39,054 nt of DNA, from positions 1 through 39,054 of the IMG/VR virus record IMGVR_UViG_3300046170_000158, one strand, 5' to 3'. Positions 1-39,054 of the stretch are shown one piece after another. Source of the DNA: a virus. A model generated the notes under the pieces. The model searched no databases, was not told the DNA's origin, and saw nothing but the letters and a program-made list of their open reading frames with translations. Position numbers and translations under genes: made by a program. Position 1 is the first letter of the stretch; each line of letters opens with the position of its first letter.

Positions 1-261
1 ACTAAATTAACACAGAAAGAAAAAGTTACTAAAAAATATGGTGCAATGGTATCATATTATGCAGAGCTTTTAGCTGAGTGTCATAATGCAGTTAGAAAAA
101 ATAGTTTGTTAAGTAAATTAGACCCTATGGGTCAAAAGACTTCAGCAACTACATTGTTTATCAGAACTTGTTCAAGAATGGACAAGACTGATGAGACAAA
201 ACAGAAAGCAGAGAAACTTATGGATGTAAGTGGAGAGCTTTCTAGTCAAAAGATTGCATAA
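1..261 (+). CDS. Unknown early phage protein, 5' end missing (probably starts at 39050)
   Basis: The frame is open from base 1 (TKLTQKEKVTKKYGAMVSYY...) to the stop at 259-261, so the visible ATG at 46 need not be the start. The last five bases of the window are ATGAC, preceded by a strong GAGGAG ribosome site. Adding one base between the window ends gives MT-TKLTQKEK and also stops the preceding gene, so this is probably an 88-residue protein crossing the ends of a circular map. It is charged and probably helical, with no motif I recognise. A 12-bp palindrome (TAACAATTGTTA, 259-270) overlaps its stop. Confidence 0.6.
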   Translation, partial: TKLTQKEKVTKKYGAMVSYYAELLAECHNAVRKNSLLSKLDPMGQKTSATTLFIRTCSRMDKTDETKQKAEKLMDVSGELSSQKIA

Positions 262-278
262 CAATTGTTATAGCAATG

Positions 279-306
279 ACCCCTGTATGCTCCCTTGTAC
301 AGGGGT
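279..306 (+). terminator. Intergenic hairpin, attenuator or processing site
   Basis: The arms ACCCCTGTA (279-287) and TACAGGGGT (298-306) are a perfect 9-bp inverted repeat around a 10-base loop. It lies between a stop codon and the RBS (AAAGGA, about 318) of the next gene. There is no U-run after it, so it is not a classic intrinsic terminator. It belongs to a series of similar GC-rich hairpins in this genome. Confidence 0.6.
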
Positions 307-327
307 TCATTAACCCTGAAAGGATAT

Positions 328-934
328 ATGAAACCAATACGTAAAGACGAGCAAGAATACTTACGAACATATATAGGACGTAAGTTTGATAACAGAAGAT
401 CTGCATTAGAGTCAGAAAGACAAGTAGATGTAGATCAAGAAGTAGATAAGAATCTTTCTAAGTTTAGAAAAATGTTAAACATAGAAAAACTTATTAAAGA
501 TGTTCAAAAAGCTAGTGATGAATACGAACGATTTTGTTACTAACTATGAAGCACGTAAAGCAACTAAAAAGAGTAGTTTATATAAATTAGGTTCTCAACT
601 TCAAAAGAAATTGTCTAAATGGCAATCTATTAGAAGATGGGAAAAATCACCTAGTTTTATTACTCATAATACAGAAAGAAATGAACTACCTGTAGATATG
701 GATGATGCAATTAAATACATAGCAATTGTGTGTGAAGAAGAAACTATTAAAGCTTATGACAGAAGTAAGAAAGGTCAAGCTATAAGAAACTTAGATGCAC
801 AAAAAGAAGAAGCAGAAAATGCTTTGTATTCAGGTGGATCTATGGTCGATGTAAGACAATACATACACAACATATTCAATACTGCTGGTATAGCAGATAG
901 AGTAGCAAAGAGTTTGTTGATGTTATCTAAGTAA
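328..934 (+). CDS. Unknown helical early protein, one gene split by a frameshift
   Basis: The start ATG at 328 (MKPIRKDEQEY) follows an AAAGGA ribosome site. The first frame ends at 543 (...DEYERFCY), and a second frame, open from about 500, continues with VTNYEARKATKKSSL to the stop at 934. Removing one T from the TTTT run at 532-535 gives a continuous 201-residue protein reading ...DEYERFVTNYEARKATKK. The protein is charged and mostly helical, with a possible coiled coil around residues 30-90 and an Ala/Glu-rich helical C-terminus. I know no function. The break is more likely a sequence error than a real split, because neither half starts or ends naturally at the junction. Confidence 0.65.
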
Positions 935-941
935 ACAATTA

Positions 942-974
942 AGTAATGCCCTACTTGTTTGTAGGGCAATTACT
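942..974 (+). terminator. Intergenic hairpin before the 989 gene
   Basis: GCCCTAC (948-954) pairs perfectly with GTAGGGC (961-967) around TTGTTT. The stem extends as AGTAAT (942-947) with ATTACT (969-974) after one bulged A, for 13 pairs in all. It sits between a stop codon and the RBS AAAGGA of the next gene, in the same arrangement as the hairpin at 279-306. Confidence 0.6.
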
Positions 975-988
975 ACAGAAAGGAACTT

Positions 989-1255
989 ATGAAACTAAAT
1001 AAAATAGAAAAAAAGTACTATGAGCTTATAACTGATGCTGCTTGGAGAGATTTAAAAAAGATTTCTAAAAAGTACATGAAGTATAACTTACCTGAGAAGT
1101 ATGAACATTTAAGAAAAATGCCTTTTTATATGATGATGCAAGATAGTATGCATTACATATTAGAACAAGGTAATTGTGTACATACATTAAACAACATGAT
1201 CAAAGATGCAAAAAAATCAGCTATTGATTTTGAAAAACAAAAACTAAAGGAGTAA
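989..1255 (+). CDS. Unknown small early protein (88 aa)
   Basis: The ATG follows a good AAAGGA site six bases upstream. The product is Lys/Tyr/Met-rich and probably all-helical (MKLNKIEKKYYELITDAAWR...), with a Met-rich middle (FYMMMQDSMHYI) and a basic C-terminal helix. There is no signal peptide or catalytic motif. It is the first gene after a 13-bp intergenic hairpin and is followed two bases later by the next gene, so they are probably cotranscribed. Confidence 0.7.
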   Translation: MKLNKIEKKYYELITDAAWRDLKKISKKYMKYNLPEKYEHLRKMPFYMMMQDSMHYILEQGNCVHTLNNMIKDAKKSAIDFEKQKLKE

Positions 1256-1257
1256 AT

Positions 1258-1491
1258 ATGCAGTTAGTAGGATCAAATGAAACAATAATATATTCAGTAG
1301 TAGAAATAGATTTCAGCTGGGTAGGCGATGAGCCAAAACCAAACATTATAGCAACATATTCAAAACGTGAAGATGCTGTTATGAAAAAAGATCTTTGTAA
1401 AAAGATAGCAACAATAGATCAAAGTAAAATGCAATACCAAGTGGTATCAATAAATGTAAAGGATAAAAATGAATCACAGAAAACAACTTAG
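1258..1491 (+). CDS. Unknown small early protein (77 aa)
   Basis: The start ATG is preceded by AAAGGAG and lies two bases after the previous stop. The sequence MQLVGSNETIIYSVVEIDFSW followed by alternating hydrophobic and charged residues suggests a small alpha/beta fold. The pattern (beta strand, 'ATYSKREDAV' helix, strand) recalls small phage proteins that begin with a question-and-answer type beta-alpha-beta unit, but I cannot assign a family. Its 3' end overlaps the next start by 23 bases. Confidence 0.65.
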   Translation: MQLVGSNETIIYSVVEIDFSWVGDEPKPNIIATYSKREDAVMKKDLCKKIATIDQSKMQYQVVSINVKDKNESQKTT

Positions 1492-1627
1492 TATAATTGA
1501 TAAAGCCACTAAAAGAGCTTTAAAAGATGTAGATAAATTGCGTGGTGAATCACCACCTGACTTCATCAAAGAGTTTTTTAAATGGTGTACGTTAGCTAAG
1601 AAATATATCAGGGAGGCATTAAATTAA
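1469..1627 (+). CDS. Unknown microprotein (52 aa)
   Basis: ATG at 1469 has an AAGGA site five to six bases upstream and reads MNHRKQLSIIDKATKRALKD to a TAA at 1625-1627. The product is basic and helical, ending KWCTLAKKYIREALN. The stop overlaps the next start (TAATG), a translationally coupled arrangement typical of this block. I see no known domain. Confidence 0.6.
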   Translation: MNHRKQLSIIDKATKRALKDVDKLRGESPPDFIKEFFKWCTLAKKYIREALN

Positions 1628-1791
1628 TGTTTACACCTGATCCACAAAAACAAAAGAACATAGCTGCTATAGAACAGTTATTGAAAGATAACAATCTAGA
1701 GTATGATATAACTTTAGTGACAGATAGTGATATACTTGTTAGTATAGCTGTGATGCCTAAAGACTATGTAGAAGCAGAGGAGATAGAATGA
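1627..1791 (+). CDS. Unknown microprotein (54 aa)
   Basis: It starts at the ATG overlapping the previous stop, with AGGGAGG just upstream, and ends in an ATGA overlap with the next gene. The sequence MFTPDPQKQKNIAAIEQLL, then DNNLEYDITLVTDSDILVSI, suggests one helix followed by a beta hairpin, with an acidic C-terminus (VEAEEIE). No family is recognised. The overlaps at both ends support it as a real gene of the early operon. Confidence 0.6.
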   Translation: MFTPDPQKQKNIAAIEQLLKDNNLEYDITLVTDSDILVSIAVMPKDYVEAEEIE

Positions 1792-2144
1792 AACGTAAAA
1801 CAGTATGGAATGTAATGGTATGGAAAGCTAATGGTGATGAACAATTTAGAGTGTTTGTTCAAAAACCTGACTTTGCAAATATTTATCCATTAATTAATTG
1901 TGATATGATTGAGTTTCATAAAGGTTATCATGAAGATCATGGTACTTTTGAAATGCATTGTGATGAAGAAGCAAAGCTTACATCAAAACCAATTAATAAT
2001 AGTAGAGCTACAAAAGCATGGCAAGAATACTTAAAAAGAACAAAACGTATGTCTATGCCAGGCGATTTTATCGCTGGTGATGTAGCAATTTTACAGAAAG
2101 TAAAAGAACCAAATGAAAAACAGGAGGTACGTAGTGTCGCTTAA
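1788..2144 (+). CDS. DUF3846-like phage protein
   Basis: This 118-residue protein starts in an ATGA overlap with the gene before it. Its second half has the pattern of DUF3846-type proteins: 'CDEEAKL' (a D-E-E-G/A-K/R strand), then 'KPINNSRAT' (like P-x-N-x-x-A-T), then after a basic spacer 'GDFIAGDVAIL' (like D-x-I-x-G-x-V-V-V). The function of the family is unknown; it is common in actinophages and marine phages. The N-terminus (KTVWNVMVWKANGDEQFRVF) forms a predicted beta hairpin. The family call rests on motif spacing only. Confidence 0.5.
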   Translation: MKRKTVWNVMVWKANGDEQFRVFVQKPDFANIYPLINCDMIEFHKGYHEDHGTFEMHCDEEAKLTSKPINNSRATKAWQEYLKRTKRMSMPGDFIAGDVAILQKVKEPNEKQEVRSVA

Positions 2145-2349
2145 ATTAGGTAGTAAAACTTATGCTATTAAACAAGCAGAAGAATCTGTTCAGAATCTAT
2201 TAAAGTCTATCCATTTAATGGAAGAATTAATAGCTATAGCAGCATTAGCTGATAAACATTCACTAGAGTTGCAAAGCTGGATAAAAGAGTATAAATTAGA
2301 CATAGAGCTGCTTGATGCTCAAATAACGGAGGTAAGAACACATGACTAA
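2134..2349 (+). CDS. Unknown small helical protein (71 aa), GTG start
   Basis: The frame is open from an ATG at 2113, but an AGGAGG at 2122-2127 sits six bases before GTG at 2134, which I take as the start (SLKLGSKTYAIKQAEESVQ...). The product is a Leu/Ala/Glu-rich amphipathic helix pair, possibly a coiled coil, ending QITEVRTHD. It overlaps the previous gene by 11 bases and the next by 8, consistent with coupled translation. Function unknown. Confidence 0.6.
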   Translation: MSLKLGSKTYAIKQAEESVQNLLKSIHLMEELIAIAALADKHSLELQSWIKEYKLDIELLDAQITEVRTHD

Positions 2350-2515
2350 TAATATACAACAAGCTATGAAAGCTGATTATCTTAAAGTTCTCACAGAGAA
2401 TAAAAAGATGAGGCAAGAATTAGCTAATCTAAAAAAAGAGATAGCTCATCTAAAAGGTATGATACCTAAAGATGAAGATATAGATCTTGCTATTGGAGGT
2501 ACTACAAGTGAGTGA
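2342..2515 (+). CDS. Unknown coiled-coil microprotein (57 aa)
   Basis: GGAGG lies nine bases before the ATG at 2342. The product reads MTNNIQQAMKADYLKVLTEN then KKMRQELANLKKEIAHLKGM, with a clear leucine heptad (residues 14-40), and ends in an acidic tail. The leucine periodicity suggests a short dimerising coiled coil. No function can be assigned. It overlaps the next start by eight bases. Confidence 0.6.
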   Translation: MTNNIQQAMKADYLKVLTENKKMRQELANLKKEIAHLKGMIPKDEDIDLAIGGTTSE

Positions 2516-2798
2516 TGAATATACAATTAATTCTGATGACAAAGTTGCACGTTTAGAAAAACGTGGTAAAGGTTTCAGAAGATTAATAACAGCAATTAAT
2601 GATATGCCATTGTATGGGATTATTGATGCTACTCATCCTAACTTAGTAAGAGAGTTAGAGTTATTTAAAGATAAATTAAAAACTTTAATATCTGAGAATA
2701 ATAATTCTCTTGCTGAACATTATATGCCTGGTGAATCATTACATTCAGATCCATTACAAGATCAGATTATTAATGAGTATACCAAGAAAGGTACTTAA
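2508..2798 (+). CDS. Unknown early protein (96 aa), GTG start
   Basis: I place the start at GTG 2508, eight bases after GGAGG (2495-2499), rather than at an upstream alternative codon. The product begins SDEYTINSDDKVARLEKRGKG... There is an acidic N-terminus, a basic KRGKGFRR patch, and a central 'LYGIIDATHPNLVREL' segment followed by a helix. No recognised domain. Its stop overlaps the ATG of the next gene. Confidence 0.6.
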   Translation: MSDEYTINSDDKVARLEKRGKGFRRLITAINDMPLYGIIDATHPNLVRELELFKDKLKTLISENNNSLAEHYMPGESLHSDPLQDQIINEYTKKGT

Positions 2799-2917
2799 TG
2801 GATAATAGAACTAAAATTATATTTAGAATTAAATCTTTAATTATGAAATGCAGAGAACGTGGTAAGTGGGATTTAGCATTAAGATTAAAAGATAAACTAT
2901 ATAGAGTTCTTATATAA
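2798..2917 (+). CDS. Unknown basic microprotein (39 aa), last gene of the rightward unit
   Basis: It starts at an ATG overlapping the previous stop, with AGAAAGG upstream, and reads MDNRTKIIFRIKSLIMKCRE... to TAA at 2915-2917. It is strongly basic, a single amphipathic helix pair. It ends 231 bases before the opposing gene block. No function is known. Confidence 0.5.
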   Translation: MDNRTKIIFRIKSLIMKCRERGKWDLALRLKDKLYRVLI

Positions 2918-3148
2918 AATTCGTTCATGACGAATAGGTAAGCTAGAACCTGTATTGAGATAAATACTAGTTATTAATTTGATCTCGAGCTAAAGGCCTG
3001 CTGCACCCATCAGGGAGACTTGGTGGGTGGTTAAATTTTAAGTCCTGATCCTATAGTGGTTAGTTAGTATGGAATAGCGTAATAAATGTGCTTGCACTAT
3101 AAAAGTCTATTTAGAAAGCTGAGAAGTTATAGGGTCTGGAGTTAATAT
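2918..3148. ncRNA. Structured non-coding segment between convergent units
   Basis: No reading frame of note fills these 231 bases. They hold many inverted repeats: ATTCGT/ACGAAT just after the last gene, GAGAT/ATCTC around the AT-rich part near 2960-2985, CACCCA/TGGGTG around 3006-3030, and GTGC/GCAC near 3090. AAGTCCTGATCCTATA (3040-3055) pairs with TATAGGGTCTGGAGTT (3128-3143) over 16 positions with two mismatches and one G-U. It could be a bidirectional terminator or a small structured RNA. I match it to no RNA family; it lacks the T-arm of a tRNA. Confidence 0.4.
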
Positions 3149-3427
3149 TTAAATCCAATTTTTAGGTACGCAAAGTACTTCACCAAATTCAATTATATTA
3201 TCATTAGCATCAGTAGAGTATGTACCAAATGTAATAATATATTCGTCTGTCTCTTTATAAATCCAACCTTTGGTTTTAGAAATAGCAGGTTTTAATTTTT
3301 CAATATCTTCAAGTGATAACCAACCAGTTTCTGATTGAGCATCATACCATGTAAGATATTTGGAAATAGGTTTGTAAGGAAAGTCTTTCTGAACTTTCTT
3401 TTTTTTAATGTATCGTCTCTGAGCCAT
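3149..3427 (-). CDS. Conserved small phage protein of the W-D-A...G-W...G-W type
   Basis: The start is the ATG at 3427 (MAQRRYIKKKK); an upstream TTG is possible. After a basic N-terminus, the sequence has the spacing of a widespread small phage family: 'YLTWYDAQSETGWLSLEDIE', then 'KTKGWIYKETDEYIITFGTYS', then 'FGEVLCVPKNWI'. Members are about 80-100 residues, beta-rich and of unknown function. It is the last gene of a short leftward block and overlaps the gene upstream of it by 23 bases. Confidence 0.6.
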   Translation of the reverse strand: MAQRRYIKKKKVQKDFPYKPISKYLTWYDAQSETGWLSLEDIEKLKPAISKTKGWIYKETDEYIITFGTYSTDANDNIIEFGEVLCVPKNWI

Positions 3428-3683
3428 GATCAAGAAAATCTATATGTGAAAATTCATCTAATGTATCATGGGGTACTGTGATACCTTTTTCTTCTAATAA
3501 TAACTGTAAGTGTGTTGAAGAAATAATAGCTAGAGCCATAGAGTCAGCAACATCTTTAGTAAGATTAGCATCTTGATCTAGTAAGTATTTAGATACTTTT
3601 CTAGCACTCACTTTTTCTATAAAGTGTTGAGAGTAAGCTTTTTTACTTGTTTTTTTTGGTACGAATTTGTAAATAATTGCCAT
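3405..3683 (-). CDS. Unknown small protein (92 aa)
   Basis: I choose the ATG at 3683 (MAIIYKFVPKKTSKKAYSQH) because AGAGG lies about ten bases upstream; an ATG three codons earlier is the alternative. The N-terminal half is basic (FVPKKTSKKAYSQHFIEKVSARKVSK) and the rest is helical with an acidic, His-rich tail. No domain is recognised. It lies between the HNH gene and a conserved small protein in the leftward block. Confidence 0.55.
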   Translation of the reverse strand: MAIIYKFVPKKTSKKAYSQHFIEKVSARKVSKYLLDQDANLTKDVADSMALAIISSTHLQLLLEEKGITVPHDTLDEFSHIDFLDHGSETIH

Positions 3684-3715
3684 AATAAACATACCTCTAG
3701 CGAGGATAACTAAAC

Positions 3716-4084
3716 CTAATATTTGACCTGCATAAGGAAGTCAATGTTGTTTTTACAAGATGGTAAAACTTTGTCGTAGATCTCATTTTGGACATATTCT
3801 ATGTTATTTTTATCGTCTTTATCCCATAATTCGTAGAATAATGTAGCATATACCATAGGATCTATACCTAATTTTTGCCAATATAGTCGTTCACCAGTAT
3901 GGTGCAGTTGAGAATGATGAGCATAACAAAGTGGTATTGTCCAGCAATCGCTAACTTTTTGTGATACTCCACGTTTCTCAGCAATAGTAATATGATGAGC
4001 TTGGCATTCGTGGTACATACAAAGTAAGCATTGTTGACTAGCTACCCATTGTAGATACTTTTTTGATTTCCATCTTTTTTGCAC
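3716..4084 (-). CDS. HNH-type nuclease, DUF968/Ref-like
   Basis: The 122-residue product has a zinc-binding and nuclease pattern: C19-x2-C22, then H30-H31, then 'DCWTIPLCYAHHSQLHHTGE' (C53, H56-H57, H61-H62), then 'WQKLGIDPMVYA'. This order and the wording 'PLC-x2-HH-x3-H' followed by 'GIDP' are typical of the DUF968/RecA-dependent nuclease (P1 Ref) group of HNH proteins, which nick or cut DNA in recombination. The start is GTG with AAAGGA four bases before it; its first codons overlap the regulator gene by 47 bases. The exact substrate is not known. Confidence 0.65.
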   Translation of the reverse strand: MQKRWKSKKYLQWVASQQCLLCMYHECQAHHITIAEKRGVSQKVSDCWTIPLCYAHHSQLHHTGERLYWQKLGIDPMVYATLFYELWDKDDKNNIEYVQNEIYDKVLPSCKNNIDFLMQVKY

Positions 4085-4532
4085 CTTGTCCTTTTATAGT
4101 ATTTCTAACTTTCATGTAACCAAAATATATAGCTAAACTTCTTAGAGCTTCATGTAATAAATTTGATGCTTTTCTTTGTGAGATGTGCAGCAGATTACTT
4201 ATTTCTGTAATACCAAAGTTTTGGTAACAAAAGTACTTTAGAACGATTATAAACTGTTCTTCCAGGTCTTTAGATATTTCAGATAATAAACTAAAAGCTC
4301 CAATTTTAGAATCCATTACTGTGTTAGATCCAAAATCTAGTCTAGGCATATAGTTGGAAGCTCTGCCTCCAAGTTGTGATACTTCGCATAATCGCCTATA
4401 TCTAGATCCTGCAATAAATTCAGGTTCACTTATTAGTTGTCTATGGAACATATAGTCTAATCTGGACTCTCTTACGTTCTTCATAACAGTCTTTTTATCA
4501 AAGACTTTAGGTACTAATTCTAGTTTATCCAT
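4038..4532 (-). CDS. HTH transcription regulator, candidate late-gene activator
   Basis: The 164-residue protein ends in a clear helix-turn-helix of the sigma-70 region 4 kind, around residues 100-136 (ITEISNLLHISQRKASNLLH...LRSLAIYFGY). The N-terminal half, with 'ESRLDYMFHRQLI' and 'GSRYRRLCEVSQLGGR', has the layout of DUF6456-type and ArpU/RinA-like phage regulators. Such proteins often activate the late operon. Here it heads a short leftward block divergent from the recombination genes, and the long late unit has a -10-like site beside an inverted repeat. The link to late control is inference. Confidence 0.55.
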   Translation of the reverse strand: MDKLELVPKVFDKKTVMKNVRESRLDYMFHRQLISEPEFIAGSRYRRLCEVSQLGGRASNYMPRLDFGSNTVMDSKIGAFSLLSEISKDLEEQFIIVLKYFCYQNFGITEISNLLHISQRKASNLLHEALRSLAIYFGYMKVRNTIKGQGAKKMEIKKVSTMGS

Positions 4533-4821
4533 ACTTACTTATATACGATTGAATAGATTTATCAACGAGTGATTTGAACAAAGTATCTTTATTGTATTTA
4601 CCTAGTAATCTATCTACTCGATTACTAGACTTACAATTATGATAGAAAAGGATTTTACTTTTGCACCCATACTTTTTAGTAGGCTGCAATAAGTAAGACA
4701 TAATAATTGAAAGGTTATATACAAAGTAATCTTTCTCGTTTTTAATTGTTTGTTTACCCTTCAATATTTTGATAGAAGTGTCATACTTACTATTTAAAAA
4801 TGAATGAATATTAATCAACAT
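4525..4821 (-). CDS. Unknown protein (about 98 aa), uncertain start
   Basis: The frame ends at 4525, overlapping the regulator start by eight bases, and is open as far as an ATG at 4857; ATGs at 4821 and further in are alternatives. None has a strong ribosome site, and the upstream part overlaps the exonuclease leader on the other strand. The conserved-looking portion is 'YLLQPTKKYGCKSKILFYHN' followed by a helical C-terminus. It is rich in Lys, Tyr and Ser. It may have a damaged 5' end. Function unknown. Confidence 0.4.
   Translation of the reverse strand: MLINIHSFLNSKYDTSIKILKGKQTIKNEKDYFVYNLSIIMSYLLQPTKKYGCKSKILFYHNCKSSNRVDRLLGKYNKDTLFKSLVDKSIQSYISKYG
4769..4796 (+). promoter_or_regulatory. 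Possible promoter for the exonuclease unit
   Basis: TTGATA (4769-4774) and TATTTA (4791-4796) are separated by 16 bases, in the right place upstream of the exonuclease start at 4834. The match to sigma-70 boxes is partial and AT-rich sequence gives many such matches. Confidence 0.3.
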
Positions 4822-4833
4822 AAAGGATTTAAA

Positions 4834-5604
4834 ATGCTTAAAAAAGACTATCGACATAGTGCTAGTAGTGCTAATGCGTTCATAGATTCTCCTGCTTACT
4901 GGGTGATTACAAAATTATACGATTTTGAAGGCCCTGTAAATAGTAGAATGGTTATGGGTACAGCAGCAGAACATGCAGCTAACGAAGCCCTATCGAATAT
5001 TAATCTAAAGCCTGAAGAAGTAATGCAAAAGGCAGAAGATAAGTATTTGAAAGAAGGTGGTGATAAGAACAATAGTGACATGGAGAAAGCAAGAAATATC
5101 TCTATGAGATTTGTTACTAATTTATCAGAATTTGGTGATTTAGTGTCATATCAAAATGAAAAGATGACAGATGGTAAACAGTATGGATTAAAATATCCTA
5201 TTAAGACTGTTACTGATTTTGAGTTTGAAGAAGTAATTGTAGATACAAAAGCTACAGCATATCTTAAAAGACTCAAAAAAGGTAATTTAGACCCAAACTG
5301 GTATCCTAAAGCATCAGATGTAAGACAACAGATGTTATATGCAGAAGTATACAAAAAACCTACAATGTTATTGTATTCTTCAGAAATAGATACAGAAGCA
5401 GTTGATATGGTTGATAGACCAAAACATCATTTAGATGATATTATCAATGCAATGAAAACTATTGAACACATATCTAGCATAGCTAAAACTAAAGAAGATA
5501 TAATCAGAATGTATCCGTTGAATATGGATAACTTTAGATGGGGTAAAGAAAACGATTCACCACATAAAGAGTTCGCAAGGAAATTGTGGACTAAAGGCAT
5601 ATGA
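4834..5604 (+). CDS. PD-(D/E)XK exonuclease, RecB/Cas4-like
   Basis: This 256-residue protein carries the motifs of RecB-family nucleases: GTAAEH (residues 42-47, the conserved His), an acidic residue near D128, D137-T-K139 in 'VIVDTKAT' (the D-x-K of the active site), and 'RQQMLYAEVY' (residues 164-173, the Q-x3-Y motif). Phage relatives resect double-stranded DNA ends for recombination and packaging-linked replication. I choose ATG 4834, six bases after AAAGGA, over an upstream ATG at 4804. An OB-fold SSB-like gene follows, forming a recombination pair. No annealase is seen nearby. Confidence 0.75.
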   Translation: MLKKDYRHSASSANAFIDSPAYWVITKLYDFEGPVNSRMVMGTAAEHAANEALSNINLKPEEVMQKAEDKYLKEGGDKNNSDMEKARNISMRFVTNLSEFGDLVSYQNEKMTDGKQYGLKYPIKTVTDFEFEEVIVDTKATAYLKRLKKGNLDPNWYPKASDVRQQMLYAEVYKKPTMLLYSSEIDTEAVDMVDRPKHHLDDIINAMKTIEHISSIAKTKEDIIRMYPLNMDNFRWGKENDSPHKEFARKLWTKGI

Positions 5605-5611
5605 TTATAAT
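5584..5611 (+). promoter_or_regulatory. Possible promoter for the SSB-like gene
   Basis: A perfect TATAAT (5606-5611) lies just after the exonuclease stop, with a weak TTGTGG 16 bases upstream and 68 bases of leader before the SSB-like gene. SSB-type genes are commonly given extra expression, which fits, but AT-rich sequence makes chance matches likely. Confidence 0.35.
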
Positions 5612-5678
5612 ATAAAATAGTATGCAAAGATTTGGTGCAATAATAAAACACATTAACAATAAAAACAGGAGGAAACCT

Positions 5679-6143
5679 ATGGCTCAAACAGAGACATATA
5701 AAGCAACAGTCAAGGGTGTTAAAGACATTCATGACGAAGAAAACCCAGTTAAGTACTGGCTATCCGTTGAAATGGAAAATGGTATGGATAGAAGATTGTA
5801 TGTAGATCAGAATTGTAGACACATACAGAAAGGTCAGCAAGTAACTGTAACTGGTTATCCAATAAAGAAACCAGGAAGTAACAATCAGACTTGCGTAAAA
5901 ATAGAAACAGAAGAAGGAGCAGAACCAATGCCACAAGCACAAGTTAATGCGACTGCTAGAACTAATGGTGTTACAGCAGTAAGAAATACTCAAGATGTAT
6001 GGAAAGAAAAATACAGACTTACTATGAGTAATTTACTTTCAGCAGCAATAGGATCAGGTAAAGATGTAGACTTTGGTCAAATTGATAAGTATGTGAGAAT
6101 GATACTAGAAGCTGAGTATGACGGAGATAAGGCTCCGTTCTAA
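5679..6143 (+). CDS. OB-fold protein, candidate single-stranded DNA-binding protein
   Basis: The start ATG at 5679 (MAQTETYKATVKG) follows a perfect AGGAGG; a longer frame upstream has no ribosome site. Residues 1-75 alternate strands in an OB-like pattern (TYKATVKGVKDI, KYWLSVEMENGMDRRLYVD, GQQVTVTGYPIK, QTCVKIET). A low-complexity Pro/Gln/Ala linker follows, then a helical C-terminal domain ending in the acidic stretch EAEYDGDKAPF, comparable to the acidic tip of SSBs that recruits partners. With the exonuclease upstream, a role in coating resected DNA is likely. The family call is from fold pattern and context only. Confidence 0.55.
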   Translation: MAQTETYKATVKGVKDIHDEENPVKYWLSVEMENGMDRRLYVDQNCRHIQKGQQVTVTGYPIKKPGSNNQTCVKIETEEGAEPMPQAQVNATARTNGVTAVRNTQDVWKEKYRLTMSNLLSAAIGSGKDVDFGQIDKYVRMILEAEYDGDKAPF

Positions 6144-6346
6144 TGAACGTAGTTGTAGTTATAATGCATTTAGTTAATGGATCTGTAGTTGAAGCATCAG
6201 TTTCAGCTACTGTTCCTAAACTATTATGCACAGAAGCAGTTAAAGAAATTGCTGTATTATCTACAGAAGATAGTACAATGACCTATAAGGGTAATAGAGT
6301 ATTTTTATATTACTGCAAAGATAAGAAAGGAAAAAGAATAAAATGA
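6143..6346 (+). CDS. Unknown small protein (67 aa)
   Basis: It starts one base into the previous stop (TAATG) and ends in an ATGA overlap with the next gene. The product has a hydrophobic N-terminal strand (MNVVVVIMHLVNGSVVEASV), a Ser/Thr-rich middle and a basic C-terminus (YYCKDKKGKRIK). It may be a small alpha/beta protein. Tight coupling to the SSB-like gene suggests the same transcript. No family recognised. Confidence 0.6.
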   Translation: MNVVVVIMHLVNGSVVEASVSATVPKLLCTEAVKEIAVLSTEDSTMTYKGNRVFLYYCKDKKGKRIK

Positions 6347-6669
6347 TAACACAAGAACGATTAGAACAAGCATTAAAGTTTTTATCAGAAACAGATGAAC
6401 AACACGCAAAGCTTACAGCTGGTGTAGATTATCTAAAAGACTTATCTAAAAATATGAAAGGTAAGTTTATAGTTAATTGTGAAACAGAAAAATCTGTATC
6501 TATGAAAGAACATGCTTGGTATGCATCAGATCATTATAAGAATCATATAGATGAGAAACGTGCATTAGTAGAAGAAGCTACTAAGTTAGAAAATAATAGA
6601 TCTAAAGAAAACTTAATTATAGATGTATGGAGAACTTTAGAAGCATCTAGACGTAATGCAAAGGTCTGA
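6343..6669 (+). CDS. Unknown helical protein (108 aa)
   Basis: Coupled to the previous gene by an ATGA overlap, with GAAAGGAAAAAG upstream. It is highly charged and almost all helix: LEQALKFLSETDEQHAKL, a short 'KGKFIVNCETEK' strand region, then 'HIDEKRALVEEATKLENN'. This layout recalls small phage proteins thought to bind DNA or partner proteins near SSB/exonuclease genes, but no homology can be claimed. It overlaps the next start at the TGATG. Confidence 0.6.
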   Translation: MITQERLEQALKFLSETDEQHAKLTAGVDYLKDLSKNMKGKFIVNCETEKSVSMKEHAWYASDHYKNHIDEKRALVEEATKLENNRSKENLIIDVWRTLEASRRNAKV

Positions 6670-6867
6670 TGAAATACTTATTCAAGATATTTGCTTGGCA
6701 GCCATTATCAACCGAAGTGGTTGTTCAAGCAGATACTGAACAAGAAGGCAATAGAGAAAGTAAAAAATTTAAAGTCTGAAGATGTAGAGTGGCAGAGTCA
6801 TGCTTTAAAAAAAGAGAGAGTTACTTATGAAGTCTTTATTAAATCTGACAAAGACTCAACAGAATAA
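6669..6867 (+). CDS. Small conserved phage protein, split by a frameshift
   Basis: The ATG at 6669 reads MKYLFKIFAWQPLSTEVVVQ, then ADTEQE, and breaks. A second frame carries 'EKVKNLKSEDVEWQSHALKK' and 'VTYEVFIKSDKDSTE' to the stop at 6865-6867. Deleting one G from the GG at 6747-6748 gives a seamless 65-residue protein with a beta-strand, acidic helix, beta-strand order. Small proteins of this look are common in phages; function unknown. The join is convincing because each half lacks a proper end or start. Confidence 0.6.
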
Positions 6868-7189
6868 CTCTGATAGATCTCCTGAAGAAAGAATGTATAT
6901 CTGTGTAATCACACAGGCATTTCAAGACGCATTGTATCAAGGCCCATATAGAGAACTCATTAATTATAAAAGAGATGCTATAGATTGGTTTAAGAACCAA
7001 AGCTATGACTTTAAACTTATATGTTCTTTATCTAGTTATGAATGGGAATATATATATGATGCTTTTATTAAGACACAAAAAAAAGGTTTAACTTCATATA
7101 CAGAGTATCAATATATGACACTCTTTAATAAAGAAAAACCTATTAAGAAAGATAAATTTGTGTTAAAAGTTAAGCATGAGTACTTCTAA
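6827..7189 (+). CDS. Conserved phage protein with 'AIDWF...DFKLICSL' motif
   Basis: The 120-residue frame starts at ATG 6827, overlapping the preceding gene by 41 bases; a later ATG at 6893 (MYICVITQAFQDAL) is possible and the family-like part begins just before it. 'MYICVITQAFQDALYQGP', then 'RDAIDWF', then 'DFKLICSLSSYEWEYIYDAF' matches the pattern of a common small phage family (Q-A-x-x-D-A ... A-x-x-W-F/L ... D-F-x-x-V-C-x-L-A). The family has no established function. The C-terminus is basic. Confidence 0.55.
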   Translation: MKSLLNLTKTQQNNSDRSPEERMYICVITQAFQDALYQGPYRELINYKRDAIDWFKNQSYDFKLICSLSSYEWEYIYDAFIKTQKKGLTSYTEYQYMTLFNKEKPIKKDKFVLKVKHEYF

Positions 7190-7433
7190 AATGAAAAAAG
7201 CTGATAGTATATTAAGCACAGTATTAATAGAACATATCAAACGTCACGAAGCTGGAGCTAAGAAATATGGTGGCTCTATGGATGATAACAATAAATCAGT
7301 AGTTGCTTGGATTAAAGATGCTAAAGAAGAAGCTATGGATTTTGTTATTTATTTAACCAAATTAGAGAAGCTCCTGACTGGTGATAACACTTCTGACAAG
7401 CTAATGTACGATTCGGAAAAGATACAAAAATAG
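7176..7433 (+). CDS. MazG-like small helical protein
   Basis: The 85-residue product contains 'RHEAGAKKYGGSMDD' and 'WIKDAKEEAMDFVIYLTKLEKL'. These match the R-H-x-x-G-x-x-K-Y-G start and E-E-x-x-D core helix of small MazG-like phage proteins related to nucleotide pyrophosphohydrolases, which clean or reshape nucleotide pools. The single E-E-x-x-D helix is half of a full MazG site, so activity is uncertain. It is the last gene of the rightward block; its 3' 89 bases overlap a zinc-ribbon gene on the other strand. Confidence 0.5.
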   Translation: MSTSKMKKADSILSTVLIEHIKRHEAGAKKYGGSMDDNNKSVVAWIKDAKEEAMDFVIYLTKLEKLLTGDNTSDKLMYDSEKIQK

Positions 7434-7509
7434 TATTACTTGTTAATTCTTTTTTACAAGTTTTACAATTACCCACTCTAGTAGCGATGTATTTTTTCTT
7501 TTTAAGCAT
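7345..7509 (-). CDS. Zinc-ribbon microprotein (54 aa), overlapping the MazG-like gene
   Basis: On the minus strand, ATG 7509 reads MLKKKKYIATRVGNCKTCKK, and further on contains LACQKCYHQ, ending SLIWLNK before TAA at 7345-7347. Two C-x2-C pairs 20 residues apart form a plausible zinc ribbon, as in many small phage proteins that bind nucleic acid. It would be the last gene of the long leftward unit. It overlaps the 3' end of the opposite gene, beyond that gene's family-like core, so both can be real. The ribosome site is weak. Confidence 0.5.
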   Translation of the reverse strand: MLKKKKYIATRVGNCKTCKKELTSNTIFVSFPNRTLACQKCYHQSGASLIWLNK

Positions 7510-7519
7510 AGATCTATCA

Positions 7520-7732
7520 TTAGTTTAATATAAGTTTCTTTATAGTTAATGAACCATCGATGTTTTTTTCAAGCTCAGCTTGAGATACTATACATCTGTA
7601 TTCTATATTATCCTTAATAACTCTAGAAGCTTCACGTTTGTGTTTCAAACATTTGCTCATGTTATCTTGTATTCTATGTTCTTTAATTTCGTGATCTATG
7701 ATCATTAATAATGCAATAATTTCAGCTGTCAT
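7520..7732 (-). CDS. Unknown small protein with hydrophobic N-terminus (70 aa)
   Basis: ATG 7732 reads MTAEIIALLMIIDHEIKEHR; the first 12 residues are hydrophobic. A basic, Cys-containing middle follows (SKCLKHKREASRV, EYRCIVSQAE), with two cysteines about 20 residues apart. It starts two bases after the upstream membrane protein gene. It could be a small envelope protein next to the lysis genes, for example a spanin-like or accessory factor, but no signal peptide cleavage site or lipobox is seen. Confidence 0.5.
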   Translation of the reverse strand: MTAEIIALLMIIDHEIKEHRIQDNMSKCLKHKREASRVIKDNIEYRCIVSQAELEKNIDGSLTIKKLILN

Positions 7733-7734
7733 AA

Positions 7735-8067
7735 TTAGTGGTTACCATTCATTTTTTTTTGTAACATATCTACCTGTTCTTTAATGTGATCTATATTAAC
7801 TTTGTTATATCTACTAGCATCAATTTCTTTTTCAATAGATTCTATTTGACCTGCCAAGTGTTCAATAAGCATATAAAGTTCTAGATTCTTAGGTTCTTGC
7901 TCAGCTTTTTTTAAAAGATCAGCTTGAAATAGAGTGTCTGCTGTTTCTAATCTATTGAGTCTTTCTTCTATTCCAAAGTAAGCCCATACACCTACAGCTA
8001 CTGCACCAACAATACCAATTAAGTTTCTTATTGGTAAAGAGACTTGTGTGTTTTCACTTACCTTCAT
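7735..8067 (-). CDS. Membrane-anchored coiled-coil protein
   Basis: The 110-residue product has one transmembrane helix (about residues 14-31, IGIVGAVAVGVWAYFGI) followed by a long charged coiled coil (EERLNRLETADTLF ... IESIEKEID ... EQVDMLQKKM). This is the layout of inner-membrane spanin subunits and related lysis accessory proteins. It lies directly after a two-helix holin candidate (ATGA overlap). A spanin role is inference; I see no matching outer-membrane lipoprotein. Confidence 0.55.
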   Translation of the reverse strand: MKVSENTQVSLPIRNLIGIVGAVAVGVWAYFGIEERLNRLETADTLFQADLLKKAEQEPKNLELYMLIEHLAGQIESIEKEIDASRYNKVNIDHIKEQVDMLQKKMNGNH

Positions 8068-8444
8068 TTGCCACCTTTAAATATTTGAGTACCTTTAATA
8101 CCAAAAATAGAAGCTACTACTAAAATCCATAAATTAGTAAACCATTTTGGAAGATTGCTAAAATGTTCAAAGAACACATTTACTTTTTCCATCATAGCAG
8201 GATCATCTGATATAACTGCATAAGCTAATATTAGTATTGGTAAACTTAATAAGATAAGAACAAACTCATCTTTATAATCATTCTGTCTAGCTTCAAGTAA
8301 TTTACCTGAATATTCTAACTCACCATTAGCCATTTTCTCAGCATGTTTTGCTTGAGCATTAGCCATCATCATTTGAGTTTCTTTTTTCTTTTTGTATATA
8401 TGACTTCCAGCAGAGACTGCTAGTTTTATAGCACTAAACCACAT
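8064..8444 (-). CDS. Holin candidate with two or three membrane helices
   Basis: The 126-residue product has an N-terminal amphipathic, Ala/Met-rich region (residues 1-50). Two strong membrane helices follow, around 61-80 (FVLILLSLPILILAYAVI) and 101-118 (WFTNLWILVVASIFGIKG), with 'SDDPAMMEKVNVFFEHFSNL' between them. That loop and the following helix resemble phage and gene-transfer-agent holin-like proteins of the 3TM type. Position among lysis genes supports this. It would permeabilise the inner membrane at lysis. Confidence 0.5.
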   Translation of the reverse strand: MWFSAIKLAVSAGSHIYKKKKETQMMMANAQAKHAEKMANGELEYSGKLLEARQNDYKDEFVLILLSLPILILAYAVISDDPAMMEKVNVFFEHFSNLPKWFTNLWILVVASIFGIKGTQIFKGGK

Positions 8445-8457
8445 AGTTTCCTTTATT

Positions 8458-8745
8458 TTATTTTGGTTGATATAGAGTGTACGTCAAAGTTAATTCGTTA
8501 TTAGGATAAATATCTTCTTTTGTTTTAAGATAGTATTTATTATTAACTTTAATTCTTTCGCAATTAGATTTATCTGCATGATTAATGAATCCTCCTAATG
8601 GAGTTCTATGTAATTCATTATCTATTTCAATGTGAGATATACCTAACTCGGTACCTTTTTTAATTTCGTGTGTAGCAAATACACCAAGTCCTTCAATCCA
8701 ACTTGGTCTAATAGTAACAAATGGTGGCAATGGTTTGTAAGACAC
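8458..8745 (-). CDS. Minimal SET-domain protein
   Basis: At 95 residues this is a stand-alone SET fold. It has 'GLGVFAT' (residues 19-25, the G-x-G-V-F/Y-A cofactor motif), 'GGFINHADKSNCE' (51-63, matching F-x-N-H-x-x-x-x-N-C) and 'ELTLTYTLY' (84-92, matching E-L-T-x-x-Y). SET proteins transfer methyl groups from S-adenosylmethionine to lysine of proteins. It lacks pre- and post-SET cysteine regions. It starts with GTG directly after the upstream TAA. The target, if any, could be a virion or host protein; the neighbouring very basic DUF6321 protein is one speculative candidate. Confidence 0.75.
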   Translation of the reverse strand: MSYKPLPPFVTIRPSWIEGLGVFATHEIKKGTELGISHIEIDNELHRTPLGGFINHADKSNCERIKVNNKYYLKTKEDIYPNNELTLTYTLYQPK

Positions 8746-8997
8746 TTAACAATTCCATGCTCTTAATGATTTGTTTATTCTACTATTAGGATCTCTTGCT
8801 GTTTTAGCAGAGGTAAGCTTACGTTTCATTCCTTTCATTCTTGCACAGAAAGAAGCTCTACGTTTATTACCTTTCTTTTTACTAGGTGCTTTTAAATTAC
8901 CACCAGTACGTCTGTTATAACTAGCACGTCCTTTAGCATTTAAACCACCTTTAGGGTTCTTGCCTTCTTTACGTTGCCATGCAGGAGACTTAGCCAC
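8746..8997 (-). CDS. DUF6321-type basic phage protein
   Basis: The 83-residue product opens AKSPAWQRKEGKNPKGGLNA, continues GRASYNRRTGGNLKAPS and later has RRASFCARMKGM and NKSLRAWNC. This is the hallmark sequence of the DUF6321 family, seen in very many marine phages and always small, basic and Gly/Lys-rich. Function unknown; DNA or virion binding is suggested only by charge. The start is GTG 8997, overlapping the stop of the microprotein gene upstream (TAGTG). Confidence 0.8.
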   Translation of the reverse strand: MAKSPAWQRKEGKNPKGGLNAKGRASYNRRTGGNLKAPSKKKGNKRRASFCARMKGMKRKLTSAKTARDPNSRINKSLRAWNC

Positions 8998-9149
8998 TAT
9001 CTTTTCTTAGCAGTTCTAGCTGCTCGTTTAAATTGTTTAGAAGTTGGTCTACCTTTTTGACCAGCTTTTCTCATTTTCTCGCCACTACCTGCTTTTATTC
9101 TTTTACGTTTAGCATGTATGTTTGCGTATAGTCCTTTTTTCTTACTCAT
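8997..9149 (-). CDS. Conserved basic microprotein MSKKKGLYANIHAKRKRI type (50 aa)
   Basis: ATG 9149 reads MSKKKGLYANIHAKRKRIKA, then GSGEKMRKAGQKGRPT and ends RTAKKR before TAG at 8997-8999. Very similar 45-50 residue proteins occur in many phages next to DUF6321 or structural genes; their role is unknown. About 40 per cent of residues are Lys/Arg, so nucleic-acid binding is plausible. It overlaps the upstream lysozyme-like gene by four bases. Confidence 0.75.
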   Translation of the reverse strand: MSKKKGLYANIHAKRKRIKAGSGEKMRKAGQKGRPTSKQFKRAARTAKKR

Positions 9150-9583
9150 GTTGTTGGATGTCCTTCCCATGCTTTTAGCATTCCTTCTGAAATTACTTCA
9201 TCATCATATGGTTGATCACCATTCTCCATACGGATAATAGCTTTAACCAAAGGTAAGTAATCTTCTATACTGTTTGACAGTTCTTCATCTTTATCTTTAG
9301 ATGTAGCTGCACAAACATATTTAATATAATTGTCTGTATCGTTTTCGATAGGGGGCGCCCATCTATGTATAATTTTTTCTATAGTTTTAATATCGTAGTT
9401 AAATCTATAAGTTAAAAGGATACGCACTAAGGCACGTAAACCCCATACAGGTTCTTTAAACTGACAGAATACATCGTCATTTTGTTCGTCTGACAATCCA
9501 TCCCAAGCAGTTCCTAATTTTATATTACCTGGATTATGATTTCTTATTCCTCTAGGTAATGATTTTTCCGATCCATCTTCCAT
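9146..9583 (-). CDS. P5-like virion/lysozyme-fold protein, endolysin candidate
   Basis: The 145-residue product carries 'RGIRNHNPGNIKLGTAWDGL' (residues 11-30), 'FCQFKEPVWGLRALVRIL' and 'IIHRWAPPIENDTDNYIKYV'. These are the conserved blocks of the phage 'structural protein P5'/peptidoglycan hydrolase-like family, a goose-lysozyme-like helical fold used for wall degradation at entry or lysis. It sits in the lysis/membrane gene group with a holin candidate, supporting an endolysin role. The catalytic residue cannot be fixed from sequence alone. The ATG at 9583 overlaps the phosphoesterase gene by 32 bases and has a weak ribosome site. Confidence 0.65.
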   Translation of the reverse strand: MEDGSEKSLPRGIRNHNPGNIKLGTAWDGLSDEQNDDVFCQFKEPVWGLRALVRILLTYRFNYDIKTIEKIIHRWAPPIENDTDNYIKYVCAATSKDKDEELSNSIEDYLPLVKAIIRMENGDQPYDDEVISEGMLKAWEGHPTT

Positions 9584-10253
9584 GTTTATTTAATACCATT
9601 GGTATGAGTTTTGGTAAACCATTTATAATCATACCGAGTCCTATAATTGGTCTAGCTCTTTGCGTTTTATTATATCTAAAAGCTAATGAGTCTTTGTCAA
9701 TAAGACAACCTACTTGTAATCCGTAGTATAGTCCTAATGAATTTCCGTAATATTTAATACTGTAGCTACTATGATAGTGTCCTTGTACGCAAGACATTCC
9801 CATAGATTGAGCTAACTTTAAAACCTCTGCTACTTTACCATGACAAAAATAAACTGGGCCATTAGGTGTTTTAATAGTAAGGTCATCGTGCCATTTCCAG
9901 TTATGGCTAACTTGTAAAAAATCGTTATAATGTTTTAGGTATGCTTTAGGTATACCATGTTTTAAAGCTCTACGATAAACAAGACTTCCATGATTAGAAT
10001 CTAATAGATCCATCTTTGGAAACAAAGCTTCCAATTCTTTAATGATAGGTAATGACTGTTTAAGTTCATCTCCTGCACTAGGTAGATCAGGATCGCTATC
10101 GTGAAAAGACATTGCATGTTTATCTACTTCATCTCCTATATGTACTATTCTATCAGGCTTAAAAATTTTTTTAATATCTTTTAAGAAAGGTATAAGATCC
10201 TTATGATGATAAGGAATGTGAGTATCTGATATTATTAATATTGATTTATTCAT
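9552..10253 (-). CDS. Calcineurin-like metallophosphoesterase
   Basis: The 233-residue protein shows the ordered metal-binding motifs D10-x-H12 (ISDTH), G40-D41 (IGDEVD), N87-H88 (DSNHGS), H138 (YFCHGK) and G158-H-x-H161 (QGHYHS). The family hydrolyses phosphomono- or diesters with two metal ions. Phage versions are frequent and mostly uncharacterised; some act as nucleotide or DNA 3' phosphatases. The third motif is SNHGS rather than the usual GNHE/D, so one acidic second-shell residue is replaced. It sits between small membrane proteins and the lysozyme-like gene. Confidence 0.8.
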   Translation of the reverse strand: MNKSILIISDTHIPYHHKDLIPFLKDIKKIFKPDRIVHIGDEVDKHAMSFHDSDPDLPSAGDELKQSLPIIKELEALFPKMDLLDSNHGSLVYRRALKHGIPKAYLKHYNDFLQVSHNWKWHDDLTIKTPNGPVYFCHGKVAEVLKLAQSMGMSCVQGHYHSSYSIKYYGNSLGLYYGLQVGCLIDKDSLAFRYNKTQRARPIIGLGMIINGLPKLIPMVLNKHGRWIGKIIT

Positions 10254-10301
10254 AACAAATCACTACTACAACTTATACTTTATGTACACCCATATGTAAA
10301 A

Positions 10302-10517
10302 CTATGAATTGTACCCTTTAACACAAGCAAATTTAATATGAATCATATTGCGATTTACTTCTCTTGAGTTCAAATCATCAAATTTTTCATAAGCTTCTTT
10401 ATGCCCAGCTTGAACACATTGTTCCAATGTTTCATATGTAGTAGGCATTACATGAGGTTCAGAACATTCTTGTTGTACAATAGAACATATGACCATAGTT
10501 AATTCGTATAATCCCAT
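10302..10517 (-). CDS. Small cysteine-containing protein, possibly periplasmic (71 aa)
   Basis: ATG 10517 reads MGLYELTMVICSIVQQECSE, then TTYETLEQCVQAGHKEAYEK and ends IHIKFACVKGYNS. Four cysteines, a hydrophobic N-terminus and the pattern C-x(6)-C...Y-E-T-L-E-Q-C resemble small disulphide-bonded phage envelope proteins. The N-terminus is too short and polar for a confident signal peptide. It starts at the stop of the coiled-coil membrane protein. An envelope role in lysis is inference. Confidence 0.5.
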   Translation of the reverse strand: MGLYELTMVICSIVQQECSEPHVMPTTYETLEQCVQAGHKEAYEKFDDLNSREVNRNMIHIKFACVKGYNS

Positions 10518-10723
10518 TATAAAACCTTATTTAGTAATACAAATAACTCGCCTAAAATAACTAAGCCTACAGCAGAAAGGATATAGAGTATACGATCTAT
10601 ATCTTTTTTGATGTGTGCCAGGTGGTTGTTTTCGATAGTATCTATCTTTGAAGCTAGTACTCGAATATCACCTTTGACATCTGCTATCTCTAGCTTTTGT
10701 CTATCTTCTTTATATTGTTCCAT
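10517..10723 (-). CDS. Tail-anchored coiled-coil protein, XhlA-like
   Basis: The 68-residue product is a charged coiled coil (residues 5-42, DRQKLEIADVKGDIRVLASK...) with a single C-terminal membrane helix (about 44-64, ILYILSAVGLVILGELFVLL). This is the plan of haemolysin XhlA-like phage lysis proteins. It directly follows the large internal protein gene and leads the lysis/membrane group. Family assignment rests on architecture and size, not on motif identity. Confidence 0.5.
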   Translation of the reverse strand: MEQYKEDRQKLEIADVKGDIRVLASKIDTIENNHLAHIKKDIDRILYILSAVGLVILGELFVLLNKVL

Positions 10724-13700
10724 TTAAAACAATGTCTTATAAGGATCTCTCATAAGCCCTCCCAGTTTATATTTAGTATATCTTGGCCCTTTATATCTAG
10801 GATGACCTGACTGTCCTAATACGAAATCTAATGCTACATCAGCAGCTATGTCTGATGGTACATTGCCTCTTTCTAATTGTTCTTTAGTAGATCTTACTGC
10901 ACTTTGTAACCAAATAGGTAAGAATCGTTGTCCTGCTTGACCCCCTATTTTCATAGCTTTTTCAATAGCATTATCATCTACTTTATTAATACTAGGTGAA
11001 TAGCCAGTAGTCAAATATTGTTTATTAGTTAAAATTTCTGTTACAGTTCTAGGCAAAGAACCAATCTTTTTAAGACCTGTTTTTTGTGGATCTGTAATCC
11101 AATGGAAAGGTTCCATTAATTGTTTAGAGAATGTAAGTACATCTCCATTACCTAAATCTATTCTAGTAGGATCTGTATTTTCTAATACTGATTTACCTGA
11201 GAATGCATAGTTCATAGCATTTCCTACTACTCCAAATAGTATTGCAGCTTTAGCAAAGTAATAACCATACATACGTCTTGCATCTGAATTAGCTTCAAAT
11301 GCAGGTAATGCTTTACCTATAATTCTTAAATTAGATATAGTCCAATCAGGTGCAAATAAAAGTAATTGCATATAACCTCTAGATCCTGGTTGGAACATAG
11401 TTTGTGCTAAACTTTTAAATATTGGTGTTTGTATATTTTTAGTTAATGCAAACCAATCTTGACCACCAAATGCGTCATTAGTAAATTGTGCTGCTAGTCT
11501 AGCTTTACTATATATATGTGCTTGTGTTTTATCAGTAGGATCTATATTTTATTTAATTGTGTTAAAAATGTGTAGAGTTTAGCATGTGTAAATATTCTAT
11601 CCCATGTAATTCTATCAAAGAATTTAAATACTTTTTCTATATTTTCACCTTGTTTAATACCAAGCTGATGTTTTAATAGTCTGTCAAACTTACGCATTTG
11701 TCCATAGAATCTATCAAATCCAACATCTTCAGGTGTTGAAATAACTAATCTTGAAGCTTGTGCAAATCTAACTACATCATTAAAACCAAAATCTTTAATA
11801 GCTTGATTAGCATGAGTAAATTCTTTTAAATAAATTCCAGGATTTTCAATCATTTTCATGATTTCTGTTTTTTTCTTTTCTAAATGCTTGTTTAGTAAAT
11901 TTAACAATTACTTTAGCAGGTACAGTAGAAAATATCATACTTTCAATTAAAGCTCCTGCGTGAAAAAATGATCCTCCCACAGCTAATCTTTTCATCATAA
12001 GATTTGTTGTAAAGATAGCAGACATTAATTCACCTTCTGTTGTTGCGTCAAAAACCATACGTAATGATTTTTCTGTACCACGTGCTACATAAGTAGCATC
12101 TCTTTGACCTAAGAAAGGGTGATTAAATTTTGTGTAATGTGTTCCTAAATATTTACTATACGTTCCTACTTGTCTAGGATTGTTAATCATTAAAGGGAGT
12201 TTAGCTGTAAATCCTTGACCAACAGGTATAACAAGAGGACTGTATTTAGTATTAGTTAAATACTTAATCATTTGTCTTGTCATTAAAGCTTTAGTAACTG
12301 AGCTAGTATATATTCTTAATAATTCAGCTGGATCGTCCATGCCTTTGTTAAGATTATAACCTGCTTTATAACCTTCATTAATATCAGAAAATCTTCTTTG
12401 TTTACCAAATTTTGTTATTGCAGTATTTCCATAAACTTTTTCATTAAATTTTTGTGCAAAAATTAAAGGTTCTTTTTCAAATGTATCCCATAATAAAGGC
12501 AAATAATTACTTCTATATGATTTAATAAGTGTTGGATCTAGTTTATCTAATTCAATATATAAACCATCTAATGCTTTTTTAACATAGAAAGCACCTTGTG
12601 CTTCTCTTTTGTTTAAATCTTTTAATGTAAGTTGTTTACCATTAAGATCAAAATTTAAATTTTTATCAACTTTAGTTCCTTGTATGTAATGAAATACTTT
12701 AGATCTAGAAGTTTGATCAGGTAAAAATTCTTTAATTCTATTAACTAAAGGTATAGATGCACTTTCTAATTTATGATGATAAACGTGCATTGCATCTAAT
12801 GCGTTTTCCATTGTATTAATACTTTTAGTTTCAATTTGAGAAGGCATAGTTCTCATTAATTTATAAAGACCTTTACCTGCTAAATATATACCTACACCTG
12901 CACCAAAACCTATAGCTGATTCTTTTAGTTTATCTTTAGGCTCTGTTAAAAATTGTGCAGTTGCTCCTATAGCTCCAAAACTCGCTGCTTTAAATGCAGT
13001 TGCTTTTGCCATATCTAAAGCATTTTCTATTGGTCTTTTTAAAGCAATATCTATTTGACTAGATAATCTTGCAAATTCTTCATCTGATACATTACTTAAT
13101 GTTTCTTTTAATTCTTTAATAAGAGCATTAGTTGCTACTCTACCATTTCCATCAGAAGTAAGTTCTAGTAGCTTGTCAGCTTTCATATTTTTTGTAGCTC
13201 TAATAAAAGCTTGTCTAACTTGTGGTTCAGCAATACCTAGATCTCTAGCAGCTAATGCTGGTATAGCTCCAAATACAGTACTCATTACTAGTCCAGCTGT
13301 TGCACCTATAGTAGTTTCTGTAGTAGTTCTACCTAAAGAGATCTCTCCTTTTTCACCTAATTGTAATCCAGTAGAAAAAGCTAATGGTGTAAATAAAGCA
13401 GCAGCTGCTCCATACTTAATATCTTTACGATATTTCTGTTTAAACTTGTCATCTACATATCTAAATCTTTTAGAGTATTTAGCACGTGTAGCTTGACTAC
13501 CCCCCTGCCTAGTCTTGTAAAAAATGTAGCAGGTATAGCTAATAAATAAGGATCAGCTACTATCATGTTAACTAACTCAGCACCCATCATACCAGGATGT
13601 TTTTTAGCTAGTTTAACTACTTCACTAAATTCAAATGTTTGATTGCCTTCTTCTAAAAGGTAACCAAATTTATTATATATTCTTTCAGCTTCTTTATACT

Positions 13701-13962
13701 GTCCAGTATTTCTTAATTCAGGGAATCTTTGTAAAAATCGTTTAGCATCTAATGCTTGTTTCTTTTTAGTATTACCAGTTATCCATTGATACAATGATGC
13801 AGGTAATGATTCCTCAAATATAAGCTCCATTGGGTTTCTAAGTGTTTGAAAGAAACCAGGAGGCTTTTGCATTTTGTTTTGTAAAGGATCTCTCAAGGGA
13901 TCTTGAACATCCTTTATAGGATCCTTTAGATTAGGGTCGTTAAATCTAAAGTCGTTTGCCAT
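10724..13962 (-). CDS. Large internal virion/ejection protein candidate (about 1,079 aa), broken by three frameshifts
   Basis: Four consecutive frames read as one protein. From ATG 13962 the first runs to 'FFTRLGRG' and resumes as 'SQATRAKYSKRFRYVDD' after the C-run at 13500-13505. The second ends at 'QAFRKEK' and resumes as 'TEIMKMIENPGIYLKEF' after the T7 run at 11868-11874. The third ends at 'FLTQLNK' and resumes as 'NIDPTDKTQAHIYSKARLAA' after the T4 run at 11547-11550. The restored protein is helical with glycine/alanine-rich hydrophobic stretches (AIGFGAGVGIYLAGKGLYKL) and no catalytic motif I can name. Size, position after the adhesins and composition suggest an ejected internal core protein, as in other podoviruses. 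Confidence 0.6.
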
Positions 13963-14594
13963 TATTTTTTCTTTTTAGGTTTTTTTCTTAGTGCAAATGA
14001 TTGTGTACTAGGTCTAAAATAAGTTCCTGGTACAGATTTAAATCTATCTATTTGTTTCATTTTACCATCTTTAACAACAAACATAGGATTGTTAACAGGT
14101 TCAAGTTTTGCTTGTTTTTTAAACAAAGCTTTTTTAGCTTCTGATGGTGGATCTCTAGGAGGAAAACCTAATTCTCTAGATTCTCTATCAGATAAACCAA
14201 AATTCTTTTTATAAATTTTTGCAGGTCTATCTCTTGCTCCTGATTTTAAAGATCCTTTTCCTAATCCTAATTTTACAGCAGCTCTTTCACCAGCAGCAGA
14301 TCCTCTTTTTAAAGATAATTTAAATGCTGATGTTAAAGCTCTAGTTCTTTGTTTAATTAATTTAGAACCTTGATTGGCTTTAATAGGTTTACTTATAGTT
14401 TTTTTAAAAGCTGATTCTACTTTAGTGCTTAAACCTCTATGACTTCTAGCTTCAACTCCTCTAGCTATTTTTCTAGCTTTTTCTAATCTAAGTTTAAAAC
14501 CTTCAGGTGTAAACTCTTTTTTAAAAGGTGATTTTTGTGCAGGAAGTTTTTGTATGCTTTTAACTTTAGCAAATTTAGACCATGTTATTTTCAT
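13962..14594 (-). CDS. Very basic virion-associated protein (210 aa)
   Basis: About a quarter of the residues are Lys or Arg (for example KARKIARGVEARSHRG and SLKRGSAAGERAAVKLGLGK), and it ends LRKKPKKKK. No catalytic motif is visible; there is a short 'NNPMFVVKDGKMKQID' beta hairpin near the C-terminus. The start ATG follows GGAGATAAT, and its stop overlaps the large internal protein start (TAATG). A DNA-binding internal protein injected with the genome is plausible from charge and place, but this is inference. Confidence 0.6.
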   Translation of the reverse strand: MKITWSKFAKVKSIQKLPAQKSPFKKEFTPEGFKLRLEKARKIARGVEARSHRGLSTKVESAFKKTISKPIKANQGSKLIKQRTRALTSAFKLSLKRGSAAGERAAVKLGLGKGSLKSGARDRPAKIYKKNFGLSDRESRELGFPPRDPPSEAKKALFKKQAKLEPVNNPMFVVKDGKMKQIDRFKSVPGTYFRPSTQSFALRKKPKKKK

Positions 14595-14602
14595 ATTATC
14601 TC

Positions 14603-15699
14603 CTAGAAGTAATCAGGGAATCTGTTTTTAAGAATCTTAACAGCTCTAGCCCTTGATACATTTTTTAATTGTGGGTTAGACTCTAAAAGCATATTGACTA
14701 CTTTAGTGTCATCGTTATCTATAATGTTTCCATCTACTTGTGGTACAAACATTTCAGCACCTTCTTCACCTACTATATATTCTTTGCCTTGTGCAACTGG
14801 GCCACCTTTAGCTCGTTAAAAGTATCGTCAGGTTTAGTTTCTAATGTGCCTTTAGTAATAAAAGGTATTCCACCTTTTTTAGTAATTTTACCTTCTTTAA
14901 CTAATTTTTTAATAATACGTTTTTTATATGCAGTATCAAATTTTAAAGGCTTACCACTTTTGTTAGCTTCTTGTGCTTTCCTCATTTCTATTTCCATTTC
15001 ATTGGTAATCATTTCAGCTGCTTCTTCAAACTGAGCTTGTTTGTTTTCACCTTTAACTTTACCAAATACTCTTTCAAAGAAATTAGGTTCATCAATATCC
15101 ATGCTTCTAAGAATTTGTTTAGTATTTTCTATTTCTTGAGCTGTTGCTTCAACAGGAGCTTCTTTTCTATCTCTTATTCTATCAGCATATTGGCCTGATA
15201 TAGCACCAGCTTTTATAGCATTATCAAATAATGATTGAGACATAGGTTGTCCAGTAGCAGAAGATTTCATTAAACCTAATCCTAATGTAAATGCAGGGTT
15301 AGCCATTAATCCTTCAAAGCCACCTTTGTCTTTCCATTGTGATCTAATACCTGCTAAGTCTAAACCAAAAAATCTTTTAGATTGTTCGTTACTTAATCCT
15401 AAACCTGTAACAGCATCAGGTGCATTCATTCTAGATTTATTAGTGCCTTGCATAGTAGCATTAGATCCATCAGCAGCTACTTTTTTTCCTGTTCTAGGAT
15501 CTATTCTATAAGGAACAGATTGAAATTCTTTTAATCCTGAATTAGTGTTTCTATTTTCTTTACCAAAGTAAGGAGAAGTGAATGTTTGATTAGGATCATA
15601 GTTTACGTCCATAGCAGTTTCACCTGACATATCTCCTGCTGTTCCTTCTGAAGGAAATATACCTGTAGCTCTACGTCTTAAATCGTCTATAAATGACAT
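14603..15699 (-). CDS. Virion protein with a tape-measure-like C-terminal motif, one frameshift
   Basis: The frame from ATG 15699 (MSFIDDLRRRATGIFPSEGT) loses sense at 'DDTFNE'. Another frame continues from about 14810 with 'AKGGPVAQGKEYIVGEEGAE', then 'MFVPQVDGNIID', to TAG at 14603-14605, giving about 365 residues. That block is the GG-P-V...Y-I-V-G-E-x-G-x-E-x-F-x-P...G-x-I-I signature found at the C-terminus of many tape-measure and internal virion proteins. The middle has charged helices (FEEAAEMITNEMEIEMRKAQ). The restored stop lies nine bases before the next gene start, as expected. A role in the internal core or ejection apparatus is likely. Confidence 0.6.
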
Positions 15700-16709
15700 T
15701 ATAATACTCTCCTATCTAGTTTATTTAGTTTTAAAAAATCGTAATATGGACTATCACTAACTGCTAATAATCCTTGTTGTGTTCTTGATGAGTATAATGT
15801 GTTTCTAACATTATTATACAAATCTTGAAAATTTGCTTTTGATCCTATGTAACTATTAATCCATCCTGATGGATCAGGTAATCCTGTACCAGCAGTATTA
15901 ACTGTTCTTATTGAATCAGGAATAGCTGCACTATTAGAATCAATTGTTGGAGGTGGATTGTTACTATCTCCTCCTGTTAAATTCATATCTTTAGCATCTT
16001 CTGTTCTAAATCCTGCATCAAATGCTTGTTGGTCAATAGCTTGTTGAGTTTCTAAATCTTCAGAAGAATAATCATCTGTAAGTCCTCTAGACTCTGCCCA
16101 ATCTCCAACAGTTGATTTATAATCACCTTCTCCTATACCATCTTCACCTGTAGCAAGAGTTGGTTCAGTTTTTTTTTCAGCATCTTTTTTAGCTGTATAT
16201 CCTGAAAACAATGCATTTATACTAGCAGTATAAGGATTGCTATAAAATGCACTAGCTGTTGATACTGTACCTAAAGTTTTATTACCAAAAACTGTTTTGT
16301 TTCTTAATTCATCTTTAGCATAATCAATAACACTAGGTTGATTGACAGGTGTTACATTAAATTCTTTACCAGTAGTATATTGTGAATCTATATCATTATT
16401 ATCTGAAGGTGTTGTTTTATTTGTTGTTGGTTCTCCATAATAACCACTACCTACATCAAATCTTGAATGACTATAGTTATCTCCTGAGTCTCCATTATCA
16501 CTACTACTACTACTTCCTCCTCGACCATCTTCACCTGAACCATAATCATCTGATCCATAAAAACTTGGAACACCACTATTATTTATATCTATACCAGCTC
16601 CACCTTTACTTGATAAAAGACCAGCTTCTTTAGGATTTATATATGCAAGAAACTCACCTTTAGGTGCTTCATCATTTAATAGACCAGCAGCTTTTTGTAA
16701 TTTATTCAT
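15699..16709 (-). CDS. Putative internal virion protein with Ser/Gly/Asp-rich linker (336 aa)
   Basis: It opens MNKLQKAAGLLNDEAPKGEF followed by LAYINPKEAGLLSSKGGAG, a motif I associate with internal proteins of marine podoviruses. A low-complexity Ser/Gly/Asp segment (about residues 52-85) follows, then a Thr/Asn-rich middle with Ala-rich helices. It ends 'SDSPYYDFLKLNKLDRRVL'. It lacks enzyme motifs. It lies between a gp14-like glycine-rich protein and the tape-measure-motif protein, with coupled start and stop (TAATG). A structural or ejection role is inferred from context. Confidence 0.5.
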   Translation of the reverse strand: MNKLQKAAGLLNDEAPKGEFLAYINPKEAGLLSSKGGAGIDINNSGVPSFYGSDDYGSGEDGRGGSSSSSDNGDSGDNYSHSRFDVGSGYYGEPTTNKTTPSDNNDIDSQYTTGKEFNVTPVNQPSVIDYAKDELRNKTVFGNKTLGTVSTASAFYSNPYTASINALFSGYTAKKDAEKKTEPTLATGEDGIGEGDYKSTVGDWAESRGLTDDYSSEDLETQQAIDQQAFDAGFRTEDAKDMNLTGGDSNNPPPTIDSNSAAIPDSIRTVNTAGTGLPDPSGWINSYIGSKANFQDLYNNVRNTLYSSRTQQGLLAVSDSPYYDFLKLNKLDRRVL

Positions 16710-16715
16710 AAACTA

Positions 16716-17435
16716 TTAAAGTAGACCACCTAATAAACCAAAGCCTGCACCTATCGCAGCTCCCATACCACCTCTACCACCAAATTGATCTCCAATAGCT
16801 AAGCCAGTTAAAGCACCACCTGCTGCCATACCAAAAGGATTTTTGTCAAAAGACTGTGTTCCTTGTTGTACAGGAAAGCCTGAAGCTACAGGTGTAATTA
16901 CATTAGAGAATCTTTGTAAATTTTGATATGGAGCTAAGTTCTGTTCTTGTTGTAAACTTCTTAATTCCTCTCCAACAGCTGTTAAGCTTGGTACAGCTCT
17001 AGCAGTTTGTAACTGTCTATTACGTTCATTTTCATATGATTGAAAAGCTAAAGGTAATGCCTGTTTCCCTAATTGACTAACAACTTGTTGTTGAGACATA
17101 GGACTGCCTGGAGTTCTACCTGCACCTGAAAATTGTTCAGCAACATTCGTGTACGCACTTGATGCTGCATCAGCAATTAAAGGAGATAAAAAAGGATTAG
17201 AATATTGCCCTGAAATTGTATCTGCAATTTGCGTATTTGCCAGTCCTGCTATATTTTCTTGTGCAGCTAAACCTGAAAGCTGTTGTGTTGTTGGATCTAC
17301 ATATTGTGGCCCTTGCCCATAAATAGCACTAGCATCAGATATAATCTGATTTAATGCTGGTTGTGCTGGTGCGTAAGGTTCGTTACTTTGTATAGTAGTA
17401 CCTCCACCACCTGATGATCCTCCTCCAAATGACAT
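16716..17435 (-). CDS. Glycine-rich internal/ejection protein candidate (239 aa)
   Basis: The N-terminus is a Gly/Ser stretch (MSFGGGSSGGGGTTIQSNEP). A helical Gln/Ala-rich middle includes 'SQQQVVSQLGKQALPLAFQS' and 'RNRQLQTARAVPSL', and the C-terminus is a hydrophobic glycine-zipper region (GALTGLAIGDQFGG ... GAAIGAGFGLLGGLL). Membrane-inserting glycine zippers on ejected proteins fit a T7 gp14-like role in forming a channel through the envelope. No sequence homology to gp14 is claimed. The RBS AAGGAG lies in the 3' end of the upstream gene. Confidence 0.5.
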   Translation of the reverse strand: MSFGGGSSGGGGTTIQSNEPYAPAQPALNQIISDASAIYGQGPQYVDPTTQQLSGLAAQENIAGLANTQIADTISGQYSNPFLSPLIADAASSAYTNVAEQFSGAGRTPGSPMSQQQVVSQLGKQALPLAFQSYENERNRQLQTARAVPSLTAVGEELRSLQQEQNLAPYQNLQRFSNVITPVASGFPVQQGTQSFDKNPFGMAAGGALTGLAIGDQFGGRGGMGAAIGAGFGLLGGLL

Positions 17436-17436
17436 A

Positions 17437-17872
17437 TTATTTTTTCTCCTTATTGTGTTTTTCTAATAAAACATGAGTACGATTATACCCATATCTGCTT
17501 AATACTTTTTGCCAACCTGGTCTAGCAATGAGTTCCATTGAATCACATTTGTTATCCCAAGCAAACTTGTTCTATATTTTTAATTAAGTGTTGCCACTTA
17601 TCTCTATGATGTCCTGTCATAATTCTTATGTTAAGACATTTCTTTAATGGTCTCTGTAATATCTCGGTAACTACAACACCATAATATTGTGTGTTCTTTT
17701 CTTCATTATCCCATAGCATCCAAAGTTGCATCTTCTTTTCTTTGACCCATTCTTTAATACTAGAAGATAAAGCATAACCATTAGATCTAGCTAATGCATC
17801 TGCAATGTCTTTTTCAACGTGTTTCCACGCATCGTCAGTCATATCATGTGGTATATAAACCAATTCAATCAT
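17437..17872 (-). CDS. GNAT-like conserved phage protein, one frameshift
   Basis: From ATG 17872, MIELVYIPHDMTDDAWKHVE leads to 'DKWQHLIKNIEQ', where the frame breaks. Another frame continues 'FAWDNKCDSMELIARPGWQK', then 'VLSRYGYNRTHVLLEKHNKE', to TAA at 17437-17439. One extra G near 17566 explains the break; the restored protein has 144 residues. The pattern C-x-S-x-E-L-x-x-R-P-G-W-x-x-V-L...Y-G-Y is the conserved end of a small phage family with a GNAT acyltransferase-like fold, found among head-tail genes. Its biochemical role is not established. Confidence 0.65.
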
Positions 17873-18211
17873 GCACTTTTTTCGTCAAAAATTTCTAAAT
17901 AGCTAACAATACCAGCTATATGATTAGCAGATGCTGCCTTTAATTTTAAAGCATCTCCTGATTCTAAAACAATAACATTTTTTGCTAAGTTTTCAACTGT
18001 CTTTGATCCTAATGATATATGAGCTATTTCATGTTCTGCATTAGAAGCAGATGCGTCAGTAGTAAATGCTTCTACTTCATTAGAACCTGAATGAATATTT
18101 GTTACTTGTATAGATTTAATTAAAGATGTTCTTTCCTGTAGGACAAGTATATACAGTTGTTTTGTTTGTCGTTGTTAAATCAAACATTGCATTTTTGTAT
18201 ATATTAGCCAT
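17869..18211 (-). CDS. Small conserved virion-region protein (about 113 aa), one frameshift
   Basis: ATG 18211 reads MANIYKNAMFDLTTTNKTTV, then YTCPTG and breaks. In the next frame 'RTSLIKSIQVTNIHSG' leads on to 'NVIVLESGDALKLKAASANH' and 'IAGIVSYLEIFDEKSA', with the stop overlapping the next gene (ATGA). Dropping one A of the run at 18132-18134 joins them as YTCPTGRTSLIKS. The restored protein is beta-rich, with the 'L-E-S-G-D-x-L...A-N...G-I/V-V-S-Y-L-E-I' pattern of small tail-fibre-associated phage proteins. It may be an accessory or chaperone for the adhesins next door. Confidence 0.6.
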
Positions 18212-19677
18212 TAGTATTGTAGTGAAACACCTCTTATTCTAGCTTCTTTAGAACCTAAAGCTTGATTAGCAAAAGATATTTTATATTTCAACGAAGTACC
18301 TGCTGTACCTATTGTTAAGTCATTTACTTTTGCCATCTTAATTCCAGTAGCAAAGTCAGGTAAAGCTGTAAGTGTTGCTGTTGTATAATTAGAACCACCA
18401 TCTGCTGATAATTGTAAAACTATATCTGAGTTTAATGCGTTAGTTCCTGCTTGGTCTTGGTAAGTAATTATTGCACCCATTTTATTTACACTTGATGCAG
18501 CTGTAATTGCATTGCTTTCTACAGTACCAGTTGCATTTACTACTGAACTTGTTTTATAAGAAAAATCATCATTAGTTTTAGAACCATTTAGATAAGAAGT
18601 TTGAAAGTTTTGTGTTGTACTATTAGCTTCACCAAACATTATTATTGCTCTACCTGAACTTGGAACATTAGAAATAGTTGTTATTCCATTGTTAGGCAAA
18701 CCTATTGAACTTCCATCCCAAGAAAGAGGTTGAAACACAATAGTTGATGCTGATTTATCATAAACACATTTAAAACCTGCAAAACTAGTTGTGTCATTGT
18801 AATATCCAAATGTACCAAATGTCGTGCCATTTGCGTCATAACTTTTTGCTCCAGCTCCATTGGTACCAACATCAAAAGCATTAAATTTTCCAGAGTTAGA
18901 TAAATCTGCTGTACTCATTCCAGTTCTACCTGCTGAAGTAAGTAAATTGCTTCCTTGCCATTGACTAGCATCAGAACCATAATTAGTATGAGAACTTGCC
19001 GAACTAAAAATATCGGGGTCTGAACCTGCTGTTAAAGAGGTGTTAGTAGTAAATATAGTACTAAAAGCAGGATATTGCACAGTATCTAAAGAACCATTTC
19101 TATTACTATTTCCAAAATAAACTTTACATTGAAAATCGCCTGATAAATCCCAAAGTTCATTTACTATTGTTCCACAATAACTAGATGCAGTATTATGTTG
19201 AGAGTTCGCAGTATTTTCTCCACCTGTCCAAGTTGCAGTTCCTAAAGCACCTGTAAGAGTACTAGTTCTATGTATTGATGGAATAAATTGAACTTTGTTT
19301 TCATAAACTGAAGCTAAATATTCACTTACGTTTGTTACATTTGTTAAATTAATTGCTGAACTATCTTGAAAAACATCAACAAACATTGAATTAGTATTGT
19401 AAGCTGTTTTGTTTTCATTAGATGCTTGTCTAATAGCAAGTGTAGAAATATCATTAACTAACTTGTTATCATCAAAAGATGTTGCGTGTTGAGATACATT
19501 AGATGAAGCTATCCTTGCATCTGCAAATGTTCCTGAAGTTATTTTAGATGTTGCTAAGTTAGGTATTCTTGCATCAGCAAATGAACCACTTGTTATTTTT
19601 GCTGCATCTAAATTTGGTATATCATCAGCTGTAAAACCACCTGATATTATATTTGCTAAATCTCTTGCTTTTGTCAT
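18211..19677 (-). CDS. Tail fibre/receptor-binding protein (488 aa)
   Basis: The N-terminus (MTKARDLANIISGGFTADDI) is a usual phage fibre start. It is followed by two copies of a shaft repeat, 'AKITSGSFADARIPNL' and 'SKITSGTFADARI' (about residues 25-57), a trimeric beta-prism-type motif. The rest is Thr/Ser/Asn/Gly-rich beta sequence without lysine-rich helices, as in receptor-binding domains. It is the last of four consecutive adhesin genes; its stop overlaps the next start (TAATG). No enzymatic (depolymerase) motif is visible. Confidence 0.75.
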   Translation of the reverse strand: MTKARDLANIISGGFTADDIPNLDAAKITSGSFADARIPNLATSKITSGTFADARIASSNVSQHATSFDDNKLVNDISTLAIRQASNENKTAYNTNSMFVDVFQDSSAINLTNVTNVSEYLASVYENKVQFIPSIHRTSTLTGALGTATWTGGENTANSQHNTASSYCGTIVNELWDLSGDFQCKVYFGNSNRNGSLDTVQYPAFSTIFTTNTSLTAGSDPDIFSSASSHTNYGSDASQWQGSNLLTSAGRTGMSTADLSNSGKFNAFDVGTNGAGAKSYDANGTTFGTFGYYNDTTSFAGFKCVYDKSASTIVFQPLSWDGSSIGLPNNGITTISNVPSSGRAIIMFGEANSTTQNFQTSYLNGSKTNDDFSYKTSSVVNATGTVESNAITAASSVNKMGAIITYQDQAGTNALNSDIVLQLSADGGSNYTTATLTALPDFATGIKMAKVNDLTIGTAGTSLKYKISFANQALGSKEARIRGVSLQY

Positions 19678-19683
19678 AATTAA

Positions 19684-20730
19684 TTACCTTACTGTTGCTG
19701 GTACGTTGTTACTTCCTACTAATGGTGCTTCTGCAATAGCTAGATATAGGAAATTGTTTCCATTCTCATTAGCATCACCATCTGAACTTCTAAGTTTAAA
19801 ACCATTTGAAAGCATATCTATTCTAAAAGATGAAGTGTTTTCTACAGCACTATCGTTTGCTTGAAGTTGATTATTATCAGGATTGTAACCATCTCTTTTA
19901 TTATCAAACATCATCCAAGGTTTTGTAAAATTAGTTCTTTTAATCATTATAAAAGCAGGTTTAAATCCTGTGTACAGAAAATTTCCATCAACATTATTAT
20001 TTCCTGTGTATGAACCAAACTTGCTGAAACCTTGTTTTTCTGCAAAGCAGTAAGCTACATAACCACTACCACTTTCATTTACAGAGAAAGTTCCACTTGT
20101 TGTAAAAGTTGAAGCATTGGCAGAAGCAATTCTATTTGCATCAGTATCTTCTGCTGCAGTTGTGTTTAAAACTAATGTTTTTCCACTAGTTAAATTTGTA
20201 TGAAAAACTTTCCACCCATAAGTATCTCCTAAACCTTTACACATAACCATTTTTACAGTAGAACCTAATCCATGTCCGACAGTTGCACCAGTAGAGCCAT
20301 TACCTGTATATTTAACAATACTAAATCCTGATGTAGTGTTAGCTGAAACTGTTGCTGTTATATCTCCGTCTGTGTTTGATGAACCTTGTCCATTAGCTTT
20401 CCAGTTCCAACCAACATAATTATACGCACCATTAACTCTATCTCCATTACTTGAACCTTGTGAAAGTGTAAATCCATCACTATCAAAAGCACTTAAATAT
20501 CCTGAAGAATTATTAGTTTCTTCTGCTGCTGTACTATTACTTTGTATATTTTTTCCAACACCTCTAACAGCATCAAATAAAACATGAGAATAAGCCAAAT
20601 TTCGTTGTTTAATCCAAACCCAATCAGGTTGAAATCCAACTCCTGTTACTGCCTGAGTTGAACTAGAATTACCTGCATAAAGTTTAGTATTAAAGTGTAA
20701 AGAACTTTTATCTATTGTTGTGTATGCCAT
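19684..20730 (-). CDS. DUF7483-type tail adhesin (348 aa)
   Basis: The product holds two related units. 'GFQPDWVWIKQRNLAYSHVL' with 'FDAVRGVGKNIQSNST' and 'FTLSQGSSNGDRVNGAYNYV' lie in the first half; 'GFKPAFIMIKRTNFTKPWMM' with 'FDNKRDGYNPDNN' lies in the second. The F-x-P-x-x-V-x-I-K-x-R core and Y-V-x-W-x-W-K segment are typical of DUF7483-like proteins of cyanophages and other marine phages, often found with LamG-like fibres. The internal repetition suggests a tandem duplication of a beta-sandwich. Receptor binding is likely from position. Confidence 0.7.
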   Translation of the reverse strand: MAYTTIDKSSLHFNTKLYAGNSSSTQAVTGVGFQPDWVWIKQRNLAYSHVLFDAVRGVGKNIQSNSTAAEETNNSSGYLSAFDSDGFTLSQGSSNGDRVNGAYNYVGWNWKANGQGSSNTDGDITATVSANTTSGFSIVKYTGNGSTGATVGHGLGSTVKMVMCKGLGDTYGWKVFHTNLTSGKTLVLNTTAAEDTDANRIASANASTFTTSGTFSVNESGSGYVAYCFAEKQGFSKFGSYTGNNNVDGNFLYTGFKPAFIMIKRTNFTKPWMMFDNKRDGYNPDNNQLQANDSAVENTSSFRIDMLSNGFKLRSSDGDANENGNNFLYLAIAEAPLVGSNNVPATVR

Positions 20731-22121
20731 TATAAGTTTAATCCTTTAGTTGATAAAGCAGTATATCCTGTTGGAACATCATATTCAAACTTTCCTATAC
20801 CACTTGCGTTAGTTCCTTCAGAAGATATTGCTGTTGTTCCAAAGAAGCCGTTGCCGAAGTTAAATTCTGTGTGATGTGTTCCTGTGCTTGATGGGTCTCC
20901 AACAAATGGAGATACAAACTCTCCACTTCCTAAATAACTATCTCTAGTTCCTGTTAATTCTTCAATTACGCTTCCTGTTCTTGAAGCACCTGATGCTGGG
21001 TTTCCACTATTAATATATGTTCCATTTTTATGAATATATAATGCTTTATTATCCATATCTAAAGCAAAACCAATTATATCATTATTTGCAAAAGAAACAC
21101 TTGAAGCATAATCATCTATAGCTGAACCTGTATATCTTCCATAAACTTCACCAGCATTATTTATTGTTACAGCACTATATGTTTGATTATCATAATGAGG
21201 TTCATTAATTCCAGCTACAACATTTGGATAACATATTCCTATATACATTCTACCATTATCAATTATTTTTCCTTCCCAATACCATTTACCTGATGTAGCT
21301 CCTAATGTTCCTGCTTTATAACCATAGAAAGCATTTGCTGTTGAATTAAAAGTTGTATTTCCATTTTGTAACATTCCTGGAACACTTGTACTTTCGTTGT
21401 GATGTCTAGTTAAAAAGTTTCTATTCCAAACATTAAAAACATTACTAGGATTATCTTCAGTATTAGTTAGTGTACCACCACCAACTGTAAAGTTATTAGA
21501 GTTACCTGATTGATCTGTAACTGAATTACCATCTTTTAAAATAAAGAAACCATTTGTGCCGTATGTAACTGATGGTGATGTATTAATTTTCCATTCGCCA
21601 GTTACGCTGTCTGTAGAACCGAAAGTAGATGCTGTATAAGCTGTACCATCTATAAAATGAAAATGTGACATAGAACCATCAAAATAATAATTGTTTCCAA
21701 TAGTTGAACCTATTTTATGAACAGTATTATTTGTATTCATATCTTGGTTTTGACTTGGATAAGTTTGTGATTGAAAAGTTTGTTGTTCGCCATTAACATA
21801 AAGTTTCATTCTATTTGTATCAGTTGCTTGTGTTGTGTCAAAAGCAAGAACTATATGATACCAACCTGAGGTATCTCTAAATCTTCTATTAGTATAAAAT
21901 TGAGCAACTACACTACTGCTTACTTTTGCATTAAAATATAATTTATCTTCTTCACCTGAGTCAGCAAGAAAAGATAAATAATCTCTATCAGTTGAATCAT
22001 TAGTACCAGCACCATAAATAGAATTATTTGCTGTTAAAGCTGACCTTTTTATCCAAGTAGAAATAGTAAATGTTTTCCTGTTTGATGCTGTAAATGTTTT
22101 CTCTAATCTTGTACTAGCCAT
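20730..22121 (-). CDS. Adhesin with LamG-like and SPRY-like domains (463 aa)
   Basis: Residues 1-160 form a concanavalin/LamG-like sandwich: 'RKTFTISTWIKRSAL', 'GWYHIVLAFDT', 'RMKLYVNGEQQ' and 'FDGSMSHFHFIDGTAYTAST' are the standard strands. After 'FILKDGNSVTDQSGNSNNFT', a second domain (about residues 255-430) has SPRY/B30.2 features: 'GKWYWEGKII', 'MYIGICYPN', 'NDIIGFALDMDNKALYIHKN' and 'GTYINSG'. Both folds bind sugars or proteins, so this is a good receptor-binding candidate. SPRY domains are unusual outside eukaryotes but do occur in marine phage fibres. Confidence 0.75.
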   Translation of the reverse strand: MASTRLEKTFTASNRKTFTISTWIKRSALTANNSIYGAGTNDSTDRDYLSFLADSGEEDKLYFNAKVSSSVVAQFYTNRRFRDTSGWYHIVLAFDTTQATDTNRMKLYVNGEQQTFQSQTYPSQNQDMNTNNTVHKIGSTIGNNYYFDGSMSHFHFIDGTAYTASTFGSTDSVTGEWKINTSPSVTYGTNGFFILKDGNSVTDQSGNSNNFTVGGGTLTNTEDNPSNVFNVWNRNFLTRHHNESTSVPGMLQNGNTTFNSTANAFYGYKAGTLGATSGKWYWEGKIIDNGRMYIGICYPNVVAGINEPHYDNQTYSAVTINNAGEVYGRYTGSAIDDYASSVSFANNDIIGFALDMDNKALYIHKNGTYINSGNPASGASRTGSVIEELTGTRDSYLGSGEFVSPFVGDPSSTGTHHTEFNFGNGFFGTTAISSEGTNASGIGKFEYDVPTGYTALSTKGLNL

Positions 22122-24827
22122 TAGTTAAATTGTCCTCCACCTGTTGCTCCAAATGAGCTTGTTAAACTAAATTCTCTTTCTGCTGTTTGACCTTCAGCAT
22201 CTGTTATTCTGATAGTAAAAGTATAAGTTGTTGGTGTTGTACTTGAACCACCGAAATCACTTGTTGTTATCACACCTGTAGATGAATTTAAAGTACAATT
22301 AGCTTGTGATGCGTTAGTTAATACACTTGTTGTTTCAGAAAAAGCTATTGTTGAGTCTGATGATCCAGCAATAGTTGCTACAGTTCCTGAAAAATTACCA
22401 GCTATAGTTCCAAGAGAACCTGCTGCTGTAGAGAAACTTGGTGCAGTTGAAGCTGTAAGTATTGCATTGGTGCTTCTTGCTGCTCTACCATTTTCTAACT
22501 CAACTCTAACATAGTAATTACCTAATGCTAAAGTTACGTTTACAGATAAACTTGTAGCACTACTTAAACTAACTGTATTAGAAGATGTAATAGCACCTGT
22601 GTCTGATTTAATAAATTGTACTATTGGTATTCCACTAAAATTTGTTCCTGTAATATTTATAGCTGTAGCTGTAGCTGGAGCAATTGTTTGAGATACATCT
22701 GCTACTGTTGGTACTGTAGGTTGAGGTACTTCTGCAAAAGATAAGTTACCTGAACCATCTGTTTTTAAATAATAACCATTAGTAATACTTGATGGTAAAG
22801 TTAATGTATAAGATTGTGCAGCACTATGTGGTGGTGATTTAATTTTTACACCATGTGTATTAGCATGGCAATTTAATTGTATTTGACCAGCATTAGAACT
22901 GCCATCACCATTAACAGTTAATCCATTATAATTTGTTGTAACAGTTGCACCAGTTAATGTTTTAGATGCCATTGTTGTAGGTAATCTTGCGTCTGCCATT
23001 GTGCCTGATGTAATAGATGAAGCTGCAATCGCTGCAACATTAAATGTACCAAAACCAACGATGTCTACAATATCGCCAGCAGTTGCACCTGATGCTAAAA
23101 CTACTGATGTGCCTGAAGTTACAGTTACATCTGTACCATTAACTAATTTAACACCATTTAAATATACATCTATAAAACTTGCATCATAAGCAAGTGTATT
23201 TCCATTATCGTCTGATCCTGTAAATGTAGTTTGACTACCTGAAGCTGTGTATTTAAATCTAGCTGATGTTCCATTTATTGTAGATCCAGCAGCTGCCCAT
23301 CCTGATGATTTATAAACTTTTAATTCATTAGCTGTTGTATCAAAATAAAGATCACCAACATTAAGACTGCTTGATGGTGCAGATGATTCTACTCTATATC
23401 TTTCTGCAAAACTATTAACACCAGTTACATTGTTTGCAACAGTTGTAACATTAGCTGAGTTAGCTGCTAAAGTATCTAATCCACTTACTGCTGCAAGTGT
23501 GTTCATGTCAGATACAGCATCTGCTGTACCTAAAGTATTTAAATCTGATACTGCATCAGCAGTTCCTAGTCTGCCAATCTCAGTAGCTTTACTTGCTACT
23601 GTTGTAACTTCTGTAGCTTTTGGTACTAATCTATGAAATGTATAAGTGTTTAATGTAGTAGTTGTTTCTACTAAAATTCCAAAACCTGATGTTAAAGAAG
23701 CACTAGCTCCACAACCATTTATTGTTACTGTAGAATTTCCTACAGTTCCATTGGATATAGATACAACACCTGAACCATTTGCTGTATGTGTACTACCTAA
23801 AGTAGCTACACTAACAATAGTTCCTGCTCCATTATTAACGTCAGGATTAGCATTAGGAAAACTTGTTTCATTTGCTATTGGAACAAATCCTCCAACGTCA
23901 TCTACTAAATCTATAACTCTTGCATCAATAGCAGCTGTTGTTGCTACTTTTGTATCTCCAGCTGACCATGAATCACCTGATGCAATTGTTTCACTTGAAT
24001 CTTGTCTAAAGTATCTAGCATCTGAACCAGCTGTTGTTAATATTGTAACTTCATCAGGAGTGTGTGCAGCATGTTCAGAAGATGTTACTAAAACTGCATC
24101 TGCTATTTTACCAGCAGTAACTGCATCATCAGCTATTTTAGCTGAAGTAATTTGTGAGTCTGCAATATGTGCAGTATCAATAGATGCATCTGTATAATGT
24201 TCGCTATTAATAGCATCATCAGCTATTTTAGCTCCTGTAACTGCATCGGCAGCTATCTTGCCTGAAGTAACTGCTGAAGCATTTATTTTAGCAGCTTCTA
24301 CTGCATTACTTGCAAGTTTAGCAGCAGTAATATTTGCGTCTATAACTTTTGCTGTTGTAACTGAATTAGTTTTTAAATTAGAAGAATCAATACTATCTGT
24401 TGGTAATGAATTATTTGTTTGAGTTAATATAGCTAAATAAATAACTAATGTTTCACTTGATAAAGAACCTGAATCCCATGTTACGTTAACTGTTGTATTT
24501 GTTGAAAAAGATGTACTTGCTATTGTACCATAAATTGTTCCAGTAGAAGAACCTACTGCTTTAACTCTACGTCCTGCATGATAATGAGCAGTTACGTCTG
24601 CACCATCTACTCTAAATGCTGTGCCTACTTACATAAGTAAATGTATGTGCGCCATCACCATCACCATAGATAACCCATTGAGCATCATTGTACCATTCTC
24701 GCATATCAGCAGTAACAGCTCTAAATGCGTTATTAATATTTGAAGGCAACATACCTTCTGCAATAGACACACCTCCTACGGATGTATTATTACCTGCTGT
24801 TGTGCTATAATCTTTTATACCTGCCAT
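22121..24827 (-). CDS. Main tail fibre (about 901 aa), one frameshift
   Basis: ATG 24827 opens MAGIKDYSTTAGNNTSVGGV and reaches 'NINNAFRAVTADMREWYNDA', the conserved virion-binding N-terminus of podovirus fibres. The frame breaks after 'HTFTYVS' near 24621-24630 and another, free of stops, continues 'GTAFRVDGADVTAHYHAGRR'. A shaft of repeats follows (SAKIADDAV, GKIAADAV, GAKIADDAI, ITSGTMADARLP), then 'NVGDLYFDTTANELKVY', an IPT/TIG-like segment and a C-terminal Ig-like domain (TYTFTIRITDAEGQTAEREF). It is the longest adhesin and the one expected to attach the others or to the nozzle. Confidence 0.75.
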
Positions 24828-24977
24828 CTATTCTCCTATAAACCAAGCATATGCTTTGTTATTTTCTGTATTCTTTTCATTAATTAATGTGTTAATTGCT
24901 TCTTCAATTTGTCTTTGAAAAAATTCTTGTGTTTCGAAACTATATCTTACGTTATCTATATCTGTTTTATCTGTCAT
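24828..24977 (-). CDS. Small helical protein between nozzle and fibre genes (49 aa)
   Basis: ATG 24977 lies in an ATGA overlap with the restored end of the nozzle gene. It reads MTDKTDIDNVRYSFETQEFF, then QRQIEEAINTLINEKN, to TAG at 24828-24830, immediately followed by the fibre ATG. It is charged and helical. Position suggests a small virion assembly or connector protein. Nothing in the sequence names its family. Confidence 0.6.
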   Translation of the reverse strand: MTDKTDIDNVRYSFETQEFFQRQIEEAINTLINEKNTENNKAYAWFIGE

Positions 24978-26443
24978 CTTAACCCTGCTTTAACAGCAGT
25001 AATATCAATCCCTTGTCCATGACTGAAAAGTCTTACCACTTGGTACTTTAACATTTGCTCTAAAGTATCTTCCTGATTGTCTAACAGGATTGATACCATT
25101 AGAGGTCATTGTTGACGAAGTAGATTCTACTTTTGCATCTGCTAATCTATTTCTAGTCTTAACTGTTACTGTAGCTTCAGCATCAACAATTGGTCTTACT
25201 CCTGTAATAGATGCTCTATGTCCAGGAAATACTTCTACTTCAGAAGTCTCTATCTCAGATTCATTTTGAGTTCCACTGAAAATTGCAGCATTGTAAGAGT
25301 TATTTATAGCTCCTAAAAACTTCTGTCCACCTGACCAAAAGTCAGTATCTAAAGCAATATTAATAGCATCTAAGTTTTCAGATATAGTAGTCCATAAGCT
25401 CTACAGTATAAGCACCTACAAACTGACTAAATATAAAACTAGCATTAGTCTCAGCTAATGACCATTTTTTAGTAGCATAGTTGTAGATAATAAGCTTATC
25501 ACATATTCCTGATGTATTAGATGCATTAGAAGCTGAAGGATAAAGCCACATAACCAGTTGATTAAATGGATCTACAGCTGCACATATTCTATCAGAAAAT
25601 GCTTTGTTAAGATCTAGATCAAAAAATCTATTAACTTTTTCAGCACCTATTGATAATAAGGTTATCACCTTGAATTTCATAAAATCCATCGTCAGCATAA
25701 AAGAAAACTCGTCTATTATCTTGTGCTACAGTTTTGCCATATATAGCTCCTCTATTAGGAGATATTACTGATAATCTAAATACAGTTGCTCCACCAACAT
25801 AATCCATACGAATGATTTGGTTTTGTCTAAATACATAACCATATTCACCTGAAGTTATAGCTACGATTTCACCACCTGATCCTGGAAGATCTTGTTGATC
25901 AGCTTGTTTAGTTCCTGATAACCAAGTAGTAATATCATTGATTCCAGACCATTGTATTCTATTTTGATTTGTTGGTTGGTTTCCTGTTACTAAGAAATCT
26001 CTTATAACTCCTGAAACTCTAAATGTTGGAACAGTACCTGCTGTTTGTATTGCTGAAAGATTAGCAAAATTAGTTGATGTTCCCATTAAATAATATTGAG
26101 GTGCATCTACACCATTACTCGCAATAATGTAATTACCAAATTGTGTAAATGTCCAATAATCAGTATTAGTTCCTGTAAGAGATCCTTTTCTAGAAGTAAA
26201 TGCTCCTGAAGCTAATTGATATATATTTGTATTTTTAGCAACAAAATTAAATACATTACCTGCATTATCTCTAAATGAACCACCACCTCTAGCATCAGCT
26301 CCAATATTATTAGAACTATATTCTACTAATGAAGGAAATCTTTTATAAGAGTTTAATGCATAATAAACATTAGTTGCTACATTAGCTCCTTTTTTATCAT
26401 GTTCAGGTTGATCAGGTAACCATTCACCAAAAGGTATCTGCAT
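24974..26443 (-). CDS. Tail nozzle, T7 gp12-like (about 488 aa), broken by three frameshifts
   Basis: ATG 26443 opens MQIPFGEWLPDQPEHDKKGA, the usual start of podovirus tail tubular protein B. The first frame ends near 'YEIQGDNL' and resumes 'LSIGAEKVNRFFDLDLNKAF'. The second ends near 'YTVEL' and resumes 'WTTISENLDAINIALDTDFW'. The third breaks at 'SGKTF' by the A-run 25026-25029 and resumes 'SHGQGIDITAVKAGLR'. 'GRYFRANVKV...SHGQGIDI' matches the family's C-terminus. The protein forms the closed tip of the short tail and opens on receptor binding. Breaks fall near 25655, 25395 and 25027. Confidence 0.75.
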
Positions 26444-27108
26444 TATTTTCTCCTATAGAATGATAGATCTGTACTTACATCTGTTCTTTGAACAACAGGT
26501 GCAGAACCATATGAATCTTGTTTGTCATTATTCTCACATCTCTCAAGAGCTGCTGAATACATACCTAGCCATTGTTGCGTTTGGTTAGGGTCGATCCCAC
26601 CGATAAAATTACTGGCATGATATAACGACCCATATAAATAGATAGATGGATGACTTGCCAAAATATAGTTAGAGGTATCGCTATCAGACAAAGCAGTAAA
26701 AGCTTTATAATATTGTAGCTTACCAGTATAACTCGTATCAGGTTGGGGTGCGAATCTAAAACTTTCAGTACCATTGTCTGACTCTATAGTATACGTTCTA
26801 GGCATACCTGAAGTCGAACCTCCTTTTATTTCAAATAAATTGCCTGGAGTTATATATTCCAAATGATATTTAGTACCACCTGATAATATATGAAATGATC
26901 TAGCACCAATAAAACCTGTTGGTACAGTAACTAATTCTGCGTTAATAGTTACATCATCATTCTGTTCCATTTGTCTTATACGTAACTTAGCATTAAAATC
27001 AGCTTCAGTAAGTTTTATAAAATCATCTTGTATCTCAGTTGTTAAATCTGATCTATTTAAGAAATTTGCTATTGATGATTTAAGTTCTGTATATGTTGAT
27101 AATGCCAT
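26443..27108 (-). CDS. Head-tail adaptor / tail tubular protein A (221 aa)
   Basis: The product opens MALSTYTELKSSIANFLNRS and continues 'DFIKLTEADFNAKLRIRQME', a helical start seen in T7 gp11-like and SU10-type adaptor proteins. Beta strands follow (TVPTGFIGARSFHI, GTESFRFAPQPD), then 'YYKAFTALSDSDTSNYILAS', 'HPSIYLYGSLYHAS' and a C-terminal helix, matching the family order. It joins the portal to the nozzle encoded next. Length is normal. The short-tail adaptor plus nozzle pair is the main evidence for podovirus form. Confidence 0.75.
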   Translation of the reverse strand: MALSTYTELKSSIANFLNRSDLTTEIQDDFIKLTEADFNAKLRIRQMEQNDDVTINAELVTVPTGFIGARSFHILSGGTKYHLEYITPGNLFEIKGGSTSGMPRTYTIESDNGTESFRFAPQPDTSYTGKLQYYKAFTALSDSDTSNYILASHPSIYLYGSLYHASNFIGGIDPNQTQQWLGMYSAALERCENNDKQDSYGSAPVVQRTDVSTDLSFYRRK

Positions 27109-27434
27109 TACATTCTTCCTGATGCTGTTCTAAAATAACGATATTCGTTACTATTAAGTTTTAACTTTAAAATTTTTGTTCTTTCTGATTTGGGTATTTG
27201 CCACCAATTATTAGTACCATTATATTCTCTAGCCCATAGTTCTAAAACCATAGTTGGTATACTAGCTACACGTTTAATTTCTTTAGTCTTAGAATATCCG
27301 TCATTAAGATTATATAATCTTTTATTCTTTTGTAGAATAGGATTAACTTCTTGTGATCTTTTAACTGTTACTTTTCCATCAGCTTCTACGAAATATTTGG
27401 TTCCGTCAGATTCCTGATCTCTTAATATAGACAT
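27108..27434 (-). CDS. Conserved neck/head-completion-type protein (108 aa)
   Basis: The sequence has 'IKRVASIPTMVLELWAREYN' and 'LKLKLNSNEYRYFRTASGRM'. These match the pattern R-x-V-A-S-I-P-x-x-V-x-x-x-W followed by L-N-x-x-x-x-x-Y-F-R-T at the very end, found in small proteins encoded beside adaptor genes of many marine phages. The first part (YFVEADGKVTVKRSQEVNPI) is a beta hairpin plus helix. A neck or stopper role is inferred from position between the capsid and adaptor genes. Confidence 0.6.
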   Translation of the reverse strand: MSILRDQESDGTKYFVEADGKVTVKRSQEVNPILQKNKRLYNLNDGYSKTKEIKRVASIPTMVLELWAREYNGTNNWWQIPKSERTKILKLKLNSNEYRYFRTASGRM

Positions 27435-27700
27435 TATTCACTTAGTGTAGTTACGTAAACATTGGCAGAACCAATGGCAGCTAATTTTTCTCCAGGTGAA
27501 ACTTTAAAATATTCATAACTTTTTGCTTCTAAAAATATTTTAGATGATGTTGCAGTTGGATTAACTCCAAATTCTACATGAACATCTGCATCAGATATTA
27601 CTCTAACGTATTCTATATTAGCTTCAAAAGCAGCAGTCTGTGAAGATGAACCACCTGAAGCAAGTTTTACAGTTGTAACTGGTCTCATTGCTATATGCAT
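27434..27700 (-). CDS. Small beta-rich virion protein (88 aa)
   Basis: ATG 27700, after AAAGGAAATACA, opens MHIAMRPVTTVKLASGGSSS. The rest is beta-sandwich-like (EANIEYVRVISDADVHVEFG, TSSKIFLEAKSYEYFKV, GEKLAAIGSANVYV). Short proteins of this pattern are encoded next to capsid genes in marine phages and may decorate the head or complete the neck. It follows a perfect 8-bp hairpin in the gap after the decoration gene. Confidence 0.6.
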   Translation of the reverse strand: MHIAMRPVTTVKLASGGSSSQTAAFEANIEYVRVISDADVHVEFGVNPTATSSKIFLEAKSYEYFKVSPGEKLAAIGSANVYVTTLSE

Positions 27701-27724
27701 TTGTATTTCCTTTATTTTATTGTT

Positions 27725-27744
27725 AGGGGAGATTGCTCTCCCCT
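27725..27744 (-). terminator. Hairpin after the decoration gene
   Basis: AGGGGAGA (27725-27732) and TCTCCCCT (27737-27744) form a perfect 8-bp stem with a four-base loop, directly after the decoration gene stop and before the next RBS. No U-run follows on the minus strand. It may partly terminate, or protect and process, the abundant capsid mRNA. Confidence 0.65.
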
Positions 27745-27751
27745 TAATTAA

Positions 27752-28099
27752 TTATCTTCTTATTACGAATGTAACAAGACATTTTTTAGCTCCAGTAGAG
27801 CCACCATCTGTAATGATTTCAAGTGTACCATCTTCTTCTACTCTGTTAGCAGCAGTAGGTGCAGATGAATCTACAGTTCCAGCAGCTGATCCTGAATGGG
27901 CGACAGTAATGCCACCACCAGTTATAGCTGTGCCACCAATCTCAAAAGATAATGCAGCATTACCACCTGATATAGCACCTTGTAGAGCAGTAATAATTTT
28001 TATTACTTTTCCACCATCAGGTACTGCAACAAATGTAGAAGATGCTGTACTAATATCTTCGATCTCAGCAGTTAAAAAATAGTCGTTTAATGTTCTCAT
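27752..28099 (-). CDS. Putative head decoration protein (115 aa)
   Basis: ATG 28099 follows AAAGGAGAAAAC. The product MRTLNDYFLTAEIEDISTAS continues with 'STFVAVPDGGKVIKIITALQ' and 'SGSAAGTVDSSAPTAANRVE' and ends 'KCLVTFVIRR'. It is an all-beta, Ala/Gly/Thr-rich small protein lying between capsid and neck genes and flanked by two hairpins, which suits a protein needed in several hundred copies. The decoration role is inferred from place and composition. Confidence 0.55.
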   Translation of the reverse strand: MRTLNDYFLTAEIEDISTASSTFVAVPDGGKVIKIITALQGAISGGNAALSFEIGGTAITGGGITVAHSGSAAGTVDSSAPTAANRVEEDGTLEIITDGGSTGAKKCLVTFVIRR

Positions 28100-28163
28100 G
28101 TTTTCTCCTTTGTATGTTCCGTATTATTGACCTCTTAATACTTCATATTTTGGGTTGATACAA

Positions 28164-28188
28164 GGGGAGTATGTTGAGGTTACTCCCC
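28164..28188 (-). terminator. Hairpin after the major capsid gene
   Basis: GGGGAGTA (28164-28171) and TACTCCCC (28181-28188) are a perfect 8-bp inverted repeat around a nine-base loop, 15 bases after the capsid stop on the minus strand. The sequence after it is not a U-run. It resembles the hairpin at 27725-27744 and likely tunes the capsid/decoration ratio or mRNA life. Confidence 0.65.
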
Positions 28189-28202
28189 TATGTATTTATA
28201 GA

Positions 28203-29150
28203 TTATGATGTTGTTAAGTCGAATACTCCACCTGAAGCACCTTCATTTCTAGAGATCAAAGTAAGTTCAGCTAATAGCTGTCTTTTTTCTGAGTCACCAC
28301 TTTTTGAAAGTTCATGCATTGTGAAGTCTCTTAAGAATCCTACAGACCAGTAGTCCATATCTAAGACTAATGCATCTCTATCTCTAGAGAATCTGTTAGG
28401 AACAACTTCTAGATCACCAAAATCAGAAGAATATACATCTATTGAAGTGTATAAAGTTTTATCTTCTGAAGCATCGAATCTAGTAGATCCACCAGTAAAT
28501 CCTGAGATTTTCTGTTTGTTGAATGGGCCTACCATGATTACAGATGGGTTACCACCTGAGTTCCAAGTACCTTTAATAACGTCTTTCAACATAGCTTCAG
28601 TTAAAGCTCTTTGAGTTCCGTCATTTCTAGCATCAGAAGCATCTGCTGCAGTTGGAGATGATCCGTCTGCTGCAAAGTTATCATTCGTTGCAATCCAAGC
28701 ACCAATAGAACCGAAAGTTCTTGCAGTTGATGAATTACCAGCTGCTCTTACTTGGTTAGTTAATAAAGTAGACTCGATGTCTCTTTTTAACTCTTTGGAT
28801 TTTTTAGCTATTTGGTATGCAAGTTCACTTGCTCTACCAGCTTTGTCTACAGCTTCTTGTGTACCAGTAATTACTACAGTTTTATCCATGATCTGTGTGT
28901 AGTTACCGATTCTAGCTGTTGCTGTTGATGCATCTAGTGTAGCATCGTCACCTTCAATAACTTTATTGTTAGTAACTGCTGCTGCTAAACTATCTGTTTG
29001 CCATTCGTGGAATGTATTTTTTACTTGCTCTCTCGCAGCTGCACTCATGAAAGGAGTTTCAGTTGGAGAAATTGAGTAAATAACATCCTGCAAATCTTCT
29101 CTGATACCTACTGCATCGTACGTATCAAATGTGTTTGTTGGTTGTGCCAT
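28203..29150 (-). CDS. Major capsid protein, SU10/DUF5309-type
   Basis: The 315-residue product has the start MAQPTNTFDTYDAVGIREDL and then 'DVIYSISPTETPFMSAAARE', 'FHEWQTDSLAAAV', 'RIGNYTQIMDKTVVITGTQE' and 'ELKRDIESTLLTNQ'. It ends with 'ALVLDMDYWSVGFLRDFTMH' and 'GDSEKRQLLAELTLISRNEG'. This is the standard SU10-type HK97-fold capsid pattern; the name comes from E. coli phage SU10. Length is normal. It lies between scaffold and decoration genes with AGGAAA before the ATG. Confidence 0.85.
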   Translation of the reverse strand: MAQPTNTFDTYDAVGIREDLQDVIYSISPTETPFMSAAAREQVKNTFHEWQTDSLAAAVTNNKVIEGDDATLDASTATARIGNYTQIMDKTVVITGTQEAVDKAGRASELAYQIAKKSKELKRDIESTLLTNQVRAAGNSSTARTFGSIGAWIATNDNFAADGSSPTAADASDARNDGTQRALTEAMLKDVIKGTWNSGGNPSVIMVGPFNKQKISGFTGGSTRFDASEDKTLYTSIDVYSSDFGDLEVVPNRFSRDRDALVLDMDYWSVGFLRDFTMHELSKSGDSEKRQLLAELTLISRNEGASGGVFDLTTS

Positions 29151-29159
29151 GTTATTTTC

Positions 29160-30158
29160 CTATTTGTTTTTTGAGATTATTTCAAGAATAGCAGAATGAG
29201 CATCGTTCAGTTTACCTGACTTTCTCACTCTACCAATTTTTTGTTTAACAGTAGCACGTTTAGAATCCTCCATTTTAGGAGTTCCTGACTTAATTACTCT
29301 AGGAGCTGTAGTAACTTTTTTATTAGTTACTGGTGCTGCCTTTGAGGCTTTGTATCCCATTGCATCTCTTAGAACCATAAGGAATCTATGATCTGCTAAT
29401 GAACCAATTTCTTGTTCGTTAAATCCATATTCAGATAAAGATTGTTTCATCTGATTTTTGAAAGTAACAGACTTAACTGGATCACTATATTCAGGGATCT
29501 TAGTTGCTGCCAAAGTTTTTTGTTCTTCTATGTATTGATTATACTGCTGTGCTTTGATTGCTTCAGTTTGAGACTTTAGTTTATTAAAAGATTCTCTTTG
29601 CTGACGCATTTCAAAATCTATCTTAGCAGCATTCGCAGGATCTTCTTCATACATCTTTTTAAGATCTGCATCGTTAGAAGGTTGACTGATATAGTTACTG
29701 GCCATGCCAATTAAATCATTCAATTCTTTGAGCTTACTGTCATACGTTTGACTAAGGCTCAGTCTTTGTTCATCAAGTGTTTTCTTATCTTGCGATAAAG
29801 CATGAGTCTTTTGTCTATAATCTGAGTCTCTTGAATAACCTGATTTCAATTCGTCCAAGCTGACCTCTAACTCTTGACCTTGTACTTTGACTCGGTGGAG
29901 TGAAGGTTCTTGTGCTTCTTGTTGTTCGGTTTGTTCTGTCTCAGTTATTTCAGAGCTTTCAGTTTCAGGTTTAGCTTCCTCAGTCTCGGATTGGCTAACT
30001 TCTTCAACAACATCAGGTTTAGTTTCTTCAACTGGTTTTTCCTGTGTTTGCTCTTGTGGTTCTGTCTGTTTTTTCTCAGGTTCTGATTGTCCTTCTTGAG
30101 GATTCAGTAATCCTGTTATTTTATCAGCAGCACCTTTTATAGTTTTATCTACTTGCAT
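29160..30158 (-). CDS. Scaffolding protein (332 aa)
   Basis: The N-terminal third is extremely Glu/Gln/Pro/Thr-rich (residues 15-85). 'HRVKVQGQELEVSLDELKSG' then 'YSRDSDYRQKTHALSQDKKT' follow, with a coiled coil (residues 115-210) containing 'PANAAKIDFEMRQQRESF', and a basic C-terminus. 'V-x-G-x-E-x-x-V-x-x-x-E-L-x-x-G-Y-x-R-x-x-D-Y-x-x-K' is the signature of scaffold proteins of this capsid type. The protein guides capsid assembly and then leaves. Directly upstream of the capsid gene, with AAAGGAG before the ATG. Confidence 0.8.
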   Translation of the reverse strand: MQVDKTIKGAADKITGLLNPQEGQSEPEKKQTEPQEQTQEKPVEETKPDVVEEVSQSETEEAKPETESSEITETEQTEQQEAQEPSLHRVKVQGQELEVSLDELKSGYSRDSDYRQKTHALSQDKKTLDEQRLSLSQTYDSKLKELNDLIGMASNYISQPSNDADLKKMYEEDPANAAKIDFEMRQQRESFNKLKSQTEAIKAQQYNQYIEEQKTLAATKIPEYSDPVKSVTFKNQMKQSLSEYGFNEQEIGSLADHRFLMVLRDAMGYKASKAAPVTNKKVTTAPRVIKSGTPKMEDSKRATVKQKIGRVRKSGKLNDAHSAILEIISKNK

Positions 30159-30178
30159 AGATTCTCCTTTTAGGTTGA

Positions 30179-30202
30179 TCGCTTCCTGGATTGGATTAGC
30201 GA
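30179..30202 (-). terminator. Small hairpin before the scaffold gene
   Basis: TCGCT (30179-30183) pairs with AGCGA (30198-30202), with an inner TCC/GGA pair, between the stop of the 89-residue gene and the scaffold RBS. It is weaker than the other intergenic hairpins. Confidence 0.35.
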
Positions 30203-30215
30203 AATAGACTTCTAA

Positions 30216-30485
30216 TTACTTAGTTAAGTCTTGTAGTTGATCTAGCTCTTTGGAGGCTAGTTTTCCTTCATTCATCACAGACTCAAGATGTCCTTTGATT
30301 TTGTCGACCATATTATAGGCCATCCAAAGAACTTGTCTTTGATCGTGATCTTTATAAGACGTGTTAAATATTTCCTCTTTGTATCGAGTTTTTAAATAAC
30401 TAATCGCCTCTTTCATCAGGGGTTCGTCCAGTATTAACTGGGCCTTTGTTCCCTGCGAAATCTGTTTTGTTAGATCCTTTGTCAT
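30216..30485 (-). CDS. Conserved small protein between portal and scaffold (89 aa)
   Basis: ATG 30485 opens MTKDLTKQISQGTKAQLILD, then 'EPLMKEAISYLKTRYKEEIF', 'DHDQRQVLWMAYNMVDKIKG' and ends with a helix. The A-x-x-L-L/I-x-D/E-P-x-x-x-E-A ... D-x-x-x-R-x-x-L-W pattern belongs to a small all-helical family often encoded in this exact slot. It overlaps the portal C-terminus by 86 bases, which is normal for the slot. A packaging or portal-assembly helper is possible; nothing proves it. Confidence 0.65.
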   Translation of the reverse strand: MTKDLTKQISQGTKAQLILDEPLMKEAISYLKTRYKEEIFNTSYKDHDQRQVLWMAYNMVDKIKGHLESVMNEGKLASKELDQLQDLTK

Positions 30486-32552
30486 TAAAAAATGTTTTTT
30501 GACCTTTCATTATTTCTTTAAATAAATCACCTGATTGTTTAACTTGTTGTGTTTCTACCATAGATCGGTTCTTCATTTCAAGCTCATTTATTTTAGTACC
30601 ATATTTAAGTTCCATCTCTTTAACTTTTAGTTCAAAATCAAGCATACTCTGTCTTAATTCAGATTCTAGTTTTTTCATAGCTACTTCAGCATCTAGAGAT
30701 TTTCTAGCATTTTCACCTTGTACTTGAGCTAATGATACTTTTTCAAACTCTGTTGGTGGTTTAGGTGGAAGTGGTGGCATTTGTGATGCACCTACTTCAG
30801 GATCCATAAAGAAAGGTTCTACACTTCCAAGACCTGCATTCTCTACAAGTTTTTGTAATGTAGAATATATATTTTTAAGATTAACTACTGGGCCATATAC
30901 ATTCTGTTGTAATTGTATTGCTTGTAGTTGTCTTTGTAAAATACCATTAAGAAGGATAAGTTGTTGTTCTTTAGAACCTGTACCTAATCCTACTTTAACA
31001 GATAAGTTAACTCTGTTTCTCCATTCGTATGGAGTCATAGGTATAAACTCACCTCTAATTCTAACTAATTTTTCTTTTTGCTGATACTTGCAAAGTAATT
31101 CAAATATCTTAATTCCTAAATCTTTAACACCAGTTTCTGCAAAAGTTCTAGCAATCAATTCCATTCTCATTTGAGATTGTGTTAAAACTTGATTCATGCC
31201 AGTTGCAGTATCTGTATTAAGTGCATCTGATTGTAAACCTTGTGAAGATTTTGTAACACCTGATCTTGCTTCTCTTACTGAGTCTAAATAATTTAATAGT
31301 CCTGAAGCTTGTTCTGTAATAGGTTGAGCTGTCATGACTTGCATAACATTTTGTGGTGGTTGTTTAGTTCTTACAATACCACCTGGACGATTTGTTAAAA
31401 GATCATCCATAGCTACTTGACCATCTTGAATAGCAATTCTGTTATTATTAGTTAGATACATATTATCTAACATCTGTCTCATAACAGTAGATTTAATTAA
31501 TTGTATATCTTCTATTAGTTCAGAAACAGGATCTACCATAAAATCTGTGAGGCATAATAATTGGAGTCATTGAAACAAAAGGAATTGAATCAATCTCCAT
31601 CATATCTAATATCTTATAAGATCCATTACCTGCTAAGCAGACTTTCATTAATTCTGATTTACCATCGCCATTAACATCTAATCTTACATAACATTCATGT
31701 ACTAATATTTCGTCAGAAGAATTATCACCTCTATCTTGTGGTGCAGAGAAATCTGTATCTTGGTATCTTACTTGTCTATCTTCTAAATAATATTCTGAAT
31801 CACCAGTAGGTAGATCATAAACCATATCTTTATCATAACCCATTTCTACTAATTGAGTTCTAGTCATACTTACTCTATGACAAACAAAGTTAGCAGACTC
31901 GATAGACTTAGCTCTACGTTCTATTAAAAATTCTTCAGGTGGAATAGGATCAATTTTAACTTGTCCATATTTTTGTGTCTTATGAATAACGACATCATGA
32001 AATGTTACTGTGTCAATAACCTTATCATTATTATCTTTAAATTCTTCTTCATATTCTTGATGTTCTGATTCTGTAACTTCATCGTCTGCAAGTAACAAAT
32101 TATATTCATCATCTGTTAATTTTTTATATTCTTCTCTTGTAGTTTTTTCAGAGTCATCCCAATAAACTTTTAAGATACCATTCTTCTGTACTAAGGCATC
32201 TTTGAATGCTGTATACAATGCAGAAAAACCTCTGTTCTCTTTATAGAAAAACATGGTTAATATAATCACTAGCTTGTTTAGCTACCTTCTCATCTTCAGG
32301 CCCAGCAGGTTCACAATGAAATACATTATCTCCAGCTGTAAAAATTTTCATTAAAGAAGGCATTAAAGATTCAATCGTATCAGATACATCTGTACTTACG
32401 ACTTGAGATCTTCCTTCTTGTTCATTACCAAAAGGTTTACCTAAATAATATTCTAAAGACTTACGTCTACGAGATACTATCTCACCACCAATATAACCTG
32501 ATGATGCTCTTAGTTCTCTATTTAATATTGCTACAATTTCATTTTCTGTCAT
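30400..32552 (-). CDS. Portal protein, P22-like (about 716 aa), broken by two frameshifts
   Basis: ATG 32552 reads MTENEIVAILNRELRASSGY, with 'SRRRKSLEYYLGKPFGNEQE' and 'DTIESLMPSLMKIFTAGDNV'. The first frame breaks after 'DYINHVF' at the A5 run 32247-32251 and resumes 'YKENRGFSALYTAFKDALVQ'. The second breaks after 'PHRFYGRS' at the GG 31529-31530 and resumes 'VSELIEDIQLIKSTVMRQML'. The joined 'Y-G-R-S-V-S-E-L-I-E-D-I-Q...R-Q-M-L-D-N-M' is the classic portal block. The C-terminus is a long coiled coil (residues about 600-700). The dodecamer forms the DNA entry vertex. Confidence 0.8.
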
Positions 32553-33859
32553 ACTATATATTTATAATCCACATTTATTGGTCTTTGCCAGTCTGATGTA
32601 TCAATAGGATCATGTACGCATCCATATCTAAACGCATCTGCTGCGTGTGAACACCAATCGTGCAAAGGTTTATTTTTAAAAACTTGGTTCTTCTCATCCC
32701 ATTGTTTACGATATTGACGTAATGCATCTAAACCTAATTTACATTTTTCTCTATCAAACCAACAATGTGGTAAAGCATTTCTAACAGATTCTATACCATG
32801 ATCAACCTCTAATTTAGGAGCAACTTCAAAGTCTATTCCTAAATCGTTAGCAACTTCTAATCTAGATTTTCCTGTTCCTAATTCCCTAGCTTGTATATCA
32901 TGAGGTGCTATATGTCTTTCGTAGTTATAGTTCTTATCTTCTAAGACTTCTGCATAGTGAGCTAAAGACTCACCTGAGTTCTCATAATAATCTATAAGGT
33001 GTACTTCTTCACCTACTCTTTGTGCAAACCAAATAGCTGTTGAATCCCCTATACCTAAATCCCACCATGTCTCGACACCTACGTGTTCTTCGACTGGAAT
33101 ACTCCCAATTCTCTTTTCATTATCAGCTTTGGTAACTAATTTTCCAAAATAACTACCACTAACAGCAGCAGTAAAAGAACATTCAAACTCTTGGTTATAT
33201 TGTTCTTCAGTCATTATGGACTGTGCATCTTTTAATTCTTCATCAGGAACTACATTGGTTTCAGAAGCTCTATACATTTTTGCAAACCAATTCTTTTGTC
33301 CTCGTTGTGCAAAATCATATACTTCCCAAAATTGATTATGACCCATTGGTGTTCCAATAAACATAACCCATCCCATTGTATCAGCTACTGCTGGACGTAT
33401 AATTTCTGTCCAGGTTCTTGGTGCCATGATAGCAAATTCGTCCATCACAACTCCATGATAACCCATACCTCTAAGTGAATCAGGATGATCGGCTCCAAAT
33501 ATTTGTAGAGTAGATCCGTTAAATAATTCTATTTTTAATTCTGTTTCGTTTTTACTACCACCTAAATACATTAGTGGTTTTGTATAAATTTTTAAATATT
33601 CCCAAGCAATAGATTTACCTTGTCTATATGTTGGAGCTATAAATGCACATTTCTGATTATTTTTTTTTATAGCTGTTCTAATTAATTCGTTAATAGCTAA
33701 TACTGACTTACCAAATCTACGATGACAAACCAGCACATTAAATCTTTTGAGACTGTTATGTACTTCTCTTTGTAAAGGACGAGGTGTATAAGGAATAACT
33801 ATATCTTTAGTTCCCTCTTTACTCGTCTCCCCACTTAATGTTGATTTTGATTGGGCCAT
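32549..33859 (-). CDS. terL: Terminase large subunit
   Basis: ATG 33859 gives 436 residues. ATPase motifs: Walker A-like 'CHRRFGKS' (residues 45-52), Walker B 'GVVMDE' (136-141) and coupling motif 'IGTPMG' (168-173). The RNase H-like nuclease has acidic residues in 'WWDLGIGDS' (D267), 'PHDIQARELGTGKS' and 'HDWCSHAADAFRYG' (D408). It cuts and pumps DNA into the head. It overlaps the small subunit by 41 bases and the portal by four. A TTG three codons upstream of the chosen start is possible. Intact, unlike portal. Confidence 0.9.
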   Translation of the reverse strand: MAQSKSTLSGETSKEGTKDIVIPYTPRPLQREVHNSLKRFNVLVCHRRFGKSVLAINELIRTAIKKNNQKCAFIAPTYRQGKSIAWEYLKIYTKPLMYLGGSKNETELKIELFNGSTLQIFGADHPDSLRGMGYHGVVMDEFAIMAPRTWTEIIRPAVADTMGWVMFIGTPMGHNQFWEVYDFAQRGQKNWFAKMYRASETNVVPDEELKDAQSIMTEEQYNQEFECSFTAAVSGSYFGKLVTKADNEKRIGSIPVEEHVGVETWWDLGIGDSTAIWFAQRVGEEVHLIDYYENSGESLAHYAEVLEDKNYNYERHIAPHDIQARELGTGKSRLEVANDLGIDFEVAPKLEVDHGIESVRNALPHCWFDREKCKLGLDALRQYRKQWDEKNQVFKNKPLHDWCSHAADAFRYGCVHDPIDTSDWQRPINVDYKYIV

Positions 33860-34097
33860 CTGATCCAAGTTTTGTAACTGTCGTAGCTAACTTTGAGTGA
33901 ACGTAAGGTGCAGCTTTCTCGGCTGCCATCATCTTTCTTTCAGGAGATGACATAGGATTATTAAGTACTGCTAATAAGTAATCTAATGGAGAATGATTGT
34001 ACTTGATTGCTAATTCATCAAGCATCTTCCATTTTTTAGCACAAGTAGATCCTTTCGGTCTACCAGCTCCTTCTCTTTTTCCACCACGTGTTGTCAT
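33819..34097 (-). CDS. Small terminase-like protein (92 aa)
   Basis: The product MTTRGGKREGAGRPKGSTCA has the G-G-K-R-x-G-A-G-R-P-K-G start of many phage small terminase or terminase-associated DNA-binding proteins. 'SPLDYLLAVLNNPM' and 'ERKMMAAEKAAPYVHSKLAT' follow, the standard helical body. It lies immediately before the large subunit. Recognition of the packaging site is the expected role. It is shorter than P22 or T7 small subunits, but this length is usual for this subgroup. Confidence 0.7.
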   Translation of the reverse strand: MTTRGGKREGAGRPKGSTCAKKWKMLDELAIKYNHSPLDYLLAVLNNPMSSPERKMMAAEKAAPYVHSKLATTVTKLGSDGPIKINIKWGDE

Positions 34098-34381
34098 TAT
34101 ATAACAAATCTTCCTCGTTTATCAAACGATCTTCTTAAAGGTTTATTTGGCACTACTTTTGCACCAGCTTTTTTAATAGCTTTGGTTGCAACTACAGCAC
34201 CTGTTAATCCTAAAGACAAAGGAGATAACGCAGCTCTAGCTGTAAGCTTTAAGCCTTTTTTAATTAAACCAGCTTCAGGCTTATTAGCCTTTTTAAACAT
34301 TTTTGGATTTACTTTTTTTCTTCCAAAAGCTTGTTTATGTGTTCTTACACCTTCTCCTGGAATTATTTGTAGATCTTTCAT
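34097..34381 (-). CDS. Basic protein with hydrophobic central segment (94 aa)
   Basis: The product opens MKDLQIIPGEGVRTHKQAFG and has a Lys-rich region, then 'ALSPLSLGLTGAVVATKAIK' (about residues 52-71), and a basic C-terminus ending 'RRSFDKRGRFVI'. The central Leu/Gly/Ala segment could insert in a membrane. Several neighbours upstream share this basic-plus-hydrophobic style. Function unknown; overlap with the small terminase stop (TAATG-type) puts it in the same operon. Confidence 0.55.
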   Translation of the reverse strand: MKDLQIIPGEGVRTHKQAFGRKKVNPKMFKKANKPEAGLIKKGLKLTARAALSPLSLGLTGAVVATKAIKKAGAKVVPNKPLRRSFDKRGRFVI

Positions 34382-34486
34382 TTAGTATCTTTTTTTAACT
34401 TTCTTATTTATTTTTTTTGCGTATTTTTTTGCAGCACTTTTTCCCTTTTTGCTGTAAGCAAACTTCTTTTTTCCTACCATTGGCAT
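34382..34486 (-). CDS. Conserved MPMV-type basic microprotein (34 aa)
   Basis: ATG 34486, after AAAGGACACAAC, reads MPMVGKKKFAYSKKGKSAAK, then KYAKKINKKVKKRY, to TAA at 34382-34384. Microproteins beginning M-P-M-V-x-x-K-K-x-x-Y and continuing as Lys/Ala repeats are widespread in phages next to structural genes. Half of the residues are Lys or Arg, so a DNA or RNA binding role is plausible but unproven. Confidence 0.7.
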   Translation of the reverse strand: MPMVGKKKFAYSKKGKSAAKKYAKKINKKVKKRY

Positions 34487-34562
34487 TGTTGTGTCCTTTG
34501 TTTAGTTGTTCTATTAAGTTTTCAAACGATTCGATAATTTTATCGAACCATTTTTGTAACAT
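34404..34562 (-). CDS. Doubtful ORF overlapping the MPMV microprotein (52 aa)
   Basis: ATG 34562 immediately follows the stop of the membrane microprotein upstream and reads MLQKWFDKIIESFENLIEQL, an amphipathic helix, before running through the MPMV gene in another frame to TAA at 34404-34406. It has no ribosome site of its own and could only be read by coupling. Its second half is low-complexity Lys/Cys shadow sequence. The N-terminal helix makes it worth keeping as a possibility. Confidence 0.25.
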   Translation of the reverse strand: MLQKWFDKIIESFENLIEQLNKGHNNANGRKKEVCLQQKGKKCCKKIRKKNK

Positions 34563-34563
34563 A

Positions 34564-34653
34564 TTATATAATTACAGCTATAACAAGTACAACTGCCACA
34601 GCGATTACTGCTTTTTTATGGTCTTTCCAATAATGTTCAAGCATATGTTTCAT
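34564..34653 (-). CDS. Single-pass membrane microprotein (29 aa)
   Basis: ATG 34653 follows a clear GGAGA site and reads MKHMLEHYWKDHKKAVIAVA, then VVLVIAVII, to TAA at 34564-34566. A basic, His/Trp-rich head precedes a perfect 16-residue membrane helix. Similar H-W/Y-x-x-x-K-D-H-K-K microproteins occur near packaging genes in marine phages. It may be a small membrane effector; function unknown. Confidence 0.6.
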   Translation of the reverse strand: MKHMLEHYWKDHKKAVIAVAVVLVIAVII

Positions 34654-34662
34654 ATATTCTCC

Positions 34663-34902
34663 TTATCTTTGTAATAACCCCTGCATCCTAATATCTCGTT
34701 GAGATGCCATTCGGTTATTTGGTTGTCCTCTACCCATTTGGGCCATTTGAGGATTATTTTGAGGCATTTGATCTTGTAACAAACCCCTCTGTCTCTCGAC
34801 TTCAGGCATAAGCTTAGCTTTAATTATAACCTGTAGTTCTTGAGCCTCATCTTTTGACAAGTTCATTATATCGTCTGCTAGTTTTTCTAGTCTATTAGCC
34901 AT
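34663..34902 (-). CDS. Unknown small helical protein with Gln/Met-rich tail (79 aa)
   Basis: ATG 34902 opens MANRLEKLADDIMNLSKDEA, with helical 'QELQVIIKAKLMPEVERQ', then a Gln/Asn/Met/Pro-rich C-terminus (QDQMPQNNPQMAQMGRGQPN). The low-complexity tail resembles that of virion linkers. It is in the late unit with its start coupled to the gene before (TAATG). No family recognised. Confidence 0.55.
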   Translation of the reverse strand: MANRLEKLADDIMNLSKDEAQELQVIIKAKLMPEVERQRGLLQDQMPQNNPQMAQMGRGQPNNRMASQRDIRMQGLLQR

Positions 34903-35306
34903 TAAATATATCCTGCTCTTTTCAAAGCTTTATAATTAGGATCTGATTTTTTTAATTTTATAGATTTGTCTCCTGAAGCTCCTATAGCTATACCAACACC
35001 TGCTCCTGTTGTTATAGGATATTTCATTACTGTATTAGGTATTTTTTTAGCTACTTTTCTAAGTCCTCTACCTTCTACACGTGCATCTCTTGCAAAGGTT
35101 TTAAAAAAACTACCTTTATATTGTGTAGCTAATTCTTTTTGTCCTTTGAAAATTTTTGCTGCTTTTCCTTTTATTGAAGAAGCTTTTGCTTTACCTTGTG
35201 CAAACTTTGATTTTGTTACATTTTTAGCTTTGCCAAAAACGTCTTTAGCTTTAGACATTCTGTGTTTTAGAAATATCGATGCTGCTTGTCCTGTTTTAAA
35301 TAACAT
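34902..35306 (-). CDS. Basic protein with hydrophobic glycine-rich C-terminal segment (134 aa)
   Basis: ATG 35306 follows AAAGGAG. The body is Lys/Ala/Gly-rich (KHRMSKAKDVFGKAKNVTKS, KAKASSIKGKAAKIFKGQ), followed by 'PITTGAGVGIAIGASGDKSI'. The C-terminus 'DPNYKALKRAGYI' is distinctive. It could be a virion-packaged DNA-binding or membrane-active protein. No known family. Part of a block of four similar basic proteins at the head of the late unit. Confidence 0.55.
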   Translation of the reverse strand: MLFKTGQAASIFLKHRMSKAKDVFGKAKNVTKSKFAQGKAKASSIKGKAAKIFKGQKELATQYKGSFFKTFARDARVEGRGLRKVAKKIPNTVMKYPITTGAGVGIAIGASGDKSIKLKKSDPNYKALKRAGYI

Positions 35307-35308
35307 TA

Positions 35309-35512
35309 TTATGTCTCCTTTTTTGTGTTTCCTGCTAGATAACCAGCACCTACGAATAAAGCTTTAGGTGCAGCTATTGTAGCTACTATTCCAGCTTTTT
35401 GAAGCTTAGAAGCTTTTTTCCAGTTTCTGCCGATTTGTACCATAGGATCTTTTCCTTTACGTAGCATTTTTCTACGTTTAGCAAATTTTAATCCTAATTT
35501 TCCGTATATCAT
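35309..35512 (-). CDS. Basic small protein with membrane-like segment (67 aa)
   Basis: ATG 35512 reads MIYGKLGLKFAKRRKMLRKG, with 'NWKKASKLQKAGIVATIAAP' and 'KALFVGAGYLAGNTKKET'. A strongly basic N-terminus precedes a moderately hydrophobic Ala/Gly region. It is coupled to the microprotein upstream by an ATGA overlap, and two bases separate it from the next gene. Function unknown. Confidence 0.55.
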   Translation of the reverse strand: MIYGKLGLKFAKRRKMLRKGKDPMVQIGRNWKKASKLQKAGIVATIAAPKALFVGAGYLAGNTKKET

Positions 35513-35643
35513 CTTCCTTGTCCTCTATATCGTTTTTTGTTTGGAACCCTCTTAGAACGGCTCTTTGCGTGTCTGAGGGGTCTTTTTTTAGGGGTTGTCT
35601 TATGATAGTTATTAACTCCATATAACCCCTTCTTCTTAGCCAT
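35509..35643 (-). CDS. Conserved basic KKKGLY-type microprotein (44 aa)
   Basis: ATG 35643 overlaps the previous stop (TAATG) and reads MAKKKGLYGVNNYHKTTPKK, then RPLRHAKSRSKRVPNKKRYR and GQGR, to TGA at 35509-35511. The K-R-P-x-R-H-A-K-S...K-x-Y-R-G-Q-G-R pattern is a recurrent marine phage microprotein. It shares its KKKGLY N-terminus with the microprotein at 8997-9149. Nucleic-acid binding is likely from charge. Confidence 0.7.
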   Translation of the reverse strand: MAKKKGLYGVNNYHKTTPKKRPLRHAKSRSKRVPNKKRYRGQGR

Positions 35644-35921
35644 TAGTCATTTAGGATGTCATTAATAAATGACGTAGCTAAAACACCACTTGTAACTTTA
35701 CGTCTCGTTGGTGTTCCTAATGTGGCTTCGTAAGCTTTACTATAGCCTTTTGCTGTTTTTATACTTGCTCCTTCTATAACCTTTTTTGCTTTAACATTAG
35801 TTATATTAGGTTTCATAGAAGCAGGTATTTTGCTTTTACCAGCATCTATTATTTTTTTGACATTTGACGGACGCAGACTTTTTGCGATGCCATAGCCAAA
35901 TCTTGCTAGTGATGCGTACAT
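35643..35921 (-). CDS. First gene of the late leftward unit, basic protein (92 aa)
   Basis: ATG 35921 follows GGAG and opens MYASLARFGYGIAKSLRPSN. The product is Lys/Ala/Ser-rich and helical, ending 'RRKVTSGVLATSFINDILND'. No motif identifies it. Being promoter-proximal in the late unit, ahead of the terminase, it is probably made in quantity. A DNA-associated or virion role is possible. Confidence 0.55.
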   Translation of the reverse strand: MYASLARFGYGIAKSLRPSNVKKIIDAGKSKIPASMKPNITNVKAKKVIEGASIKTAKGYSKAYEATLGTPTRRKVTSGVLATSFINDILND

Positions 35922-36033
35922 GTGTACTCCTGTTATTGTTGTTTATAATGATTCTAAGGTATAAAACCCCCCTAGTCCTAGAGCTGTTACTAACCTCCCT
36001 ATATATAATTACTTACATCACGACATTTCGCTT

Positions 36034-36052
36034 GGGGTTGTTTTAAAACCCC
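36034..36052. terminator. GGGGTT/AACCCC hairpin in the late leader
   Basis: GGGGTT (36034-36039) and AACCCC (36047-36052) form a 6-bp stem around GTTTTAA. On the plus strand it is followed by TTGTTT. It may act as an attenuator in the late leader or block stray rightward transcription. Confidence 0.4.
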
Positions 36053-36113
36053 TTGTTTACACACACACAGAAACTCGCTGTTGCTCGTTACTCTTGTGTT
36101 TGTTTATTTCTAC

Positions 36114-36139
36114 CTGAGCTTTGACAGTTGTCAGCTCAG
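36114..36139. promoter_or_regulatory. Inverted repeat, possible operator
   Basis: CTGAGCT (36114-36120) is matched by AGCTCAG (36133-36139), with an inner GACA/TGTC pair. A perfect TTGACA (36121-36126) lies within it, but no -10 box follows at the right distance. The outer GAGCT/AGCTC arms recur in the repeat at 36189-36215. Confidence 0.45.
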
Positions 36140-36167
36140 AAGAAAATGTATGTATTTATATATAAGA

Positions 36168-36173
36168 ATTATA
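36168..36173 (-). promoter_or_regulatory. Perfect -10 box facing the late genes
   Basis: TATAAT is present on the minus strand with no good -35 at 16-18 bases; the 36189-36215 inverted repeat lies just upstream. This is the layout of an activator-dependent promoter for the late unit. Confidence 0.35.
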
Positions 36174-36188
36174 GTTACATTCGTCTAC

Positions 36189-36215
36189 GAGCTATGTTCA
36201 AAAGTGAACAAGCTC
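36189..36215. promoter_or_regulatory. Inverted repeat, possible activator or repressor site
   Basis: GAGCT (36189-36193), GTTCA (36196-36200), TGAAC (36205-36209) and AGCTC (36211-36215) form a near-symmetrical 27-base site. It lies 16 bases upstream of the minus-strand TATAAT, at the position expected for regulator binding. The XRE protein (38333) and the HTH protein (4038) are candidate ligands. Confidence 0.45.
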
Positions 36216-36276
36216 TCGACTGAGTTTGTTTATGGATAAAGATATTTGGCAGTTAAGGTACTCTGACCTACAAATC

Positions 36277-36319
36277 ATTGATACCTTGATTGTCGGATAT
36301 GATTAATCCACTTATCAAT
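36277..36319 (+). promoter_or_regulatory. Stem-loop in the early leader
   Basis: ATTGATA (36277-36283) and TATCAAT (36313-36319) form a perfect 7-bp repeat around 29 bases that hold a smaller GGAT/ATCC pair. The stem ends about ten bases before the RBS of the first early gene. It may shape translation or stability of the early mRNA. Confidence 0.35.
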
Positions 36320-36342
36320 ACTAACTAAAGGGAGAATCTGAA

Positions 36343-36513
36343 ATGAATAAGGTACATGGAAAGAAGCCTAATCAGCTAGTTTTAGACTATAAGATCAGTC
36401 ATCTAGATATAATTCCTACACCTAGTAAGCTAACAGTAGATCAGGTGTTTAAGAAGTATATACGTAGATATAACACATATGCAAAGAAAGGAGTTATACA
36501 ATGGAGATACTAA
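36343..36513 (+). CDS. First early gene, unknown basic protein (56 aa)
   Basis: ATG 36343 follows AGGGAGA and reads MNKVHGKKPNQLVLDYKISH, then LDIIPTPSKLTVDQVFKKYI and RRYNTYAKKG to TAA at 36511-36513. It is basic with one amphipathic helix. As the promoter-proximal early gene it is a good candidate host-takeover protein, but no family is recognised. It overlaps the next start by 13 bases. Confidence 0.6.
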   Translation: MNKVHGKKPNQLVLDYKISHLDIIPTPSKLTVDQVFKKYIRRYNTYAKKGVIQWRY

Positions 36514-36644
36514 TAGGTATTGTTCTAGTTCTTTTAGCATTTAAACTAATTGCTGAATTAGCTGGGTTTTTTATAGGTATGTTCGTAGGAGCTAAGATAG
36601 CTAAGATGGACATATTCAATGAAGATAAAGACAAGGACAAGTAG
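36501..36644 (+). CDS. Membrane microprotein (47 aa)
   Basis: ATG 36501 follows AAAGGAG inside the previous gene and reads MEILIGIVLVLLAFKLIAEL, then AGFFIGMFVGAKIAKM, with an acidic/Lys-alternating tail (EDKDKDK). The first 33 residues are hydrophobic, one long or two short membrane helices. It is the first of four consecutive small membrane proteins. Confidence 0.6.
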   Translation: MEILIGIVLVLLAFKLIAELAGFFIGMFVGAKIAKMDIFNEDKDKDK

Positions 36645-36645
36645 T

Positions 36646-36699
36646 ATGAGGATATACATGCTATTTGTTCTAGTCATGATTGTAATAATAATAATATAG
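36646..36699 (+). CDS. Possible membrane micropeptide (17 aa)
   Basis: ATG 36646 reads MRIYMLFVLVMIVIIII before TAG at 36697-36699. It begins one base after the previous stop, with AAGGA ten bases upstream. A 17-residue all-hydrophobic peptide is at the limit of what can be called. Its tight spacing among similar genes is the reason to list it. Confidence 0.35.
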   Translation: MRIYMLFVLVMIVIIII

Positions 36700-36707
36700 G
36701 AGGATAT

Positions 36708-36794
36708 ATGATGTACTGTTCACTATTTATAATAGGAATGACAGTAATAGGATACCTTGCGTATTTAGGTATGAAAGCGACAGGTGCGTTGTGA
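36708..36794 (+). CDS. Membrane microprotein (28 aa)
   Basis: AGGAGG lies four bases before ATG 36708, the best ribosome site of the cluster. It reads MMYCSLFIIGMTVIGYLAYL, then GMKATGAL, and ends at TGA 36792-36794, overlapping the next GTG start. It is a single membrane helix with one cysteine. Function unknown. Confidence 0.55.
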   Translation: MMYCSLFIIGMTVIGYLAYLGMKATGAL

Positions 36795-36964
36795 GTATGG
36801 TAATGACAGCAATAGGTTTACTACTTGTTGTTGTGTCCGTAGAAATGCATCCTGATTTAATATCAATGGAATTGGCGATGATGATGTCAATTATCGGAGT
36901 GATACTTGTGTATACTCCACTAATCAACGAAAGGAAACACGATGACGACAGAGACAGATACTAA
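36791..36964 (+). CDS. Two-helix membrane microprotein (57 aa)
   Basis: GTG 36791 (or ATG 36797 in frame) gives a product with two membrane helices, 'AIGLLLVVVSV' and 'MSIIGVILVYTPLI', joined by a Met-rich loop. It ends in a charged tail rich in Lys, Arg and Asp. It overlaps both neighbours. It could be a holin-like or envelope-modifying early protein; nothing in the sequence decides. Confidence 0.55.
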   Translation: MSMVMTAIGLLLVVVSVEMHPDLISMELAMMMSIIGVILVYTPLINERKHDDDRDRY

Positions 36965-37133
36965 GCAGAAGATCTACAATAATGGTAAGACTTATGCTCA
37001 GAACATTTCAGATGGTACGTTTATACCAGTTAAACATATTCAGAATCATAAAGAAGTTATGACTGAAGTTGCTGAAATGAAAGCAATGATGTCAAATATT
37101 GCCCAAGAATTGGCAAGTTTGAAAGATAAGTAA
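36942..37133 (+). CDS. Unknown small early protein (63 aa)
   Basis: ATG 36942 follows AAAGGA and reads MTTETDTKQKIYNNGKTYAQ, then NISDGTFIPVKHIQNHKE, with a C-terminal leucine/methionine helix (EMKAMMSNIAQELASLKDK). It overlaps the previous membrane gene by 23 bases. It looks like a small soluble protein with a terminal coiled coil. No family known. A strong hairpin follows its stop. Confidence 0.6.
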   Translation: MTTETDTKQKIYNNGKTYAQNISDGTFIPVKHIQNHKEVMTEVAEMKAMMSNIAQELASLKDK

Positions 37134-37140
37134 ATAGTTA

Positions 37141-37172
37141 GGACTATCCCCACTTCAATGTGGGGTTAGCCC
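37141..37172 (+). terminator. GC-rich hairpin after the first early genes
   Basis: CCCCAC (37148-37153) and GTGGGG (37160-37165) form a perfect stem around TTCAAT. CTA/TAG and GG/CC extend it outward to 11 pairs with two single mismatches. It follows the stop at 37133 and is not followed by a U-run, like the other intergenic hairpins. Confidence 0.6.
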
Positions 37173-37323
37173 ACAAGAATTAAATAAAACGACTGGCGTT
37201 TCAAATGCTACGCTCTAGCGAGTCATGTAGAAATGCATCAATGAGGCCAGTACGATACTTCCTAGAAGGTTGTAAAGCGCTAGTGCAACTGAGTTCTAGG
37301 GAGGGTAATTAAAAAGGAGATTT
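37173..37323 (+). ncRNA. Structured leader or small RNA upstream of the 37324 gene
   Basis: The 151-base gap has no reading frame but nested inverted repeats. ACTGGC (37192-37197) pairs with GCCAGT (37246-37251). CCTAGAA (37261-37267) pairs with TTCTAGG (37294-37300), with GGTTG/CAACT inside and the palindrome AGCGCT near the loop. The second hairpin ends 13 bases before the AAGGAG site of the next gene. A riboswitch-like leader, an excised small RNA or a protein-binding site are all possible; no known family is matched. Confidence 0.45.
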
Positions 37324-37500
37324 ATGAAAAAATTAAGACAACTTAAAAAGATGTTGAGTGATGCACACACAGAAATTAGAAGCAGTAAGAAGAAAACATT
37401 ACCAGCTTTTGGTGTAGAAATGTATTTATTAAATTGCATTATTCAATGTAATGCTGCTTTAAATGAGAAAGTAGAAACTAAAAATGATGGAACACAGTAG
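37324..37500 (+). CDS. Unknown small early protein (58 aa)
   Basis: ATG 37324 follows AAGGAGATTT and reads MKKLRQLKKMLSDAHTEIRS, then SKKKTLPAFGVEMYLLNCII and an acidic tail to TAG at 37498-37500. It is basic at the N-terminus, with two cysteines in a hydrophobic helix. It follows the structured leader and may be regulated by it. Function unknown. Confidence 0.6.
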   Translation: MKKLRQLKKMLSDAHTEIRSSKKKTLPAFGVEMYLLNCIIQCNAALNEKVETKNDGTQ

Positions 37501-37804
37501 AGTAATATTCAAGAACAGACTACGTGGTAGGAAGATAAGTCTTAAGAGAGGATTAGAGATTATCTACAAGTTACCATTTACAGGATTTATACGTAACGAT
37601 AAATTTTGGTGGTGGCGAAACAATATTGACTGGATTAAATATTTACCAATAGAGTATCCAAGTCAAGGTATGCTTATGGTTGTTAGGTTAAACGTAGATA
37701 GTAAAGATCCTAACACTATTAGAGTAGTTACCACCGGTGGTTTCAGTAAGCGAAAGCCACAGGTGCTTAAGAAAATATATGGAAAAACTAACAAGGAGGA
37801 ATAA
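37484..37804 (+). CDS. Unknown basic protein (106 aa)
   Basis: Two adjacent ATGs (37484, 37487) overlap the previous gene by 17 bases; the ribosome site is weak (GAGAAAG). The product MMEHSRVIFKNRLRGRKISL contains 'GFIRNDKFWWWRNNIDWIKY', with five tryptophans in a short aromatic basic stretch, and a C-terminus ending 'KIYGKTNKEE'. The aromatic, basic centre could bind nucleic acid or membrane. No family known. Its stop overlaps the next ATG. Confidence 0.55.
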   Translation: MMEHSRVIFKNRLRGRKISLKRGLEIIYKLPFTGFIRNDKFWWWRNNIDWIKYLPIEYPSQGMLMVVRLNVDSKDPNTIRVVTTGGFSKRKPQVLKKIYGKTNKEE

Positions 37805-38325
37805 TGGGATTTGACTTATATGGTGAATCACCAAAGAACAAGAACGGAGAATACTTTAGAAACAACGTATGGTGGTGGAGACCACTATGGCAATATGTTG
37901 CTGTAGAGTGTTCAGATATATTAACTGATAAAGATGTACAAGCTGGTGAGTTTAACGACTGTTATTTAATTAATGATAGTAAAGCTAAACAAATAGCTGA
38001 TAGATTATTAAGTTTATGCAAAGATGGTAAACCACAAGCTATACAAGATAAATATAAAGAAGATAGTAAGCCTCAAATAAAGTTTAATGAAATGTGTGAT
38101 AAGGCAGCTAAATATTTATACGACAATATAGTTGATAAACAGGATGGTAAGATCACTTGTCCAGGAGATATGAAAGAACATGATCCTGACAATTACGAAA
38201 GATGGTCTCAATTAGCTTCAATGGGTAAGATACAGTTTATACAAACTAATTATCCCTTTGATGCAAATAATGTAAAAGAGTTCGCTGAGTTTTGTAAAGA
38301 CTCAGGTGGATTCACAATTGGATAG
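37804..38325 (+). CDS. Conserved phage protein 'MGFDLYG...NNVWWWRPLW' (173 aa)
   Basis: ATG 37804 follows GGAGG. The start MGFDLYGESPKNKNGEYFRN, then 'NVWWWRPLWQYVAVECSDIL', and the end 'YPFDANNVKEFAEFCKDSGG' plus 'FTIG' are the two conserved blocks of a widely spread phage family that appears in many host groups. Some members carry CxxC zinc pairs in the middle; this one does not, so the central insert has lost or never had the zinc unit. Function unknown. Confidence 0.75.
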   Translation: MGFDLYGESPKNKNGEYFRNNVWWWRPLWQYVAVECSDILTDKDVQAGEFNDCYLINDSKAKQIADRLLSLCKDGKPQAIQDKYKEDSKPQIKFNEMCDKAAKYLYDNIVDKQDGKITCPGDMKEHDPDNYERWSQLASMGKIQFIQTNYPFDANNVKEFAEFCKDSGGFTIG

Positions 38326-38332
38326 AAAGGAT

Positions 38333-38722
38333 ATGATGTCAAAAAGAGGTAGTAGAAAACCAACTAATATAGCAATACATAGAGAACTATCTAAACATTT
38401 ATTGTTGAATAGAGTAAGATCAGGACTTACACAAGAACAATGTGCTGAGTTACTAGATGTAACTTTTCAACAATATCAGAAATGGGAAAAAGGTGTAAAT
38501 AGAATATTTGCTGAACAGTTAATAGAACTGTGTAGTAAAGCTAAGTGGAACATTGAAACATTTACATCACCTGCTGAAGAAGTTCTGTATATGTATAGAG
38601 AATCATTACGTGAGCTAGAATATTCTGACAATATGCTGAGTGAAAAGATTGCATTTATCAGAAGGAAGTTCCAAGTGCTAGATGATTTAATGCCATCTAC
38701 CACGTTGGCAGAAAGGGAATAA
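38333..38722 (+). CDS. XRE/Cro-type HTH regulator
   Basis: I start at ATG 38333/38336 because GAAAGGA precedes it. The product has 'NRVRSGLTQEQCAELLDVTF' followed by 'QQYQKWEKGVNRIFAEQLIE', a textbook XRE helix-turn-helix (about residues 24-72). A helical C-terminal half follows (EEVLYMYRESLRELEYSDNM). It should bind DNA as a dimer. The inverted repeats at 36114-36215 are candidate operators. It is encoded within the early unit, so it may shut that unit down or repress host genes. There is no integrase, so lysogeny control is unlikely. Confidence 0.8.
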   Translation: MMSKRGSRKPTNIAIHRELSKHLLLNRVRSGLTQEQCAELLDVTFQQYQKWEKGVNRIFAEQLIELCSKAKWNIETFTSPAEEVLYMYRESLRELEYSDNMLSEKIAFIRRKFQVLDDLMPSTTLAERE

Positions 38723-38836
38723 TGAACGCAATGTTAAATATTGTAAAATTTGTAGGTTTTACACTTGGCTCAGTAGTCATACGTAAAACTTACAACTGGC
38801 TAACCTGAAGATGTAGATCCTGAGCCAGGAACCTAA
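38722..38836 (+). CDS. Single-helix membrane microprotein with acidic tail (about 37 aa), frameshifted
   Basis: ATG 38722 overlaps the regulator stop and reads MNAMLNIVKFVGFTLGSVVI, then RKTYNWLT, where a TGA ends it. Removing one T at 38806 continues as 'EDVDPEPGT' to TAA at 38834-38836, giving an acidic Pro-rich tail that suits a small membrane protein. The short version (38722-38808) is the literal reading. Function unknown. Confidence 0.45.
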
Positions 38837-38933
38837 AGAGTTCGCAAAGGAGCTACGTGAAACTGAGATAAAATATAAACGATTAAGGAGGAAATATGAA
38901 TCGTATCGCAAAAGCAACAAGTACATTACTTAA
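38820..38933 (+). CDS. Possible small charged protein lacking a standard start
   Basis: The frame 38817-38933 reads 'QEPKEFAKELRETEIKYKRL' and 'RRKYESYRKSNKYIT', a strongly protein-like charged helix, but has no ATG, GTG or TTG after its upstream TAG at 38814. Either CTG 38820 is used, or an indel close to the broken gene at 38806 hides the start. It overlaps the next ATG by 38 bases. Composition resembles small phage coiled-coil proteins. Confidence 0.35.
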   Translation: MSQEPKEFAKELRETEIKYKRLRRKYESYRKSNKYIT

Positions 38934-39054
38934 GATTTTGACTATACCTGCTAGAGTTACAGTAGGTCTTATCAAAGCTGTTCAGAAAGAAATGCCTGAT
39001 CAGATTAAGATGCCTTATGAAATAAGGAAAAAACCAACAGAGGAGAAACATGAC
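38896..39054 (+). CDS. Unknown small protein, open at the window end
   Basis: ATG 38896 follows a strong AGGAGG and reads MNRIAKATSTLLKILTIPAR, then VTVGLIKAVQKEMPDQIKMP and EIRKKPTEEKHD, with no stop before base 39054. If one base joins the two window ends, it stops at TAA (bases 3-5) after one more codon. It has a hydrophobic N-terminal half (possible amphipathic membrane helix) and a basic tail. A new gene starts inside its end at 39050 (GAGGAG, five bases, ATG). Confidence 0.55.
   Translation, partial: MNRIAKATSTLLKILTIPARVTVGLIKAVQKEMPDQIKMPYEIRKKPTEEKHD

Follow-up and report, generated by a model that had tools for sequence, protein, structure and literature searches.

The viral DNA analysed here is a stretch of 39,054 nucleotides (IMG/VR record IMGVR_UViG_3300046170_000158, positions 1 to 39,054; hereafter the window), which carries on its minus strand, at positions 8458-8745, a 95-residue open reading frame with a GTG start. 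Pfam, PHROG, AlphaFold2 and Foldseek (matches to vSET, SpSet7 and MLL) identify its product as a minimal stand-alone SET protein of PHROG 28741. A sequence-only reading of the window had recognised three SET signatures in this small protein, and all three were found in place on the minus strand: GLGVFAT (residues 19-25, 8671-8691), which contains the cofactor-binding GxG; FINHADKSNC (residues 53-62, 8560-8589), with the cofactor-binding N55-H56 and N61; and ELTLTY (residues 84-89, 8479-8496), which ends in the predicted catalytic Tyr89. The protein passes the Pfam SET model (PF00856) with an E-value of 3.4e-10 and a score of 40.7 bits against a gathering cut-off of 22.4, and the same model is matched by 62/62 aligned relatives. 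PHROG 28741, which is labelled 'unknown function' and can now be assigned to SET, is matched from end to end (2.1e-23), and a search of NCBIfam with the window protein returned no family. The description of the gene as a stand-alone SET domain encoded by a phage was thus borne out.

The neighbouring genes lie on the same strand. Immediately upstream is a basic DUF6321 protein (8746-8997; 83 aa, 18% Lys, 31% Lys + Arg; Pfam DUF6321, 7.1e-24), followed by a basic microprotein of 57 aa (8997-9170; 23% Lys, 37% Lys + Arg; PHROG 16028, 4e-26). An endolysin-like protein of 145 aa (9146-9583; PHROG 873 endolysin, 3.4e-49) is encoded in the same operon two genes upstream of DUF6321. Downstream of SET lies a small PHROG 2524 protein of 126 aa with hydrophobic stretches (8064-8444). 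Of the 28 phage records with a PHROG 2524 protein, 26 are Pelagibacter phages, and an M15 peptidase is often its neighbour; the protein belongs to a pelagiphage lysis-region gene family and by position is a possible holin. For the large terminase of the window, the nearest relatives come from Pelagibacter phages, for example HTVC106P (49%). Together, the terminase and PHROG 2524 affinities indicate that the window probably derives from a pelagiphage with SET in a late/lysis cluster, in agreement with the bacterial host and the late lysis region proposed from the sequence.

The start of the SET gene abuts the stop codon of the DUF6321 gene (TAAGTG). In a sister phage (L001; 94% identical), gene order is unchanged and ATG replaces GTG at the equivalent site, so that SET and its upstream gene look translationally coupled. 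The dN/dS ratio is 0.15 between the window and L001, with a median of 0.12 over 393 pairs of relatives and a maximum of no more than 0.48. The SET gene is therefore real and under purifying selection. Elsewhere in the window (10724-13962, minus strand), four open reading frames separated by three frame changes correspond to a single 1079-aa frame in L001 (783-4022), which suggests that this AT-rich record contains errors of sequencing or assembly; despite these frame changes, the SET frame is unbroken in both the window and L001.

AlphaFold2, supplied with a 62-sequence alignment, modelled the protein with a mean pLDDT of 91.7 and a pTM of 0.80, with values below 50 only at residues 92-95. In a Foldseek comparison with the PDB, SET/PR structures made up 50/50 of the matches listed, including vSET (E 4.6e-5, rmsd 2.6, TM 0.74/0.67), Plasmodium PFL0690c, S. 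pombe Set7, and MLL and NSD enzymes. The family profile gave a full-length match to vSET (residues 4 to 105, E=1.4e-9) in which the GxG and NHS motifs are aligned, Tyr89 falls on vSET Tyr105 and N55-H56 on the vSET NH; the profile also matches KMT2/MLL and SpSet7. The structure prediction proposed earlier as a check on the cofactor pocket and tyrosine, judged here on residues and fold, thus yielded a confident SET fold with the cofactor-motif residues present.

Conservation was assessed in 202 members of the family, non-redundant at 90%, which for the most part share 45-65% identity with the window protein. G21, N55, N61, E84 and Y89 are invariant (202/202), with the conservation of columns 47-55 inflated because these columns partly served as retrieval patterns, and with Y89, E84, N61, G35 and G21 lying mostly outside those patterns. 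G19 is present in 194/200 and H56 is retained in 199/202, the three variants having Cys (L081 and L083) or Tyr (L300). L081 and L083 form, with their relatives L079, L090 and L092, a branch with the motif FINCDENANC, in which the cofactor His is replaced by Cys and the C-terminal tail resembles the one on a nuclease-like protein encoded nearby in L005.

GxG and the cofactor Asn lie 36 residues apart in the window protein (family median 38, range 35-47), 54 in vSET and 72 in a chromosomal SET protein of SAR11 bacteria, and the catalytic Tyr follows this Asn at a distance of 34 in both the window protein and the SAR11 protein and of 36 in vSET. By these sequence distances, the shortened part of the family is most of the SET-I insert. 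In known SET enzymes the peptide groove is walled on one side by the SET-I region, and loss of this region could weaken or abolish peptide binding. The window protein stops six residues past Tyr89 and has no Cys there, which means that the post-SET cysteine cluster is also missing. The family has a median length of 100 aa (from mechanically called open reading frames); its longest frames have merely short extensions or a coiled tail, and no fusion of SET to another recognisable domain was found in about 400 loci, some of them overlapping, from IMG/VR. In one locus, L395, a mini-SET gene (4001-4294, plus strand) converges with a longer SET-like gene of 122 aa (4281-4649, minus strand), whose cofactor motif has NS in place of NH.

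Several known SET proteins share parts of this architecture. The viral H3K27 methyltransferase vSET (PBCV-1 A612L, PDB 1N3J/3KMA) is likewise short, stand-alone and viral and has the same fold (rmsd 2.6), but it has 119 residues, about 18 of them extra in the SET-I region, and the window protein, although predicted to work in a similar way, is not of the same form because its SET-I length differs (36 versus 54). The host of vSET is a eukaryote with histones, whereas that of the window phage is probably bacterial. vSET is packaged, methylates host histone H3 and has been called the smallest histone methyltransferase (PMC7019647). S. pombe Set7 (5H6Z) and Plasmodium PFL0690c (4RZ0) share the LG..NHSxxPN region with the window protein (TMq 0.76 and 0.71, respectively), but are longer and eukaryotic. 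The SET domains of KMT2/MLL enzymes gave strong profile matches, with SxIxGLGLxAxxxI and NHSxxPNC in common, but these enzymes have both SET-I and post-SET regions and act within a WDR5/RbBP5/Ash2L complex. The canonical eukaryotic histone methyltransferases also have the post-SET cysteine cluster that the window protein lacks.

The sequence-only reading had considered SET methyltransferases rare in phages with bacterial hosts. This holds for sequenced phages, with detectable relatives in 6/50,697 phage records (Kolga EXVC016S, P-RSM6 twice, P-SSM7 twice and AG-345-P14), where the gene is annotated as hypothetical or not at all. It does not hold for marine viral contigs, since five overlapping profile scans of IMG/VR each gave at least 580-594 confirmed relatives. 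Bacterial genomes contributed 28 SET-family loci, several of which are clearly chromosomal. Porticoccaceae have a chromosomal block fabA-fabB-SET-peroxiredoxin-ssb-uvrA and a Flavobacteriaceae copy lies inside an arginine operon (gene names read from the sequences in both cases), while single chromosomal copies occur in SAR86, Saccharibacteria and one Pelagibacteraceae genome. In seven Porticoccaceae loci (L102, L107, L108, L110, L111, L113 and L114) the mini-SET gene directly follows fabB. Most Porticoccaceae genomes are without the gene, and some copies contain stop codons; within families, chromosomal SET is sporadic (7/98 and 8/150 genomes, a few weak matches included). In a FastTree phylogeny, which is weak for such a short domain, the chromosomal copies fall inside the phage sequences at about five separate points. 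Their sporadic and nested occurrence is what would be expected if phages and bacteria had exchanged the gene repeatedly, in either direction. Hundreds of similarly small SET copies are thus spread across uncultured marine viruses, with a few more in bacterial chromosomes.

From the motifs and the structural model, we infer that the gene product is probably a SAM-dependent protein-lysine N-methyltransferase, catalytically competent although pared down to a minimal core. In such an enzyme, the GxG (residues 19-21) and N55-H56 would hold the methyl donor and Tyr89 would line the lysine channel; with neither the SET-I wall nor the post-SET zinc cluster present, the substrate side would be open. 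Specificity would then have to come from the few conserved family-specific residues (Y3xPLP, H38, R47-T-P-L-G-G and Y92), or from a partner or a dimer. The enzyme would most likely act late in infection, and its targets would be a small number of proteins, perhaps a single one, from host or phage; the Lys-rich neighbours are not favoured as targets. The gene itself would be mobile cargo, carried mostly in late (packaging, baseplate and lysis) operons of marine phages and swapped several times with bacterial chromosomes.

The genomic positions of the family are consistent with such cargo. In T4-like loci, SET lies near the baseplate gene gp25 (36/202), and its other side is often flanked by PHROG 516, a basic protein of 48 aa that occurs in 447 phage records, almost all of them without SET. 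The PHROG 516-gp25 interval looks like a cargo slot in T4-like cyanophages; in phage ACG-2014e (L328, 59979-66122) it is occupied by PurM where others have SET. In another branch, terL and/or portal genes are found beside SET in 28/77 loci, and in L071 SET adjoins terL, while in P-SSM7 it is placed after nrdB. Neighbours are mostly co-oriented with SET (304/353), and the 202 members have 224 distinct adjacent clusters. With its varied late-module slots, SET therefore behaves like cargo that has been inserted into late operons, which counts against a fixed partner next door. Sporadic presence, varied slots and apparent exchange with bacteria together characterise the gene as mobile cargo of the moron or auxiliary type.

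A narrower version of the methyltransferase reading, which we regard as a tentative possibility, is that the targets of SET are proteins of the virion or of packaging (portal, terminase, baseplate or capsid), in which case methyl-lysine would be present on progeny virions. The recurrence of the gene in late virion-building operons of unrelated phages, as seen at terL, portal and gp25, and its co-orientation with the neighbours argue for this version. However, no structural gene is constant beside SET, the P-SSM7 copy follows nrdB, and late-operon cargo slots also carry unrelated genes such as PurM. SET also appears to be dispensable, because it is absent from phages whose structural genes are related. 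A bolder proposal, speculative and rather doubtful at present, is that the SET-I-less phage enzymes methylate folded assembly proteins encoded in the terminase/portal/baseplate region, or act from the virion on the next host, and have repeatedly been taken up by bacterial chromosomes. If true, this would reveal a layer of protein-lysine methylation in phages that has not been described before.

It is unlikely that the protein is a non-catalytic SET/beta-clip domain retained as a binding or structural module. The absence of SET-I would be compatible with this explanation, as would the loss of H56 in a few variants and the replacement of the canonical active-site Tyr of the YxGE strand, apparently by Ser/Thr37 in the window protein. 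SAF domains, the proposed ancestors of SET, bind carbohydrate (PMC3980110). Nevertheless, the Tyr replacement is not disqualifying for an enzyme, because vSET aligns Cys at that position, and the invariance of Tyr89, N55, N61 and G21 over 202 members under strong purifying selection argues against a purely structural role.

The probable host lineage has a SET protein of its own, the SAR11 chromosomal SET of about 165 aa (L342-L350). It shares the Asn-to-Tyr distance of 34 with the window protein but, unlike it, has a complete SET-I and a cluster of Cys residues at its C-terminus. SET proteins of 161-186 aa of this type are encoded in 38/53 genomes of the Pelagibacteraceae family of genome G005, one of which also has a mini-SET (L341), and protein-lysine methylation therefore probably already belongs to the biology of the likely host. 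The phage protein might accordingly be supposed to imitate or compete with the host enzyme and take over its target. We consider this improbable, since the two proteins share just core motifs, the surroundings of the chromosomal gene show no pattern from which its target could be named, and the phage family extends to cyanophages and to bacteria from other phyla, the survey of host enzymes having covered the SAR11 family. In the three loci read, the chromosomal SET gene (for example L342, 1354-1851, minus strand) lies near a rhodanese-like gene. It was also considered as the source of the phage gene and rejected, as it has no relatives in the 50,697 phage records and its SET-I is too different for a recent parent.

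The Lys-rich microproteins beside SET had been suggested as substrates. Their composition is real (18% and 23% Lys), but a substrate role finds little support across the family. In the window and L001 these genes abut SET with apparent translational coupling, and in T4-like loci the basic PHROG 516 microprotein is adjacent to SET in 11 cases and no more than three genes away in 20. Among cellular prokaryotic SET enzymes, cpnSET of Chlamydia pneumoniae and Go1-SET of Methanosarcina mazei have Hc1 and MC1-alpha, respectively, as methylation substrates, both of them proteins associated with DNA (PMC3980110); these enzymes are likened to the window protein by description, not by sequence. Among the relatives, DUF6321 is found near SET only in L001 and L036, which corresponds to 2/202 non-redundant loci (the window and L036), and of the 89 relatives tested first, L001 alone had the 57-aa microprotein. 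DUF6321 and PHROG 516 occur in 515 and 447 phage records, respectively, nearly all without SET, which itself is found in six. Genes adjacent to SET contain 9.24% Lys compared to 8.90% in other nearby genes (p=0.07), leaving a Lys enrichment unclear, and their Lys + Arg content (14.2% versus 13.4%, p=0.008) is at least partly owed to the T4-like slot. As a rule, Lys-rich neighbours were therefore rejected as conserved partners, and methylation of the adjacent DUF6321 and 57-aa proteins is very unlikely.

SET genes have been annotated in phages before. Uncultured Caudovirales phages in BFVD encode SET in tailed phages, but with 128-263 aa among the top matches. To our knowledge, none of the SET proteins annotated in other phages has been characterised. 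A literature search for papers joining 'SET domain' with cyanophage found none, and a general search of the phage literature returned only ORF62 of the tailed Stenotrophomonas phage Ps15, annotated with a SET domain (PMC9025141), plus a figure mention in HIMB59 bacteria. The present family adds a SET protein smaller than vSET that is common in ocean phages. It makes a possible protein-lysine methylation during phage infection of bacteria accessible to experiment, and cultured SET-positive phages exist for this purpose (Kolga EXVC016S, P-SSM7 and P-RSM6). If active without SET-I, these proteins would also bear on the minimal needs of a SET domain. Two larger viral proteins have a SET domain close to the family, BFVD A0A218ML49 (971 aa, 'uncultured virus') and PHROG 34170 (296 aa), and their fusion partners could hint at the SET target.
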